DNA from: an uncultured Gammaproteobacteria bacterium
GTDB lineage: Bacteria > Pseudomonadota > Gammaproteobacteria > Arenicellales > CAJQKF01
Assembly: GCA_905478855.1 (NCBI GenBank)
Contig: CAJQKF010000062.1
Location: 1 to 64,000 of the forward strand
Length of the DNA: 64,000 bases
Direction of reading: 5' to 3'
Part shown: positions 1-64,000 of the stretch, piece by piece
How positions within the stretch are numbered: position 1 is the first letter of the stretch
Layout: each line of letters opens with the position of its first letter
The notes under the pieces: generated by a model
Told to the model about the DNA's origin: nothing
The model's database searches: none
Seen by the model: only the letters and a program-made list of their open reading frames with translations
Position numbers and translations under genes: made by a program

Positions 1-47
1 TCGGCTAGTCAACGTTCCAAGTCTGACGTAGAACGTAAATAGTATTA

Positions 48-524
48 ATGGTGGTATTTGTAGTGAATGAAAAAAAGAAAGTAGTAGTAGTCAATACCGA
101 TGGAGCGTGTCGCGGAAATCCAGGGCCAGGTGGTTGGGGGGCAATTTTAGAGTGGGGTGATGTGAAAAAAGAATTATATGGGGCAGAGCCACATACTACC
201 AACAACCGAATGGAGCTATTGGCAGTAATTAGCGCCTTAACGGAACTGCATTGTTCGAGTAAAGTGATATTGCGAAGTGATTCCAATTATGTATTGCAGG
301 GTATAAGTAAGTGGATAGAAAATTGGAAGAAAAATGGCTGGAAGTCCAGCAATAAAAAGCCCATCAAAAATCAGGACCTATGGATAGCCCTTGATAAACA
401 GGTCCAGCGCCATGATGTTGATTGGCAATGGGTCAAGGGGCATTCTGGGGATCCCGGAAATGAACGGGCTGATGCTCTTGCCAATATTGGTATCGATACC
501 TATTTGAAAGAAGTTTCCGCATGA
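48..524 (+). CDS. rnhA: Ribonuclease HI
   Basis: Degrades the RNA strand of RNA-DNA hybrids, removing primers and R-loops in the cytoplasm. The 158-residue product is close to the family length. The acidic catalytic set is visible: D18 in [12 protein letters not shown]56 in NNRMEL, D78 in RSDSNYV and D142 in ERADALA, with H132 in the [12 protein letters not shown] loop. The basic handle region ([16 protein letters not shown]) is also present. The start is uncertain, because a GTG 15 bases downstream would also serve and neither has a strong ribosome site. The stop overlaps the dnaQ start, so the two are translationally coupled. Confidence 0.96.
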
Positions 525-1219
525 GCAGTCGGCAAATTGTTCTTGATACAGAGACGACAGGTTTGGAAACGTCCGAGGGGCATCGAGTAATTGAAATAGG
601 TTGTGTTGAGTTAGTCGATCGGAAATATACCCACAATAATTTTCATTATTATCTTAACCCTGACCGGGATATTGATGTCGGTGCGATAGAAATTCATGGA
701 ATCACCAGTGAATTTCTAAAAGACAAGCCTCGATTTCCGGAGGTGCAGGAGCAATTTTTTCAATATATCAATGGAGCAGAATTAGTTATCCATAATGCCG
801 CATTTGATGTGGGTTTTATCGAGTACGAGTACTCACTGCTCAATGGTAAGCCGTTTAAATTATCTGAAATTTGTACGATTGTAGATTCACTTCAAGTTGC
901 GCGAAAGCTCCACCCTGGACAAAAAAATAACTTGGATGCGCTGTGTAAGCGATATTTTATTGATAATTCGCAGAGAACTTTGCACGGAGCATTGCTCGAT
1001 GCAGAGATTCTTGCTGATGTTTATCTGATGATGACAGGTGGTCAAACTAGTTTGAGTTTGAACTTCCAGTCTGTAGCGTCTGAGGCGATAAATTCGGGTA
1101 ATCATCGAGCTTCGAATTTTGGCAACATTAGTGTTCATGAAATTCAATGTTCCGACGATGATGATGAATTGCATAATAAGTGGGTTGAAAAGCTTGGCGA
1201 ACAGAATATCTGGAACTAA
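521..1219 (+). CDS. dnaQ: DNA polymerase III epsilon subunit (3'-5' proofreading exonuclease)
   Basis: Proofreading subunit of the replicative polymerase, working in complex with DnaE (encoded at 28099). The N-terminal LDTETTG motif carries D9 and E11 of the DEDDh exonuclease family. A second motif, HNAAFDVGF, and a third, [15 protein letters not shown], supply the remaining Asp and His residues. At 232 residues it is near the usual length, and the less conserved C-terminal tail would bind DnaE. Its ATG overlaps the rnhA stop (ATGA). The rnhA-dnaQ pairing is a conserved proteobacterial arrangement, although in E. coli the two are divergent. Confidence 0.95.
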
Positions 1220-1353
1220 AAGTCGCAAAGGAGTGCTGCATTTTAGCGGTAACTCATCCGAGTGGAGTAATTAACAAAACTCGAAATACTGGCGAAACAT
1301 TCGGTCTGCGTGTTATAAACTGCAAACTTGGAATAGATTCGTAAAGTCTATTT

Positions 1354-1381
1354 TAAACTATCGGATAGATGCGATAGTTTA
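1354..1381. promoter_or_regulatory. 10-bp inverted repeat upstream of acs
   Basis: The arms TAAACTATCG (1354-1363) and CGATAGTTTA (1372-1381) are exact reverse complements around an 8-base loop, 43 bases before the acs start. No T-tract follows, so it is not a clear terminator. It could be an operator for acs or a leader hairpin. The regulator is unknown. Confidence 0.4.
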
Positions 1382-1423
1382 CGTAGTATTCAAATTCACT
1401 CATCAAATTCTATGGAGTATCTA

Positions 1424-3361
1424 ATGTCTGACGATAAGATTTACCCTGTTGCCGACAGCGTTGCTGCAAATGCATTACTCACACGCGAACAATACGAGAG
1501 TATGTATAAACGGTCTATTGAGGACCCAGAACAATTCTGGGCGGAACAGGCGGAGAAATTCGTGACATGGTTTGAGCCGTGGACTAACGTTATGGAGTTT
1601 GATTTCCACAAAGGAAATATAAAGTGGTTCGAGGGTGCCAAATTAAATGTGGCATATAATTGTGTGGATCGACATCTTGAGTCTCGAGGCGATCAGGTAG
1701 CAATAATCTGGGAGGGCGATGACCCAGAGGTCGATAAGAAAATAACTTATCGAGAATTACATAACTTGGTATGTAAATTTGCGAATGTTTTAAAGTCTCG
1801 CGGTGTGAAAAAAGGCGACAGGGTCTCCATATATATGCCGATGATTCCAGAGGCTACTGTGGCGATGCTAGCTTGTGCGAGAATCGGAGCTGTACATTCG
1901 ATAGTTTTTGGAGGTTTTTCACCCGAGGCGGTAAGAGACCGAATTCTTGATTCCGATTGTCGTGTTGTAATAACGGCTGATGAAGGCCCACGCGGTGGAA
2001 AAAATATACCACTAAAAGAAAACGTCGAGAAGGCGCTGGAAAAGTGCCCTGATGTACATACGACAATTGTTGTCAAGCGAACTGGAAACCCAGTGCCAGG
2101 AAATGAAAGCCGGGACGTTTGGTATGACGAGGCTATGGCCCAGGCATCGGGAGATTGCGTCGCGGAGCCAATGGATGCCGAGGACCCTCTGTTTATTTTA
2201 TATACATCAGGATCAACAGGAAAGCCTAAGGGCGTGCTGCATACTACAGGTGGTTATCAATTATTCTCTGCGATTACGCATAAGTATATTTTTGATTATC
2301 ACGATGGCGATATATATTGGTGTACTGCAGATGTTGGATGGGTAACAGGGCACTCTTATATCGTTTATGGTCCTCTGGCAAACGGTGCTACCACATTAAT
2401 GTTCGAAGGTGTTCCGACCTATCCTGATGCCTCCCGGTTTTGGCAGGTTGTAGATAAACATCAAGTTAATATTTTTTATACAGCGCCTACTGCTCTTAGA
2501 GCACTAATGAGTCAGGGAGATGAATGGGTCAAATCTACTAGTCGTTCCAGTCTTAAGGTTCTAGGTACAGTTGGTGAGCCTATTAATCCTGAGGCTTGGG
2601 AGTGGTATCACCACATTATAGGCGAAGAGAGATGTCCCATTGTGGATACATGGTGGCAAACAGAAACCGGAGGGATTCTGATATCACCATTACCCGGAGC
2701 CATTGGCCAAAAGCCCGGCTCTGCTACATTACCGTTTTTCGGAGTCCAGCCTGCGCTGCTTGATGCCGAAGGTAGGGAGCTGGAAGGTGCAGTGAGTGGT
2801 AATTTAGTGATCAAAAACTCATGGCCAGGACAAATGAGAACAGTTTATGGAGATCATCAACGATTCATTGATACCTACTTTTCTATGTATCCTGGCTTTT
2901 ATACCACTGGAGACGGCGCTCGGCGTGATGAAGACGGCTATTATTGGATTACCGGCCGAATAGATGATGTAATAAATGTTTCTGGACATCGAATGGGCAC
3001 CGCTGAGGTTGAAAGCGCGTTAGTCCTCCACGAATCAGTTGCTGAAGCAGCGGTAGTAGGATTCCCCCATCCAATTAAAGGGCAGGGCATATATGCGTAC
3101 GTTACGTTGATGGTGGGTGTCGAATCTACGGATGAATTGAAGAAAGAACTTGTGAAACTAGTCCGATCAGAGATTGGTCCAATTGCTTCCCCTGATTTGA
3201 TTCAGTGGGCTCCCGGATTGCCGAAGACTCGTTCTGGGAAAATCATGCGACGTATACTCAGGAAAATTGCTGCTAAAGAGCTTGATAGCCTGGGTGACAC
3301 TAGTACGCTCGCTGATCCTGCTGTGGTTGATGATCTTGTTGAAAATAGTCAAAGTCTCTGA
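1424..3361 (+). CDS. acs: Acetyl-CoA synthetase (AMP-forming)
   Basis: Activates acetate to acetyl-CoA through acetyl-AMP in the cytoplasm. The adenylate-forming P-loop motif [11 protein letters not shown] lies near residues 260-270. Later come WWQTETGG, the hinge region around [17 protein letters not shown], and the C-terminal [12 protein letters not shown] containing the lysine that protein acetyltransferases modify in this family. The frame is open from an ATG at 1412, but ATG 1424 is preferred because GGAG at 1413-1416 gives it a ribosome site and the product (645 residues) then has normal length. It appears to be transcribed alone. An upstream inverted repeat may regulate it. Confidence 0.97.
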
Positions 3362-3417
3362 TAAAAATTTGGCCTTCCGATAATTTATGGAAGTAACCGC
3401 AAAAGCACTTGATTTAA

Positions 3418-3455
3418 CGCGCGATTAAAATTAAAATCGCGCGCCTTTCCTTTTC
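3418..3455 (+). terminator. Hairpin terminator between acs and rpsF
   Basis: The arms CGCGCGATT (3418-3426) and AATCGCGCG (3435-3443) form a perfect 9-bp stem with an 8-base loop, followed by a pyrimidine tract (cctttccttttct). It probably ends acs transcription, but it could also act as an attenuator in a long rpsF leader. The broken T-tract makes its strength uncertain. Confidence 0.6.
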
Positions 3456-3458
3456 TCC

Positions 3459-3485
3459 TTGCCGTACTCATATTTAGGCGGCATC
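3459..3485 (+). promoter_or_regulatory. Candidate S6:S18 autoregulatory leader of rpsF
   Basis: A small stem TGCCG (3460-3464) pairs with CGGCA (3479-3483) directly upstream of the rpsF ribosome site. Ribosomal protein S6:S18 is known to bind a CCG-bearing structure in its own mRNA leader in many bacteria. Position and the CCG/CGG stem fit, but I could not fold the RNA or compare it with the family model, so this is a candidate only. Confidence 0.35.
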
Positions 3486-3503
3486 ACTCATAGGGAGTAC
3501 TCT

Positions 3504-3986
3504 ATGCGACACTATGAAATTGTGTTTCTGGTCCATCCTGACCAGAGCGAACAAGTTCCAGCAATGATGGAACGATATAAAACCCTAATCGAAAGTCGGA
3601 GCGGTGTTGTGCATCGTGAAGAAGACTGGGGCAGACGCCAATTAGCTTTCCCGATCGAAAAAGTTCATAAAGCCCATTATGTTATGGTGAATATTGAATG
3701 CGATCAGGAAACATTGGATGAAATTAAAAACTTATTCAAATTTAATGATGCAGTAATTCGTAATCTGATCATTAAAATGGATCGTGCGGTAACCGATCCT
3801 TCGCCAATGTTAACTGAAAATGCTGAATCAGAGGAAGCAGTCACCGAATCAGCAGAAGCAGGAACTGATTCAGCAGAATCTGCAACCGAAGAAGTTGCAA
3901 GTTTAGATGCCGAACCAGAGCTTATAACAGAAGCACCCGCCGAAGCAGCAGTAGATGCTGATGAACCCGCAGAGGAGACTCTATAA
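3504..3986 (+). CDS. rpsF: 30S ribosomal protein S6 with long acidic tail
   Basis: Small-subunit platform protein that pairs with S18. The S6 fold is recognisable from [18 protein letters not shown] through [14 protein letters not shown] and YVMVNIEC to residue ~100. ATG 3504 is chosen because GGGAG precedes it and the S6 consensus begins there. The frame extends upstream without support. The product has 160 residues, longer than the usual ~100-135, because residues ~105-160 form an Ala/Glu/Ser-rich acidic extension. It is the first gene of rpsF-rpsR-rplI, and its stop overlaps the rpsR start (TAATG). Confidence 0.96.
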
Positions 3987-4210
3987 TGGCCAGATTTCAA
4001 AGACGTAGAAAATTTTGTAAGTTTACTGCCGAGGGTATTACCGAGGTAGATTATAAAGATATTGATCTATTAAAAGGCTTTTTAACAGAAACCGGAAAGA
4101 TTATTCCGAGTCGTAATACAGGAACTAAAGTTCGCTATCAGCGACAATTATCTACCGCTGTAAAACGTTCACGGTTCCTGGCGTTACTGCCGTATTGTGA
4201 TCAACACTAG
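3986..4210 (+). CDS. rpsR: 30S ribosomal protein S18
   Basis: Partner of S6 on the small-subunit platform. This 74-residue basic protein has the family landmarks RRRKFCKF near the N terminus, [18 protein letters not shown] in the middle and [18 protein letters not shown] at the end. It starts on the A of the rpsF stop codon, which couples the translation of the two partners. rplI follows after 10 bases. Confidence 0.98.
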
Positions 4211-4220
4211 AGGAATATCG

Positions 4221-4679
4221 ATGGAAATTATTTTATTGGATCGCATTCAAAACCTAGGAGACCTAGGTGATTTAGTGAATGTTAAGCCTGGATATGCTCG
4301 TAATTACTTAATTCCACAGAAGAAAGCCGTACCTGCAACCGGTGAGGCGAAAGCTCAGGTTGAAGAACGACGCAAGGAATTAGCAAAATCAGCTAAAGAA
4401 CGATTGGCGTCAAGTAAAGCCCGTGCAGATCTTGCCGTTCGTTCAATTAATTTAGCTCGACTAGTTGCTAATGAAGAAGGACACCTTTTTGGTTCGGTTA
4501 CGCCTAATGATGTTGCCGAAGCGCTTTCAACGAGTGACGTGGTCATTGAACGTTCGGAAGTTACAATGCCGGATGGACCGATTAAAGAATTGGGGGCATA
4601 TGATATAGAAGTTATTTTGCACCCTGAAGTTAGGTTTACAGTAGCTGTTGAAGTTGTAGCAGAGGAAGCACAATCCTAA
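4221..4679 (+). CDS. rplI: 50S ribosomal protein L9
   Basis: Large-subunit protein with two globular domains joined by a long helix. The N-terminal domain signature GDLGDLVNVKPGYARNYLIP is clear, followed by the charged connecting helix and a C-terminal domain with LFGSVTPNDVAEAL. ATG 4221 is used rather than the in-frame ATG 24 bases upstream, because GAGGAA precedes it and the consensus begins MEIILLDRI. The product has 152 residues, as expected. It is the last gene before a strong terminator. Confidence 0.97.
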   Translation: MEIILLDRIQNLGDLGDLVNVKPGYARNYLIPQKKAVPATGEAKAQVEERRKELAKSAKERLASSKARADLAVRSINLARLVANEEGHLFGSVTPNDVAEALSTSDVVIERSEVTMPDGPIKELGAYDIEVILHPEVRFTVAVEVVAEEAQS

Positions 4680-4727
4680 TTATTGTTTTTCGTATCGAAT
4701 TATCGAACAATTAGGTTATTTGGATTG

Positions 4728-4770
4728 AAAAACCGCTAGGACATTGTTGTCCGAGCGGTTTTTTTTGTTT
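4728..4770 (+). terminator. Rho-independent terminator after rplI
   Basis: The arms AAAAACCGCT (4728-4737) and AGCGGTTTTT (4754-4763) enclose an inner GGAC/GTCC stem and an ATTGTT loop, and are followed by a T-tract. The A-run on the left would also let it act on the opposite strand. It separates the ribosomal genes from dnaB. Confidence 0.88.
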
Positions 4771-4833
4771 TTGTATCAACGATTTTTGATAGGATTATGT
4801 GTTCTTATCAGATGTACTTTACCGAGTTTTATA

Positions 4834-6204
4834 TTGGCCACATTTAATAGCGATTCCGAAGTCAAATTACCGCCGCAAGCTCTAGAAGCTGAGCAGTCGG
4901 TGCTCGGCGGTATGTTGTTGGATAATCGTCGTTGGGACGACGTAAGTGAGATTGTTTCATCCGACGATTTTTATAGCAGGCACCATCGCAATATATTTAA
5001 GGCGATTCAAGAATTACACGAGAATCAGGACCCTGTTGATGTAGTAACAGCATCTGAATGCCTACAAAAGAATGAACAGTTGGAAGAGATTGGCGGTCTT
5101 GCTTATCTAGGTTTTCTGGCGAAAAATACACCAAGTACTGCTAATTTAGTTACCTATGCCCGTATTGTTCATGAGCGGTCACTGCTCCGAAAGCTAATTA
5201 ATCGTGCGACTGATATTGCAACTAAGGCTTATCATCCTGATGGTAGCAGTGCTAATGAGGTGTTGGACTTTGCTGAACAGACTATCTTCGAGCTGACTCA
5301 AAATAATCGACGGGATGAAGGCGGATTTGTCTCTATTCAGGGGCTATTGACTGGAGCAATCGATCGTATAGAAGAGTTGTATGAATCGGACGAGGCGCTT
5401 ACCGGTATTTCCAGTGGCTTCAAGGATCTTGATAATATGACATCGGGACTTCAACGTTCCGACTTAATTGTTGTGGCAGGGCGGCCCTCAATGGGTAAAA
5501 CGAGTTTTGCTATGAATGTGGCAGAAAATGTTGCCGTCGGTACTAAATTGCCTGTCGCGGTATTTAGTATGGAAATGCCCGGTCAGCAATTAGCGCTGAG
5601 AATGATTTCTTCACTGGGGCGTATAAATGCTCATAAGGTGCGAACGGGTAAACTTGGCACTGATGATTGGCCGCGACTTACGTCGGCAGTGGGTTTGCTA
5701 AATCAGTCCTCAATTTTTATCGATGATACGCCGGCTTTGTCTCCATTGGATCTACGATCCAGAACTCGTCGACTAATACGAGAGCATGGTAATCTAGGGC
5801 TAATTGTAATCGATTACCTACAGCTTATGCAGGCGGCAGAAAGCCAAGATAATCGAGCTATCGAAGTTTCGAATATAACCCGTGGATTGAAAATTCTGGC
5901 CAAAGAGTTACATGTCCCGGTAATGGTACTATCTCAGCTTAATAGAAGTCTGGAACAACGCCCAAACAAAAGACCCATAATGTCAGACTTGAGGGAATCT
6001 GGTGCAATTGAGCAAGATGCCGATGTAATTCTCTTCATTTACCGAGATGAAGTTTATAACGAAGATACTCAGGACAAAGGCGTTGCCGAGATTATTATAG
6101 GAAAGCAGCGAAACGGACCAACAGGCACTTGTCGACTGACTTTTCTTGGAGAATATACAAGATTCGAAAACTTTGCGTCACCGGAATTTGTTGGGGATTA
6201 CTAG
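4834..6204 (+). CDS. dnaB: Replicative DNA helicase DnaB
   Basis: Hexameric helicase that unwinds the replication fork. The N-terminal domain begins KLPPQALEAEQSVLGGMLLDN. The RecA-like domain has the Walker A motif GRPSMGKTSFAMN, the Walker B stretch LIVIDYLQLM, and the conserved VLSQLNRSLEQR and SDLRESGAIEQDAD. The open frame runs back into the preceding terminator, so a TTG at 4834 (MATFNSDSEV) is the likely start, giving 456 residues. The stop overlaps the alr start by one base. No intein is present in the Walker A region, a common insertion site in DnaB. Confidence 0.95.
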   Translation: MATFNSDSEVKLPPQALEAEQSVLGGMLLDNRRWDDVSEIVSSDDFYSRHHRNIFKAIQELHENQDPVDVVTASECLQKNEQLEEIGGLAYLGFLAKNTPSTANLVTYARIVHERSLLRKLINRATDIATKAYHPDGSSANEVLDFAEQTIFELTQNNRRDEGGFVSIQGLLTGAIDRIEELYESDEALTGISSGFKDLDNMTSGLQRSDLIVVAGRPSMGKTSFAMNVAENVAVGTKLPVAVFSMEMPGQQLALRMISSLGRINAHKVRTGKLGTDDWPRLTSAVGLLNQSSIFIDDTPALSPLDLRSRTRRLIREHGNLGLIVIDYLQLMQAAESQDNRAIEVSNITRGLKILAKELHVPVMVLSQLNRSLEQRPNKRPIMSDLRESGAIEQDADVILFIYRDEVYNEDTQDKGVAEIIIGKQRNGPTGTCRLTFLGEYTRFENFASPEFVGDY

Positions 6205-7283
6205 TGAGTGTGCGTGTCAGGTTGACTCTTGATCGCAGTGCGTTATTAACTAATGTAAGAGTTCTGCGTCAGTTTTCGACGGCTCCCGTGCTTCGTGCTG
6301 TTGTAAAGTGCGATGCCTATGGTCATGGTGCCGTAACAATAGCACGGTGGCTTGAGCCTGACGTAGAAGAGTTTGCTGTAGCAAGTGTCGATGAAGGTGT
6401 TGAATTACGCCTAGCCGGTATCACACGTCCGGTATATATATTGTCTGATTTTGATTCGCAGTTGGATGTTTCTGAGCTTGTGACGCACAATCTCTCCCCA
6501 GTAATCCATAGTTCAAAGCAGTTACATCTGGTGAAGGATGTAGTGAATCAATTACCTTCTATTGTCATAAAAATGGATACGGGTATGGGTCGACTTGGAT
6601 TTCTGCCAGAAGAATGTGGTGCAGTCTATGAACTTTTAAATCGCACTAGTGTTCTCGGTAACGTTCAAATAATGAGTCATTTTTCCTGTGCAAATGATCT
6701 GGAGAGTTGCTTTACGGAGAAGCAGTATCAGAAATTCCTTTTAGCTACAGACGAGCACGACTGCTTAAAATCGATAGCTAATTCAGCTGCATTACTAGCT
6801 TGGCCGAAAACACATTTGGATTGTGTACGTCCTGGACTTTCATTGTACGGAATATCGCCAATTCCTGATAAGGCGGGTTACGAGTATGGATTACAACCGG
6901 TCATGGGGTTAACAACACGAATTTTGACACTGAAAAATATTCCTGCCGGGCATACTGTTGGATATGGCGCAGGATGGGTAGCTTCACGGGACACAACACT
7001 TGCCGTGTTACCATGTGGTTACGGTGATGGTTATCCCCGTCACGCCCCTGGAAGTAACGTTTTTGTAAATGGTGAATTGGTACCTGTAGTTGGCCAAATC
7101 TCTATGGATTCCATGACTGTCGATGTTACGGGTAAAGAATTTTTACGGGTCGACAATGAGGTGGAGTTAGTCGGACCTAATGTTTGCATCGAATCCATCG
7201 AGAATGCCAGTGGTGTGTCATCATACGAAATACTTTGTAATCTAGGAAAACGAATTACCCGGGACGTTTATGGCTACACCTAA
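6204..7283 (+). CDS. alr: Alanine racemase
   Basis: PLP enzyme that makes D-alanine for peptidoglycan. The PLP lysine lies in AVVKCDAYGHG near the N terminus, and the second catalytic region VGYGAGW contains the family tyrosine. GYGDGYPRH and GQISMDSMTVD are further family landmarks. A GTG at 6204, overlapping the dnaB stop and preceded by TTGGGGA, is preferred over the longer in-frame start inside dnaB, giving 359 residues. The 3' end overlaps radA by 14 bases. dnaB-alr-radA probably forms one transcription unit. Confidence 0.95.
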   Translation: MSVRVRLTLDRSALLTNVRVLRQFSTAPVLRAVVKCDAYGHGAVTIARWLEPDVEEFAVASVDEGVELRLAGITRPVYILSDFDSQLDVSELVTHNLSPVIHSSKQLHLVKDVVNQLPSIVIKMDTGMGRLGFLPEECGAVYELLNRTSVLGNVQIMSHFSCANDLESCFTEKQYQKFLLATDEHDCLKSIANSAALLAWPKTHLDCVRPGLSLYGISPIPDKAGYEYGLQPVMGLTTRILTLKNIPAGHTVGYGAGWVASRDTTLAVLPCGYGDGYPRHAPGSNVFVNGELVPVVGQISMDSMTVDVTGKEFLRVDNEVELVGPNVCIESIENASGVSSYEILCNLGKRITRDVYGYT

Positions 7284-8619
7284 AATTGCTTTTGTATGTC
7301 GTGAATGTGGTGGGGAGCATTCCAAATGGAATGGTCAATGCCAGCATTGCAGACAATGGAATACGCTCGACGAGTTTGTGCAGGAGCGAAGCCAGCATGC
7401 AGGGCGGAGTATTGGGCAAAAAAAGCAATCTCCTACCCGATTGGCCGATATTAAAGCTGAAGATGTGGTCCGCTTCGGGTCTGGTTCCCAAGAACTTGAT
7501 CGTGTGCTGGGAGGGGGGTTCGTGCCCGGCGCAGTTGTTCTAATAGGTGGTGACCCGGGGATTGGAAAATCAACTTTGTTGTTACAAACCCTGAATAATG
7601 TAAATAAGCAACAACCCGTGTTGTATATAACCGGCGAGGAATCGTTGCAACAAGTAGCACTTCATGCTGAGCGTTTAGGTTGTCGGGATGCTGATATGCA
7701 AATGCTCGCGGAAAATAATGTTTCTGAGATTATTCAAACGATAAAAACGCACAAGCCTCGCATTGTCGTCGTCGATTCAATCCAGACTCTAATTAGCGAG
7801 GATATTAGTTCTGCACCGGGCAGTGTCTCACAAGTGCGGGAGTCTGCATCTCGATTAGTGATGCTTGCAAAGCAAAATAATTGCACAATTATCCTAGTTG
7901 GCCATGTAACGAAAGACGGTGCGTTAGCTGGGCCCCGAATACTGGAGCATATGGTCGATACAGTGCTTTATTTTGAAGGCGATAAATCAAGTCGTTTTCG
8001 TTTATTGCGCGGCATTAAGAACCGGTTTGGCGCCGTAAATGAAATAGGAGTGTTTGCGATGACGGGTAGTGGCGTAAAAGACGTCTCCAATCCGTCAGGT
8101 ATTTTCTTGAGCCGAGACACTGAGTCTTCATCTGGAAGTGTGGCCTTTGCAACCTGGGAAGGTACGCGTCCATTATTGCTGGAAGTTCAGGCTCTGGTGG
8201 ATCAGAGTAATCTGGGTAATCCAAGAAGACTGGCGCTCGGCTTAGATCAAAATCGATTAAGTATGTTATTAGCCGTTCTGCATAAACATGCTGGCTATAG
8301 TGTCGGTGACCAAGATGTTTTCGTGAATTTAGTAGGAGGTGTTAGGGTTACTGAGCCCGGTGTTGATCTGGCTGTAATTCTGGCGGTTTTGTCCAGCTTT
8401 ACTGATAAACCATTATCTAGGGATCTACTGGTGTTTGGTGAGCTTGGGTTATCGGGGGAGGTTCGCCCTGTTCAAGGTGGATTAGAGCGTTTGCGGGAAG
8501 CGGCAAAACTGGGTTTTACACGCGCTATAGTGCCGCGTGCTAATCAGACTGCAACAAAAGGGCTCGATATAGAGGTTGTTCCTGTGGCTCGGTTATCAGA
8601 CGCTCTCGACGTTTTGTGA
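7270..8619 (+). CDS. radA: DNA repair protein RadA
   Basis: RecA-like ATPase that processes branched recombination intermediates. An N-terminal zinc finger (CRECG then CQHC) is followed by Walker A GGDPGIGKSTLL, the RadA-specific KNRFG motif and a C-terminal Lon-protease-like domain (GGVRVTEPGVDLAV; GELGLSGEVRPV). The 449-residue length is normal. The start lies inside the end of alr. The stop is only two bases from the convergent phosphatase gene, with no terminator between. Confidence 0.97.
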   Translation: MATPKIAFVCRECGGEHSKWNGQCQHCRQWNTLDEFVQERSQHAGRSIGQKKQSPTRLADIKAEDVVRFGSGSQELDRVLGGGFVPGAVVLIGGDPGIGKSTLLLQTLNNVNKQQPVLYITGEESLQQVALHAERLGCRDADMQMLAENNVSEIIQTIKTHKPRIVVVDSIQTLISEDISSAPGSVSQVRESASRLVMLAKQNNCTIILVGHVTKDGALAGPRILEHMVDTVLYFEGDKSSRFRLLRGIKNRFGAVNEIGVFAMTGSGVKDVSNPSGIFLSRDTESSSGSVAFATWEGTRPLLLEVQALVDQSNLGNPRRLALGLDQNRLSMLLAVLHKHAGYSVGDQDVFVNLVGGVRVTEPGVDLAVILAVLSSFTDKPLSRDLLVFGELGLSGEVRPVQGGLERLREAAKLGFTRAIVPRANQTATKGLDIEVVPVARLSDALDVL

Positions 8620-8621
8620 TA

Positions 8622-9392
8622 CTAGTCCAGGGATACAACTCGTGCCATTAGAATTGAAATATTATCGGGACCACCACTCTGGTTTGTCAGTTCGATTAAC
8701 TCCTCAATAATTTCTTCTAAGTCATTACCGCCAAGTGCAATCCGGTTTCTAATGTCGTCATCGCTGATTGGATCAGTTAGACCGTCAGAACCCATTAAGT
8801 AAATATCGCCTACTTCCAGTGGAGCCATGATCAAATCGGGTTCTATGGAAGCATCAACTCCAAGCGCTTTCAATAATAAGTTCCATCCATAACCCCCCTT
8901 TGCATTTTCCGCAGAAATAAGACCAAGTCGAACGGATTCCTGTGCATGAGTATGATCTGTTGACATTTGCAGGAGCTGACCCCGGCGAAATCGGTACAGC
9001 CTAGAATCACCGAGATGTATTGCGCAAATACCATCCCTGTCAAAATGAGCGGCAATTACCGTTGCACCCATACCTTGAAATTCCGGATTATTACGAGACA
9101 TGGTGTAAATTTGCTCGTTCGTTTTGGAAACGGCGTTAATTAGTGTGTCGCTTCGTTGCGGACCTGTGAGATACCACCCACCGTGACTCGCTGTTGCTGC
9201 CTCTTCCCAAAAGTCACCGATTAAATCTACCGCAATCTGGCTCGCAACATCTCCGGCTTTGTGTCCTCCCATCCCATCTGAAAGGATACCGAGATTTAGA
9301 TCGGGAATAATTCGAACGTGGTCCTCGTTGCGTGCTCTCACACGGCCGGTATCTGATCCACAAGCCATTTCAAGAACTACATTGCCGCTCAT
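8622..9392 (-). CDS. PP2C-family serine/threonine protein phosphatase
   Basis: Metal-dependent protein phosphatase of 256 residues with the bacterial PP2C motifs in order: SDTGRVRARNED at the N terminus, the metal-binding ILSDGMGGHKAGD, HLGDSRLYRFR, LMGSDGLTD and the C-terminal GGPDNISILMARV. Such enzymes usually counter an Hanks-type kinase, but no kinase gene is adjacent, so the target is unknown. It lies 21 bases downstream of dapD on the same strand and may be the last gene of map-glnD-dapD. It converges on radA. Confidence 0.9.
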   Translation of the reverse strand: MSGNVVLEMACGSDTGRVRARNEDHVRIIPDLNLGILSDGMGGHKAGDVASQIAVDLIGDFWEEAATASHGGWYLTGPQRSDTLINAVSKTNEQIYTMSRNNPEFQGMGATVIAAHFDRDGICAIHLGDSRLYRFRRGQLLQMSTDHTHAQESVRLGLISAENAKGGYGWNLLLKALGVDASIEPDLIMAPLEVGDIYLMGSDGLTDPISDDDIRNRIALGGNDLEEIIEELIELTNQSGGPDNISILMARVVSLD

Positions 9393-9413
9393 AATTTCAT
9401 CCTTTAATTTGAA

Positions 9414-10235
9414 TTAAATATTCCTAAGTAATTCATTCACACCGACTTTAGATCGAGTTCTTTCGTCAACCTGTTTGACAATAACAGCGCAGTAAAGACT
9501 GTGTGTACCATCGGCTGATGGCATTGAGCCGGAAACTACTACGGATCCTGGTGGGACATATCCGTAAGTTACATCACCTGTTTCACGATTTAAAATACGG
9601 GTACTTTGACCAATAAAAACACCCATCGAAATTACCGCCCCTTGCCCGATTATCACGCCTTCTACGACTTCGCTTCGTGCTCCGATAAAACAATTATCTT
9701 CAATGATTGTCGGGCCCGCTTGAAGGGGTTCCAGTACACCACCAATTCCTACGCCACCAGAAAGGTGAACATTTTTACCAATTTGGGCGCAAGAGCCAAC
9801 GGTAGCCCAGGTGTCGACCATCGTTCCTTCATCAACATATGCGCCAAAATTGACATAACTCGGCATCAATACTACGCCGGGTGCAATATAAGCACCATGT
9901 CGAACATTGGCGGGAGGTACGACGCGATATCCCGCCTGCTCAAAGTCTGCGGATTTAAAATTGCTAAATTTGCTATCTATCTTATCCCAATAGTGAGTAT
10001 GCCCATCGCTCATTAGTCGATTTGGGGTGATGCGAAAAGATAATAGAACTGCCTTTTTAAGCCATTGATTTACGACCCATTCGCCATTCTTTTTCTCCGC
10101 TACTCGCACAGTGCCGGCATCAAGTTGGTTGAGAGTGTCCAGAACTGCATTTCTAGTCCCTTTATCGACACTAGTGGGTGTAATCTCGGCACGTCGTTCA
10201 AATGCCTCTTCAATCGTGTTTTGCAAGTCGCTCAT
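9414..10235 (-). CDS. dapD: 2,3,4,5-tetrahydropyridine-2,6-dicarboxylate N-succinyltransferase
   Basis: Succinylates tetrahydrodipicolinate in the lysine/diaminopimelate pathway, feeding peptidoglycan. The 273-residue protein shows the left-handed beta-helix hexapeptide repeats (for example [19 protein letters not shown] and [10 protein letters not shown]) and the characteristic [14 protein letters not shown]. The ATG giving [12 protein letters not shown] is preferred over one four codons upstream because it matches the family N terminus. It lies 114 bases after glnD, as in the conserved map-glnD-dapD order. Confidence 0.96.
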
Positions 10236-10349
10236 GTATTGTTCCAATGCTGTAAACCAAAATTATTTTGCTAAGTTTGATGAGTAAAAACTCATCGCTT
10301 TTGTGTCCCAATCTTTATAAATTAAACCGCGGTAGTAAATAGTTTACGA

Positions 10350-13013
10350 TTATTTAGTTTCGACGGACAATAGATTCTCGATTTTAGCCTTTATGGCATT
10401 GATTTGGGAGGAATCTTCAATAGGCTGTCCATCGCGATCTGTAATCATAAAAATATCTTCTACTTTTTCACCGAAGGTACTAACCCGAGCGGATACCAGT
10501 TCTACTTTACACATCAACAATCCATTAGCTACGACGTGGAGTAACCCTGGACGATCACGGGTTATTAGTTCCATCGTTGAGTATTTTCCAGATGGGTGTG
10601 AGCTGATTGCGATCACAGTATCGATATCGAAATGTTTTAGTTTTCGTGGCAAACGTTTTCTGGCTTTGCTGCGAGCGTGCGGCTGCAGAATATTCGTACG
10701 TAAATCTTTGGATAGAATGGACAGCGTTGAACCGCGAACATCTGTATTTTGAGTTGTCAAAACAAGAAAAACCAATAATATCATTCCTGATTTCAATCGA
10801 TGCAGCCGAGCATCTGCAATATTTAATCCAAGGCTTTCGAAGGCACCCGCCACATTGGCAAACAGGTTGCCGGAATAAGGCGCAAATACTAAAAACTGCA
10901 ACACATCGAGATTGTTTTGAAAGCGTATTTCAACCAAGGGTATATCGCTCGCTTGACGATTCAGTATGGTATCGGTATGCCATCGGATAGTATCTGGTTT
11001 GGTGCGGATGAAATAATCCTGTTCGAATAGATGCCAGAATTCTGATGCTGCGGGCCTATTACGCACCGCTCGCGGCAAGGAATTGAGCACGGTGTTCTGA
11101 ATTTCAGTAACTTTTTCCCCTAAATTTATTTGTTCGCTAAAATCCAGTTTCAGTGCATGACGGGTGGCAAGATACAAATTCTGTAATAGCTGTCCTTTCC
11201 AGCTATTCCATACATGGGGGCTAGTAGCTCTGATGTCTGCGATAGTAAGTAGATATAAATTATCCAGATGCTCCTGATCACCGACCTCGGACGCGAATTT
11301 GACGACCACAGCAGAATCATCAATATCCTGTTTTTGCGCTGTCCAAGACATCAATAGATGATTTCTGACAAGCCATGCTACAAAATGGGAATCATAGTCA
11401 CTTAGGTCATGACGACTGCAAATTTTAAAAGCATCCTTTTCTCCGAGGATTGAGTGATCACCACCGCGTCCTTTGGCAATATCGTGTAATAAACCAGCAA
11501 GGTAAAGTCGAAATGGCTTGTGCAAATTTGTAATAATATCACTGGCCAGAGGGAATTCATGATGATGTTTGGTTACCGCAAACCGTCTTAAGTTCCTCAC
11601 CACGAAAAGGAGATGGGCATCGACGGTATACACATGAAAAAGATCATGCTGCATTTGTCCCACGACTCGTCCGAATTCAGGCAGATAGGCGCCCAAGACG
11701 CCATAGCTGTTCATTTTTCGCAGCGTATGGGTAAGTCCAGTGCTTTGTCGAAAAATTTCGGCGAACAGCGACCGGCAGCGTAAATCTTTTCGAAACTCAG
11801 CATTTATTTGAGATAAATTACTGCGTATTAAACGGATTGTTTGTGCCCGAACGCCAATAATGTCGGGGTCTTGCTGCAGCACAACAAATAATTCGATCAG
11901 GGCATAAGGATGTTGATCAAATATTTTGTCTGATACAACTTCCAGAAAGCCGTCTACCTTGCGAAATCTGCGGTTTATTGGTATTGGTTTTTTGTGTCCG
12001 CGCTTGAGAATCACTTCCTGAAAGTGTTGGAGAAGAATTTCATTGAGTAAATGAAGCTCCTTGGCGGCCCGGTAGTAGCGTTTCATTAGCTGCTCTACTG
12101 CAAGATCACCGGGCATGTCTTGATAGCCAAATTCCCTCGCTATTTCACGTTGATAATCAAAAATTAGTCGATCTTCACGACGTCTGGCAAGAAAGTGCAG
12201 ACTGTTTCTAAGTCGCCAGAGAAAGTTTCGGCCCCGAATTAGCGCACGATACTCGTCTTCGCGCAGGAATCCTTGTTCCACAAGGTCATGTAAACTTCCG
12301 GTTTCAAAATATCGGCGGGTTACCCACACTATAGTGTGGATATCTCGCAATCCACCGGGTCCTTCCTTGATGTTTGGTTCTAGATTATGGGATGTATCTT
12401 CAAATCGTGCATAGCGATCAAGTTGTTCATTACGTTTATGTTCGAAAAACCTCTTAACCGGCCAAAGATTTGTCGCCGAAATTCGTTTTGTGAGTTTTTC
12501 TTGCAAAGATTCGTCACCGCTCAAATGGCGTGCTTCTAAGAGATTAGTTATTACCGTAAGGTCCTTCTTGGCCTCAATGAAACACTCTTTGATTGTTCTA
12601 ACACTGTGACCCACCTCAAGTCCGATATCCCACATGAACCGCACGAGATGTTCGGCAAACGCCGTTTCAGCCGGGCTAGCTGAGCGCTCGAAAAGAATAA
12701 GTAGGTCAATATCGGAATACGGATGCAACTCGGATCGACCATAACCACCTACGGCGAGTAATGCGACTCCATTTCCGATATTATGCTGGGAACTTATAAT
12801 ATCCCAAGTTACATGAAGTAATTGATCAACTAGCCACGTATTGTTTTCAACCACCGAAGACGCTGTTCCCCCGGATAGATGGAATTCGTGCAGAAGATTA
12901 CGTCCTTCCTGATAGGCTTCCTTAAATGGTTGAACTGTATTTTCGGCTTGATGTGCCTGTGATACGAGTAGCTCAACATCGAGAAGTTCGCGACGACTCA
13001 GTTTCGCTTTCAT
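10350..13013 (-). CDS. glnD: PII uridylyltransferase / uridylyl-removing enzyme
   Basis: Bifunctional nitrogen sensor that uridylylates or deuridylylates PII in response to glutamine. The domain order is complete: nucleotidyltransferase motif GGYGRSELHPYSDIDLLIL near residues 89-107, a central region with EGPGGLRDIHTI, an HD domain (GLLHDIAKGRGGDHS) for UMP removal, and two C-terminal ACT domains (around VEIRFQNNLDV and MELITRDRPGLLHVV). The length of 887 residues is typical. Its start overlaps the end of map by one base. No PII gene is in the window. Confidence 0.97.
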   Translation of the reverse strand: MKAKLSRRELLDVELLVSQAHQAENTVQPFKEAYQEGRNLLHEFHLSGGTASSVVENNTWLVDQLLHVTWDIISSQHNIGNGVALLAVGGYGRSELHPYSDIDLLILFERSASPAETAFAEHLVRFMWDIGLEVGHSVRTIKECFIEAKKDLTVITNLLEARHLSGDESLQEKLTKRISATNLWPVKRFFEHKRNEQLDRYARFEDTSHNLEPNIKEGPGGLRDIHTIVWVTRRYFETGSLHDLVEQGFLREDEYRALIRGRNFLWRLRNSLHFLARRREDRLIFDYQREIAREFGYQDMPGDLAVEQLMKRYYRAAKELHLLNEILLQHFQEVILKRGHKKPIPINRRFRKVDGFLEVVSDKIFDQHPYALIELFVVLQQDPDIIGVRAQTIRLIRSNLSQINAEFRKDLRCRSLFAEIFRQSTGLTHTLRKMNSYGVLGAYLPEFGRVVGQMQHDLFHVYTVDAHLLFVVRNLRRFAVTKHHHEFPLASDIITNLHKPFRLYLAGLLHDIAKGRGGDHSILGEKDAFKICSRHDLSDYDSHFVAWLVRNHLLMSWTAQKQDIDDSAVVVKFASEVGDQEHLDNLYLLTIADIRATSPHVWNSWKGQLLQNLYLATRHALKLDFSEQINLGEKVTEIQNTVLNSLPRAVRNRPAASEFWHLFEQDYFIRTKPDTIRWHTDTILNRQASDIPLVEIRFQNNLDVLQFLVFAPYSGNLFANVAGAFESLGLNIADARLHRLKSGMILLVFLVLTTQNTDVRGSTLSILSKDLRTNILQPHARSKARKRLPRKLKHFDIDTVIAISSHPSGKYSTMELITRDRPGLLHVVANGLLMCKVELVSARVSTFGEKVEDIFMITDRDGQPIEDSSQINAIKAKIENLLSVETK

Positions 13014-13813
13014 TACTGTGATGAATTAACAGCCGTATTGTTTAAGTCGCTGGTCGTGAGTATCTCAAACCCATTCGCGGTCACGGCAATCGTATGCTCC
13101 CATTGAGCGCTTAAGCTATGGTCTCGGGTAACAACCGTCCAGCCATCAGCCAATAGACGGGTTTCTTTCCTGCCGGCGTTGAGCATTGGTTCTACTGTAA
13201 ATGTCATGCCTTCCTTTACAGCCAGCCCGGTGCCCGGCCGTCCGTAGTGGAGAATTTGCGGGTCTTCGTGAAAGACTCGTCCAATACCATGACCACAATA
13301 TTCTCTAACCACTGAAAAGCCGGCGTTCTCCGCAAAACTTTGAATTACATGTCCGATATCGCCAAGCTGGATGCCGGGACGAACAATTTCTATGCCACGC
13401 ATCATCGAATCGTAACAAATGCTAATAAGTCGCTGTGCTCTGATAGACGGCTTGCCTACCGTAAACATTCTGCTGGTGTCACCATGAAAACCATTCTTAA
13501 TGACTGTTATATCGATATTAATAATATCGCCATTTTTTAGTTTCTTATCACCGGGTATCCCATGACAGATAACATGATTTATAGAGGTACAAATTGATTT
13601 GGGAAACCCACGATAGTTAAGGGGCGCAGGAATTGCATCTTGAACTTCAGTTATGTGCTCGTGACAAATGCGATCAAGCTCACCTGTGGTAATCCCTGCT
13701 TGTACGTGCGGGCCAATCAAATCCAGTACTTCTGATGCTAGTTTTCCAGCAACGCGCATTTGCTCTAATTCTTCGGGGGTCTTTAGGGTGATGGTCAAGT
13801 TCTTTTTCTCCAA
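13013..13813 (-). CDS. map: Methionine aminopeptidase type I
   Basis: Removes the initiator methionine from nascent proteins. The five metal ligands of the pita-bread fold can be followed: D in NIDITVIKNGFHGD (two), H in YCGHGIGR, E in FTVEPMLN, and E in QWEHTIAV. SINHVICHGIP supplies the substrate-side His. It has 266 residues. It is divergent from rpsB and heads the leftward map-glnD-dapD unit, as in enterobacteria. Confidence 0.97.
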   Translation of the reverse strand: MEKKNLTITLKTPEELEQMRVAGKLASEVLDLIGPHVQAGITTGELDRICHEHITEVQDAIPAPLNYRGFPKSICTSINHVICHGIPGDKKLKNGDIINIDITVIKNGFHGDTSRMFTVGKPSIRAQRLISICYDSMMRGIEIVRPGIQLGDIGHVIQSFAENAGFSVVREYCGHGIGRVFHEDPQILHYGRPGTGLAVKEGMTFTVEPMLNAGRKETRLLADGWTVVTRDHSLSAQWEHTIAVTANGFEILTTSDLNNTAVNSSQ

Positions 13814-13929
13814 AAGGTATGTGGCGTGACACGCTTCAGGGGTGATTTTACCGACTAATTGGTGTGTCTAGGTAACGAAATTTAAAAAAAGCACACTTAT
13901 TCGTGGTGTTTACAATAATGAACTAAAAG

Positions 13930-13959
13930 TTTCGCGGTGGCGAATATATGTTGTATACT
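13930..13959 (+). promoter_or_regulatory. Probable rpsB promoter
   Basis: A good -10 element TATACT (13954-13959) is followed by a GC-rich discriminator (CGCGCCCC), as is common for stringently controlled ribosomal promoters. The -35 match (TTTCGC, 13930-13935, 18-base spacer) is poor. It would leave a leader of roughly 105 bases before rpsB, long enough for the S2 autoregulatory structure known in this gene family, though I could not fold it. Confidence 0.5.
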
Positions 13960-14072
13960 TCGCGCCCCTTTTATCTCGCGTACAAATTTTATGTATCTGC
14001 CCGGGTGCTCCAGTAATATGGGGTCGGTGAGGTCGATTTGTACCAGGTCCAAACCCGAACGGAGAAAATTTT

Positions 14073-14873
14073 ATGTCAGACATTACTATGCGCGCGCTAT
14101 TGGAAGCAGGTGTTCATTTCGGACATCAAACCCGCTACTGGAGCCCGAAAATGAAATCCTACATTTTCGGTAGTCGTAACAAAATACACATAATCAATCT
14201 TGAGCATTCTTTACCTATGTTCAAAGAAGCCTTGAACTATTTAGGGAAAGTCGCTTCTGATCGTGGAAATATATTATTTGTTAGCACAAAGCGACAGGCG
14301 AGTAAGCTTGTTAAAGAGCACGCAGATCGCTGCGGGGCTCCATATGTGAATCATCGTTGGCTCGGTGGTATGTTGACTAACTTTAAAACAGTACGTAAAT
14401 CTGTATCCCGTCTAAAAGAGTTAGATGCTCTAAAAGCTGAAACGGGCTATAGCCGAATTAATAAGAAGGAAGGATTGCGCATGGAGCGCGAGCGTTTGAA
14501 ATTAGAGCGCAGTCTTGCCGGTATCAAGGATATGAACGGCCTTCCTGATGTTTTGTTTGTTGTTGATGTCGACCACGAATATATCGCTGTAAAAGAAGCA
14601 AATAAACTGGGTATTCCGGTTGTCGCGGTAGTCGATTCTAATAGTTCACCCGATGGCGTGGATTATGTAATTCCTGGGAATGATGATGCTATTCGTGCGA
14701 TTCGATTGTATTTAGGTGAGGTTGCTGATGCGATTATTACTGGTCGCCAATCAGGCCAAATTACAGTGGAAGGGGATGTTAACGACGAGTATGTTGAAAT
14801 TCAGGAGGCTGTTGCACCATTAGCCGTAGCCGAGGCCGCTGTTGTAGAAGCAGAGTCTCAAGCTCCCGGCTAA
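14073..14873 (+). CDS. rpsB: 30S ribosomal protein S2
   Basis: Small-subunit protein bridging head and body. The N terminus ([18 protein letters not shown]) and the later [14 protein letters not shown] and [19 protein letters not shown] are diagnostic. It has 266 residues, slightly longer than usual because of an Ala/Glu/Val-rich acidic C-terminal tail (from ~residue 245), in keeping with the acidic tail on S6 in this genome. A GGAG ribosome site precedes ATG 14073. tsf follows after a hairpin. Confidence 0.98.
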
Positions 14874-14925
14874 GATTCGACAGTGCTAGCACGGGTTACC
14901 TCTTAGGTGACTTGTGATAAATATT

Positions 14926-14951
14926 AAATGCGCTCTTTGAGGAGCGCATTT
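14926..14951 (+). terminator. Hairpin attenuator between rpsB and tsf
   Basis: AAATGCGCTC (14926-14935) and GAGCGCATTT (14942-14951) form a perfect 10-bp stem with a 6-base loop. The T-tract is only the three bases inside the stem, so termination is likely partial. A partial terminator at this position is known in E. coli and would set the S2:EF-Ts ratio. Confidence 0.65.
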
Positions 14952-15005
14952 CGGGTTAATCCCTGAAATCTTTAAAACATTCAGAAATTTGAGTTAGGTG
15001 ACCCC

Positions 15006-15896
15006 ATGGCTGTTACAGCAAGTATGGTAAAAGAACTTCGTGAACGAACCGGCGCCGGTATGATGGAGTGCAAGAAAGCACTAAGTGAAACTGATGGCGA
15101 CCAAGAGGCTGCGGTTGAATTGCTGCGTAAAAAAGGTGCGGCAAGTGCAGATAAAAAATCGGCTCGCGTTGCTGCAGAAGGCGTTATTGTGCATAACATT
15201 TCGGCTGATGGAAAAACCGGAGTTATGCTTGAAGTGAACTGTGAAACGGACTTTGTCGCGAAAGGCGACCCGTTTAATGATTTCGTTAACGCCGTCGCGG
15301 CTCGTATTGCTTCAGATCTGCCAGAGAATACTGCCAAACTCATGTCTTTGCCATTAGTGGATGGTGGTGAATCTGTAGAGGAAATTCGTAAAGCGCTGGT
15401 AGGTGGAAAAATCGGAGAAAATATTTCAATTAGACGATTTGTAACCCTTGAATCATCGGGTGACGAAGTCATTAACGGATATCTTCACGGCAGTAAAATT
15501 GGTGTTTTGGTTAAGAATAATGGTGGTGACGCCAGCTTAGCTAAAGATGTCGCCATGCATGTTGCGGCGTCGAATCCGGTAAGTGTTGATGACTCCGGAG
15601 TGCCTGCTGATAGCTTAGCTAAAGAACGTCATATTTTTATGGAACAGGCTCGCGCCAGCGGAAAGCCAGAAAACATCATGGAAAAAATGGTTGAGGGCCG
15701 AATTCGAAAGTATTTGGCTGAAATTACCCTTACGGGACAGGCGTTTGTAAAAAACCCAGATCAAACCGTTGGGCAATTGCTTAAGGCATCATCGGCATCC
15801 ACCGTTCTTTTCCAACGATTTGAAGTCGGTGAAGGAATTGAAAAGAAGGAGGATGATTTTGTGGCAGAAGTTATGTCACAAGCTCAGGGCACCTAA
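15006..15896 (+). CDS. tsf: Elongation factor Ts
   Basis: Guanine-nucleotide exchange factor for EF-Tu. The N-terminal UBA-like module and motif VKELRERTGAGMMECKKAL are clear, followed by the TDFVAK loop (NCETDFVAKGDPF) that contacts EF-Tu, then the core domains and the C-terminal module ending at VAEVMSQAQG. It has 296 residues. It lies between rpsB and pyrH in the standard order. Confidence 0.98.
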   Translation: MAVTASMVKELRERTGAGMMECKKALSETDGDQEAAVELLRKKGAASADKKSARVAAEGVIVHNISADGKTGVMLEVNCETDFVAKGDPFNDFVNAVAARIASDLPENTAKLMSLPLVDGGESVEEIRKALVGGKIGENISIRRFVTLESSGDEVINGYLHGSKIGVLVKNNGGDASLAKDVAMHVAASNPVSVDDSGVPADSLAKERHIFMEQARASGKPENIMEKMVEGRIRKYLAEITLTGQAFVKNPDQTVGQLLKASSASTVLFQRFEVGEGIEKKEDDFVAEVMSQAQGT

Positions 15897-15930
15897 TTAC
15901 GTTTTAGATCGATTTGGTCGGCTCAGTAAA

Positions 15931-16647
15931 ATGACAAATAAGATTGTTTACAAGCGTGCATTGCTCAAGCTTAGCGGTGAAGCGCTAGGCGGCCCTGCTG
16001 GGCAGGGCTACGATACTGAGGTTATCAATAAAATGGCCACTGATATTGCGATTCTCAGCAAACTTGGAGTTGAGTTGGGGATTGTCGTTGGTGGTGGCAA
16101 TTTTTTTAGAGGTTTGGCGTCGGGCCTTCCTGGTTGCGATCGTGTTGGAGCCGATCATATCGGTATGTTGGCAACGGTAATGAATGCGCTAGCTATTGGG
16201 CATGCAATTCGTGGCCACGGTGTAAATGTGTCCGTGCTGTCATCAATTCCTATTGATAGTTTGGTGGAAGGTTTTTCCGCAAAAAAAGCTAGAACCCGAA
16301 TCTCTCAAGGAGAAGTTGTGGTTTTTGGTGGCGGAACTGGTAACCCTCTATTTACGACCGATAGCGCAGCCGCTCTTCGTGCGGTGGAATGCGATGCCGA
16401 TATCCTAATAAAAGCGACTAGGGTAAATGGTGTGTATTCAGCAGACCCCGAGAAATATCCTGAAGCCACACGATTTCAAGCGTTGAGTTTTTCTGAGATT
16501 ATTGAAAAACGTCTTGCTGTGATGGACACCACAGCATTTGCAATGTGTGAAGAGTCCAAGATGCCGATCCGCGTGATTGATCTTGCTCGTGAAGACTCTA
16601 TCAAGAAAGTTGTTTTTGGGTTGGACGAGGGTACATTGATCCATTAA
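15931..16647 (+). CDS. pyrH: Uridylate kinase
   Basis: Phosphorylates UMP to UDP and is allosterically controlled by GTP and UTP. Family motifs are KRALLKLSGEALGG at the N terminus, GIVVGGGNFFRG, DHIGMLATVMNALA and VFGGGTGNPLFTTDSAAALRA. The open frame extends 162 bases upstream into tsf, but ATG 15931 (MTNKIVYKRALLKLSGE) gives the normal 238 residues. The ribosome site is weak, so translation may depend on tsf. Confidence 0.97.
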   Translation: MTNKIVYKRALLKLSGEALGGPAGQGYDTEVINKMATDIAILSKLGVELGIVVGGGNFFRGLASGLPGCDRVGADHIGMLATVMNALAIGHAIRGHGVNVSVLSSIPIDSLVEGFSAKKARTRISQGEVVVFGGGTGNPLFTTDSAAALRAVECDADILIKATRVNGVYSADPEKYPEATRFQALSFSEIIEKRLAVMDTTAFAMCEESKMPIRVIDLAREDSIKKVVFGLDEGTLIH

Positions 16648-16717
16648 TCTTGTGAATTCTATATCACGCTCATCCATGAATCGGATTGTCAGGAAAACTA
16701 ACCAAAGGTAGACCAAA

Positions 16718-17275
16718 ATGCTGGACGAAATTTACGAAGACGCAGAGTTACGAATGGGCAAAACAATCGAAAGTACGCGATTGGACCTGGCTAGAATTCG
16801 AACCGGGCGAGCGACACCTTCTTTGCTCGATCACGTTAATGTAAACTACTACGGTACACCGTCACCTATTAGCCAAGTTGCTACGGTAAGTGTTTCTGAT
16901 GCACGAACGCTATCAGTAAGCCCGTGGGAAAAGAATATGGTTCCGCTCATAGAAAAAGCTATTATGGAATCAAATTTAGGTCTCAATCCTATCACCGCGG
17001 GTGAAATCATACGTATTCCACTGCCGGCGTTAACTGAAGATCGACGCAAGGAAATGACTAAAATTGTCCGATCAGAAGGAGAAAACGGAAAGATAGCCAT
17101 AAGGAATATACGCAGGGATGCTCTTAGTGACATAAAAGAATTAACTAAGGAAAAAGAGATCTCTCAGGATGATGAAAAGCGCGGTTCAGAGAAGATACAG
17201 CAATTAACTGACCGGTTCGTCAAAAAAATTGATGAAGTTGTTACCGAGAAGGAAAACGAGGTTATGGAAATCTAG
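16718..17275 (+). CDS. frr: Ribosome recycling factor
   Basis: Works with EF-G to split post-termination ribosomes. The 185-residue tRNA-shaped protein shows the typical RTGRATPSLLDHV and YYGTPSPISQVATV, the PLPALTEDRRKEM hinge and the long C-terminal helix region SDEKRG-like DDEKRGSEKIQQLTD. AAAGGTAG provides the ribosome site. It lies in the conserved pyrH-frr-uppS order. Confidence 0.98.
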   Translation: MLDEIYEDAELRMGKTIESTRLDLARIRTGRATPSLLDHVNVNYYGTPSPISQVATVSVSDARTLSVSPWEKNMVPLIEKAIMESNLGLNPITAGEIIRIPLPALTEDRRKEMTKIVRSEGENGKIAIRNIRRDALSDIKELTKEKEISQDDEKRGSEKIQQLTDRFVKKIDEVVTEKENEVMEI

Positions 17276-17347
17276 TTGTAGTGGAATGAATTTAGTAAGA
17301 TTAACTTATACGAAAACTCTACACGGCAAAAATTCTTCACTACGCGG

Positions 17348-18070
17348 ATGACAATAACGTTGTTACCGAGACATATCGCAATAGTAATGGATGGCAATGG
17401 TCGCTGGGCGAAGAATAAAGGCCGCCCTCGTATTGCTGGACATAGAAGGGGCGTTGAGAGCGTCCGCAATATAGTCGATTTCTGTGGTCAGCGTGGAATC
17501 GAGTATCTGACTTTGTTCGCTTTTAGTAGTGAAAATTGGCGTCGGCCTAGATCCGAAGTCGATTTTCTGATGGAACTATTGGTGAGCACTTTGGAAAATG
17601 AAGTACAGAAACTGCATGCAAATGGTGTGCAGCTTAAAATAATTGGCGATTTAGATAGTTTCGGTGCGCGTATTCAGAAATTAGTTGCCCATGCACAGTC
17701 ATTAACTTTCGATAATAAAAAACTTACTCTTACCGTTGCTATTAATTATGGTGGACGTTGGGATGTGGCGGAAGCTGCTCGTGCTTTGGCCGCTAAAATA
17801 GCATCTGGTGATCTTTTGGTCGCTGACATAACAGAACAGTTGGTGGCAGAAGCTATGAGTACAGCAGGGATACCTGATCCCGACTTGTTTATTCGGACGG
17901 GGGGCGAGACTCGAATAAGTAATTTCTTACTTTGGCAACTTGCTTATACCGAACTATATTTTACTGATGTTTTATGGCCTGATTTTGATGAAATCCAACT
18001 TGATCTAGCCTTAAGTTCGTTCGCTGGTCGTCAACGAAGATTTGGTCGGACCGGTGAGCAAATTCTGTAA
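17348..18070 (+). CDS. uppS: Undecaprenyl diphosphate synthase (cis-prenyltransferase)
   Basis: Builds the C55 lipid carrier for peptidoglycan and LPS from FPP and IPP. The catalytic Asp lies in HIAIVMDGNGRWAK, followed by GHRRGVESV, the LTLFAFSSENWRRP motif and the C-terminal PDLFIRTGGETRISNFLLWQ with ELYFTDVLWPDF. It has 240 residues. Together with dxr, dxs and ispA in the same window it forms much of the isoprenoid supply. Confidence 0.97.
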   Translation: MTITLLPRHIAIVMDGNGRWAKNKGRPRIAGHRRGVESVRNIVDFCGQRGIEYLTLFAFSSENWRRPRSEVDFLMELLVSTLENEVQKLHANGVQLKIIGDLDSFGARIQKLVAHAQSLTFDNKKLTLTVAINYGGRWDVAEAARALAAKIASGDLLVADITEQLVAEAMSTAGIPDPDLFIRTGGETRISNFLLWQLAYTELYFTDVLWPDFDEIQLDLALSSFAGRQRRFGRTGEQIL

Positions 18071-18187
18071 AAATGCGTAACGCCACTTATAGAGTGCTTA
18101 ATTTAGCAATCATGATCGAGTTGAGAGATGATTGCCTGCAGGTGCAGATGACGTTTGGTGCCATAAAATAATGGAGTACATGATTTT

Positions 18188-19003
18188 ATGTTAAGAACTC
18201 GTGTTGTAACCGCAGTTTTTCTGTTGGTCGGATTTGTCGTGCTTCTAAATGTGCTCGATTCTTCCGGGTTTGCAGTCGCTATGCTGCTTATTTCTTCGAT
18301 TGCCGCTTGGGAGTGGGGATCGTTATGCTTCAAGAAAAATAGAGTAAAAACAAGTTTTTTTACATTTCTTTCAGTAGTCGCTATGACATTGGTATGGATG
18401 CAATTCCCCTCGGGGGGCATGATGATGTCAATTATAGGAAGTGCTCTGTGGGTCGTAATTGTCTGTATGTTTGTGGCCGGTCAAATCATACGGGTAAGTT
18501 TGTCCATCCAAGTTGTACTGGGCCTTCTCTTTATACCGTCATGCTACGCATCTTTGCTGCTTCTGCGTAACGGCGTTGGAATTCTAGACGGTCAATTTCT
18601 AGTTTGGACCTTGTTCTTAATAGTATGGTCGGCTGATATTGGAGCGTATTTCTCCGGGAAGAAATTCGGAAAGACGAAACTAGCTGCGGATGTTAGCCCA
18701 AATAAAACATGGGAGGGCTTGTGGGGAGGTGTATTTTCAACTGCACTAATCTCTGTAATATTCGGTTACTTTGGCTTTGAACAATTTTCCGTCGCGTTAA
18801 TGTTTTGGTTAGGAATATGTATTTTTAGTGGGCTAATTTCTGTCGTGGGTGATCTTTTCGAGAGTTATATTAAACGTCATGCAAATGCGAAAGATAGCGG
18901 TTCGATTCTGCCGGGGCATGGTGGTATGTTGGATAGAGTAGACGGAGTGCTCGCAGCAGCACCCATATTTACACTTTTAATTATTTCAATCTATTCCGCG
19001 TAA
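18188..19003 (+). CDS. cdsA: Phosphatidate cytidylyltransferase
   Basis: Integral membrane enzyme that makes CDP-diacylglycerol for phospholipid synthesis. The protein has 271 residues with about eight hydrophobic segments beginning at TAVFLLVGFVVLLNV. The family signature near the C terminus is clear: SYIKRHANAKDSGSILPGHG then GMLDRVDGV. GGAG lies 14 bases before ATG 18188. dxr starts five bases after its stop. Confidence 0.96.
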   Translation: MLRTRVVTAVFLLVGFVVLLNVLDSSGFAVAMLLISSIAAWEWGSLCFKKNRVKTSFFTFLSVVAMTLVWMQFPSGGMMMSIIGSALWVVIVCMFVAGQIIRVSLSIQVVLGLLFIPSCYASLLLLRNGVGILDGQFLVWTLFLIVWSADIGAYFSGKKFGKTKLAADVSPNKTWEGLWGGVFSTALISVIFGYFGFEQFSVALMFWLGICIFSGLISVVGDLFESYIKRHANAKDSGSILPGHGGMLDRVDGVLAAAPIFTLLIISIYSA

Positions 19004-19008
19004 ACTTT

Positions 19009-20211
19009 GTGACTTCCTCGAGAAAAAAAAATGCGGTGACTGTTTTAGGTGCAACCGGTTCAATTGGTGATAGCACACTTGATATTATCGCTCAACATTC
19101 TGATAAGTTTGATTTGTTTGCGGTTTCGGGAAATCAAAGAATAGATAAGCTGGCCGAGATTTGTAGACGATTTAAACCGATTTATGCCGTTACAGTGGAT
19201 CGTCTTGCTGCCGAGTGTTTGGAAAAACGAATTAAACTCGATTCTTTAGATACTAAAGTTATTTATGGGGAAGTTGCATTTCATTCGGTTTGCTCTCACC
19301 CTGATGTAGATGTGGTGGTTACAGGAATTGTCGGTGCGGCTGGACTTCTACCCACGTTAAGCGCTATCGATGCCGGTAAAAAGGTGTTAATTGCAAACAA
19401 AGAGCCATTGGTCATGATGGGTCAATCGATTATTCTTCGAGCCCAAGCATCTGGCGCAACACTGGTCCCTTTAGACAGTGAGCATAATGCAATTTTGCAA
19501 TGTTTACCGCAGCGCGAACGACTTGATCTTCCGGAAAAATCGGTTTCTAGTTTGCTTTTAACCGCCTCTGGTGGGCCGTTTCGAACGTTTTCCAAAGTGG
19601 AGTTAGCCCATGTGACGCCAGCACAAGCCATTGCCCATCCTAATTGGTCTATGGGAACCAAGATTTCCGTAGATTCTGCGACTTTAATGAACAAGGGATT
19701 AGAGCTAATAGAGGCATGTATTTTATTTTCTATGCACCCGAGTGATGTACGTGTGGTAATCCACCCACAGAGTGCAATACATTCGATGGTAGAATACATA
19801 GATGGCTCATATTTGGCTCAACTAGGATCTCCGGATATGCGGATTCCTATAGCCTACGGGTTGGCATATCCGGAACGGATAACTTCAGGGGCCGAAAAAC
19901 TTGATTTTACGAAATGTTCACCGTTCGAGTTTGAAGAACCTGATCTTGACCGTTTTCCGTGTCTGCGGCTCGCGCGAGAGGCCGCGGAAGCAGGTGGAAT
20001 TGCACCAATTGTTTTAAGTGCTGCAAATGAAGTCGCTGTTGGTGCTTTTCTAAATTTACAAATTCGATTCACGGATATTCCAACTGTAATAGAGTTCACA
20101 TTAGATACAATCGATATGATCTCGGATGGCTCAGTGGAGCAAATTCTAAGTGTAGATGAAGAAGCTAGACGGTTGTCGAAAGGGTTAATTGAGAGACAAT
20201 TTAGTGGTTAA
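19009..20211 (+). CDS. dxr: 1-deoxy-D-xylulose 5-phosphate reductoisomerase
   Basis: Converts DXP to MEP, the committed step of the non-mevalonate isoprenoid pathway. The NADPH loop is VLGATGSIGDSTLDII. The metal and substrate site includes LVPLDSEHNAI, and LTASGGPFR, HPNWSMGTKISVDSATL and MNKGLELIEA are typical. The start is GTG 19009, giving 400 residues. Its upstream partner enzyme Dxs is encoded at 49630, separately. Confidence 0.97.
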   Translation: MTSSRKKNAVTVLGATGSIGDSTLDIIAQHSDKFDLFAVSGNQRIDKLAEICRRFKPIYAVTVDRLAAECLEKRIKLDSLDTKVIYGEVAFHSVCSHPDVDVVVTGIVGAAGLLPTLSAIDAGKKVLIANKEPLVMMGQSIILRAQASGATLVPLDSEHNAILQCLPQRERLDLPEKSVSSLLLTASGGPFRTFSKVELAHVTPAQAIAHPNWSMGTKISVDSATLMNKGLELIEACILFSMHPSDVRVVIHPQSAIHSMVEYIDGSYLAQLGSPDMRIPIAYGLAYPERITSGAEKLDFTKCSPFEFEEPDLDRFPCLRLAREAAEAGGIAPIVLSAANEVAVGAFLNLQIRFTDIPTVIEFTLDTIDMISDGSVEQILSVDEEARRLSKGLIERQFSG

Positions 20212-20291
20212 CAGCGGATGTTATGTGGTGTTTCGTTTGCTTTCTGGTATTACCTTCTGATTGAAATATTAAACGAGTTAAGGGTGGTTTA

Positions 20292-21653
20292 GTGGACTTT
20301 TTTTCAAGCATTATTGGCTTCATTCTTGCCATCGGTATCCTCGTTACTGTCCATGAGTTCGGGCATTTCTGGGTTGCGAGAAGTTTAGGTGTAAAGGTGC
20401 TTAAGTTTTCCATCGGCTTTGGGAAGCCTTTATGGTCACGAATTGGTCGTCGTGATAATACAGAATATGCAATTTCAATGATTCCCCTGGGTGGTTTTGT
20501 GAAAATGCTGGATGAGGGTGAGGGTGATGTTTTACCTGAAGAAGCTCATCGTGCCTTTAATCGGAAGCCGCTTTGGGTGAGAACGGCTGTTGTGCTTGCT
20601 GGACCGGCCTTCAATTTTCTTTTTGCCATCATTGCTTATTGGACCATACTTACCATTGGTGTTGAGGGACTCCAGCCTGTAGTCGGTACGGTGGTTAAAA
20701 GCTCGATTGCTCAGCGCGCCGGCATCGAAATGGATGATCGGTTATTAACGATTGATGGTCGTCCGATTCAAACGTGGAGTGAGCACAGGCTCTATATGAT
20801 GGATCGCTTGCTCGATGGCGATTCGATACTGTTCGCCTTAAAACGCCAAGACGGTTCTGAACACAGTGCGGAGTTGCAATTACCCGAGGGGTTTCTTGGC
20901 AGTTTTTCACCTACTGCGATAGAGTCGCAACTAGGAATCGGCCCCAAATTGCCCATTCTCCTCGCAATAGTTGGAAGTGTGTCACCCGAGTCCCCAGCAA
21001 GTGATGCGGGATTGCTTGCTGGCGACAAAATTCTAGCTATAAATGACGTTAAGGTCGATAACTGGTCGACCTTAGTCAAGGAAGTTACGCCCAAAGCCAG
21101 TCAAAAAACTCGTTTTGAAGTGTTACGTCAAGATGAATTGGTTGGGTTGACTATTGTACCTGAGCCTATAGAAGTAAATGGTACCACTATTGGACGAATA
21201 GGAATTGGACCCCAATTCACGGAGCCTGGAGCAGAGTTTTTGGCTGTTGCAGAGCTCGGGTTCAGTTCACGTGTCTATAAATCGTTAGAGAATACTTGGT
21301 TAATGAGTGCGTTAACGTTAAAGATGCTCTACCGAATGTTGAAGCTAGAGGTTTCAGTCAAAAATCTTAGTGGTCCAATAACAATAGCGCATTATGCTGG
21401 GCAAACGGTGCAAATCGGGGTGATACCGTTCTTGACCTTTCTTGCTGTCGTTAGTATCAGTCTTGGTGTACTCAATTTGTTACCCATTCCGGTTTTGGAT
21501 GGCGGGCATTTATTGTATTATGCAATTGAATTAGTGAAGGGTAGTCCTGTTTCTGAACGAGTAATGATCTGGGGGCAACAACTCGGTATAGTAATTTTAG
21601 CTTGTTTGATGGGTATCGCCTTTTACAATGATATACTCCGGTTGTTTGAGTAA
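20292..21653 (+). CDS. rseP: Site-2 zinc metalloprotease RseP
   Basis: Inner-membrane protease that cleaves RseA after DegS in the sigma-E cascade and also clears signal peptide remnants. The zinc motif HEFGH sits in the first transmembrane segment, two PDZ domains occupy roughly residues 115-310, and the LDG motif (PVLDGGHLLYY) lies in a later membrane helix. It has 453 residues from a GTG start. Its likely substrate RseA is encoded at 44055. Position between dxr and bamA is standard. Confidence 0.97.
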   Translation: MDFFSSIIGFILAIGILVTVHEFGHFWVARSLGVKVLKFSIGFGKPLWSRIGRRDNTEYAISMIPLGGFVKMLDEGEGDVLPEEAHRAFNRKPLWVRTAVVLAGPAFNFLFAIIAYWTILTIGVEGLQPVVGTVVKSSIAQRAGIEMDDRLLTIDGRPIQTWSEHRLYMMDRLLDGDSILFALKRQDGSEHSAELQLPEGFLGSFSPTAIESQLGIGPKLPILLAIVGSVSPESPASDAGLLAGDKILAINDVKVDNWSTLVKEVTPKASQKTRFEVLRQDELVGLTIVPEPIEVNGTTIGRIGIGPQFTEPGAEFLAVAELGFSSRVYKSLENTWLMSALTLKMLYRMLKLEVSVKNLSGPITIAHYAGQTVQIGVIPFLTFLAVVSISLGVLNLLPIPVLDGGHLLYYAIELVKGSPVSERVMIWGQQLGIVILACLMGIAFYNDILRLFE

Positions 21654-21735
21654 GGCATATACTTAAAATTACTCGATAAACGGTGTGTTATTCTTAATAA
21701 GTAACCAAAAGACCAAAACCAAGAGATCTTACAGA

Positions 21736-24027
21736 ATGCGTAAAATTAAGCTCGGTACTTTACTACTAGTTTTTCTGTCATCATTGGCAAGTGCGGCAGG
21801 TGAGTTTATTGTTTCCGATATTCGCGTTGAGGGGTTACAAAGAATTCAGCCGGGCACCGTTTTTAATTATCTGCCGATAAAGGTTGGTGATGAGGTGGAT
21901 AAGAGCCTGACAACGGATGCTGTAAAAGCACTTTTTAAGACCGGTTTTTTTACGGATGTAGAGTTGCGCCAAGAAGGGAATGTGTTGGTCGTTTCCGTAG
22001 CTGAACGTCCATCTGTGGCATCGGTAAAGTTTAATGGGAATAAGGATATTCGCTCTGAACAGTTGGAAGAGGCGCTTAATAGTGCTGGTTTTTCGGAAGG
22101 TCGGATTTTTAATCAGAGCATTCTTGATCGCGTAATGCAGGATATTAAGAGTCAATATTTTTCCCGTGGTCGATACTCCGCTCAGGTGGAGGCAACTATA
22201 TCTCCAAGAACACTGAATAGAGTAGCCGTCGATATTGATATCGATGAGGGCCGGGTGGCTCGTATAAAGCAAATTCGTATTATCGGACAGGAGGCTTTTG
22301 AAGAAAAAGACTTACTCGATAAATTTGCTCTGTCAGATAGCAGTGTTTTCGGGTTTTTAAGTCGAAAAGACAAGTTCTCGGAGGAAAAGCTTCGGGGTGA
22401 TACTGAAAGTCTGCGTAGTTTTTATCAGGATAACGGATATCTCGATTTTAAGGTTAATAGCACCGATGTATCTCTCTCCCAGAATAAACAAGATATCTTC
22501 ATAACAATAAGTGTGTCTGAAGGACAACGTTTTGTTATTAAATCCATAAACGTTCAGCCCGTAGAAGGTGTCGCTCAGGAAGCGTTGGAGAGTCGTGTAA
22601 CGACTTCCGCAGGTGAAATTTTTTCCCGACAAAAAGTAGCGGCTAGTCGAGCCGATATAGCGGGTTATCTAGCTGATTTGGGATACGCGTTTGTGAAAGT
22701 TAATGCGGTTACCGATGTTGACAACGAAAATAATGCAGTTGGGTTTACATTTGCAATTGATCCTGGGCCCAAAGTCTACGTTCGCCGTATTGAAATTACC
22801 GGTAATACTACCACGCGAGATGATGTTATTCGCCGGGAGCTGCGACAGTTGGAAGGTTCCTTGTTTTCTGCAGCAAAAGTTCGGCGCTCACGCGTTCGAT
22901 TGCAGCGCCTTGAGTTTTTTGACGAAGTTGGTGTCGAGACAGAGTCTGTTCCTGGCTCAGTCGATCAGTTGGACTTAATTGTTAGCGTCGTTGAAAAAGC
23001 GACGGGTAGCTTTCTGTTTGGTATTGGTTATTCAGATGGAGATGGTGTACTGATTCAAGCGAGTGTTAAACGAAAAAATTTGTTTGGAAGCGGTAAGGAA
23101 CTTAATTTGAGTATAGATAACTCGAGCGTGTCCAAGCTATACGAAATAGAATATAACAACCCTTATCATACTGTGAGTGGTGTTAGCCGAAACTTTCATA
23201 TTACAGCGAGAGAAGTTGATGCCGCAGAGGCAGACACCGCAGAGTATGTAGCCAATACTATTTCAGCAGGTATTGGTTATAGAATTCCTATGTCAGAATT
23301 TAACTCGTTAAATTTGACAATAGATGTTGAACAAATTGATCTGGAGGAAACAGTAGACACCCCGCCTGAATTCAGCACGTTTATTACTGCAAATCCGTCA
23401 AGTAATAACCTTAAATTATTGGCGAGTGTCGGTCGCGACACTCGGGATAGTATTTTCTTTCCAACAGAGGGTTATTTGCGTCGTGTATCCATTGAAACAT
23501 CGATTCCGGGGAGTGATTTGGAATACTATAAGGTCGAGTTGAGAGGAGCGTGGTATAAATCACTTACGAAAGGAAAGAAAACCGTATTTAAGGTCGCGGG
23601 TGATGTGGGATACGGAGACGGTTATGGTGATAGCAGTGGACTACCATTTTTCAAGAATTACTTTGCAGGTGGCCCAAGCTCAGTGCGCGGTTATAACTCC
23701 CGTTCTCTGGGGCCGCAGGATACGGGTAATACGCCTGAGGCTATAGGTGGATCCAAGAAATTTACTGCAAATGCGGAGCTTCTGTTTCCGGTTCCGGGTG
23801 CTAGCGATTCTAAAGATAAACGTCTTGGAATTTTCGTAGATGGCGGGATGGTGTTTTCTTCTGAGGAAAGTATAGATGTTGGAGAGTTGAGAGCTTCAGC
23901 CGGATTGTCTTTTAACTGGTTTTCGCCTGTTGGGCCATTAGCAATAAGTTACGGTGTTCCATTGAACGAAGAAGCAGGAGACGACGTTGAAAAATTTCAA
24001 CTTTCGTTGGGCGCACTTTTCAGATAA
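21736..24027 (+). CDS. bamA: Outer membrane protein assembly factor BamA
   Basis: Omp85 protein that inserts beta-barrel proteins into the outer membrane. ATG 21736 opens a signal peptide (MRKIKLGTLLLVFLSSLASA), so the in-frame upstream start is rejected. Five POTRA domains fill about residues 22-420 and a 16-strand barrel the rest, with the conserved VRGYNSRSLGP lid-lock loop. The last residue is arginine after a terminal Phe (GALFR), where most BamA end in Phe or Trp. The product has 763 residues. skp follows, as usual. Confidence 0.96.
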   Translation: MRKIKLGTLLLVFLSSLASAAGEFIVSDIRVEGLQRIQPGTVFNYLPIKVGDEVDKSLTTDAVKALFKTGFFTDVELRQEGNVLVVSVAERPSVASVKFNGNKDIRSEQLEEALNSAGFSEGRIFNQSILDRVMQDIKSQYFSRGRYSAQVEATISPRTLNRVAVDIDIDEGRVARIKQIRIIGQEAFEEKDLLDKFALSDSSVFGFLSRKDKFSEEKLRGDTESLRSFYQDNGYLDFKVNSTDVSLSQNKQDIFITISVSEGQRFVIKSINVQPVEGVAQEALESRVTTSAGEIFSRQKVAASRADIAGYLADLGYAFVKVNAVTDVDNENNAVGFTFAIDPGPKVYVRRIEITGNTTTRDDVIRRELRQLEGSLFSAAKVRRSRVRLQRLEFFDEVGVETESVPGSVDQLDLIVSVVEKATGSFLFGIGYSDGDGVLIQASVKRKNLFGSGKELNLSIDNSSVSKLYEIEYNNPYHTVSGVSRNFHITAREVDAAEADTAEYVANTISAGIGYRIPMSEFNSLNLTIDVEQIDLEETVDTPPEFSTFITANPSSNNLKLLASVGRDTRDSIFFPTEGYLRRVSIETSIPGSDLEYYKVELRGAWYKSLTKGKKTVFKVAGDVGYGDGYGDSSGLPFFKNYFAGGPSSVRGYNSRSLGPQDTGNTPEAIGGSKKFTANAELLFPVPGASDSKDKRLGIFVDGGMVFSSEESIDVGELRASAGLSFNWFSPVGPLAISYGVPLNEEAGDDVEKFQLSLGALFR

Positions 24028-24047
24028 CTAGTTAGGTATTTTGTAGT

Positions 24048-24536
24048 ATGATTTTTCGCACTATTTTTATTTGTATATTTCTATTTGCGGGGTCGGCTTT
24101 CGCGCAGTCTCCTAAAATAGGGTTTGTAGATGCTGTAAAGCTGGTTGAAACAGCACCGCAAGGTGAGAAGTCTTTGCAGGGTTTGGAGAAAGAGTTCAGC
24201 CCACGTGATCGTGAGATTCGAGAATTACGAGCAGAGTTGCGGCAGATAGAGGCGGATCTAGATAAAAATGCGCTGGTCATGAAGCAAGTTGATATAGATA
24301 AACGTCAGTTAGATGTCCAGACTGCGCGGCGAAAACTTAAACGTCTACAACAAGAATTTAAAGAGGACTACAATATTCGTCGAAACGAAGAATTGAAAAA
24401 ACTACAGCGAATCGTCACTGAAGCTATAATAGAAATTGCCGAAAGCGAGGGCTATGATTTAATCGTTCAACAAGCTGTATTTGCGAGCGAATCCGTAAAT
24501 ATAACTGAGAAAGTATTAGAAAAGCTTGGTCGTTAG
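24048..24536 (+). CDS. skp: Periplasmic chaperone Skp (OmpH family)
   Basis: Trimeric chaperone that carries unfolded outer-membrane proteins to BamA. A signal peptide (about residues 1-19, ending GSAFAQ) precedes KIGFVDAVKLVE, the strand that forms the trimer core. Residues ~45-130 are a charged helical hairpin typical of the tentacles, and the protein closes with YDLIVQQAV and VNITEKVLEKL. It has 162 residues. It follows bamA by 20 bases. The expected next gene, lpxD, is not present. Confidence 0.93.
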   Translation: MIFRTIFICIFLFAGSAFAQSPKIGFVDAVKLVETAPQGEKSLQGLEKEFSPRDREIRELRAELRQIEADLDKNALVMKQVDIDKRQLDVQTARRKLKRLQQEFKEDYNIRRNEELKKLQRIVTEAIIEIAESEGYDLIVQQAVFASESVNITEKVLEKLGR

Positions 24537-25082
24537 TTAGGGTGATACAAGCAACGGATAATGTTGCACAGCAAGAAATAACTATTACTCAGTGCTTGGT
24601 TGAGGAGCAGGTCCCCCTCTTGCTGCAACACCTTAGATATTAACGAGCGTATAGGAGACAGTGTCTTAGGATATAACGTTTCTCGTGATATTTCCCCGAT
24701 ACACAAGGCTCAATTTTTTCGCACATATGGGTAAATTCTTACACTTATTTATTCTTCAGTAATGGCCTAATGTAGCTGTTGAAATAGCGCTAAGCTGTTA
24801 ATACTTATGTCTTCAAAACGAAGTTTCATTTATTGAGTATATTAATAGGTGGCGTGATTCCATTTCTATGATATGGTCAGTAAAGGGTTCAGAACGCGTC
24901 AGAATAGACCGTTTCGGTAGTGAAGTTTGTGTGTTTCTACCGTGATTTAAGCGGGGTGTTTAAATAGTGATAGTTTGAGGCATCTCGATTTCGATATGGC
25001 AGTTATATTTAGATCTCGGAATTGAATTTAATGAACTTCATAATAGTTTTCCCCGAAAAATTAAACTTAGAAGGAATGCACA
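24537..25082. other. 546-bp stretch without a gene where lpxD would be expected
   Basis: All six frames here are broken by frequent stops, and no tRNA, terminator with T-tract or repeat is evident. The longest item near skp is a 33-codon GTG frame at about 24542, which resembles nothing I know. A weak 6-bp inverted repeat lies at 24915-24920/24937-24942. fabZ probably has its own promoter here, but no convincing -35/-10 pair was found. Confidence 0.6.
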
Positions 25083-25526
25083 GTGACAGCAATTGATATA
25101 CACCAGATCAGAAAAATTCTACCACACAGATATCCTTTTTTACTTGTGGATCGTGTTGAAGATTATGAAAAAGATAAATGGCTGCGTGCAATCAAGAATG
25201 TAACGATTAATGAGCCTTGTTTTCAAGGTCATTTCCCGCACAGACCGGTTTTCCCTGGAGTTTTGATTTTGGAAACTATTGCTCAAGCGGCCGCAATTAT
25301 GGCGAGTTTGAGTCTGGGCAAGGAGGCTGGAGAGGACACTGTTTACTTATTTGCTGGCGTAGATAAGGCCCGGTTTAAAATACCGGTTGAACCGGGAGAC
25401 CAGATGGTTATCGATGTTCAGATGCTGAAAAAAGTGAGAGGCGTCTGGCGATGTGGTGGTCAGGCAAAGGTTAACGATAAGCTATGCTGTTCTATGGAAT
25501 TACTGTTCACCTACCAGAATCTATAA
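25083..25526 (+). CDS. fabZ: 3-hydroxyacyl-ACP dehydratase FabZ
   Basis: Dehydrates beta-hydroxyacyl-ACP in fatty acid elongation and so balances flux between phospholipid and lipid A. The hot-dog fold motif HFPHRPVFPGVLILETIAQ contains the catalytic His and Glu, preceded by LPHRYPFLLVDRV. It has 147 residues. GTG 25083 is the start, supported by GAAGGA eight to ten bases upstream. It sits directly before lpxA as in most proteobacteria. Confidence 0.97.
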   Translation: MTAIDIHQIRKILPHRYPFLLVDRVEDYEKDKWLRAIKNVTINEPCFQGHFPHRPVFPGVLILETIAQAAAIMASLSLGKEAGEDTVYLFAGVDKARFKIPVEPGDQMVIDVQMLKKVRGVWRCGGQAKVNDKLCCSMELLFTYQNL

Positions 25527-25567
25527 TAGAGTGAAACCTAGTTAATGAGTGGTGTGTAGGTATTTGT

Positions 25568-26338
25568 ATGATCGATAAAAATGCGATTGTCCATCCGAAT
25601 GCGGAAATTGAGGAGGGTGTATCAATTGGCGCATTTAGTGTTGTAGAGCAAGGCGTAAAAATTGGAAGTAATACAAAAATTGAGTCTCATGTCATCATTC
25701 GGGAAAACACGACGATTGGTGCTGATAACCATATATATCAGTTTTGTTCCATTGGCGAAGGACCGCAATATGTCGGATTAGAGGGAGATCCTACATCCTT
25801 GGTGATTGGTGATCGAAATGTGGTTCGAGAGTATTGCACATTAAATAGTGGCACTCCAGTTGGTGGCGGTGTTACCCAAATTGGGTCGGATAATTTTTTG
25901 ATGGCCTATGTGCATATCGCTCATGACTGTCAGTTAGGTAATCACACAGTGTTTGCCAATTGCGCCAGCTTGGCAGGTCATGTTGAAGTTGGCGATCATG
26001 TGATTATGGGCGGATTTACGCTCGTTCACCAGTTTTGCCGCGTAGGCGCGCATTCTATTACAGGTATAGGCTCGGTTTGTTTAAAAGATGTTCCTCCGTT
26101 TATCGTTGCTGCTGGAAATACTGCCAGCCCATTTGGAATAAATGTTAAAGGATTGCGCCGACGCGGTTTTAGTAGCGATCAAATTCAGTTATTAAAATGG
26201 GCTTATAGACAAATATTTAGGTCAGGTTTGGACGTGTCCGTGGTGGTAAAACGCTTAGAAGAACGCTTGGATGAGTGTGTTCACATTCAATTGTTCATTG
26301 ATTTCTTAAAATCCTCTAAACGGGGAATTATTCGTTAA
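25568..26338 (+). CDS. lpxA: UDP-N-acetylglucosamine acyltransferase
   Basis: First lipid A enzyme; it transfers a hydroxyacyl chain from ACP to UDP-GlcNAc. Residues ~1-185 are hexapeptide repeats of a left-handed beta helix (IDKNAIVHPNAEIEEGVSIG onward). The catalytic His lies in VHIAHDCQLG, and HVIMGGFTLVHQFCRVG is also typical. A helical C-terminal domain follows. It has 256 residues. lpxB starts eight bases after the stop. Confidence 0.97.
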   Translation: MIDKNAIVHPNAEIEEGVSIGAFSVVEQGVKIGSNTKIESHVIIRENTTIGADNHIYQFCSIGEGPQYVGLEGDPTSLVIGDRNVVREYCTLNSGTPVGGGVTQIGSDNFLMAYVHIAHDCQLGNHTVFANCASLAGHVEVGDHVIMGGFTLVHQFCRVGAHSITGIGSVCLKDVPPFIVAAGNTASPFGINVKGLRRRGFSSDQIQLLKWAYRQIFRSGLDVSVVVKRLEERLDECVHIQLFIDFLKSSKRGIIR

Positions 26339-26346
26339 TTTGAAGA

Positions 26347-27507
26347 ATGCAGGCTGATTCCGCAGGCGAAAAAGCCCTTCGTGTCGGGATTGTTGCCGGA
26401 GAAACGTCCGGTGATATTTTGGGCGCCGGTTTAATCCGTGAGCTTAGGAAACACTATCCTTCTCTTGTGGTAGAGGGTATCTGCGGTCCATTAATGATTG
26501 CTGAAGGTGGTATATCTCATGTAGAGATGAATACTATTTCGATCATGGGTTTAGACGGTCTATTCGGCAATATTGTAAAAATACTGCGTATTCGTCGTAA
26601 TCTTGAAAAGCTTTTCTTGGAGTCCCCACCGGATATATTCGTTGGAATTGATGTTCCCGATTTTAATCTTACTCTCGAAAAAAAGTTAAAGAAGGCGGGA
26701 ATAAAAACTATTCATTATGTTAGTCCGACAGTATGGGCATGGCGAGGATACCGTATACATAAAATTCGGCGTGCGGTATCAAGAATGTTAGTTCTCTTCC
26801 CGTTCGAGGCCAGTTATTATCATCATCATAACGTGCCTGTGAGTTTTGTGGGTCACCCGATTGCGGATGATATGACGGTAATGTCAATGTCTGAAGCTCG
26901 GAAATGTCTCAATATTTCCGATCATGAACGGGTTGTAGCTATCTTGCCGGGAAGCCGAAAAAGCGAAGTTTCTCGCTTGGCTCCTGTGTTTACGGAAACT
27001 GCTGTCCGGTTACATAAACAGTTTGAGGGGATTCGGTTTGTTATTCCATGTGCCAGTCAACAACTTAGGACTATTATTGAGTCTAGCTTTGGATCTTGTT
27101 TACCCCCGAGTACCTATGAGATTGTTGACGGTAATGCTCAAACCATACTGAGGGGTGCGAATGTAGCGCTTCTGGCGTCCGGCACGGCGGCACTTGAATG
27201 TGCGTTATTGGGAACGCCTATGGTGGTTGCTTATCGACTCTCAACACTAAGTTATTTAATGGTCAAAACATTTTCGCAAGTCAAATATTACAGTATGCCC
27301 AATCATTTACTTTCTGACGCCCCTGTCGAAGAATTTATTCAAAATAGAGCGAATGCGGAAAACATTACACCAGCTGTAGCTAAATTGTTAACTAACACGG
27401 AACTTAACCAGCAGGTGCGTGTATCTTTAGAGTCATTGCTGCCAAGCCTTAAGCGCAATGCAAATAAGCGTGCAACTGATGCAATTATAACTGAGCTTCA
27501 GCGATGA
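26347..27507 (+). CDS. lpxB: Lipid A disaccharide synthase
   Basis: GT19 glycosyltransferase joining UDP-2,3-diacylglucosamine and lipid X. Recognised from RVGIVAGETSGDILGAGLI at the N terminus, GIDVPDFNLTLEKKLKKAG, YVSPTVWAWRGYRIHKI, FVGHPIADDM, LPGSRKSEVSRL and the donor-site region LLASGTAALECALLGTPM. It has 386 residues. The stop overlaps the rnhB start (ATGA). Its activity presupposes LpxD and LpxH products, neither of which is encoded in this window. Confidence 0.96.
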   Translation: MQADSAGEKALRVGIVAGETSGDILGAGLIRELRKHYPSLVVEGICGPLMIAEGGISHVEMNTISIMGLDGLFGNIVKILRIRRNLEKLFLESPPDIFVGIDVPDFNLTLEKKLKKAGIKTIHYVSPTVWAWRGYRIHKIRRAVSRMLVLFPFEASYYHHHNVPVSFVGHPIADDMTVMSMSEARKCLNISDHERVVAILPGSRKSEVSRLAPVFTETAVRLHKQFEGIRFVIPCASQQLRTIIESSFGSCLPPSTYEIVDGNAQTILRGANVALLASGTAALECALLGTPMVVAYRLSTLSYLMVKTFSQVKYYSMPNHLLSDAPVEEFIQNRANAENITPAVAKLLTNTELNQQVRVSLESLLPSLKRNANKRATDAIITELQR

Positions 27508-28106
27508 ATTATTCTGAGTCGGAAAGGTGCAAACCGTTACTTGCGGGAGTTGATGAAGCAGGGCGTGGCCCACTAGCAGGCCCAGTAGTGGCGTCTGCGG
27601 TTATTTTAGGTGAAAATTTTAATTGTGAAGGACTGGACGATTCTAAAAAACTTGGAGAAAAGGCGCGAGCAAAACTCGATACCCAAATTAGGAAGCACGC
27701 AATAAGCTGGTCCATTGGAATGGCTACAGTGATCGAAATTGACGGGCTTAATATCCATAATGCTACTTTACTCGCTATGCGACGAGCAATTCTAGGATTG
27801 ACGGTATGGCCATCTAGTGTGTTGGTCGATGGTAAGTTCATACCGAGTCTTTCTATCCCTGCGTATGCCAAGATTGGTGGCGATTCTTTATTCCCCGTAA
27901 TTTCCGCTGCATCTATTATTGCAAAGCAGGCTCGCGACCGGCTGCTGCGTCGTTATGATGAAACGTACCCCGGCTTCGGATTTTCACAACATAAAGGATA
28001 TCCGACCAAATTACATTTGGAAGCATTAAATAAGTTAGGTATAACGCCTATACATCGACGCTCTTATGCTCCGGTTAGGAAAGTCCTGGAAGTTGTTGAT
28101 GGATAA
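27504..28106 (+). CDS. rnhB: Ribonuclease HII
   Basis: Removes misincorporated ribonucleotides from DNA. The catalytic motif AGVDEAGRGPLAGPVVASAV carries the D and E, with DDSKKLGEK, the later VDGKFIPSL Asp and SAASIIAKQARDRLL. It has 200 residues. The start overlaps lpxB and the end overlaps dnaE by eight bases, so lpxB-rnhB-dnaE are tightly coupled. Confidence 0.97.
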   Translation: MNYSESERCKPLLAGVDEAGRGPLAGPVVASAVILGENFNCEGLDDSKKLGEKARAKLDTQIRKHAISWSIGMATVIEIDGLNIHNATLLAMRRAILGLTVWPSSVLVDGKFIPSLSIPAYAKIGGDSLFPVISAASIIAKQARDRLLRRYDETYPGFGFSQHKGYPTKLHLEALNKLGITPIHRRSYAPVRKVLEVVDG

Positions 28107-31100
28107 ATTTGTTCATCTTCGGGTACATAGCGAATTTTCACTTGTTGATGGACTTGGTAGGGTGAAAACACTGCCTGTAAAAGCCCACGAACGGGGATTA
28201 CCTGCATTAGCCATTACTGATGTCATGAACTTTTATGGTGCTGTAAAATTCTATCGTGCTTGCAGTGCTAACGGTGTAAAACCAATTATTGGCCTCGATG
28301 TTGCTATTCGATCGGAGGAGTCGGCTATTCCAGAAAAACTCGTTCTGTTATGTAAAAATAATGATGGGTTTAAATTTTTGAATCACGTGCTGACAAGAGC
28401 ATATACATCGCCGCGAACAAGCCATATCTTGACGATAGACCTTGATTGGCTAAAAGGTGTGGGGACAAATGTCATAGCATTATCCGGAGGAATTGATGGC
28501 GCGTTGGGCCGGGCGTTAATTTCTGGACAAGAAGAGCTTGGTCAGGTTGTCTTAGATGAGTATAGACAGATTTTTGGCGATCAATACTATATAGACGTAC
28601 ACAGGGTAGGTCTCCCACGTGAAGAAGAATATTTTCAACGGGCTTTGCATTTGGGTGCTCAACATAGTGTACCTGTGCTGGCAACAAACGCAGTGCAATT
28701 TTATGACGAAAGCGAATTCGATGCCCATGATGTTCGGGTATGCATAAATGAAGGCCGGGTGTTAAACGACCCGAGACGGGTACAACGATTTACCAAAAAT
28801 CAGTATCTTCGGGATGGTTCTGAGATGAAGATATTATTTCCTGAGAATGAATCATTACTTACTAACACTCTGGCGATCGCAAAGCAGTGTAATGTATTTA
28901 TGGATTTCAATACGTCTCATATGCCGGCTTATCCTACTCGTCAAGATGTTACGGCAGATGGGCAATTACGAATTGATTCTGAAACTGGGTTGCAACGAAG
29001 GATTGACGATATCGCTCAAGTATCGGGTGTAAGTGTTGACCGAGCAACTTATGATGCTCGCTTAGAAATTGAGCTAGAAGTAATAGTAGGAATGGGATTT
29101 GCAGGCTACTTTCTGATCGTTGCCGATTTCATCGCATGGGCCAAACAGCAGGATATTCCAGTCGGACCCGGACGTGGGTCTGGAGCGGGTTCATTAATTG
29201 CCTGGAGCCTGGGTATTACAGACCTGGACCCCATTCACTACGGACTTTTGTTTGAACGGTTTTTAAACCCAGAGCGCGTATCGTTACCGGATTTTGATAT
29301 TGATTTTTGCATGGATAGACGAGACGAGGTAATTGAGTATGTTGCGAATCGTTACGGCAGAGATCGTGTTAGTCAAATCATTACATACGGCACCATGGCG
29401 GCAAAGGCCGTTGTTCGTGACGTGGGTCGAGTTATGGGGCATCCTTATGGGTATGTGGACAGCTTGGCAAAAATGGTTCCTTTTGAAATAGGAATCACGT
29501 TAGAAAAAGCGCTCAATGACGAACCAGCCCTGCAGGCACGCTATGATCAGGAAGAGGAAATTCAGCAACTTATTGATGCCGCACGTTTGCTAGAAGGTTT
29601 GCCCAGGAATGTGGGTAAGCATGCTGGTGGAGTGGTAATTGCGCCAAATAATATTGCCGAGTACGTTTCGTTGTATATGGAGCCCGGTATGTCTCAGCCG
29701 GTAACCCAATATGATAAAGATGATTTGGAGACAATTGGTCTGGTAAAGTTCGATTTTCTTGGACTACGCACACTTACTGTTATCCATAATGCGATAAAGC
29801 TAATTGAGACCACCACGCAACAAAAAATTGATATAAATAGCGTAGCGCTCAATGATTCAAAGACATTCGAGCTTATAAAGTCGGGGAAAACAACGGGAGT
29901 TTTCCAACTAGAGTCTCGCGGTATGCAGGAAATTATTCTGAGATTACTTCCTGATAAATTTGATGATCTGATTGCACTGGTGGCTCTATTTCGACCTGGC
30001 CCATTACAATCGGGCATGGTAGATGATTTTATTAATAGAAAACACGGACGTGAACGTATTGAATACCCACATAGTGATCTTGAGGAAATACTTGAGCCTA
30101 CTTATGGGGTAATTCTGTATCAGGAACAGGTTATGCAAATCGCACAGGTGTTATCGGGTTATACACTTGGGGCTGCAGATTTGCTTCGACGAGCGATGGG
30201 TAAGAAAAAAATAGAGGAGATGGAAAAGCAGCGTACTGATTTTGTAGTGGGTGCGTCATCTCGCGGAGTAGACCCGTCTACGTCCGGTGGTATATTCGAT
30301 CTGGTAGAAAAGTTTGCAGGGTACGGTTTTAATAAATCTCACTCGGCTGCTTATGCGTTGTTGACTTACCAAACCGCTTGGCTAAAGACTCACTTTCCGG
30401 CGGAATTCATGGCTGCAAGTTTAACGGCTGATATGGAACACACTGATAAAGTGGTTACCCTTATCTCTGAGACGCGCTCGTTAGGATTGGAAGTTCATGC
30501 GCCTAGTGTTAATCATTGCGATACCCAATTTACACCTGTTCATGGTGAGGCTATTTACTACGGTCTTGGTGCATTGAAAGGAGTCGGACAAACTGCGGTT
30601 GAGTTAATTGTTGAAGAACGAAAACTGAATGGAGCATTTACCAGTATTTTTGATCTATGTCATCGCATCGATAGTAAACGAGCTAATAAACGAGTTTTTG
30701 ATTCACTAATACGCGGTGGCGCACTCGATTGTTTGGGGGAGAATCGAGCAAGTTCGTTACTAAGTTTACGTTCAGCTCTAGAGCTGGCGTCTAAGAAAAG
30801 TCAGGATGCGCAAAGTGGTCAAAATGATTTATTTGGTGTTTCTCCTTCGGTATCGGCACTTGAAATAGTTAAATCGGTGCCCGAATGGCCCGAAGGTAAA
30901 CGCCTTAAAGCTGAAAAAGATGTTTTGGGCCTATATTTGACTGGCCACCCGTTTTTACCGTTACGCGAGGAGCTATCGTCACTGTCCGATTCTGAAATTT
31001 CGACGTTAAAGCCAGCCTCTGACCGGGATGCGATTGTAACGGGATTAGTCTCACAGATTCGCATAATGAAAACCAAGAAGGGTAATCAAATTGCTTTTTT

Positions 31101-31581
31101 GTTGATAGACGATTCAAGCGGCAGGATGGAAGTAAGTGTCTTTTCTAAGCTGTTTGCGGCACGACGTCATCTCATTCAACAAGATGTTGTATTAATATTA
31201 CGCGGCGCTACATCCGTTGATGACTATACGGGTAATATTCAAATGCGCGCAAATGATGTGTTTGAAGTTGATCAGGCACGATCAAATTGGCTGGAGCGAA
31301 TTGAAATAGTCACTACGACCAATTCGACAGATGGTGAACATCTTGAGTGGCTGCAATCCGTATTAGTCAATCAGGGTGGTACCACTAAGGTAACGCTGCA
31401 TATTTGCCGACCAAATGGAGATGTTGGAACGGTTCGGATTGGGGCACAATGGCGTCTAACATTAACAGAGGATGTAAAGGAAGAGCTTGAAGAGCGCTTT
31501 GGCAAGGATAAAATAAGTTATCGATATGATAGAAGTGCTGCTCTGTTAGCTGAATTCGAGAGTTCACAAGTTGCCGCGTAA
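28099..31581 (+). CDS. dnaE: DNA polymerase III alpha subunit
   Basis: Catalytic subunit of the replicative polymerase. The PHP domain begins FVHLRVHSEFSLVDG, the polymerase active-site aspartates lie in LPDFDIDFCMDRRDEV after VGPGRGSGAGSL, and the C-terminal part carries the helix-hairpin-helix, a beta-binding region and an OB domain. ATG 28099 inside the end of rnhB, preceded by GGAAG, gives 1160 residues, the same as E. coli. The in-frame start 33 bases upstream is rejected. Confidence 0.97.
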   Translation: MDKFVHLRVHSEFSLVDGLGRVKTLPVKAHERGLPALAITDVMNFYGAVKFYRACSANGVKPIIGLDVAIRSEESAIPEKLVLLCKNNDGFKFLNHVLTRAYTSPRTSHILTIDLDWLKGVGTNVIALSGGIDGALGRALISGQEELGQVVLDEYRQIFGDQYYIDVHRVGLPREEEYFQRALHLGAQHSVPVLATNAVQFYDESEFDAHDVRVCINEGRVLNDPRRVQRFTKNQYLRDGSEMKILFPENESLLTNTLAIAKQCNVFMDFNTSHMPAYPTRQDVTADGQLRIDSETGLQRRIDDIAQVSGVSVDRATYDARLEIELEVIVGMGFAGYFLIVADFIAWAKQQDIPVGPGRGSGAGSLIAWSLGITDLDPIHYGLLFERFLNPERVSLPDFDIDFCMDRRDEVIEYVANRYGRDRVSQIITYGTMAAKAVVRDVGRVMGHPYGYVDSLAKMVPFEIGITLEKALNDEPALQARYDQEEEIQQLIDAARLLEGLPRNVGKHAGGVVIAPNNIAEYVSLYMEPGMSQPVTQYDKDDLETIGLVKFDFLGLRTLTVIHNAIKLIETTTQQKIDINSVALNDSKTFELIKSGKTTGVFQLESRGMQEIILRLLPDKFDDLIALVALFRPGPLQSGMVDDFINRKHGRERIEYPHSDLEEILEPTYGVILYQEQVMQIAQVLSGYTLGAADLLRRAMGKKKIEEMEKQRTDFVVGASSRGVDPSTSGGIFDLVEKFAGYGFNKSHSAAYALLTYQTAWLKTHFPAEFMAASLTADMEHTDKVVTLISETRSLGLEVHAPSVNHCDTQFTPVHGEAIYYGLGALKGVGQTAVELIVEERKLNGAFTSIFDLCHRIDSKRANKRVFDSLIRGGALDCLGENRASSLLSLRSALELASKKSQDAQSGQNDLFGVSPSVSALEIVKSVPEWPEGKRLKAEKDVLGLYLTGHPFLPLREELSSLSDSEISTLKPASDRDAIVTGLVSQIRIMKTKKGNQIAFLLIDDSSGRMEVSVFSKLFAARRHLIQQDVVLILRGATSVDDYTGNIQMRANDVFEVDQARSNWLERIEIVTTTNSTDGEHLEWLQSVLVNQGGTTKVTLHICRPNGDVGTVRIGAQWRLTLTEDVKEELEERFGKDKISYRYDRSAALLAEFESSQVAA

Positions 31582-31641
31582 ATACCTCACGATTAGTAAA
31601 ATCAAGTTACAATTACAGTTTTAGAATAGCGTAGAGTAAAT

Positions 31642-32601
31642 ATGGACCCAAATTTTTTGGAGTTTGAACAACCCATTGCTGACCTTGAGGTCAAGATTGA
31701 GGAGCTTAAACGTGTTAGCACCGAGAGTGATCTCGATTTGTCGGTTGAAATCGATCGACTAACGCAGAAAAGTGAAAAATTGACAAAAGATATTTTTTCA
31801 TCGCTTTCTGCTTGGCAAGTGACTCAGCTAGCTCGACATCCTAAACGTCCGTATACGCTTGATTATATTAAAGGAGTATTTTCTGATTTTCGTGAATTAC
31901 ATGGCGATCGTATGTCGGCAGATGATCATGCAATAGTTGGCGGGTTGGCGAAAATGGGCAATCAAGGCGTTGTCATTATAGGACATCAAAAAGGTAGAGA
32001 CACTAAGGAAAAGGTCTATCGAAACTTTGGTATGCCAAAACCGGAAGGTTATCGAAAATCTCAGCGCTTGATGAAGATGGCAGAGCGGTTTCGACTGCCT
32101 ATCATCACCTTTATAGATACCCCCGGTGCTTACCCTGGAGTCGATGCAGAAGAGCGTGGCCAAAGTGAGGCGATTGCTAAAAGCATTTACCTGATGACTG
32201 GACTGAAAGTCCCTATTATTTCTATTGTTATTGGTGAAGGTGGATCTGGTGGGGCATTAGCTATCGGTGTTTGCGACCGTTTATTGATGTTAAGTTACGC
32301 CACTTATTCTGTTATTTCCCCTGAGGGATGCGCATCGATCCTTTGGAAGAGTGCTGATAAAGCACCTGAAGCTGCAGAAGCAATGAAAGTAACCTCAAAA
32401 CAGTTAATGGAATTTGAGTTGATTGACCGTATCATCGAAGAACCATTAGGCGGTGCTCATCGTGATCCTGGTGCTACGATTCGAACGACACGCCAAGCTA
32501 TTCAGGAAGAGTTGGAGCGATTATTGAAATTAGACGAGAAATCGCTGTTAATGCAGCGTGAAGAAAAAATCGGGAAGATGGGGCGATTTGTCGAAGCCTA
32601 A
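31642..32601 (+). CDS. accA: Acetyl-CoA carboxylase carboxyltransferase alpha subunit
   Basis: Forms the carboxyltransferase with AccD and transfers CO2 from biotin to acetyl-CoA, starting fatty acid synthesis. Key stretches are [45 protein letters not shown] and [18 protein letters not shown], plus [11 protein letters not shown]. It has 319 residues. It lies between dnaE and tilS, as in E. coli. accD is not in the window. Confidence 0.98.
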
Positions 32602-32602
32602 T

Positions 32603-33949
32603 TTGACCGAGCAATTAGCAAGTAAAAATCTTGTTTTAGCTGGGTTAAAGACTCATCTAAAAAAATATGAGATTCCCGGTGGTGATTTTGTTGTCGGATT
32701 TAGCGGTGGACTGGATTCGACCGCATTGCTGCATTCGCTTTCCTGTCTAGTTAAAAATCGTAACATCACAGCGCTACACATTAATCACGGTTTACAGGAA
32801 CAAGCCGATTCTTGGGCGGAGCATTGTAGAACACTATGCAAATTACTTGGGGTTAGGATTTGTGTCTATCGCATTTTACCGCATGAATTAGTCGGTGCAG
32901 GCCCTGAGGATGCGGCACGAAACGCCCGTTTGAAGTACTTTCATCAATATGCGAAAGAAAAGGGAAGGGTTTTCTTAGGGCATCATTTGGGGGATCAATG
33001 CGAAACAGTCTTAGGTAATTTGTTTCGAGGCTCCGGTGTAGAAGGATTAGCCGGAATACCGTCTTATCGGACTTTAAGTAATGGATCAATAGAGCGACCT
33101 TTTTTGCAGATTGAGAGAAATCATCTCAAGAATTACGCACTTTATAACGACTTGCACTGGATTGAAGATCCAACTAATTCTCAGACATCATTTGATCGAA
33201 ACCGTGTTCGGCATCAAGTTTTACCTGTCATCCGTAAACGCTGGAAGACCGTTGATGGCAGTATTGCCCGTGCTGCCCAAAATTGTCAGGAGTTGTCTGT
33301 TCTAGGAGAGCAAATTGCTGGGCAGGATATTGCTGAATGCACCGCATATCAAGTCTATTTTCCTGTGTCTCGTGCACCAGTTCTTGATCTTATAAAGCTG
33401 GATGGATTGACAATAGAACGACGAATTAATCTTTTACGCTGGTGGATAGCGTCAAATTGTTCAGGTGCACTCTCTCGAAATCGTTTTCAGGAAGTGCTTA
33501 ATCAATTGGCAAGTTTACGTGGTCCTGGGTCAGGCGGTATGTCGTGGAATGGCTGGTATCTTCATCGATATCGTCAATATCTCTATTTATCTCCCGAATT
33601 TAAGAATGTTGAACGACAAAGCTATAACTGGGATGGGGTCTCTGCAAAAGAAATAGTAGGTACTGACTTGATGTTAGCACCTGTGGTAGATAGTCGACCT
33701 AAAAGGTCACAATATCGTGTTTCTTTCGCTAATAACAATGCGAACATGCGAATCGAAAACCGTGGATGCTCAAAAACTGTTAGAAATCTGTTTCAGGAAA
33801 ATGCAATTACGCCAGTGATGCGCCCCTTGTTACCTAGAGTATTTTGGAACGATAAGCTTGTATGTATTGTAGGTGTGGCGTCAATTGAGGGTTTTGAACA
33901 ACAGTCATTTTACAATCACTGGTCGTTGCAGTTAAAAGACGAAATCTGA
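32603..33949 (+). CDS. tilS: tRNA(Ile) lysidine synthase
   Basis: Modifies C34 of tRNA-Ile(CAU) to lysidine so that it reads AUA. The PP-loop VGFSGGLDSTALLHSL is near residue 30, followed by LHINHGLQEQADSWA, GPEDAARNARLKYF, LGHHLGDQCETVLGNLFRGSG and a C-terminal TilS domain. The start is uncertain. The frame stays open 45 bases into accA, but a TTG at 32603, one base after the accA stop, gives a normal 448 residues. Confidence 0.93.
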   Translation: MTEQLASKNLVLAGLKTHLKKYEIPGGDFVVGFSGGLDSTALLHSLSCLVKNRNITALHINHGLQEQADSWAEHCRTLCKLLGVRICVYRILPHELVGAGPEDAARNARLKYFHQYAKEKGRVFLGHHLGDQCETVLGNLFRGSGVEGLAGIPSYRTLSNGSIERPFLQIERNHLKNYALYNDLHWIEDPTNSQTSFDRNRVRHQVLPVIRKRWKTVDGSIARAAQNCQELSVLGEQIAGQDIAECTAYQVYFPVSRAPVLDLIKLDGLTIERRINLLRWWIASNCSGALSRNRFQEVLNQLASLRGPGSGGMSWNGWYLHRYRQYLYLSPEFKNVERQSYNWDGVSAKEIVGTDLMLAPVVDSRPKRSQYRVSFANNNANMRIENRGCSKTVRNLFQENAITPVMRPLLPRVFWNDKLVCIVGVASIEGFEQQSFYNHWSLQLKDEI

Positions 33950-34143
33950 GAGAAGAACGAAAGTATTTTGGCCTGAAGGGCTAATCATGATTGAGCGATT
34001 TCCACTGCTCTGGTAAGCTTCAGAACCGTCCGATATGAATTCTTAGCTGCTTAAAATGTCGGAATGTGCGCTGACCGATGATCTAAGTGGTCAAATATCC
34101 AGTCGTCATGTCACCCTTATCTTTTATTCGTTTAAGTGATTAA

Positions 34144-35787
<1,644 letters not shown>

Positions 35788-35792
35788 ATTTT

Positions 35793-36626
35793 ATGTTGCC
35801 GGATTTAAGTCCAGGACTAACACGGAGTCCCTTTTTTCTTATTGCTGGGCCGTGTGTGATTGAGACTGAGGAAATGGCGCTATCAACGGCGAAAACCCTG
35901 TCCGAGATTACAGCTAGTCGCAATATCCCATTCGTATATAAGTCTTCATTTGATAAAGCAAATCGAACCTCCGGCTCTTCACCACGTGGTCCAGGTAGAG
36001 ATGCAGGGCTCAGAATTCTTGTAAAGGTTCGCGAGCAAGTCGGTGTTCCTGTGCTGACCGATGTTCATAGTGTGGAAGATGTGCATGCAGCTGCACCATT
36101 TATCGATTACCTGCAGATACCAGCATTTCTTTGCCGACAAACAGATCTAATCGAGGCCGCTGCCTGTACTGGTCGTCCCGTTAATATTAAAAAAGGACAG
36201 TTTCTCTCTCCACCTGAGATGCAACAGGTCGTCGATAAAGCGCGATCTGCTAATCCGGATGCTATTATTACGGTTTGTGAGCGCGGTTCAAGTTTTGGTT
36301 ACAATAATTTGGTTGTTGATATGCGTTCGCTTGCTATTATGAGACAAACCAATTGTGCCGTTGTCTTTGATTGTACCCATTCGGTACAACTTCCTGGTGC
36401 TGGTGGGGATCGTTCGTCCGGGCAGCGTGAATTTATACCTGTACTATCCCGCGCCGCAGTAGCCGCGGGTATAAGCGGGTTGTTTATGGAAACTCACCCA
36501 AACCCCGATGAAGCGTGGTCGGATGGACCAAATGCCTGGCCTTTAAATAAGATGGCGTCTCTGCTCGACGTATTGTGTGGGCTAGACGCTAATGTAAAAC
36601 AAAATGCTTTTACTGAAAATTTGTAA
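35793..36626 (+). CDS. kdsA: 3-deoxy-8-phosphooctulonate synthase
   Basis: Condenses PEP with arabinose 5-phosphate to give Kdo-8-phosphate for the LPS inner core. Diagnostic segments are [63 protein letters not shown] and [17 protein letters not shown]. An Asn in the KANRTS region matches the family, and the position of a Cys in IAGPCVIE suggests a metal-dependent form, though that needs a structural alignment. It has 277 residues. Confidence 0.97.
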
Positions 36627-36647
36627 TATTAATATCCTGGATCGTAA

Positions 36648-37946
<1,299 letters not shown>

Positions 37947-38024
37947 CTCAAAGAGATAAAGTAACTTGTTAAAGTTTTACAATCGCTTTAAACTCGTATA
38001 TGTGCCAAATTCTAACGATTAAAA

Positions 38025-38327
38025 ATGACTCGCTGCAAAACAATTTCTGGTGTACTTTTTGTTGCCTTGGTGATTGGACAATTTTCACTATGGACCGCGC
38101 AAAATGGAATATTTGATTACTGGAATTTACGTCAGGATCTACAAAACTCTGCAGATCGAAATGCTCGATTGGAAGCGCGAAACAATCGATTGACCGGAGA
38201 TGTTGTTGATTTAAAGAGCAAAGCTGATGCAGTTGAGGAGATTGCGCGAAATAGATTGGGAATGATAAAAAACGATGAGGTTTTTTATCATGTTATCGAC
38301 GTATCTCAGGCGACCTTACGTAATTAG
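38025..38327 (+). CDS. ftsB: Cell division protein FtsB
   Basis: Small bitopic divisome protein that pairs with FtsL and FtsQ. The 100 residues show a short cytoplasmic start, one membrane helix (about residues 8-24, GVLFVALVIGQFSLW) and a periplasmic coiled coil with repeated Asn/Arg/Leu (RLEARNNRLTGDVVDLKS), followed by the AVEEIARNRLGMIKNDE segment typical of the DivIC/FtsB family. Its position after eno is conserved. The stop overlaps the end of the convergent ygfZ gene by four bases. Confidence 0.93.
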   Translation: MTRCKTISGVLFVALVIGQFSLWTAQNGIFDYWNLRQDLQNSADRNARLEARNNRLTGDVVDLKSKADAVEEIARNRLGMIKNDEVFYHVIDVSQATLRN

Positions 38328-39259
38328 ATTTCCATCTTGAGGGACTCTAACTCCGGAATCAAGTAGGGTGGTTTTATTAGCGTAACTTTGGTGCCGTTCT
38401 CTAAGCGAGTGTTCTCCCAGTCCAACTTCATATAATGGGTAACTGCTAGACCGATAAATTTCGAATTTGTGGCCTGTGCAGAAGATACTACCGTACCGGC
38501 TTTCTTATCGTTACTGAATAAGTGCTCACCTATCTTTGGGATGGTATTAGCCTCTGTTGAAAAACGCAGCATCCTCTGCTTTAGCTTCCCAAGGTAGCGA
38601 AGACGGGCCACAATTTCCTGTCCAGGATAGCAACCTTTCTGAAAATTAACGCCATTAACTAGGTCGAGGTTTATACTTTGCGGTAAGTGTTGCTCAGATG
38701 ACTCGGCTCCTATGAGGGCGACGCCATCCTTGCATTCCTGCAGAATCCATTCATTGCTACCGTCTATTTCTTGATCAGAAAGTTTTTCGACGCTTGTATC
38801 CCAACCAATGTAGCGATCGATATTAACTCCAACGTTGCCCATAAAGTGTTCGTCATTTATCGCCAATAAGGAACCTCTAGCTAATTCACTTCCGCTTGCC
38901 TGAAAAGATTGCAGATAGGTTGCGGGATCAAGAATGATTCGCGGCGCACCACTGGGTTCTGAAAATTTAACCTTTGCTCTAAGAACGTACATCCTTAATC
39001 GTTTTAGAAGAGAATCTATTTGGTCCCGACTAATAATCATTGCGTAATGCGTTTCACTGCAACGTGCAAGATAAAATACGCTCAGTAATCGGCCCTTCGG
39101 TGTACAGTAGCCCTGTAGTTGAATGCTGCCAGATTGCATATTCTTAACATCGTTTGTAAATTGGCTATGAAGAAAAGTTGTGGCGTCAATTCCTGTTATT
39201 TGTAAAACGGTTAGGTGATGACAAAATTTAATTGCCGGGAAAGATGATGGTTTGTTCAT
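38324..39259 (-). CDS. ygfZ: Folate-dependent Fe-S assembly factor YgfZ (GcvT-like)
   Basis: Tetrahydrofolate-binding protein that helps assemble or repair certain Fe-S enzymes. The 311-residue protein has the GcvT-like fold, with LQITGIDATTFLHSQFTNDV near the start and the YgfZ signature FQKGCYPGQEIVARLRYLG, whose Cys is essential in the family. It is divergent from the succinate dehydrogenase operon, itself rich in Fe-S clusters, and shares a 113-bp regulatory region with it. Confidence 0.94.
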   Translation of the reverse strand: MNKPSSFPAIKFCHHLTVLQITGIDATTFLHSQFTNDVKNMQSGSIQLQGYCTPKGRLLSVFYLARCSETHYAMIISRDQIDSLLKRLRMYVLRAKVKFSEPSGAPRIILDPATYLQSFQASGSELARGSLLAINDEHFMGNVGVNIDRYIGWDTSVEKLSDQEIDGSNEWILQECKDGVALIGAESSEQHLPQSINLDLVNGVNFQKGCYPGQEIVARLRYLGKLKQRMLRFSTEANTIPKIGEHLFSNDKKAGTVVSSAQATNSKFIGLAVTHYMKLDWENTRLENGTKVTLIKPPYLIPELESLKMEI

Positions 39260-39296
39260 GATGATGAGATCTGTCTAATCTATATTTAATGATGTC

Positions 39297-39325
39297 TTGA
39301 TTAATATCAAAACAACCGTCAGAAT
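39297..39325 (+). promoter_or_regulatory. FNR-type box overlapping a candidate sdh promoter
   Basis: TTGATTAATATCAA (39297-39310) is an exact match to the FNR/Anr consensus TTGAT-N4-ATCAA. The same bases form a plausible -35 (TTGATT), with CAGAAT at 39320-39325 after a 17-base spacer. A site over the -35 is the usual arrangement for repression. A second small dyad, GTTGC-GGT-GCAAC (39332-39344), lies just downstream. The box could also act on the divergent ygfZ. Confidence 0.6.
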
Positions 39326-39372
39326 TACAACGTTGCGGTGCAACATAAAGCAAAAATTTATTACTAATCAAT

Positions 39373-39552
39373 ATGACACAACCCATCGATCCAAACAACA
39401 AACCTGATAAGGTATCTCAGAAGAAAGCCGCTAGTAAAGTGGTTATAGTGGATTCGGAAAAAGCATCTGAGGTCGAAAAGGGCGGTCCATCTGGGCTGGA
39501 ACCTACTCGATATGGAGATTGGGAGCGTAAGGGACGTTGCATTGATTTCTAG
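39373..39552 (+). CDS. DUF1674 / SDHAF4-type succinate dehydrogenase assembly factor
   Basis: A 59-residue protein: residues 1-38 are Lys/Ser-rich and probably disordered, and the C terminus GLEPTRYGDWERKGRCIDF matches the DUF1674 signature (G-x-E-P-T-R-Y-G-D-W-x-x-x-G-R-x-x-D-F). In mitochondria SDHAF4 shields flavinylated SdhA before it joins SdhB. The same role is inferred here from its position 69 bases before sdhC. The ribosome site is weak. The gene is too short for most gene finders' default cut-offs, which makes it easy to miss. Confidence 0.85.
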   Translation: MTQPIDPNNKPDKVSQKKAASKVVIVDSEKASEVEKGGPSGLEPTRYGDWERKGRCIDF

Positions 39553-39621
39553 ACGCTTAATTTGTTTTTAAAAAATAATATTCGTGAATCTAAATTTTAT
39601 CTCAAAATTGCGGGGTTAGCT

Positions 39622-39981
39622 GTGCAAAGACCAATTTCGCCTCATATCCAGATATATCGCCCCCAAATAACGTCGGTAATGTCTATATTACATCGAATTA
39701 CCGGTGTTATTACCGTAGTCGCGTTGGTGTTGATTTCTGTATTATTCATATCCTCTTCCTACGGCGAAGCTGCTTTTAATTCAACGGTGAGGATTGTTTT
39801 CTCTTTACCCGGGAAAATTATTCTATGCGGATTTTTACTAGGAATCTCATATCACTTATGTAATGGTATCAGGCACCTCTTCTGGGATGCCGGTTATGGT
39901 GTTCGTATCGATGCCATACGTAAAAGTGCGGTATTTGTGATTGTAGGGGCCGTAATGCTCAGTTTTTTCTTCGCTATTTAG
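39622..39981 (+). CDS. sdhC: Succinate dehydrogenase cytochrome b556 subunit
   Basis: Membrane anchor that binds heme b and ubiquinone with SdhD. The family N terminus RPISPHIQIYRPQITSVMSILHRITGV contains the quinone-site Ser and Arg, and HLCNGIRHLFWD carries the heme His. Three membrane helices follow. The GTG at 39622 (119 residues), just before the RPISPH motif, is preferred over a TTG 60 bases upstream because it matches the family N terminus and has a GGGG tract upstream. Confidence 0.93.
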   Translation: MQRPISPHIQIYRPQITSVMSILHRITGVITVVALVLISVLFISSSYGEAAFNSTVRIVFSLPGKIILCGFLLGISYHLCNGIRHLFWDAGYGVRIDAIRKSAVFVIVGAVMLSFFFAI

Positions 39982-39995
39982 CGCTGGAGTGTATT

Positions 39996-40370
39996 TTGAA
40001 TTATCGATCTGCATTATCGAAAGCGCGGGGCCAGGGTCCATCGGGTCACGGTGGATCACATTGGAGCATGCAGCGCTTTAGTGCAATAGCTCTATTGCCG
40101 CTCACGCTTTGGTTTCTGTTTTCATTTTCGAACGTAATGCCGTTAACGTACCACGGATTTGCTCAATGGTTACGTCAACCTTGGGTGCCTGTGTTGCTAT
40201 GTTTGTTTTTTGCATGTGCTTACTATCATGCTTATCTGGGTTTACAGGTCGTACTTGAAGATTATGTACATGGTAAGTTTGCCTCAACATTTTCATTAAT
40301 AATTGTAAAACTGCTGTTTTTGCTACTTGCAGTATCCACTATTGTATCAGTGCTGCGAATAGCACTTTAG
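39996..40370 (+). CDS. sdhD: Succinate dehydrogenase membrane anchor subunit
   Basis: Second membrane anchor of complex II. It has 124 residues with three hydrophobic helices. The short N terminus [20 protein letters not shown] and the heme-ligand motif [21 protein letters not shown] are diagnostic. The start is TTG 39996 with GGAG seven bases upstream. It is 14 bases after sdhC and 10 before sdhA. Confidence 0.94.
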
Positions 40371-40380
40371 GAGTGTTTTT

Positions 40381-42174
40381 TTGACGACAAATGCATATAA
40401 AATTATTGATCATAGCTATGATGTAGTGGTGGTTGGAGCAGGTGGTGCAGGATTGCGGGCTGTTCTTGGTTTAGCAGAGCAGGGCCTAAAAACTGCCTGT
40501 ATTTCGAAGGTTTTTCCGACACGTTCTCACACGGTTGCGGCGCAAGGTGGCATGAGTGCGTCTCTAGGAAACATGGGCGAAGATGACTGGCGTTGGCATA
40601 TGTACGATACGGTCAAAGGTGCTGATTGGCTAGGTGATCAAGACGCGATCGAGTACATGTGTAAAGAAGCGCCGGATGCTGTTATTGAATTGGAGCACTA
40701 CGGCGTTCCGTTTTCACGAACTGAGGATGGCAAAATATATCAACGCGCTTTTGGTGGCATGACGACACACAATGGCGAGGGTCAGGCGCGGCGTACGTGT
40801 GCCGCTGCCGACAGGACAGGACATGCCATTCTGCATACCCTTTATCAACAATCCTTAAAAAATAAGGCCAAATTTTTTATTGAGTACTTCGCTCTCGATC
40901 TGATTATGGAAGATGGCGAATGTCGCGGTGTTATGGCTTGGTGTTTGGATGATGGAACATTGCATCGTTTTTCCGCACACACGGTTATTTTGGCGACAGG
41001 TGGATACGGCCGAGCGTATTTTTCGTGCACCTCTGCTCACACATGTACCGGGGATGGAAATGCCATGGTCTTGCGGGCTGGGCTTCCTCTGCAGGACATG
41101 GAGTTTGTTCAATTCCATCCAACGGGTGTTTACGGTTCGGGTTGTTTAATCACTGAGGGTGCGCGGGGCGAAGGTGGATATCTGACTAACAAAGATGGTG
41201 AACGATTTATGGAGCGTTATGCTCCTAATGCCAAAGATCTTGCATCAAGGGATGTGGTGAGTCGTTCAATGACCATGGAAATTCAGGGTGGTCGCGGTGT
41301 CGGCGATAAAGGTGATCATATCCACCTGCATCTCGAACACCTTGGTCCCGATGTGCTGGCTGAACGACTACCGGGCATTTCCGAAACGGCGAAAATATTT
41401 GCCGGAGTTGATGTTACTCGGGATCCAATTCCGGTCATTCCGACGGTTCATTATAATATGGGTGGTATTCCAACCAATTACCTGGGAGAGGTCCTTACTT
41501 TACGTGGCGGTAATCCGGATAGTGTTGTTCCAGGGCTTATGGCAATTGGTGAAGCTGCGTGCGTATCGGTGCACGGTGGTAATCGTTTGGGATCTAATTC
41601 CTTACTAGACCTAGTTGTTTTTGGCCGTGCCGCATCAATTCGAGCAGGAGAATTGCTTGCAGATAAAAAAGGTAAACGACAGACACTGAAGACAGGATCG
41701 GACGAAGAAATTATTCAACGCTTTGACTCCGTTCGTCATGCAACAGGTGACACGCCGACAGCGGAAATTCGTTTGGAAATGCAAAATATTATGCAAACTC
41801 ATTGCGCAGTATTTCGAACTGAAGAATCTATGCAGAAAGGCATTGATAGATTAGATCCCGTCCGAAAACAGATGGATTCGGTTAAAGTTGCTGATCGATC
41901 TCTTATATGGAATACCGATCTTGTTGAAACATTAGAACTGCAAAACTTAGTGGGGCAAGCAGTAGTAACCGCACACTCTGCGATAAATCGCAAGGAAAGT
42001 CGCGGGGCTCATGCACGAGAAGATTTTGCCGATCGCGACGATGAAAATTGGATGAAACATACATTGGTATGGGTTGATGGACACGAAGTGCCGCAGATTG
42101 ATTATCGGCCAGTGCATAACTATACGTTAACTGATGAGATTGATTTCATTCCACCTAAAAAGAGAGTGTACTAA
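40381..42174 (+). CDS. sdhA: Succinate dehydrogenase flavoprotein subunit
   Basis: Oxidises succinate to fumarate in the TCA cycle at the cytoplasmic face of the membrane. The FAD fold [13 protein letters not shown] is followed by [14 protein letters not shown], where H50 would carry covalent FAD. Substrate-site regions include [29 protein letters not shown] and [16 protein letters not shown]. It has 597 residues. The start is TTG 40381, supported by AGGAG about ten bases upstream. Covalent flavinylation is expected to need SdhE, encoded two genes downstream. Confidence 0.97.
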
Positions 42175-42176
42175 TC

Positions 42177-42953
42177 ATGGCTGAGTTTAGTTTGCCGAAA
42201 AATTCGCGTATGTCTGTAGGTAAAACTTGGAAACACGAGGGTGGTGGCACAGTTCGTGATTTTAAAATTTATCGATGGAGTCCGGATGATGATAATAACC
42301 CAACGGTAGATACGTACGAAGTTAATCTGGACGAGTGCGGACCCATGGTGCTTGACGCTCTGATAAAAATAAAAAACGAGATCGATCCGACACTTACGTT
42401 TCGTCGATCTTGTCGCGAAGGTATATGTGGTTCATGTTCCATGAACGTCGATGGTACGAACACGCTGGCCTGCACTACCGCGATCGAAGATATTAAGGGC
42501 GATGTTAAAATTTATCCTCTGCCACACATGCCGGTCATTAAAGACCTTGTTCCAGATATGACTCATTTTTACGCACAATATGCGTCTGTAGAGCCATGGA
42601 TGAAAACAGATTCTCCGACCCCTAATCGAGAACGACTTCAATCTGTTGAAGACCGCGAGGAACTCGACGGTCTGTACGAATGTATCTTGTGCGCTTGTTG
42701 CTCTACCAGTTGTCCGAGTTACTGGTGGAATAGCGACCGATACCTTGGTCCTGCCGTTCTTCTTCAGGCATATCGCTGGATAGCCGATAGCCGCGATGAG
42801 GCAACAGGTGATCGTTTAGATGCACTCGAGGATCCATTTAAGCTCTATCGTTGTCATACCATTATGAACTGCACCAATACTTGTCCTAAGGGCCTAAATC
42901 CAGGCAAGGCTATTGCAAAAATAAAGAAAATGATCCACTTACGAAGTCAATAA
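42177..42953 (+). CDS. sdhB: Succinate dehydrogenase iron-sulfur subunit
   Basis: Carries electrons from FAD to quinone through three clusters. The [2Fe-2S] ligands are in [16 protein letters not shown] with a further Cys in NTLACT. The [4Fe-4S] and [3Fe-4S] ligands are in [15 protein letters not shown] and [17 protein letters not shown]. At 258 residues it is slightly longer than the E. coli protein, with an extra N-terminal stretch of about 20 residues. It starts two bases after sdhA. Confidence 0.97.
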
Positions 42954-42956
42954 TTA

Positions 42957-43217
42957 GTGGAAACGTTACCTGAATTGGGCAAACTGCGTTGGCATTGCCG
43001 GCGCGGTACTCGCGAGCTTGATGTTTTAGTAACCCGCTACTTGGAAAAGTACTATGAAGATGCGCTGCTTGAAGATAAGTGGTCATTTATTCGCTTATTA
43101 GAGTGTCAGGATCCTGATTTGATAGCTTGGATAATGGGACATCGGAATGACTTCCCCGATGCAGGCGTAGCTCGTATTGTTCATGTGCTTTCAAACGTAC
43201 AAAGTTTGAGAGACTAA
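42957..43217 (+). CDS. sdhE: FAD assembly factor SdhE
   Basis: Small cytoplasmic protein that promotes covalent attachment of FAD to SdhA (family DUF339, homologous to mitochondrial SDHAF2). The 86 residues contain the essential RGxxE motif as RRGTRELD, followed by LVTRYLEKYYEDALLEDKW and LLECQDPDLIAWIMG. The start is GTG 42957, three bases after the sdhB stop, with no clear ribosome site of its own. In E. coli the gene lies elsewhere; here it closes the sdh operon. Confidence 0.93.
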   Translation: METLPELGKLRWHCRRGTRELDVLVTRYLEKYYEDALLEDKWSFIRLLECQDPDLIAWIMGHRNDFPDAGVARIVHVLSNVQSLRD

Positions 43218-43329
43218 CAGTTTAGAATCAGTGATAGTCAAAATAGTTTTTAATAATTAACGTGTGGTTTTCATAGGCAATGTTGTGTCGACAGGTTAGT
43301 TTCATATCAGCGGGTGCAAGCTAGGGTAT

Positions 43330-43902
43330 ATGGTTGATATTCTGGATCAGGAATTAGTAGAACGTGTTCAAGCCGGTGATAAACGTGCGTTTGATATGCT
43401 CGTACGTAAGTACCAGACCAAAGTCGCTAATCTGGTATCCCGATACGTTTATGGCTTCACCGAAGTCGAAGATGTTGTTCAAGAGGTTTTTATAAAAGCC
43501 TATAAAGCTATCGATCGATTTAGAGGGGACAGCGCATTTTATACTTGGCTTTATCGTATCGCGATAAACACGGCCAAAAACCACTTGGTTTCGACCTCTC
43601 GCCGCCCACCAAGCCAGGATGTGGATGCTGAAGATGCGGTAAAGACCGATGCGGGCTCCAGACTGCATGAGCAGAATACTCCCGAGCGTCGTGTTATGAC
43701 TAAAGAAATCGCGCGGGTGCTGCAAGAAACCTTGGAGGCTTTGCCTGAAGATCTTCGGGAAGCGATTGTACTCCGTGAGCTGGAAGGAATGAGTTATGAC
43801 GAAATAGCTGATGTTATGGGCTGCCCTATTGGTACTGTTCGTTCACGCATCTTCAGAGCTCGTGAAGCAATTGACCGAGAATTGAAAGAACTTATTGAGT
43901 AA
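43330..43902 (+). CDS. rpoE: RNA polymerase sigma factor RpoE (sigma-E/AlgU)
   Basis: ECF sigma factor for the envelope stress response. Region 2 (FDMLVRKYQTKVANLVSRYV to DVVQEVFIKAYKAI and AFYTWLYRIAINTAKN) and region 4 (LREAIVLRELEGMSYDEIADVMGCPIGTVRSRIFRAREAI) are complete in 190 residues. It is followed by its anti-sigma factor genes. No sigma-E type -35 (GGAACTT) was seen in the 112 bases upstream. bamA, skp and rseP, classic members of this regulon, are also in the window. Confidence 0.97.
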   Translation: MVDILDQELVERVQAGDKRAFDMLVRKYQTKVANLVSRYVYGFTEVEDVVQEVFIKAYKAIDRFRGDSAFYTWLYRIAINTAKNHLVSTSRRPPSQDVDAEDAVKTDAGSRLHEQNTPERRVMTKEIARVLQETLEALPEDLREAIVLRELEGMSYDEIADVMGCPIGTVRSRIFRAREAIDRELKELIE

Positions 43903-44054
43903 ATAGGAAAAAATGCCGAAAGATAAGAATATTTACAATATTGGGGAATTTCTCCATGTTACAGCTGTCTATGTAGTTGGTAACTAAAGGTGATCGTGGT
44001 CGTGTTGTAAATTTGCATATCGATTCGATTCACTAGACCTTTTATGTTGGTTTA

Positions 44055-44624
44055 TTGCATATGAATGAAAAATTATCTTCTTTAATCGATGGAGAGCTTG
44101 GCGCCTCTTCAGTGGATTCGGTATATCAGGATACGGTGACGAACCACGATCAGTTAAAAACGGCGGTTCGTTATCAGTTGATTGGCGATGTTTTGCGCAA
44201 TGAGTACAGTGATGTGGCAAATCATTTATATACGGTAAGTCTTGCGGATCGTATTCAAAAACGTATTGCCGATGAAAGCACATGGAATATTCATAAGTCA
44301 TTGAAATCGACAGACGAAGTTCAGCCAAGTGTGGATAATGTTGTGCGTGGGCGATTTACGTTCCGTCAATCTGTCTTCCTGGGTGGTTTTGCAGTCGCCG
44401 CCGCAATATCCGCCCTAGCGGTTTTTGTTTTGGGCCCTGTGTGGAGCGAAGCTACAGTGGGCAAAGATCATTCGATAGTCGTGGAGTCTACTATCGCAAC
44501 TGAGCCGATGACAGACGACGCTCTGACAGCTCTTCTCGTAGAACACGGTGAATTCAGTGGATCTGCCGGAATTAATGGTTTGATTGCCTACGCGAAATTT
44601 GTCAGTCATGATAGTCAGCGATAA
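44055..44624 (+). CDS. rseA: Anti-sigma-E factor RseA (MucA)
   Basis: Inner-membrane anti-sigma factor that holds RpoE until cleaved by DegS and RseP. The 189-residue protein starts MHMNEKLSSLIDGELGA, typical of the RpoE-binding domain, which includes a YQLIGDVLRNE motif. A single membrane helix lies near residues 105-125 (GGFAVAAAISALAVFVLG), then a short periplasmic tail. The gap to rpoE (152 bases) is longer than usual and holds no clear promoter. Confidence 0.9.
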   Translation: MHMNEKLSSLIDGELGASSVDSVYQDTVTNHDQLKTAVRYQLIGDVLRNEYSDVANHLYTVSLADRIQKRIADESTWNIHKSLKSTDEVQPSVDNVVRGRFTFRQSVFLGGFAVAAAISALAVFVLGPVWSEATVGKDHSIVVESTIATEPMTDDALTALLVEHGEFSGSAGINGLIAYAKFVSHDSQR

Positions 44625-44640
44625 CAATAAAGAGCCGCGA

Positions 44641-45621
44641 ATGCCTATTTCTTTTGACTTTATGCGCTCTGTACTAGTTGTTTGCTTTCTGTTTTGTTCT
44701 TCGACGATTTATGCTTCGGGGATTTCCGAGTGGTTAATGCGTGTTGAAACTGCGCCGGAACGTCTGAGCTATACCGGATCGTTTCTTTATGAACATGATG
44801 GTGAAATGGAAAGTATGCGTGTCGTTCACCGTGTGCGTAATAACCAGTTTAAGGAGCGGTTGTATTCGTTAACGGGATCCGCTCGAGAAATTATTCGTGA
44901 TGACAATAGCGTTTGGTGCTACATACCTGATAAACAAGTTGGTGTTCATGAGTATCGGCAATCTTCACGAAACACCTTTCTCCAAATTCGTGGAGAACAA
45001 ATATCGAAATTAGATAAGTATTATTCTCTAGAACTCGGAGAACTAAGCCGGGTAGCTGATCGACAAGCTCGGATTATTTCTATAATGCCGCGAGATGACT
45101 ATCGATATGGTTATGAATTATGGGTAGACACTGAAACCGGACTTCTTCTTAGAAGTGACTTAAAGGATAGAAGTGGTGTCACTATTGAACGGTATATGTT
45201 TGTCGAAATTAGCATTGGAACAGAAATTTCCGATGCTGAATTGGAGCCAATGACAGATCAGAATAGCCTGTCGTGGTTTGGCATGGATATGCCTAAGTCG
45301 AGGAGTTCTGATGGAGAATCCGCCATGCTATGGGATTCAGAAACTTTACCCGCTGGATTTAAATTATCATATAGCGTCAATCGTAGGTCGGTTATGGAGG
45401 ACGGGTTAGTAGAGCATCATGTCTATAGTGATGGGTTATCAAGCGTCTCTCTATTTGTTAAAAACCGCGCTGATGGTAAGACGCTTACTACAGGGGTGAG
45501 TCGAATGGGTGCAGTATCGGCCTATTCGACTAACGTGGACGGGTTTGATGTTACGGTTGTTGGAGAAGTTCCAGAAAGCACTGTAAGTATTATTGCTACG
45601 GGTGTAGCAAGAATTAATTAA
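44641..45621 (+). CDS. rseB: Periplasmic sigma-E regulator RseB (MucB)
   Basis: Binds the periplasmic part of RseA and protects it from DegS; it may sense lipoprotein or LPS signals. ATG 44641 opens a signal peptide (SVLVVCFLFCSSTIYASG). The frame continues further upstream into rseA without need. The LolA/LppX-like domain (YTGSFLYEHDGEMESMRVVHRV) and the smaller C-terminal domain (from ~residue 225) are both present in 326 residues. rseC and mucD do not follow. Confidence 0.92.
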   Translation: MPISFDFMRSVLVVCFLFCSSTIYASGISEWLMRVETAPERLSYTGSFLYEHDGEMESMRVVHRVRNNQFKERLYSLTGSAREIIRDDNSVWCYIPDKQVGVHEYRQSSRNTFLQIRGEQISKLDKYYSLELGELSRVADRQARIISIMPRDDYRYGYELWVDTETGLLLRSDLKDRSGVTIERYMFVEISIGTEISDAELEPMTDQNSLSWFGMDMPKSRSSDGESAMLWDSETLPAGFKLSYSVNRRSVMEDGLVEHHVYSDGLSSVSLFVKNRADGKTLTTGVSRMGAVSAYSTNVDGFDVTVVGEVPESTVSIIATGVARIN

Positions 45622-45768
45622 TCGAGTATTTAATATCTACAAACCACTTGTCCGGTAGCTTGCACCGCTGCTCTTGTCTTGCTTTCTATTTTTGTTGTCC
45701 TGCGCCAAAGTCGGGTATGTCATTACAACCTTAATGTTTATATTTGATCAATTGCGCGTGCATATGTA

Positions 45769-46863
45769 ATGCTACCATTTGACATAACTAATGAAACCTT
45801 GACTAACGATAATTTCTGGACCATGAGCGCGGCTGAAAAACATCGAAATATTCTCAAGCCGGCAAACCCACAGCAAAGATCTTCCGAGTCTAAAGTACGT
45901 ATTCCATGGTGGTTGACAATTCTGACCTTTTGCTCTCGTCTGTTATTTCCGATATTACTGATAGCAGTTTCACATCTACTTTTCTTGTTTATTATAGAAG
46001 AAAAGCTAATTTCTTTCAGCGCCTACCTGCCCCATATTTTAATTGCAACTACGGTTATAATGTTGGTATTTTTATCCACCAAGTTGTTGGATAAAACATT
46101 TATTCAAAAGCTCTTAGGCTATGCGAATGATCGTCGGGCGGCTTCCATTCTTGATGAATATCATTGGCGATTATTGGTAAAGGATTACGAGTACATTGGT
46201 GGCCGAGCTTTGTTAATCGACAGAGGGCGCGATGTACTTCTATTAATCACTGACAGGCGGCTGGTATTTGCAAAAACGGGCTTTGCAGGGCTAGGGCTTG
46301 AGTCGGTTACTGAGTGCGATCGATTAGCGATTAAATCTGCGACCAGCCGTGATATTTCTTTAGGCCAGTTTAGTTGGATTTGGGGGCAGGGGTTTCGTGC
46401 AGCGATTCACTTAGAAATCGTAGGTGTCACTAATCCACAGCGACTTGTTTTTACTGATCCTCATTCGATGGCTCGTGTTTTATCGATGTTGCGTCAACAA
46501 CCGAAATTGCGGCCAGCTAAGAATGGAATCCGAAGGATCGTTTACTATGAACAACGACGCGCTTTAAAGTTGCGTTATGTTGAAGGTCTTTATGTGTATC
46601 CCGAACGTTCATTGACAACCATAATGCTTCTAGGTCTGCTGTTTTCCGGTGCTGGACAGTTTTGTCAAAATCGAATCGCTGCAGGTTTTTTATACGCGGT
46701 GCCTGCAGCGACAATTATCTTTGGAATTATTGCCCAACCAGTAGAACTTGTTGAGCTTGGATTCGAACAACGACTTAAAATAACCACCGTGGCTCTATTT
46801 GTTTGGATCGTGTCTCAAGTAGAGATTTATACACACAGACAACATTTGTTTGGCGACAACTAA
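45769..46863 (+). CDS. Unidentified multi-pass membrane protein with a central soluble domain
   Basis: I do not recognise the family. Of 364 residues, about 1-45 are polar, 46-80 and 85-108 are two hydrophobic segments, 115-260 are soluble and strand-rich (GGRALLIDRGRDVLLLITDRRLVF suggests a PH-like or GRAM-like fold). Residues 280-330 form a hydrophobic pair with LLFSGAGQFCQNRIAAGFLY, reminiscent of TM2-type domains, and a last helix ends before the Arg/His tail. The start could instead be ATG 45823. It follows rseB by 147 bases, so an envelope role is possible but unproven. Confidence 0.75.
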   Translation: MLPFDITNETLTNDNFWTMSAAEKHRNILKPANPQQRSSESKVRIPWWLTILTFCSRLLFPILLIAVSHLLFLFIIEEKLISFSAYLPHILIATTVIMLVFLSTKLLDKTFIQKLLGYANDRRAASILDEYHWRLLVKDYEYIGGRALLIDRGRDVLLLITDRRLVFAKTGFAGLGLESVTECDRLAIKSATSRDISLGQFSWIWGQGFRAAIHLEIVGVTNPQRLVFTDPHSMARVLSMLRQQPKLRPAKNGIRRIVYYEQRRALKLRYVEGLYVYPERSLTTIMLLGLLFSGAGQFCQNRIAAGFLYAVPAATIIFGIIAQPVELVELGFEQRLKITTVALFVWIVSQVEIYTHRQHLFGDN

Positions 46864-46949
46864 ATATTTTGTGTCAGTATTGCTGTTGAGCCCGGCAATG
46901 ACTATCGATAGAACATTTTTAATCTAATTTTTTGAGGATACAAACAACA

Positions 46950-48131
46950 ATGAAAGACGATATTGTAGTAGTTAGTGCTGTTCGAACGGCCATTGGAGAT
47001 TTTGGCGGAGGATTAAAGGATATACCACCTAAGGATCTCGCAGCTGCCGTGGTGCGAGAGTCTGTTGAGCGGGCAGGACTGAATTCTTCCGATATAGATC
47101 ACTGTGTTTTTGGTAATGTTCTACACACAGAACCTGCAGACGCTTACATTGCCCGCGTTGCAGCGATTAACGGTGGTTTACCTCAGGAAACCCCAGCTTT
47201 TACTTTAAATAGGCTTTGCGGTAGCGGCCTTCAAGCTGTTGTGTCGGCCTGTCAATTGATTGAAACTGATCACTGTGACACTGTCATTGCGGGTGGCGCT
47301 GAGTCAATGAGTCGAGTTCCTTATTGGTCTAATACTACGCGTTTCGGGCAACGTATGGGCGATACCGTTCTTATCGACGCCATGGTTGGTGCCTTATCTG
47401 ATCCGTTCGATAGTTGTCATATGGGAGTTACAGCTGAAAATATTGCTAAAAAGTGGAATATTTCGAGAGCAGACCAAGATGCTCTTGCGGTTGAAAGTCA
47501 TAGACGAGCGGCTTACGCTATGTCTAAAGGTTACTTCACAGAGCAAATATTACCCATATCAGTTCGACAAAAACGGCAAACTCTGGAATTTGTTACAGAC
47601 GAACATGTACGTGCAGGAGTATCACTAGAAGACATGGCCAAGCTGAGGCCGGTATTCGATAAGGAAGGTAGTGTTACGGCTGGCAATGCATCTGGATTAA
47701 ATGATGCGGCAGCATCTCTTGTTTTGATGCGGCAATCAGTAGCTGAAGCCAAAGGGTTAAAGCCGATGGCTAAGATAATGGGGTATGCCTTTGCAGGTGT
47801 TGATCCGAAATATATGGGAATTGGTCCGGTACCGGCAGTGAGATCTTTGTTGAGCAAGTGTAACCTGACAGTTGAGGATATTGATGTTTTCGAAGTTAAT
47901 GAAGCATTTGCGGCTCAAGCATTGGCTGTAATCCGAGACTTGAATTTACCCATCGATAAAACTAATCCTAACGGAAGTGGTGTGTCGCTTGGGCACCCTA
48001 TTGGCGCGACCGGAGCTATACTTGCGGTAAAAGCGTTGTATGAACTGGAACGTATCGAGGGTAGATACGCGGTCGCTACGATGTGTATTGGTGGTGGTCA
48101 AGGAATTGCTGCAGTATTTGAGCGTATTTAA
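46950..48131 (+). CDS. Acetyl-CoA C-acetyltransferase (thiolase)
   Basis: Condenses two acetyl-CoA to acetoacetyl-CoA or performs the reverse cleavage. The acyl-enzyme Cys is C90 in NRLCGSGLQAV. The second active-site region is NEAFAAQALAV, the His lies in GHPIGATGA and the second Cys in MCIGGGQGIAAVFE. ATG 46950 with TGAGGA upstream gives 393 residues, the classic biosynthetic thiolase length; the frame is open 18 bases further. No phaB, phaC or beta-oxidation partner is adjacent, so the pathway (PHB, ketone body or fatty acid use) is unknown. Confidence 0.93.
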   Translation: MKDDIVVVSAVRTAIGDFGGGLKDIPPKDLAAAVVRESVERAGLNSSDIDHCVFGNVLHTEPADAYIARVAAINGGLPQETPAFTLNRLCGSGLQAVVSACQLIETDHCDTVIAGGAESMSRVPYWSNTTRFGQRMGDTVLIDAMVGALSDPFDSCHMGVTAENIAKKWNISRADQDALAVESHRRAAYAMSKGYFTEQILPISVRQKRQTLEFVTDEHVRAGVSLEDMAKLRPVFDKEGSVTAGNASGLNDAAASLVLMRQSVAEAKGLKPMAKIMGYAFAGVDPKYMGIGPVPAVRSLLSKCNLTVEDIDVFEVNEAFAAQALAVIRDLNLPIDKTNPNGSGVSLGHPIGATGAILAVKALYELERIEGRYAVATMCIGGGQGIAAVFERI

Positions 48132-48175
48132 TCAACTACAATTTCCTTTTCGTTTATTCACCGCAGTATTCTTAA

Positions 48176-49054
48176 TTACCACAGCCAAGCTGCACCGCGC
48201 ACACCTGAGCTGTCCCCGTGTTTGTTTCGACATATTGGAGTGCTAAAACAGTCTGTAAAGACATATTCGGGGAGGTGCTTAACGGCCTCTGTATAAAGTG
48301 GCTTGTAGTTTGACAAGCCACCTCCCAAGACGATGATATCAGGATCAATTATGTTGATAACTTGGGCTAGTGCGCTTGCGAAGTTTCTATAGTACTCCGA
48401 CCGAACTGCGATAGCCTTCGTATCTCCAGAGTCTGCACACTCGAGAAGATGTCGGGCGTTGTTAAATTGTTGACTATTGTGATGGGTGTAATTACGGATC
48501 ATTCCTGGGCCAGATAGGTAGGTTTCCACACAGCCTTGCTGGCCGCAATAACATGCAGCTCCGTTTTGAAACAACACGTTATGTCCCCACTCGCCTGTAA
48601 TGTGATGACGCCCTGTTAAGAGTGATTGGTTTACGCTAATACCGCCTCCAACGCCGGTGCCTATGATTACACCAAATACGACGTTACTATTTTGCCCCGC
48701 ACCGTCAATTGCTTCTGAAAGGGTGAAACAGTTCGCATCATTTTCAATTCGGCATTCTCGTTTTAGGATTGTTTCTAAGTCGGCTTTGAATGGTTTATTG
48801 TTCAAGCAAGTTGTATTTGAGTTGCGAAGCTGTTGCGAGTTTTCTGCTACAGACCCCGGTGTACCAACACCAACCGTACAGGCCATTCCAGCGATAGATT
48901 CTAAGTGGTTCACCATTCTAAGAATCGCTTGCATAATAGCCGAGTATCCATCGGCGCTAGGTGTTGCAACCCGATATCGTTTTATCTCCTCACCTGTTTT
49001 ACCAAGTAAAATGCCCTCTATTTTGGTGCCGCCCAAATCGATGCCAATTTTCAT
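48176..49054 (-). CDS. ROK-family sugar kinase, fructokinase (Mak)-like
   Basis: ATP-dependent hexose kinase. The phosphate-binding IGIDLGGTKIEGILLG, the IENDANCFTLSEA catalytic region and FGVIIGTGVGGGI are typical. The ROK zinc motif appears as CYCGQQGCVETYLSG, preceded by TGEWGHNVL. The overall pattern, including NSNTTCLNNKPF, resembles E. coli Mak (manno/fructokinase) more than NagK, so fructose is the best guess. It has 292 residues. It converges on the thiolase with a 44-base gap and no terminator. Confidence 0.88.
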   Translation of the reverse strand: MKIGIDLGGTKIEGILLGKTGEEIKRYRVATPSADGYSAIMQAILRMVNHLESIAGMACTVGVGTPGSVAENSQQLRNSNTTCLNNKPFKADLETILKRECRIENDANCFTLSEAIDGAGQNSNVVFGVIIGTGVGGGISVNQSLLTGRHHITGEWGHNVLFQNGAACYCGQQGCVETYLSGPGMIRNYTHHNSQQFNNARHLLECADSGDTKAIAVRSEYYRNFASALAQVINIIDPDIIVLGGGLSNYKPLYTEAVKHLPEYVFTDCFSTPICRNKHGDSSGVRGAAWLW

Positions 49055-49066
49055 TTTTGTCGCGCG

Positions 49067-49636
49067 ATGTCAGTAATTTCGAAATTGAAGTTAAGGTTAC
49101 TATAAAAACTAAATTACCATTATTCGTTCAGTATCTGATAATTATTGGATATTTTCTATTGTCTGTTGAATCTTCCGCTAGCGCTATAAGAACTGACCCA
49201 CAACTAATTATAATTTTGTCTGAAAGAGCTGTAATTATGTTCGAAAATGAGAAGGTTATGTTATTTATAGGAGAAAGTTCTAAAAATGGCATTACGCTTG
49301 TGCAGGCAACGAGTGAGCTTGCGCAATTAGAAATTGCTCAACAAGTAGTCAAATTACAGGTCGTGCCAAAATTTAAATAATCAGTTCGGATGGAGCAGGT
49401 TCAAATGCGAAGGAATAACTGAAATTGTGTGCTACTAGTGAAGGGTTTTCATGTGCTTTGGGTCCCATTAGTGGCAATGGGATTTGGTTTGATACAGCAA
49501 CGAAGTCATTGATGGTAGTTATCCAGAAACACCATTACTGGGCGAAAATTGGCTTGAGAAATTGCAAATGACGATTTACGCCAACCGTATGGAATTGTGT
49601 CTCGTAAAAGAAACTAAGGTGCGGTTTTATTATTGA
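49067..49636 (+). pseudogene. Decayed clan AA (retropepsin-like, TIGR02281-type) aspartic protease
   Basis: Pieces of one gene lie in order but in different frames. ATG 49067 begins MSVISKLKLRL and stops at 49103. One frame away, 49120-49380 encodes a membrane anchor (LFVQYLIIIGYFLLSV) and the N-terminal module (LSERAVIMFENEKVMLFIG, NGITLVQA). Then 49476-49505 gives NGIWFDTATK, resembling the FxxDTGAT active site without its Gly. Finally 49505-49636 encodes VIDGSYPETPLLGENWLEKL, matching the LLGMSFL region. The part between the last two fragments is deleted. The end overlaps the dxs 3' end by seven bases. Confidence 0.7.
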
Positions 49637-51510
49637 ACCACACGTTTAGGTTGATTTAATTCAAGATTACTAATTGCGGATACAATCCCCGTTGAATCAA
49701 GTCCACATTGGGTTAACAATTGTGCTTGGGACCCGTGATGAATAAACCTATCCGGCAATCCAAGATTCACGCATCGGATCAAGATCCCACGGGCATTCAA
49801 ATATTCATTTACAGCCGAGCCGGCGCCACCAGCAACAACATTTTCTTCAACGGTTACTAGCATGTCGTGGGAATGTGAAAGCTCGTCGAGTAAAACTTCG
49901 TCAAGTGGTTTGACATAACGCATATTTATAACGGTTGCATCTAGCTCAGTACCTGCGTCTATGGCTGCATCTACAAGGCTTCCCCATGCCAGAATAGCAA
50001 CTCTCTTACCTCGACGAGCGACTTCAGCCTTTCCTATTGGAAGCATCTTCATTTCGCAGGTTGGTAGTTTGCCAGACCCGCTGCCACGCGGGTAGCGAAC
50101 ACTAGCCGGTCCTTTGTGGGTATAAGCGGTATACAACATATTGCGGCATTCGGCCTCGTTGGACGGTGCCATAATAACGATTCCAGGAATACAACGAAGA
50201 AAAGAAAAATCATAAATTCCAGCATGGGTGGCACCATCTGCGCCGACCAAACCTGCTCTATCGATAGCAAAGGTTACATCGAGGTCTTGAATCGCGATAT
50301 CATGGATAAATTGATCGTATCCACGCTGCAGAAACGTAGAATAAATTGCAACCACGGGCTTCATTCCATCGCAGGCAAGACCTGCAGCAAATGTTAAGGC
50401 GTGTTGTTCTGCAATACCGACGTCATAATAGCGATCAGGGAATTCCTTGGAAAACTCTACTAATCCAGAACCTTCACGCATAGCAGGAGTTATGCCAATA
50501 AGTCTGTCGTCCTCTCGTGCCATATCACATAACCAGTCGCTAAATATGCTGGTATAGCTTTTTGAAACCGATTTTTTTTCGATCTTCCCTGTATTACTAT
50601 CAAAAGGAGACACTCCGTGGAATACACATGGATTGCCTTCCGCTGGCTCATAGCCTTTGCCTTTTTGTGTGATTACATGAAGGAAACGTGGTCCTTTCAT
50701 CGCCTTTAAATTACTAAGGGTCGATGTTAACGTTGGCAAGTCATGGCCATTTATTGGTCCAATATAGTAAAAACCCAGCTCTTCGAACAATGTGCTGGGC
50801 ATAACCATACCTTTCATGTGTTCCTCCCAGCGACGCGCAAGATCTTTAACCGGTGGTAAGGTGCTCAACACCGTTTTGCTACCTTCCCGAACGGACGTGT
50901 AGGTGCGACCGGATAAAATACGCGCCAGATAGTTAGAGAGAGCTCCAACATTTGGTGATATTGACATTTCATTGTCGTTTAGTATTACTAGAAGATTAGC
51001 ATCCATATCTCCGGCATTAAACAGCGCTTCCATAGCCATGCCTGCAGTTAATGCGCCATCGCCGATTATGGCTACGACATCTCGATCTTCGTTTTTACGG
51101 GCGGCGGCGACCGCCATTCCAAGTGCCGCACTAATTGAAGTGCTTGAATGACCTGCACCAAATACATCATATTCGCTTTCAGTTCGCTTTAGAAATCCCG
51201 ATAACCCACCGTATTGGCGGATTGAGCTTAGTTGATCCCGACGTCCTGTCAGTATTTTGTGGGGATATGCTTGATGTCCGATGTCCCATACCAGTCGATC
51301 ATGAGGAGTATTAAACAGATAGTGTAGCGCTACTGTAAGTTCGATTGTACCCAGGCCTGGTGCTAGGTGCCCGCCGGTTAGGGATATGGTTTCTATCAGA
51401 TACTGTCGTAGATCTGCAGCGAGCAGTGGAAGCTCTGCTAAATCCAGTGTGCGTAAATCTGCTGGCGTTTTTACACGATCCAGAGTTTCAAATTTGGTGG
51501 GTTTTGTCAT
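49630..51510 (-). CDS. dxs: 1-deoxy-D-xylulose-5-phosphate synthase
   Basis: Thiamine diphosphate enzyme joining pyruvate and glyceraldehyde 3-phosphate, the entry to the MEP pathway. Landmarks are the N-terminal [16 protein letters not shown], the ThDP motif [19 protein letters not shown] through NDNEMSIS, the Glu in [15 protein letters not shown], and [17 protein letters not shown]. It has 626 residues. It is the last gene of xseB-ispA-dxs, starting three bases after the ispA stop. Confidence 0.97.
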
Positions 51511-51513
51511 TGA

Positions 51514-52398
51514 TTATTTTTGACGATTGACTACGAAGTTAGCAAGCTGTTTTAAAGTGGCGGTATTATGACCAATTGAGTCTAAACAGGCGAGACTATC
51601 TTCATATAATTTTTCTGCGGTTTGTTTCGCCCCACTAAGTCCTAATAAAGATACATACGTTGGCTTATTCAATGCTCGATCAGCACCTTGGGTTTTTCCA
51701 AGGTTATCACTGGTCTGAGTCTCGTCTAAGATATCGTCGACAACTTGAAATGCTAGACCGATTTTATCACCAAATTTTTTCAGCGCAGACCAGGTTTGGT
51801 CATCTACCTTGTCTCCACATAATACTCCCATGAGAAGTGATACTCGGATTAAAGCACCTGTCTTCATGTTATGCATGGTTTGTAGTTGTTGTAATGTCAT
51901 TGGTTTATCGACGCCCTCGAGATCAACTACCTGTCCCCCGGCCATGCCGTTTGAGCCGCTTCCCTTTGCTAGAAGATCTACCATGGCGATTTTTTTTTCT
52001 GCAGTGATCCCTGATTCAGCTGAACTTATTAGCTCGAAAGCCTGCGCTTGTAAAGCGTCTCCAGCCAGAATTGCAACGGCTTCATTAAATGCTTTGTGGC
52101 ATGCAGGTTTGCCGCGGCGTAGGTCATCATCATCCATCGCTGGTAAATCGTCGTGAATCAGCGAATAGGCATGGATGAGTTCCACCGCGGCAGCAGGGTA
52201 ATCCAAATGCTGTTCAGAAGCATTACAGATTCCGCCCCCTGCGTAAACCAATAGAGCGCGCAGACGTTTTCCCCCACCGAGGGTGGAGTATCTCATTGCG
52301 CTGAGTAGATTTTTTGTTGGTCCATCGTCAGTAATTAATGCATTGTTGAGAAATAACTCTATCCGCTCAATCCAGTTGTTAAAACCCGCCTCACTCAT
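51514..52398 (-). CDS. ispA: Farnesyl diphosphate synthase (geranyltranstransferase)
   Basis: Makes FPP from DMAPP/GPP and IPP, the substrate of UppS. The first Asp-rich motif is HDDLPAMDDDDLRRG and the second is VDDILDETQTSD, with LGGGKRLRALLVYAGG near the start. It has 294 residues. It is flanked by xseB and dxs in the standard proteobacterial order, on the minus strand. Confidence 0.96.
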   Translation of the reverse strand: MSEAGFNNWIERIELFLNNALITDDGPTKNLLSAMRYSTLGGGKRLRALLVYAGGGICNASEQHLDYPAAAVELIHAYSLIHDDLPAMDDDDLRRGKPACHKAFNEAVAILAGDALQAQAFELISSAESGITAEKKIAMVDLLAKGSGSNGMAGGQVVDLEGVDKPMTLQQLQTMHNMKTGALIRVSLLMGVLCGDKVDDQTWSALKKFGDKIGLAFQVVDDILDETQTSDNLGKTQGADRALNKPTYVSLLGLSGAKQTAEKLYEDSLACLDSIGHNTATLKQLANFVVNRQK

Positions 52399-52404
52399 TG
52401 GTTC

Positions 52405-52653
52405 TTAATTTTCATCAGATGAATAGTCTTCTAGGTCTTCGGCGTTGCTGCGTTTCATCAATATTTGAATTTTTTGTTCGGCTGTGCGTAACGATTGCTG
52501 CAGAGATGTGCACAGATCCATGCCATTCTCAAAATCTTTAATTGAAGTGTCTAAGGTTTGATCTCTTGACTCCATTCGCTCTACGATCTTTTCCAATTCC
52601 TTGAATCGGTTTTCGAAATCGGCGACACCAATATCGGGTTGTTTTTTTGCCAT
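52405..52653 (-). CDS. xseB: Exodeoxyribonuclease VII small subunit
   Basis: Small subunit of the ExoVII single-strand nuclease. The 82 residues show the helical-hairpin family pattern FENRFKELEKIVERMES followed by LDTSIKDFENGMDLCTSLQQSLRTAEQKI. The reading frame continues upstream to 53007 across the divergent rubrerythrin gene, but the ATG giving MAKKQPDIGVADFE is the clear start. It leads the xseB-ispA-dxs unit; a TATAAT-like -10 lies in the upstream region on this strand without a good -35. Confidence 0.93.
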   Translation of the reverse strand: MAKKQPDIGVADFENRFKELEKIVERMESRDQTLDTSIKDFENGMDLCTSLQQSLRTAEQKIQILMKRSNAEDLEDYSSDEN

Positions 52654-52677
52654 TAGGTTAAAACGCTGTGAGATTTG

Positions 52678-52706
52678 TTGACAGTTGAAAAGGCGACTCT
52701 TAGAAT
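52678..52706 (+). promoter_or_regulatory. Strong sigma-70 promoter for rubrerythrin
   Basis: A perfect -35 TTGACA (52678-52683), a 17-base spacer and a near-perfect -10 TAGAAT (52701-52706) lie 90 bases upstream of the rubrerythrin start. This is the best-matching promoter I found in the window, and it implies strong expression and a leader of roughly 80 bases. Confidence 0.8.
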
Positions 52707-52796
52707 CGCAAAGAATCACACTGATTATAAAAAATTTAGTAGTTGCTAATCTTAACGCAACCGCTTGTTTATAACCAACCCAACTTGGAGTTTCCA

Positions 52797-53216
52797 ATGG
52801 AATTAAAAGGTAGCAAAACCGAGCAAAATCTAAAAGATGCATTTGCCGGAGAATCACAAGCAAATCGTCGTTATCTTTACTTCGCAGCAAAAGCTGACGT
52901 AGAAGGGTACAACGATGTATCCACTGTTTTCCGTTCAACTGCGGAAGGCGAGACTGGTCACGCTCACGGACATCTGGAATATTTGGAAGAGTCTGGTGAT
53001 CCGGCAACAGGTTTGCCTATCGGTGGGACTTCGGACAATCTTAAAGCGGCAATCGCCGGCGAGACTCATGAATATACCGATATGTATCCTGGTATGGCAA
53101 AGTCCGCTCGCGAAGAAGGCTTTGATGAAATTGCGGACTGGTTTGAAACTTTAGCTAAGGCTGAACGATCACATGCGAACCGATTTCAAAAAGCATTGGA
53201 TAATCTTGACGCGTAA
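52797..53216 (+). CDS. Rubrerythrin-family diiron protein
   Basis: Ferritin-like diiron protein, usually a peroxide reductase protecting against oxidative stress. The 139 residues match the short form without the C-terminal rubredoxin domain: [20 protein letters not shown] then ANRRYLYFA, a first ExxH pair in [13 protein letters not shown] and a second in [10 protein letters not shown], plus a Glu in [17 protein letters not shown] precedes ATG 52797; the longer frame upstream lacks support. It has its own strong promoter and terminator, so it is monocistronic. Confidence 0.94.
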
Positions 53217-53235
53217 GTTAAGTTTTTTTCATGGC

Positions 53236-53265
53236 AAACGGGGCCTTTGGCCCCGTTTCTTTTTT
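53236..53265 (+). terminator. Rho-independent terminator after rubrerythrin
   Basis: AAACGGGGCC (53236-53245) pairs perfectly with GGCCCCGTTT (53249-53258) around a TTT loop, followed by CTTTTTT. It is strong and separates the rubrerythrin transcript from the DUF3501 gene, which begins 15 bases later. Confidence 0.93.
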
Positions 53266-53279
53266 ACCCGAGGAAAATA

Positions 53280-53864
53280 ATGGATAAATTAACTAAATCG
53301 GATCTACTGTCTTTAGAGCAATATTCAACAAAGCGATCTGATTTTCGTTCACGAGTTATGGCTCACAAGAAGAATCGCCGTATAGCGCTTGGCGAACATA
53401 TCAATCTGTATTTTGAAGATCGATTGACAATGCACTATCAAGTTCAGGAAATGCTGCGTGCTGAGAAAATATTCGAAGCGCACGGGATAGATGAAGAGTT
53501 AGATACATATAATCCCCTAATTCCCGATGGTGCCAATCTAAAAGCAACAATGATGATAGAGTATCATGACATTGATCAGCGACAGCGAGCATTAGCCTCC
53601 CTAGTTGGTGTCGAATCGAAAATTTGGATTCAGGTTCAGGGCTTTGAGAAAGTCTATCCAATTTCGGATGAAGATCTTGAAAGGAGCGATGAAAATAAAA
53701 CCTCAGCAGTGCACTTTTTGCGGTTTGAATTTGATCAGGGAAGTCTTGATGCGGCAAAGGCTGGTGCCGATATAGGTATGGGGGTGGATCACAAGAACTA
53801 TCGTCATGAGGTAAAAAACCTAGACGAAGCGCAGCGTCTCGCATTGGTGGCGGATTTTATGTAA
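53280..53864 (+). CDS. DUF3501 family protein
   Basis: A protein of 194 residues that I recognise as DUF3501 from KLTKSDLLSLEQYSTKRSDF, RRIALGEHINLYFEDRLTM, YQVQEMLRAEKIF and the ending YRHEVKNLDEAQRLALVADF. The function is unknown. Members commonly sit beside rubrerythrin and a heterodisulfide-reductase-like Fe-S protein, hinting at an oxidative-stress role. Here the rubrerythrin is adjacent, but the Fe-S partner is absent. ATG 53280 is preceded by CGAGGAAA. It lies just past a strong terminator, so read-through or a promoter inside the rubrerythrin gene must serve it. Confidence 0.88.
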   Translation: MDKLTKSDLLSLEQYSTKRSDFRSRVMAHKKNRRIALGEHINLYFEDRLTMHYQVQEMLRAEKIFEAHGIDEELDTYNPLIPDGANLKATMMIEYHDIDQRQRALASLVGVESKIWIQVQGFEKVYPISDEDLERSDENKTSAVHFLRFEFDQGSLDAAKAGADIGMGVDHKNYRHEVKNLDEAQRLALVADFM

Positions 53865-53947
53865 AAGCAACTGATAACCTCATTTTAAGTAATGCTTGGT
53901 GTGCTAGTACAATCCTTTTGTGTATCAATATTTAATGTAATCTTTTT

Positions 53948-55843
53948 ATGGTCCAAGAATACGACTCATCTTCCATCGAAGTCTTAACAGGGCTCGAACC
54001 CGTTCGAAAACGTCCAGGGATGTACACTCAGACTGAGAGACCAAATCATCTAGCGCAGGAAGTTATCGACAATAGTATTGATGAAGCCCTAGCTGGACAC
54101 TGTGATCGAGTTACCGTTGTTCATCATGAAGATGGTTCTATGACGGTTACTGATAACGGACGTGGTATGCCTGTTGATAGACACCAGAAAGAAAAAGTAT
54201 CGGGTGTTGAGGTTATTCTGACTCGCTTACACGCGGGAGGAAAATTCTCGGATAAGAATTACGCATTCTCTGGCGGTTTGCACGGTGTAGGAGTGTCTGT
54301 AGTAAACGCATTATCCAGCTATCTTAGAGTTGATGTTCGTCGAAACGGAAAGTCTTATTCGATGGAATTTAGTGGTGGGGTGAAGACCTCTGATCTTGAA
54401 GTAACCGGTAGTGTAGGGCAGAGAAACACGGGTACAAGTATTACTTTCTTACCGGACATGAAATATTTTGATTCTGGGAAATTTTCAATTTCTAGGTTAA
54501 AAAGATTGCTTCGTGCAAAGGCTGTATTATGTTCGGGACTCACCATATCGTTTGAAGATAAATCCGCCCCGGATTTATCTGAGACATGGTTTTTTCAAGA
54601 TGGTCTATCAGACTATCTAGTCACGTCTCTTGATGGCGCATTGACCATCCCTGAAATCCCATTCGTCGGGCATGTAAAGGGTAACGATGAGCAAGCTGAT
54701 TGGGTGGTTGCATGGTTGGACGAGGTGCAGGAAGTCTTTGCGGAAAGCTATGTTAATTTAATTCCTACAGCACAGGGTGGCACCCACGTTAGTGGCTTTC
54801 GAAGCGGTTTAACTGATGCTATTAGAGAATTCTGTGAATTTCGTGACTTATTACCGAAAGGATTAAAAATTTCTCCGGAGGATATTTGGCATCGTTGTTC
54901 GTTTTTATTATCTGTTCGGTTAAAGGATCCGCAGTTCAGTGGTCAGACAAAAGAGCGGTTATCGTCGAGAGAAACGAGCGCATTCGTTTCCGGGGTTGTC
55001 AAAGATTCATTTAGCTTGTGGTTAAACCAGAATATTGAAGATGCGGAAAAAATTGCCCGAATCGCAATAGAGCACGCACAAAGTCGGATGCGTGCTGGTA
55101 AGCAAGTAAAAAGAAAAAAAATCACTAGTGGGCCCGCATTACCGGGAAAACTTGCAGACTGTAGTAGCCAAGATCTTGAACGAACAGAGTTATTTTTGGT
55201 CGAAGGGGACTCGGCCGGAGGATCGGCTAAACAAGCTCGAGATAAGGATTTTCAGGCAATCATGCCATTGCGTGGAAAAATTCTCAATACTTGGGAGGTG
55301 GACTCTAGTGAGGTGCTCGGCTCCCAAGAAGTACATGATATCGCGGTCGCTTTAGGCGTAGATCCAGGGTCATCTGACTTTTCTAAATTACGCTATGGTA
55401 AAGTTTGTGTTCTTGCTGATGCCGACTCGGACGGTGCGCATATCGCAACATTGCTTTGTGCTTTATTTGTGAAACATTTCAATCCCCTAGTTTCTGCTGG
55501 ACGCGTATGTATTGCGATGCCACCGCTTTATCGCATTGACGTGGGTAAGCATATTTTCTACGCGTTAGATGACAATGAGAAAAAGGGTATTTTAGATCGA
55601 ATAGCAGCTGAGAAATTACGGGGTACTGTTAATGTCCAACGTTTTAAAGGACTTGGTGAGATGAATCCGCTGCAATTGCGCGAAACCACAATGGCGGTAG
55701 ATACGCGTCGACTCTTGCAGCTTCGCATAGAAGATGCGCTGGAGGCTGGAAACGTAATGGATATGTTGCTATCGAAAAAGCGCGCACCCGATCGTAAAAA
55801 ATGGTTAACTGAGAATGGCGATAGAGTCAAAGTTGCTGAGTAA
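53948..55843 (+). CDS. parE: DNA topoisomerase IV subunit B
   Basis: ATPase subunit of the decatenating type II topoisomerase. The GHKL fold has LEPVRKRPGMYTQTERPNHL, EVIDNSIDEALAG, TDNGRGMPVD and GGLHGVGVSVVNALS. The TOPRIM domain carries LFLVEGDSAGGSAKQARD and LADADSDGAHI. It has 631 residues, and the RPNHLAQEVIDNSIDEA wording and short length identify ParE rather than GyrB. parC is not in the window. Confidence 0.96.
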   Translation: MVQEYDSSSIEVLTGLEPVRKRPGMYTQTERPNHLAQEVIDNSIDEALAGHCDRVTVVHHEDGSMTVTDNGRGMPVDRHQKEKVSGVEVILTRLHAGGKFSDKNYAFSGGLHGVGVSVVNALSSYLRVDVRRNGKSYSMEFSGGVKTSDLEVTGSVGQRNTGTSITFLPDMKYFDSGKFSISRLKRLLRAKAVLCSGLTISFEDKSAPDLSETWFFQDGLSDYLVTSLDGALTIPEIPFVGHVKGNDEQADWVVAWLDEVQEVFAESYVNLIPTAQGGTHVSGFRSGLTDAIREFCEFRDLLPKGLKISPEDIWHRCSFLLSVRLKDPQFSGQTKERLSSRETSAFVSGVVKDSFSLWLNQNIEDAEKIARIAIEHAQSRMRAGKQVKRKKITSGPALPGKLADCSSQDLERTELFLVEGDSAGGSAKQARDKDFQAIMPLRGKILNTWEVDSSEVLGSQEVHDIAVALGVDPGSSDFSKLRYGKVCVLADADSDGAHIATLLCALFVKHFNPLVSAGRVCIAMPPLYRIDVGKHIFYALDDNEKKGILDRIAAEKLRGTVNVQRFKGLGEMNPLQLRETTMAVDTRRLLQLRIEDALEAGNVMDMLLSKKRAPDRKKWLTENGDRVKVAE

Positions 55844-55879
55844 AGCTAACGTAGGTAGCACTCCCACGATTACTTGTAA

Positions 55880-57163
55880 ATGGTGTCCATTATGAATTCC
55901 GATTGGCAGGCCTATGAAAGCACTCATACCTGGCATCCTTATACTTCTATTCCTGCGAGCCCGGCTCCACTTGCCGTTGCCAGTGCGAGTGGTGTTTATC
56001 TCGAACTTGAGGATGGCAATCGTTTAATTGATGGCATGTCGTCCTGGTGGGCAGCGATCCACGGTTATAATCATCCCGTATTAAACGATGCGATGATTGA
56101 CCAAATAGGTCGTATGAGTCACGTAATGTTCGGTGGTTTAACTCATAAACCGGCTGCCAAATTAATTAGGCAACTTGTGGAGATAACTCCCCAGCCTCTT
56201 ACCCGAGTATTCCTATGCGATTCTGGATCGATTTCTGTGGAAGTCGCTCTAAAAATGGCCTTTCAGTATTGGCATGGGCGGGGCAGAAAAAAACATCGGT
56301 TTATGACACTACGGCGTGGATATCATGGTGATACCATTGGGGCAATGTCTGTAAGTGACCCAGATAACGGTTTGCACAAAATGTTTTCTGGTCTATTGGT
56401 ACAACAAATTTTCCTTCCTGCACCGCCTTTATTGACTGATGATTTGCTTGAATCCGAACGCTTGACCGAAACTAGGAAACTATTTGAAAAACATCATAAG
56501 GAATGCGCCGCACTAATATTGGAACCAATCGTCCAGGGAGCGGGTGGAATGCGGATGTATTCCCCGCAATATCTGCAAATACTAAAAGAGCTTTGTGTCG
56601 AATTCGACGTTTTATTGATTGCAGACGAAATAGCGACAGGCTTTGGGCGAACCGGCGAGATGTTTGGTTGCAACCATGCCGGTATTTCTCCGGATATTAT
56701 GTGTCTTGGTAAAGCACTTACCGGGGGCATGATGACTATGGCCGCGACTTTGTGTACCGCAACAGTAGCAGATCAAATTTGCGCGTCAGAGCCCGGTGTG
56801 TTTATGCACGGTCCAACGTTTATGGCAAATCCATTAGCCTGTTCGGTAGCATCAGCAAGTATTTCCCTGTTGCTCGATTCAGATTGGAAGCAATGTATTC
56901 AATCGATAGAGGCTCAACTCAATGAAAGCTTGAGTGAATTAGGTGCCAGTAGAAATGTTGATAGTGTGCGTGTTATGGGCGCGATCGGTGTAATTGAGAC
57001 CCATCGTCCAGTTGATATGAAAGCAGCGACTGCTGTGTTGCTAGAGAGCGGCGTTTGGTTGCGGCCTTTTGGTAAATTGATTTATACCATGCCACCCTAT
57101 ACCATCAACAAATCACAGTTGTCTGAAGTGGCTCGTACTATGGCTAAATTGGCGGCATTGTAA
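55880..57163 (+). CDS. bioA: Adenosylmethionine-8-amino-7-oxononanoate aminotransferase
   Basis: Biotin synthesis PLP enzyme converting KAPA to DAPA with S-adenosylmethionine as amino donor. Typical segments are THTWHPYTS and GMSSWWAAIHGYNHP, the FLCDSGSISVEVALKMAFQY region, RRGYHGDTIGAMSVSDP, DEIATGFGRTG, and the PLP lysine in MCLGKALTGG. The second ATG (55892, MNSDWQAYE) is an equally good start. It has 427 residues. The rest of the biotin operon is not nearby. Confidence 0.95.
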   Translation: MVSIMNSDWQAYESTHTWHPYTSIPASPAPLAVASASGVYLELEDGNRLIDGMSSWWAAIHGYNHPVLNDAMIDQIGRMSHVMFGGLTHKPAAKLIRQLVEITPQPLTRVFLCDSGSISVEVALKMAFQYWHGRGRKKHRFMTLRRGYHGDTIGAMSVSDPDNGLHKMFSGLLVQQIFLPAPPLLTDDLLESERLTETRKLFEKHHKECAALILEPIVQGAGGMRMYSPQYLQILKELCVEFDVLLIADEIATGFGRTGEMFGCNHAGISPDIMCLGKALTGGMMTMAATLCTATVADQICASEPGVFMHGPTFMANPLACSVASASISLLLDSDWKQCIQSIEAQLNESLSELGASRNVDSVRVMGAIGVIETHRPVDMKAATAVLLESGVWLRPFGKLIYTMPPYTINKSQLSEVARTMAKLAAL

Positions 57164-57319
57164 TTTTCCACGGCATTGGCATAATGGTACATTGAATAAA
57201 AAAGAGTATGCGCAGCATGTATAAAAGAAATATCGCCAATTCGATACCTTTCTAACGTGTTGACGTAGTTATCACAATTCGCCAAAAGGTGGATTATTTC
57301 CTTAGGAGGCTTATCATCA

Positions 57320-57793
57320 ATGCAAAAATCGCTTTTAATCGACGCAGGCAAGTGTACTGGTTGCTTGCAATGCGAAATGGCGTGTTCGTATGAGAACGAA
57401 AACGTTTTTAACCCTTCAAAATCACGTATAAAGGTATTCACATTTCATGATGAGGGGCGATTTGTTCCATATACATGTACTCAATGTGATGAAGCATGGT
57501 GCCTGCAAGCGTGTCCTGTAGATGCGATTGTAGTAAACAGCAAAACAGGTTCGAAAGATGTTCTTGAAGATGTATGTGTAGGCTGTAAGGTATGCACAAT
57601 TTCCTGCCCATTCGGCACGATTAACTATAATCAAGATTCGGGCAAAGTTATCAAGTGCGATCTGTGTGGCGGTGACCCTGCTTGCGCATCCGCATGTCCA
57701 ACAGAAGCAATAACCTATGTGGATGCAGATGCAACAGGTCTCGCGCGTATGCGTGAGTGGGCCGGTAAAACTGATAACACAGCGACAGCATAA
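57320..57793 (+). CDS. aorA: Polyferredoxin-like electron transfer subunit of aldehyde oxidoreductase (AorA-type)
   Basis: A 157-residue protein with 16 cysteines arranged for four [4Fe-4S] clusters: C12/15/18/22, C53/56/61/65, C86/89/92/96 and C113/116/122/126. This is the HycB/DmsB-like pattern seen in the AorA subunit of Aromatoleum-type aldehyde oxidoreductases, where it passes electrons between AorB and the flavoprotein. AGGAGG 12 bases before the ATG is an excellent ribosome site. It starts the cluster and lies 12 bases before aorB. No confident promoter was found in the 156-bp upstream gap. Confidence 0.9.
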   Translation: MQKSLLIDAGKCTGCLQCEMACSYENENVFNPSKSRIKVFTFHDEGRFVPYTCTQCDEAWCLQACPVDAIVVNSKTGSKDVLEDVCVGCKVCTISCPFGTINYNQDSGKVIKCDLCGGDPACASACPTEAITYVDADATGLARMREWAGKTDNTATA

Positions 57794-57805
57794 GAGGCAT
57801 TAGAA

Positions 57806-59662
57806 ATGGCTTGGACTAAAAAAGTACTGCGAGTAAATCTTACCGAGGGTACCTGTATTGGCGAACCCCTTAATATGGAGTGGGCCGATCAGTATCTTGG
57901 TCAACGTGGTTTAGCAACTCGATATATGTGTGAGGAAGTAGATCCGACATGTGATGCACTAAGTTCGGAAAATAAAATGATCATGGCTACAGGCCCTTTA
58001 ACCGGCACTATGGCATCGACTGGTGGTCGTTATTCAGTTATTTGCAAAAGTCCGTTAACGGGTGCAATAGCGTGTTCAAACTCTGGTGGATTTATTGGCG
58101 CAGAGTTAAAAAACGCCGGTTGGGATATGATTATTTTTGAGGGAAAATCGCCTGATCCTGTATATCTGCATCTTGAGAATGAAAAAGCAGAGTTACTGCC
58201 GGCTGGGGAACTTTGGGGTAAGTCGGTTTGGGAAGCAGATGAAATGCTGCATAAAATTCATCAGGATCCGCAAATGCGCATTGCCGCTGTGGGACGGGCT
58301 GCTGAAGAAGGGTGTTTATATTCTGCAATAATAAATGATTTGCATCGTGCTGCTGGGCGATCCGGTGTTGGCACGGTTATGGCTTCTAAAAACCTTAAGG
58401 CTGTGTGTGTTCGCGGTACGAGGGGTGTTGGAAATATCAAAGACCCTGCCCGATTCATGAAGTCTACCGCCGAGCAGAAACAAGTGTTGGCAGAGAATGC
58501 GGTTACCGGTCAAGGCTTACCGACATACGGTACACAAGTACTGATGAATGTTATTAACGAACTCGGTGCACTTCCTACGCGTAACATGCAGGAAGTAAAG
58601 TTTGAGGGCGCACACAATATTTCTGGTGAAGCTATGCTCGAGCCTCGAGCTTCCGATGGAAAGGCAAACTTAACCACAAATGCTGGTTGTTTTGCATGCA
58701 CCATTGCTTGTGGACGAATTTCGACTATAGATCAAACGCACTTTAGTGTTGAGAATAAGCCACAGTATTGGGGTAATTCTGGCGGCTTAGAATATGAAGC
58801 CGCATGGGCCATGGGTACAGATACAGGCGTTGATGATTTGGACGCAGTAACGTATGTAAACTTTCTCTGTAATGAGGATGGCATAGACCCAATTACGTTT
58901 GGGGCTACTGTAGCGGCTGCTATGGAAATGTTTAAAGACGGGGATTTAACTACGGAACATACGGGTGGTGTTGAACTTGAGTTTGGCAGCGCAAAAGCAC
59001 TCGCTTGGGCTGCGGAAGTAACCTGTAGAGGAGAAGGCTTTGGCCGCGATCTCGGTCTTGGTTCACGACGTTTGTGTGAAAAGTACGGGCGTCCTGAACT
59101 CTCAATGACAGTTAAATCTCAAGAGTTTCCTGCTTACGATCCACGTGGCATTCAGGGCATGGGATTGGCCTATGCAACGAGTAATCGTGGTGCGTGCCAT
59201 TTACGCGGTTACACTGTAGCATCAGAGGTTCTTGGTATTCCTGAAAAAACGGATCCACTTGTTACTGAAGGCAAGGCGGGATTGGTCAAAGCCTTTCAGG
59301 ATGCGACGGCCGCTGTTGATTCTGCCGGGTTGTGTGTTTTCACAACTTTCGCATGGTCTTTGGAAAATATTGCTCCACAAATCGATGCGGCATGTGAAGG
59401 GGATTGGAGTGTCGACAAGCTTGCTGAGATTGGCGAACGCATTTGGAATCTCGAAAGGGACTTTAATAACAAAGCCGGTATGACATCTGCAGACGATACG
59501 TTACCGCAGCGGCTACTTACCGAACCTGCAAATACAGGTCCTGCAGAGGGTAAAGTATGCGGCCTTGACGAAATGTTACCGGAATACTATGAACTTCGTG
59601 GCTGGACCACCGAAGGCGAGTTGACGGATGATGTTCGCGGGAAATTTAATTTACCGGTATAA
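57806..59662 (+). CDS. aorB: Tungsten-type aldehyde:ferredoxin oxidoreductase catalytic subunit
   Basis: Oxidises aldehydes to carboxylic acids at a bis-pyranopterin tungsten centre, and can run in reverse with strong reductants. All parts of the AOR family are present in 618 residues: the N-terminal pterin-binding domain (ATGPLTGTMASTGGRYSVIC), AAGRSGVGTVMASKNLKAV, and the [4Fe-4S] ligands C295, C298, C302 (GCFACTIACGR) and C510 (DSAGLCVFTTFAW), spaced like those of the Pyrococcus enzyme. It is not a Mo-type xanthine oxidase relative. Substrate is not evident from sequence. Confidence 0.95.
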   Translation: MAWTKKVLRVNLTEGTCIGEPLNMEWADQYLGQRGLATRYMCEEVDPTCDALSSENKMIMATGPLTGTMASTGGRYSVICKSPLTGAIACSNSGGFIGAELKNAGWDMIIFEGKSPDPVYLHLENEKAELLPAGELWGKSVWEADEMLHKIHQDPQMRIAAVGRAAEEGCLYSAIINDLHRAAGRSGVGTVMASKNLKAVCVRGTRGVGNIKDPARFMKSTAEQKQVLAENAVTGQGLPTYGTQVLMNVINELGALPTRNMQEVKFEGAHNISGEAMLEPRASDGKANLTTNAGCFACTIACGRISTIDQTHFSVENKPQYWGNSGGLEYEAAWAMGTDTGVDDLDAVTYVNFLCNEDGIDPITFGATVAAAMEMFKDGDLTTEHTGGVELEFGSAKALAWAAEVTCRGEGFGRDLGLGSRRLCEKYGRPELSMTVKSQEFPAYDPRGIQGMGLAYATSNRGACHLRGYTVASEVLGIPEKTDPLVTEGKAGLVKAFQDATAAVDSAGLCVFTTFAWSLENIAPQIDAACEGDWSVDKLAEIGERIWNLERDFNNKAGMTSADDTLPQRLLTEPANTGPAEGKVCGLDEMLPEYYELRGWTTEGELTDDVRGKFNLPV

Positions 59663-59681
59663 ACTAACCGGTTATTCACAG

Positions 59682-59720
59682 GAGGCTGAAACCTTTTAAA
59701 TTCAGCCTCGTTTCTTTATT
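59682..59720 (+). terminator. Stem-loop between aorB and aorC
   Basis: GAGGCTGAA (59682-59690) pairs exactly with TTCAGCCTC (59701-59709) around a 10-base loop, followed by an imperfect T-rich run (gtttctttatt). It could partly terminate or stabilise the 3' end of the aorAB message and so give more AorA and AorB than AorC. Confidence 0.6.
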
Positions 59721-59733
59721 GGGAAAATTTGAG

Positions 59734-60996
59734 ATGCAGCATGTAATTATTGGCGCAGGTCCAGCGGGCGTAACCGCTGCAGAAGCGTTACGACGTTTAT
59801 CCCCAGACTGTGAAATTACGATCATTGGAGACGAACCTGAGCCGCCTTATTCAAGAATGGCGCTTCCATATCATTTGGTAAATCAAGTTGGCGAATCCGG
59901 TACTTATCTAAGAAAGAAAGAAAATTATTTTGATGACCAGCGTATCGACATACTTCAGGATCGTGTTTCTTCCATAGATACGGCGGCGAAGATTGTTACA
60001 TTGGAATCCGGTTCTGAGAAAGCATACGATCGTTTACTCATTGCTACGGGATCAACTGCTGTAAAACCCCCTGTTGAGGGCATCGGCTTGCCGGGTGTTC
60101 ATAATTGCTGGACTCTGGCTGATGCGCGTTCAATATTGGATCGAGCTAAACCTGGCGCAAAAGTTTTACTAATGGGTGCAGGCTTTATTGGCTGTATTAT
60201 TCTTGAAGCGTTAGCTTCGAGAAAAGTTGATTTGACGGTTGTTGAAATGGAGGATCGAATGGTTCCTCGAATGATGAATCAACGATCCGGTGGGCTTATA
60301 AAAAGCTGGTGTGAGAATAAGGGTGTTCGCGTTCTAACTTCGACCAGGGTAACGGCTATACAACAAGAATCTGATGGACGATTATCCGTTCGCTTGGGTA
60401 TGAACAATACCATTGAAGCGGATCTAGTGATTTGTGCGACGGGTGTTAAGCCTAATACAAGTTTTTTAAACGGTAGCAATATTGAAATAGACAATGGAAT
60501 TGTGGTTGATCGTCATTTACGAACCACTGCCAAAGATGTTTTTGCCGCCGGCGATGTGGCTAAAGGTCGCGATTTTTCTACCGGTAGCTATACCGTTCAA
60601 GCAATTCAACCGACCGCCGTCGATCACGGGCGTGTTGCGGCGAACAATATGGCTAGTGAACTGGAAGTGGTTCATCAGGGAAGCCTCAATATGAACGTGC
60701 TTGATACAATGGGGCTCGTTTCAGGATCGTTCGGCCATTGGGAAGGGGTTGATGGCGGAGACTCTACTGAGCTGTTCGACGGTGAACGTTATCGCTATAT
60801 CAATCTACAGTTTCGTGGTGATGTTTTGGTTGGTGCGAATACCCTCGGCCTAACTCAGCATGTTGGAGTTTTGCGAGGATTGATTCAAACTGGTTTACAT
60901 CTGGGTGATAAAGGCAAGAAAATCCTCATGAATAACCCACTGAAGCTGATGGAAGTATACTTGTCTGCAACCCAGGGAACGACGCTAAATCTTTAA
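59734..60996 (+). CDS. aorC: FAD-dependent NAD(P)H oxidoreductase subunit (AorC-type)
   Basis: A pyridine-nucleotide-disulfide-type flavoprotein of 420 residues. The FAD motif VIIGAGPAGVTAAEALRR is at the N terminus, a second Rossmann motif LLMGAGFIGCIILEAL with ...VVEMEDRMVPRM binds NAD(P)H, and VFAAGDVAKGRDF closes the FAD site. The redox-active CxxxxC of true disulfide reductases is absent, as in NADH-rubredoxin/nitrite-type relatives. ATG 59734 is preferred over a TTG 15 bases upstream. In AorABC enzymes this subunit couples aldehyde oxidation to NAD+. It ends by overlapping the MoaD-like gene by one base. Confidence 0.88.
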   Translation: MQHVIIGAGPAGVTAAEALRRLSPDCEITIIGDEPEPPYSRMALPYHLVNQVGESGTYLRKKENYFDDQRIDILQDRVSSIDTAAKIVTLESGSEKAYDRLLIATGSTAVKPPVEGIGLPGVHNCWTLADARSILDRAKPGAKVLLMGAGFIGCIILEALASRKVDLTVVEMEDRMVPRMMNQRSGGLIKSWCENKGVRVLTSTRVTAIQQESDGRLSVRLGMNNTIEADLVICATGVKPNTSFLNGSNIEIDNGIVVDRHLRTTAKDVFAAGDVAKGRDFSTGSYTVQAIQPTAVDHGRVAANNMASELEVVHQGSLNMNVLDTMGLVSGSFGHWEGVDGGDSTELFDGERYRYINLQFRGDVLVGANTLGLTQHVGVLRGLIQTGLHLGDKGKKILMNNPLKLMEVYLSATQGTTLNL

Positions 60997-61247
60997 TGCA
61001 AATACAATTCAAACTTTATGCCAGTTTGGGAGAGTATCTACCCGCTGGTGCTTTTCAAAACGCAATCGATATAGATGTCGATACAAACGTAAGTTTAAAT
61101 GGTCTTATGGATTTATACAGTGTACCTCGCGAGCTAGCACACTTGGTGCTAGTTAACGGAGTATTTCAGTGCGATGCCGATCGAAACCAGCCGATGCTAA
61201 AGGATGGCGATGTTGTCGCGATATGGCCGCCGGTTGCCGGTGGCTGA
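60996..61247 (+). CDS. MoaD/ThiS-family sulfur carrier protein
   Basis: An 83-residue beta-grasp protein ending in WPPVAGG, the C-terminal Gly-Gly that is thiocarboxylated in MoaD and ThiS. The FKLYASLGEYLP start and LVNGVFQC and DGDVVAIWPPV segments match the MoaD side of the family. It probably donates sulfur for the dithiolene of the pyranopterin cofactor used by AorB. It overlaps the aorC stop (TAATG). No MoaE is encoded in the window. Confidence 0.88.
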   Translation: MQIQFKLYASLGEYLPAGAFQNAIDIDVDTNVSLNGLMDLYSVPRELAHLVLVNGVFQCDADRNQPMLKDGDVVAIWPPVAGG

Positions 61248-61311
61248 TCAAAAATCATAAGACTGATTTACTCTACTATTAAAAAACCATTTGTTTTTAT
61301 AGATCATATAG

Positions 61312-61614
61312 ATGTTTGCTACTTCTGTTAACCAATCCTTTACAAAGGAAATGGGATACACTCATAGAGAGTTTTTTCGTAATTTACCCGTTGCTTTAAA
61401 GGACGTTCCGTACCATGTAAAGGGTGAGACGATATCGATATCTTATGAGGACGGTAAAGTCGAAATCCAACTTGGGGAAATGCAAAATCGTCAAATTGCT
61501 TCTCTATCATTACCCTATATGCAGGTAAGTTTTACTTTTTTCGATCTATCACCGGAACAACGTGAAGCGTTTTATACGCCATTTCAACGCTCTTATCAGA
61601 AAGGCGGAGGCTAA
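61312..61614 (+). CDS. Unidentified 100-residue protein in the aldehyde oxidoreductase cluster
   Basis: I do not recognise a named family. The protein has an N-terminal helix-like part (MGYTHREFFRNLPVAL), then alternating strands (ETISISYEDGKVEIQLGEM, RQIASLSLPYMQVSFTFF) and a last helix (SPEQREAFYTPFQRSY) ending in Lys-Gly-Gly-Gly. There is no signal peptide, membrane helix or cysteine. It sits between the MoaD-like and MoaA-like genes, two bases before the latter, so a role in tungsten cofactor or AorB maturation is inferred. Codon use looks like its neighbours. Confidence 0.8.
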   Translation: MFATSVNQSFTKEMGYTHREFFRNLPVALKDVPYHVKGETISISYEDGKVEIQLGEMQNRQIASLSLPYMQVSFTFFDLSPEQREAFYTPFQRSYQKGGG

Positions 61615-61616
61615 CC

Positions 61617-62621
61617 GTGATCGTAGATAAATTGGGTCGTGAAATTCACGATTTAAGAATTTCAATCACTGATCGGTGTAATTTCCGCTGTGTCTATTGT
61701 ATGCCGAAAGAAAAATTCGGGCGTGGCTATAAGTTTCTTGCTCGCAATCAACTATTAAGTTTCGAAGAGATCGAACGAACCGTGCGGTTATTTGCCAAAT
61801 TGGGCGTGCGCAAAATTCGCATTACCGGGGGCGAACCTATGCTGCGAGCAGACTTGCCAGATCTCGTTTCTCTAATTGCTTCAATTGACGGTATTGATGA
61901 TCTCAGCATGACAACTAATGCATCACTGTTGACGCCAGAGAAAGCAAAAACTCTTAGAAATGCTGGCTTAGGTCGATTAAATGTAAGTTTAGACTCTCTT
62001 AATGATGCGGATTTTGTGAGCATCAACGATGTTGGCTGCTCAGTAAGTCGAGTACTTTCAGGCATAGATGCCCTGGATTCTGCGGGGTTTAAAAACACCA
62101 AAGTAAATATGGTAGTTAGAAAAGGTACTAATGAATCTAGTATTCTTCCTATGGCTAGACATTTTTACGGTAGCGGACATATTTTACGTTTTATTGAATA
62201 TATGGATGTTGGTACAACCAACGAATGGAAGATCTCTGAGGTCGTAACTGCAACCGAGATTAAGGAAATGATTCACAGTGAAATGCCACTTGAATCATTA
62301 CAGCCAAATTATATGGGTGAAGTTGCTCGACGTTGGAAGTATGTTGATGGAGGAGGCGAAATAGGCATTATTTCGTCTGTTACACAACCATTTTGCGGTA
62401 ATTGCTCGCGTGCCCGTCTCTCCGCAGTGGGTAAGCTCTATACCTGTTTGTTCGCATCGGATGGCTTTGATATTAGAGAGTTATTACGACAAAGCATGTC
62501 GGATGCTGAGCTCTTAGAAGCCTTTGCGAAGATCTGGATGGCTCGTGATGATCGTTATTCAGAGACCCGCGGGAAAGTTCCTAACCAACAGAAAGTTGAG
62601 ATGTCGCACATTGGTGGATGA
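61617..62621 (+). CDS. moaA: MoaA-type radical SAM GTP 3',8-cyclase
   Basis: Catalyses the first step of pyranopterin synthesis, turning GTP into 3',8-cyclo-GTP for MoaC. The SAM-binding cluster ligands are C21, C25 and C28 (DRCNFRCVYCMP). The second cluster ligands are C260, C263 and C277 (PFCGNCSRARLSAVGKLYTC), and the chain ends in the MoaA-typical Gly-Gly. RKIRITGGEPMLR and LNVSLDSL also fit. GTG 61617 is preceded by GGCGGAGG. It has 334 residues. Its place in the cluster suggests dedicated or boosted cofactor supply; moaC, moaE and moeA are not in the window. Confidence 0.95.
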   Translation: MIVDKLGREIHDLRISITDRCNFRCVYCMPKEKFGRGYKFLARNQLLSFEEIERTVRLFAKLGVRKIRITGGEPMLRADLPDLVSLIASIDGIDDLSMTTNASLLTPEKAKTLRNAGLGRLNVSLDSLNDADFVSINDVGCSVSRVLSGIDALDSAGFKNTKVNMVVRKGTNESSILPMARHFYGSGHILRFIEYMDVGTTNEWKISEVVTATEIKEMIHSEMPLESLQPNYMGEVARRWKYVDGGGEIGIISSVTQPFCGNCSRARLSAVGKLYTCLFASDGFDIRELLRQSMSDAELLEAFAKIWMARDDRYSETRGKVPNQQKVEMSHIGG

Positions 62622-62731
62622 TTTTTGTTTCAGCTCGACGGCTAGGTTATGTGTAACGCTCGGAAAACTGCAGTTCAAGAACGGTATATCCTAAAGTTTG
62701 CAATTCGTCTCGTAATACGTAAAATGCTGCA

Positions 62732-62761
62732 TTGCACAAATTAGCTCATCCTGACTATACA
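62732..62761 (+). promoter_or_regulatory. Candidate mdh promoter
   Basis: TTGCAC (62732-62737), an 18-base spacer and TATACA (62756-62761) lie about 50 bases before the mdh start. The match is moderate, but the pair is the best in the 191-bp gap after moaA. Confidence 0.5.
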
Positions 62762-62812
62762 ATCTAGTCCTAGGGTAAACCCTTAAAAAATTGATTTTTG
62801 GAGTTAAACATA

Positions 62813-63790
62813 ATGAAAAACCCAGTTCGTGTAGCCGTTACCGGAGCCGCCGGTCAAATCAGTTATTCCATGTTATTTCGTATTGCGTCGGGATCTATGT
62901 TGGGGCCAGATCAACCAGTAATACTTCAATTGCTTGAAATCACTCCCGCTTTAGAGGCATTAAAAGGCGTTGTTATGGAACTGGATGATTGCGCATTTCC
63001 ATTACTTGCGGGTGTGGAGATCAGCGACAATGCTGAAATAGCTTTTAGAAATATTGATTATGCTCTGTTGGTTGGGGCAAGACCACGTGGTCCCGGTATG
63101 GAACGTGCTGATTTATTGAAGGCTAATGCTGAAATATTTTCTGTTCAAGGTAAAGCGTTAAATGCGGTAGCCAGTCGGGAGGTAAAGGTTCTTGTTGTCG
63201 GTAATCCAGCAAATACAAATGCATTAATCACGGCGGCAAATGCTCCAGATATTAATCCAGCACAAATAACAGCGATGACACGCTTAGATCACAACCGTGC
63301 TATTAGTCAGCTGGCGACAAAGACAGGCTCACATTCAACCACTATATCCAAGATGATCATTTGGGGTAATCACTCAGCAACGCAATATCCAGATCTGAAT
63401 CATGCATTGGTTGACGGAAAATCTGCAATGGAATGTGTTGATCAAAGCTGGGTTTCTGACGAATTCATCCCTGTCGTGCAACAACGTGGAGCAGCTATCA
63501 TTAATGCACGAGGAGCGTCTAGTGCTGCATCGGCAGGATCAGCTGCGGTTGATCACATGAGAACCTGGGCGCTTGGTTCTGCAGATAATGACTGGATAAG
63601 TATGAGTATTCCTAGTGATGGAAGCTATGGTATTGAACCTGGCATTATCTATTCCTACCCAGTTGTATGTCGAGACGGAGATTATACGATCGTTCAGGGT
63701 TTGGAAATTAGTGATTTTAGTCGCGAGAAAATGAGCTTGACGGAACAGGAATTGAGAGAAGAGCGAGCTGCTATCAGTCATCTGCTATAA
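62813..63790 (+). CDS. mdh: Malate dehydrogenase (NAD)
   Basis: Interconverts malate and oxaloacetate in the TCA cycle. The Rossmann motif [20 protein letters not shown] contains the TGAAGxI pattern of the ~325-residue type 2 MDH group found in many proteobacteria and in cytosolic eukaryotic enzymes. The acidic residue of LLEI after the fold favours NAD. The catalytic loop [15 protein letters not shown] supplies substrate Arg residues, [12 protein letters not shown] follows, and the Asp-His pair is in TRLDHNRA and [14 protein letters not shown] 62813 with TTGGAG upstream gives 325 residues. Confidence 0.96.
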
Positions 63791-63822
63791 AGTACCCTCT
63801 GTGAATCGATATCGGGCAGAAA

Positions 63823-64000
63823 TTGACTAACGTAGATATTAGCGTTGTAATTCCGACCTACAATCGCGTTCACACGATAGAACGGGCAATCCAGTCCGTT
63901 TTATCGCAAACAGTCCCTCCGCGTGAAGTTATCATAATTGATGACGGGTCAAGTGACGGAACGTTGCAGCTTATAACGTCTAAATTTCCTGCTGTTACCA
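63823..64000 (+). CDS. Family 2 glycosyltransferase, 5' part
   Basis: The last 178 bases encode the start of a GT2 enzyme: VDISVVIPTYNRVHTIERAI, then SVLSQTVPPREVIIIDDGSS with the nucleotide-sugar-binding Asp residues, and DGTLQLI. The probable start is TTG 63823, 32 bases after mdh; no ATG lies upstream in frame. The gene runs off the window, so acceptor and pathway (LPS, capsule or other glycan) cannot be told. Confidence 0.85.
   Translation, partial: MTNVDISVVIPTYNRVHTIERAIQSVLSQTVPPREVIIIDDGSSDGTLQLITSKFPAVT

Follow-up and report, generated by a model that had tools for sequence, protein, structure and literature searches.

Cofactor delivery to tungsten enzymes of the aldehyde oxidoreductase (AOR) family is poorly known, and AorABC, a three-subunit member of this family, is studied for hydrogen-driven acid reduction. 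Arndt et al. described two genes of the Aromatoleum aromaticum aor operon, aorD and aorE, as resembling MoaD and as putative tungsten-cofactor maturation factors whose products are absent from the purified enzyme (PMC6365974). In the work of Winiarska et al., the aorABC enzyme had a specific activity of 4.5 U/mg; with aorDE added it reached 16 U/mg, and with extra tungstate as well 85 U/mg, at W contents of 1.06, 0.39, and 1.52, respectively (PMC9295118). From these values we calculate an activity per W of about 4, 41, and 56, against 16 for the native enzyme; D and E were always present together in what appear to be single preparations, so this ratio of our own describes their joint effect, which suits a gain in cofactor activity rather than in metal content. 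A 2026 classification of tungsten oxidoreductases names a ThiS-like protein, WorX, that corresponds to aorD, and its available text discusses no protein like the one described here (PMC13328260). In Thermococcus, the two last glycines of a MoaD-like protein are needed for tungsten-enzyme function and a neighboring E1 is active on it, and the MoaD-like proteins of this genus are both sulfur carriers and modifiers (PMC11323500). Iyer et al. listed Thermus among the organisms with AOR-linked MoaD (PMC1779556).

The X gene and its operon

The window, a stretch of 64,000 nucleotides from an uncultured gammaproteobacterium, contains a six-gene tungsten aldehyde oxidoreductase operon in the order aorA-aorB-aorC-aorD-X-moaA, in which aorD is MoaD-like and the fifth gene, X, is our subject. 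The features are:

57320..57793, + strand: aorA, 4Fe-4S electron-transfer subunit (Pfam)
57806..59662, + strand: aorB, tungstopterin catalytic subunit (AFOR_N and AFOR_C, Pfam)
59734..60996, + strand: aorC, FAD/NAD subunit of AOR (Pyr_redox_2; Pfam, NCBIfam)
60996..61247, + strand: aorD, MoaD/ThiS-like beta-grasp carrier ending PPVAGG (Pfam ThiS)
61312..61614, + strand: X, probable aorE, 100 amino acids (open reading frame, homologues, AlphaFold model, 1v8c comparison)
61603..61611, + strand: codons of the C-terminal Gly-Gly-Gly of X (GGC GGA GGC), with Lys97 just before
61617..62621, + strand: moaA, GTP 3',8-cyclase, GTG start (TIGR02666, 373.9 bits)

The X protein has 100 residues, no cysteine, and a C-terminus of ...YQKGGG, exactly as an earlier note on this DNA had described it for positions 61312–61614. 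Its start is fixed because an in-frame TAG stop at 61309 directly precedes the ATG, and it is a real gene because homologues of the same length, at 25–47% identity, occur in dozens of genomes. The same note had called X an orphan, which was wrong, as we collected 98 full-length homologues, though Pfam and NCBIfam do not cover them above cut-off and window X itself has no match above cut-off in either. A PDB sequence search with X gave chance matches only, to Spy/CpxP and S10, and a plasmid search with X as the query gave none. An Rfam search found no family close to the aor operon, and promoter and terminator scans stayed near chance level. The moaA gene begins 2 nt past the X stop codon, and moaA is often, though not always, a neighbor of X. 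At 61603–61617, the glycine codons of X double as GGAGG, a Shine-Dalgarno-like motif placed as the ribosome-binding site of moaA. The source genome also holds a canonical moaD-moaE pair.

Gene order and published description indicate that X is very probably AorE. Like AorE of Aromatoleum (WP_041646407), X lies behind aorABC-aorD, and AorE is a putative tungsten-cofactor maturation factor of that operon; its reported resemblance to MoaD fits the match of X to 1v8c described below, though the fold of X is not that of MoaD and AorE was compared by description. No Aromatoleum locus was among the matches in our locus collection. What the earlier note had put forward as a possible new maturation or insertion factor is therefore very probably known in outline already, as a named, uncharacterised operon gene. 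New here are its definition as a family and its invariant triglycine end on a fold predicted not to be beta-grasp; the available text of the two AorE papers (PMC6365974, PMC9295118) discusses neither an [RK]GGG tail nor a fold or DUF1952 link for this protein.

Distribution of X and linkage to AorABC

A first profile built from six X homologues, run against 369 genomes of the class with E up to 0.01, detected X in 42 of them and in 47 of the 101 genomes of one family. We also took 80 named loci around aorB relatives, and all loci were then searched with an iterated X profile, which returned 100 matches, of which 98 run through to their stop codon. Among the named carriers are Granulosicoccaceae, Thiolinea, Thiothrix, Sedimenticola, Noviherbaspirillum, Telmatospirillum (an alphaproteobacterium), and Candidatus Entotheonella. 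The X family is widespread and almost unstudied.

With AOR presence scored by PF01314 in the same 369 genomes, AOR was found in 52 and X (broad profile) in 40; both were present in 36, AOR only in 16, and X only in 4 (Fisher P 6.6e-33, which overstates the strength of the association because related genomes are not independent). The co-occurrence with aorB for which the earlier note had asked as a check is thus seen. In two of the X-only genomes (G477 and G595), X is interrupted by stops, the adjoining moaA is open, and there is no AOR gene; a third (G666) retains X as a 56-codon fragment, and the fourth (G694) is 78% complete, with remnants of aorC, aorD, and moaA close to X. Homologues of X were therefore not found widely without AOR, the four exceptions being two relics, a fragment, and an incomplete genome. 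The stop-broken relics (L150, 5009–5316, in G477; L151, 5894–6022, in G595) read as recent losses of the AOR operon.

On the other side of the comparison, a contig end cuts the operon in 9 of the 12 AOR-only genomes inspected (in G649 after a second aorD), and X is truly absent from the AOR operon in the remaining three (G638, G667, and G713). Of the 80 named loci, 14 have no X, mostly at contig ends; L079, L095, and L121 have aorD without X, while L074, L075, and L080 lack both. X is thus not strictly essential, as some AorABC operons do without it. Most of the 80 named loci have the order aorABC-aorD-X, as do genomes from families f28 and f5, and X, where present, nearly always comes after aorD. 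The aorD proteins end PPVAGG in 81 cases. Directly downstream of X, about eight loci carry a MoeB/ThiF-type E1 gene detected by Pfam ThiF (L097, L098, L100, L110, L113, L115, L117, and L122).

A second AOR in the genome from which the window comes (L155, G000:C35, 6291–8837) is accompanied by an FeS protein and a MoaD-like gene of its own (ending PPIKGG), and neither aorC nor X is present there; an Azospirillum plasmid AOR shows the same pattern, with a MoaD-like gene and no aorC or X. Because these AORs without aorC have no X, the gene is tied to the AorABC type and not to all AFOR proteins. The link to moaA considered in the earlier note did not hold, as most homologous loci have no moaA and, in genomes that have lost AOR, X is broken while the moaA next to it is intact; the same observations rule out X as a MoaA-specific partner. 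X therefore tracks the three-subunit, NAD-linked AOR and its aorD, rather than AFOR proteins generally or moaA.

Several arrangements depart from the common one. In G244, X (L013, 7855–8172, contig C40) lies apart from the AOR operon (contig C4), next to an unrelated acetyltransferase-like gene, and ends QRGGG. MoaD-like genes flank X on both sides at L051, L052, L057, and L076, and the operons at L120 (5594–5959) and L160 each have two MoaD-like genes, the first ending EEGGFGG rather than PPVAGG. MoeA, MobB, and a PBP-type ABC transporter recur close to AOR in some loci. Long open frames in G784, G822, and G761 gave the appearance of X fused to upstream genes, but these are merely overlapping frames; in the two of these genomes with the operon, X overlaps aorD in a different frame.

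Predicted fold, distant homology, and the triglycine tail

An AlphaFold model of window X built from 66 sequences (pLDDT 87.1) has a strand, a helix, four strands, and a helix, followed by a loose tail, and a second model with the divergent member L086 leading (pLDDT 89.6) has the same elements (E-H-E-E-E-E-H). The predicted order beta-alpha-beta4-alpha is that of helix-grip/TBP-like folds and not of beta-grasp, as the earlier note had allowed; its picture of mostly beta strands with a final helix agrees with the model, which has an additional N-terminal helix. Like the MoaD/ThiS carriers (AorD, and WorX as described in PMC13328260), X is small, lies in Mo/W-cofactor loci, has a free C-terminal Gly-Gly, and often stands near MoeB/ThiF, but its predicted fold order differs from theirs and its glycine tail follows a helix rather than a strand. 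The Pfam listing for the 66 X members does not include ThiS.

When the L086 model was compared by Foldseek with 350,542 PDB chains, the best match was 1v8c_A (E 6.9e-4, probability 1.00, 24% identity); the window model matched the same structure more weakly (E 0.05). VIA alignment to residues 82–165 of 1v8c gave Z scores of 7.4 for the window model and 8.5 for L086 (rmsd 3.5, 82 residues aligned). Kinase KA1 domains and plant PR-10 proteins have geometry scores equal to or above those of 1v8c at lower identity, so fold alone cannot decide the kinship of X. Sequence profiles add to the fold evidence: hhalign of the X family against the 1v8c domain gave P 4.4e-5 with an alignment reaching both C-termini, and the X profile scored 9.2 bits on the Thermus domain without its tail, where the best of 500 shuffles reached 6.6 and the next 2.1. 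The Pfam family of that domain, PF09189 (DUF1952), matches 2 of the 66 X members (19.2 and 16.1 bits; E 0.0011 and 0.01); none of the 66 reaches its gathering cut-off of 22 bits, and window X and most others have no match.

The 1v8c chain, checked against the PDB copy, consists of a MoaD domain ending ...FPPVAGG, followed by the DUF1952 domain with the end SRGGG, and the control genome of Thermus composti is positive for both DUF1952 and AFOR. The C-terminal domain of 1v8c thus resembles X in fold, in its RGGG end, and in having a MoaD partner, which is fused in Thermus and encoded by the neighboring gene here; in proteobacteria X is a separate gene. X is a distant homologue of the DUF1952 domain, rather than a filed Pfam member, with a predicted helix-grip fold of a kind that is itself common. 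CoxG and other helix-grip proteins (SRPBCC/KA1-like) share the overall fold, and CoxG serves a molybdopterin enzyme, but they are only about 7–13% identical to X, are larger, and have no glycine tail that we noted; the fold is widespread, and with Z of about 8 at low identity and no Pfam match above cut-off, we take this as fold similarity and claim no membership. The predicted structure did not match an unrelated enzyme family. A search of the X model against a viral fold library gave nothing at E < 0.001, and a plasmid search with the Thermus fusion matched its MoaD parts only.

Conservation in X is highest in the tail. Among the 98 complete homologues, 70 end RGGG, 27 KGGG, and one RGGS, so the glycine tail on which the earlier note had dwelt is conserved as [RK]GGG in 97 of 98; among 14,499 stop-terminated open reading frames of the fetched loci, 97 have this end, and all belong to the X family, a pattern far outside what chance would give. 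Outside the tail, conservation is concentrated at Arg60 (95%), Pro68 (95%), Phe87 (92%), Phe91 (98%), and Met14 (89%) and is otherwise modest, and besides Arg60 few polar positions are conserved. The glycine codons might have been kept as a ribosome-binding site for the downstream gene, with the protein tail incidental, as in the window GGCGGAGG stands a few nucleotides ahead of the moaA GTG. However, the 94 distinct homologues spell Gly-Gly-Gly with 40 codon combinations and 93 of them keep it, while a Shine-Dalgarno-like motif is present in 19, a downstream start in range in 24, and both in 9, and moaA is absent downstream of X in most loci. The varied spelling and the few such motifs place the constraint on the protein end and rule out a ribosome-binding-site origin, to which we assign next to no probability. 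Two loci carry additional copies: a tandem pair of X genes behind aorD ends HRGGG and KGGG (L148, G726, 5932–6558), and a second X copy, with no AOR genes on its stretch of contig, has a tail drifted to KGLG (L149, G404:C160, 3360–4205, minus strand).

Proposed role and alternative explanations

There is good support for X as a partner of aorD that is dedicated to AOR. X is tied to aorB, aorC, and aorD, and a part in AOR cofactor maturation, as the earlier note had suggested, is the best reading; we think it likely that X is a tungsten-cofactor maturation partner of AorD dedicated to AorABC, with its C-terminus as the working end. X would be a one-domain protein of helix-grip type, equivalent, as a protein of its own, to the domain that follows MoaD in the Thermus fusion, and would act with the adjacent sulfur carrier AorD while the bis-pyranopterin tungsten cofactor is made or loaded. 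Its flexible [RK]-Gly-Gly-Gly-COOH end may enter the active site of a cofactor-assembly partner, which could be a MoeB/ThiF-type E1, MPT synthase, or AorB. An end so exact, with no extension, points to use or recognition of the terminal carboxylate.

How the tail might act is less certain. We lean, tentatively and at less than even odds, toward its being chemically activated at that site as an acyl-adenylate or thiocarboxylate, which would make X a second tail carrier beside AorD, over non-covalent insertion or docking. The adjacency of MoeB/ThiF makes activation possible, but it cannot identify the substrate because aorD is also present and also ends GG, and the substrate could be AorD alone. 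The known E1 substrates of this pathway are beta-grasp proteins, which X is not, and the window is without a dedicated E1; still, the substrate that the E1-like enzyme MccB adenylates is a short peptide, so E1-type activation does not strictly require a beta-grasp fold. The more specific proposal, that X is an E1-activated GGG carrier on a helix-grip scaffold and that AOR is served by two GG-tailed carriers, side by side here and fused in Thermus, we hold to be rather unlikely. X may instead be a docking or insertion factor, like the system-specific chaperones of molybdoenzymes, whose tail, without being activated, reaches into the AorB cofactor tunnel or an AorD/MPT-synthase complex. This is a real possibility, though one we would not bet on: it accords with the strict linkage to AOR, with a fold that is not beta-grasp, and with the helix-grip proteins that include CoxG, which is accessory to Mo-CO dehydrogenase (the fold matches include 8uds and 2ns9), and the rise in activity per W with aorDE, by our own ratio from the values given in PMC9295118, suits an insertion or activation step, but 97 of 98 exact ends without extension suggest that the carboxylate matters beyond the needs of a plain plug.

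Two further roles appear improbable. The [RK]GGG end resembles ubiquitin-type tails, and X might be a ubiquitin-like modifier conjugated through it to lysine residues in AOR or in cofactor enzymes, much as the Thermococcus MoaD-like proteins act both as carriers and as modifiers (PMC11323500); against this, the fold is not beta-grasp, and E2, E3, and JAMM genes were not noticed among the recurrent neighbors of X. Little probability also attaches to X as a MoaE-like partner or scaffold for AorD in which the tail has a minor, structural part, for although X adjoins or is fused to MoaD domains as MoaE does, the genome already has its canonical moaD-moaE pair, and in X the tail is most conserved and polar residues besides Arg60 are seldom so.

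An unclassified family is now tied to AorABC, with a predicted fold and a solved structural relative in 1v8c, and its invariant C-terminal triglycine stands out as one testable element. If the tail of X is activated, X would be a Gly-Gly carrier outside the beta-grasp proteins, an exception to the rule.
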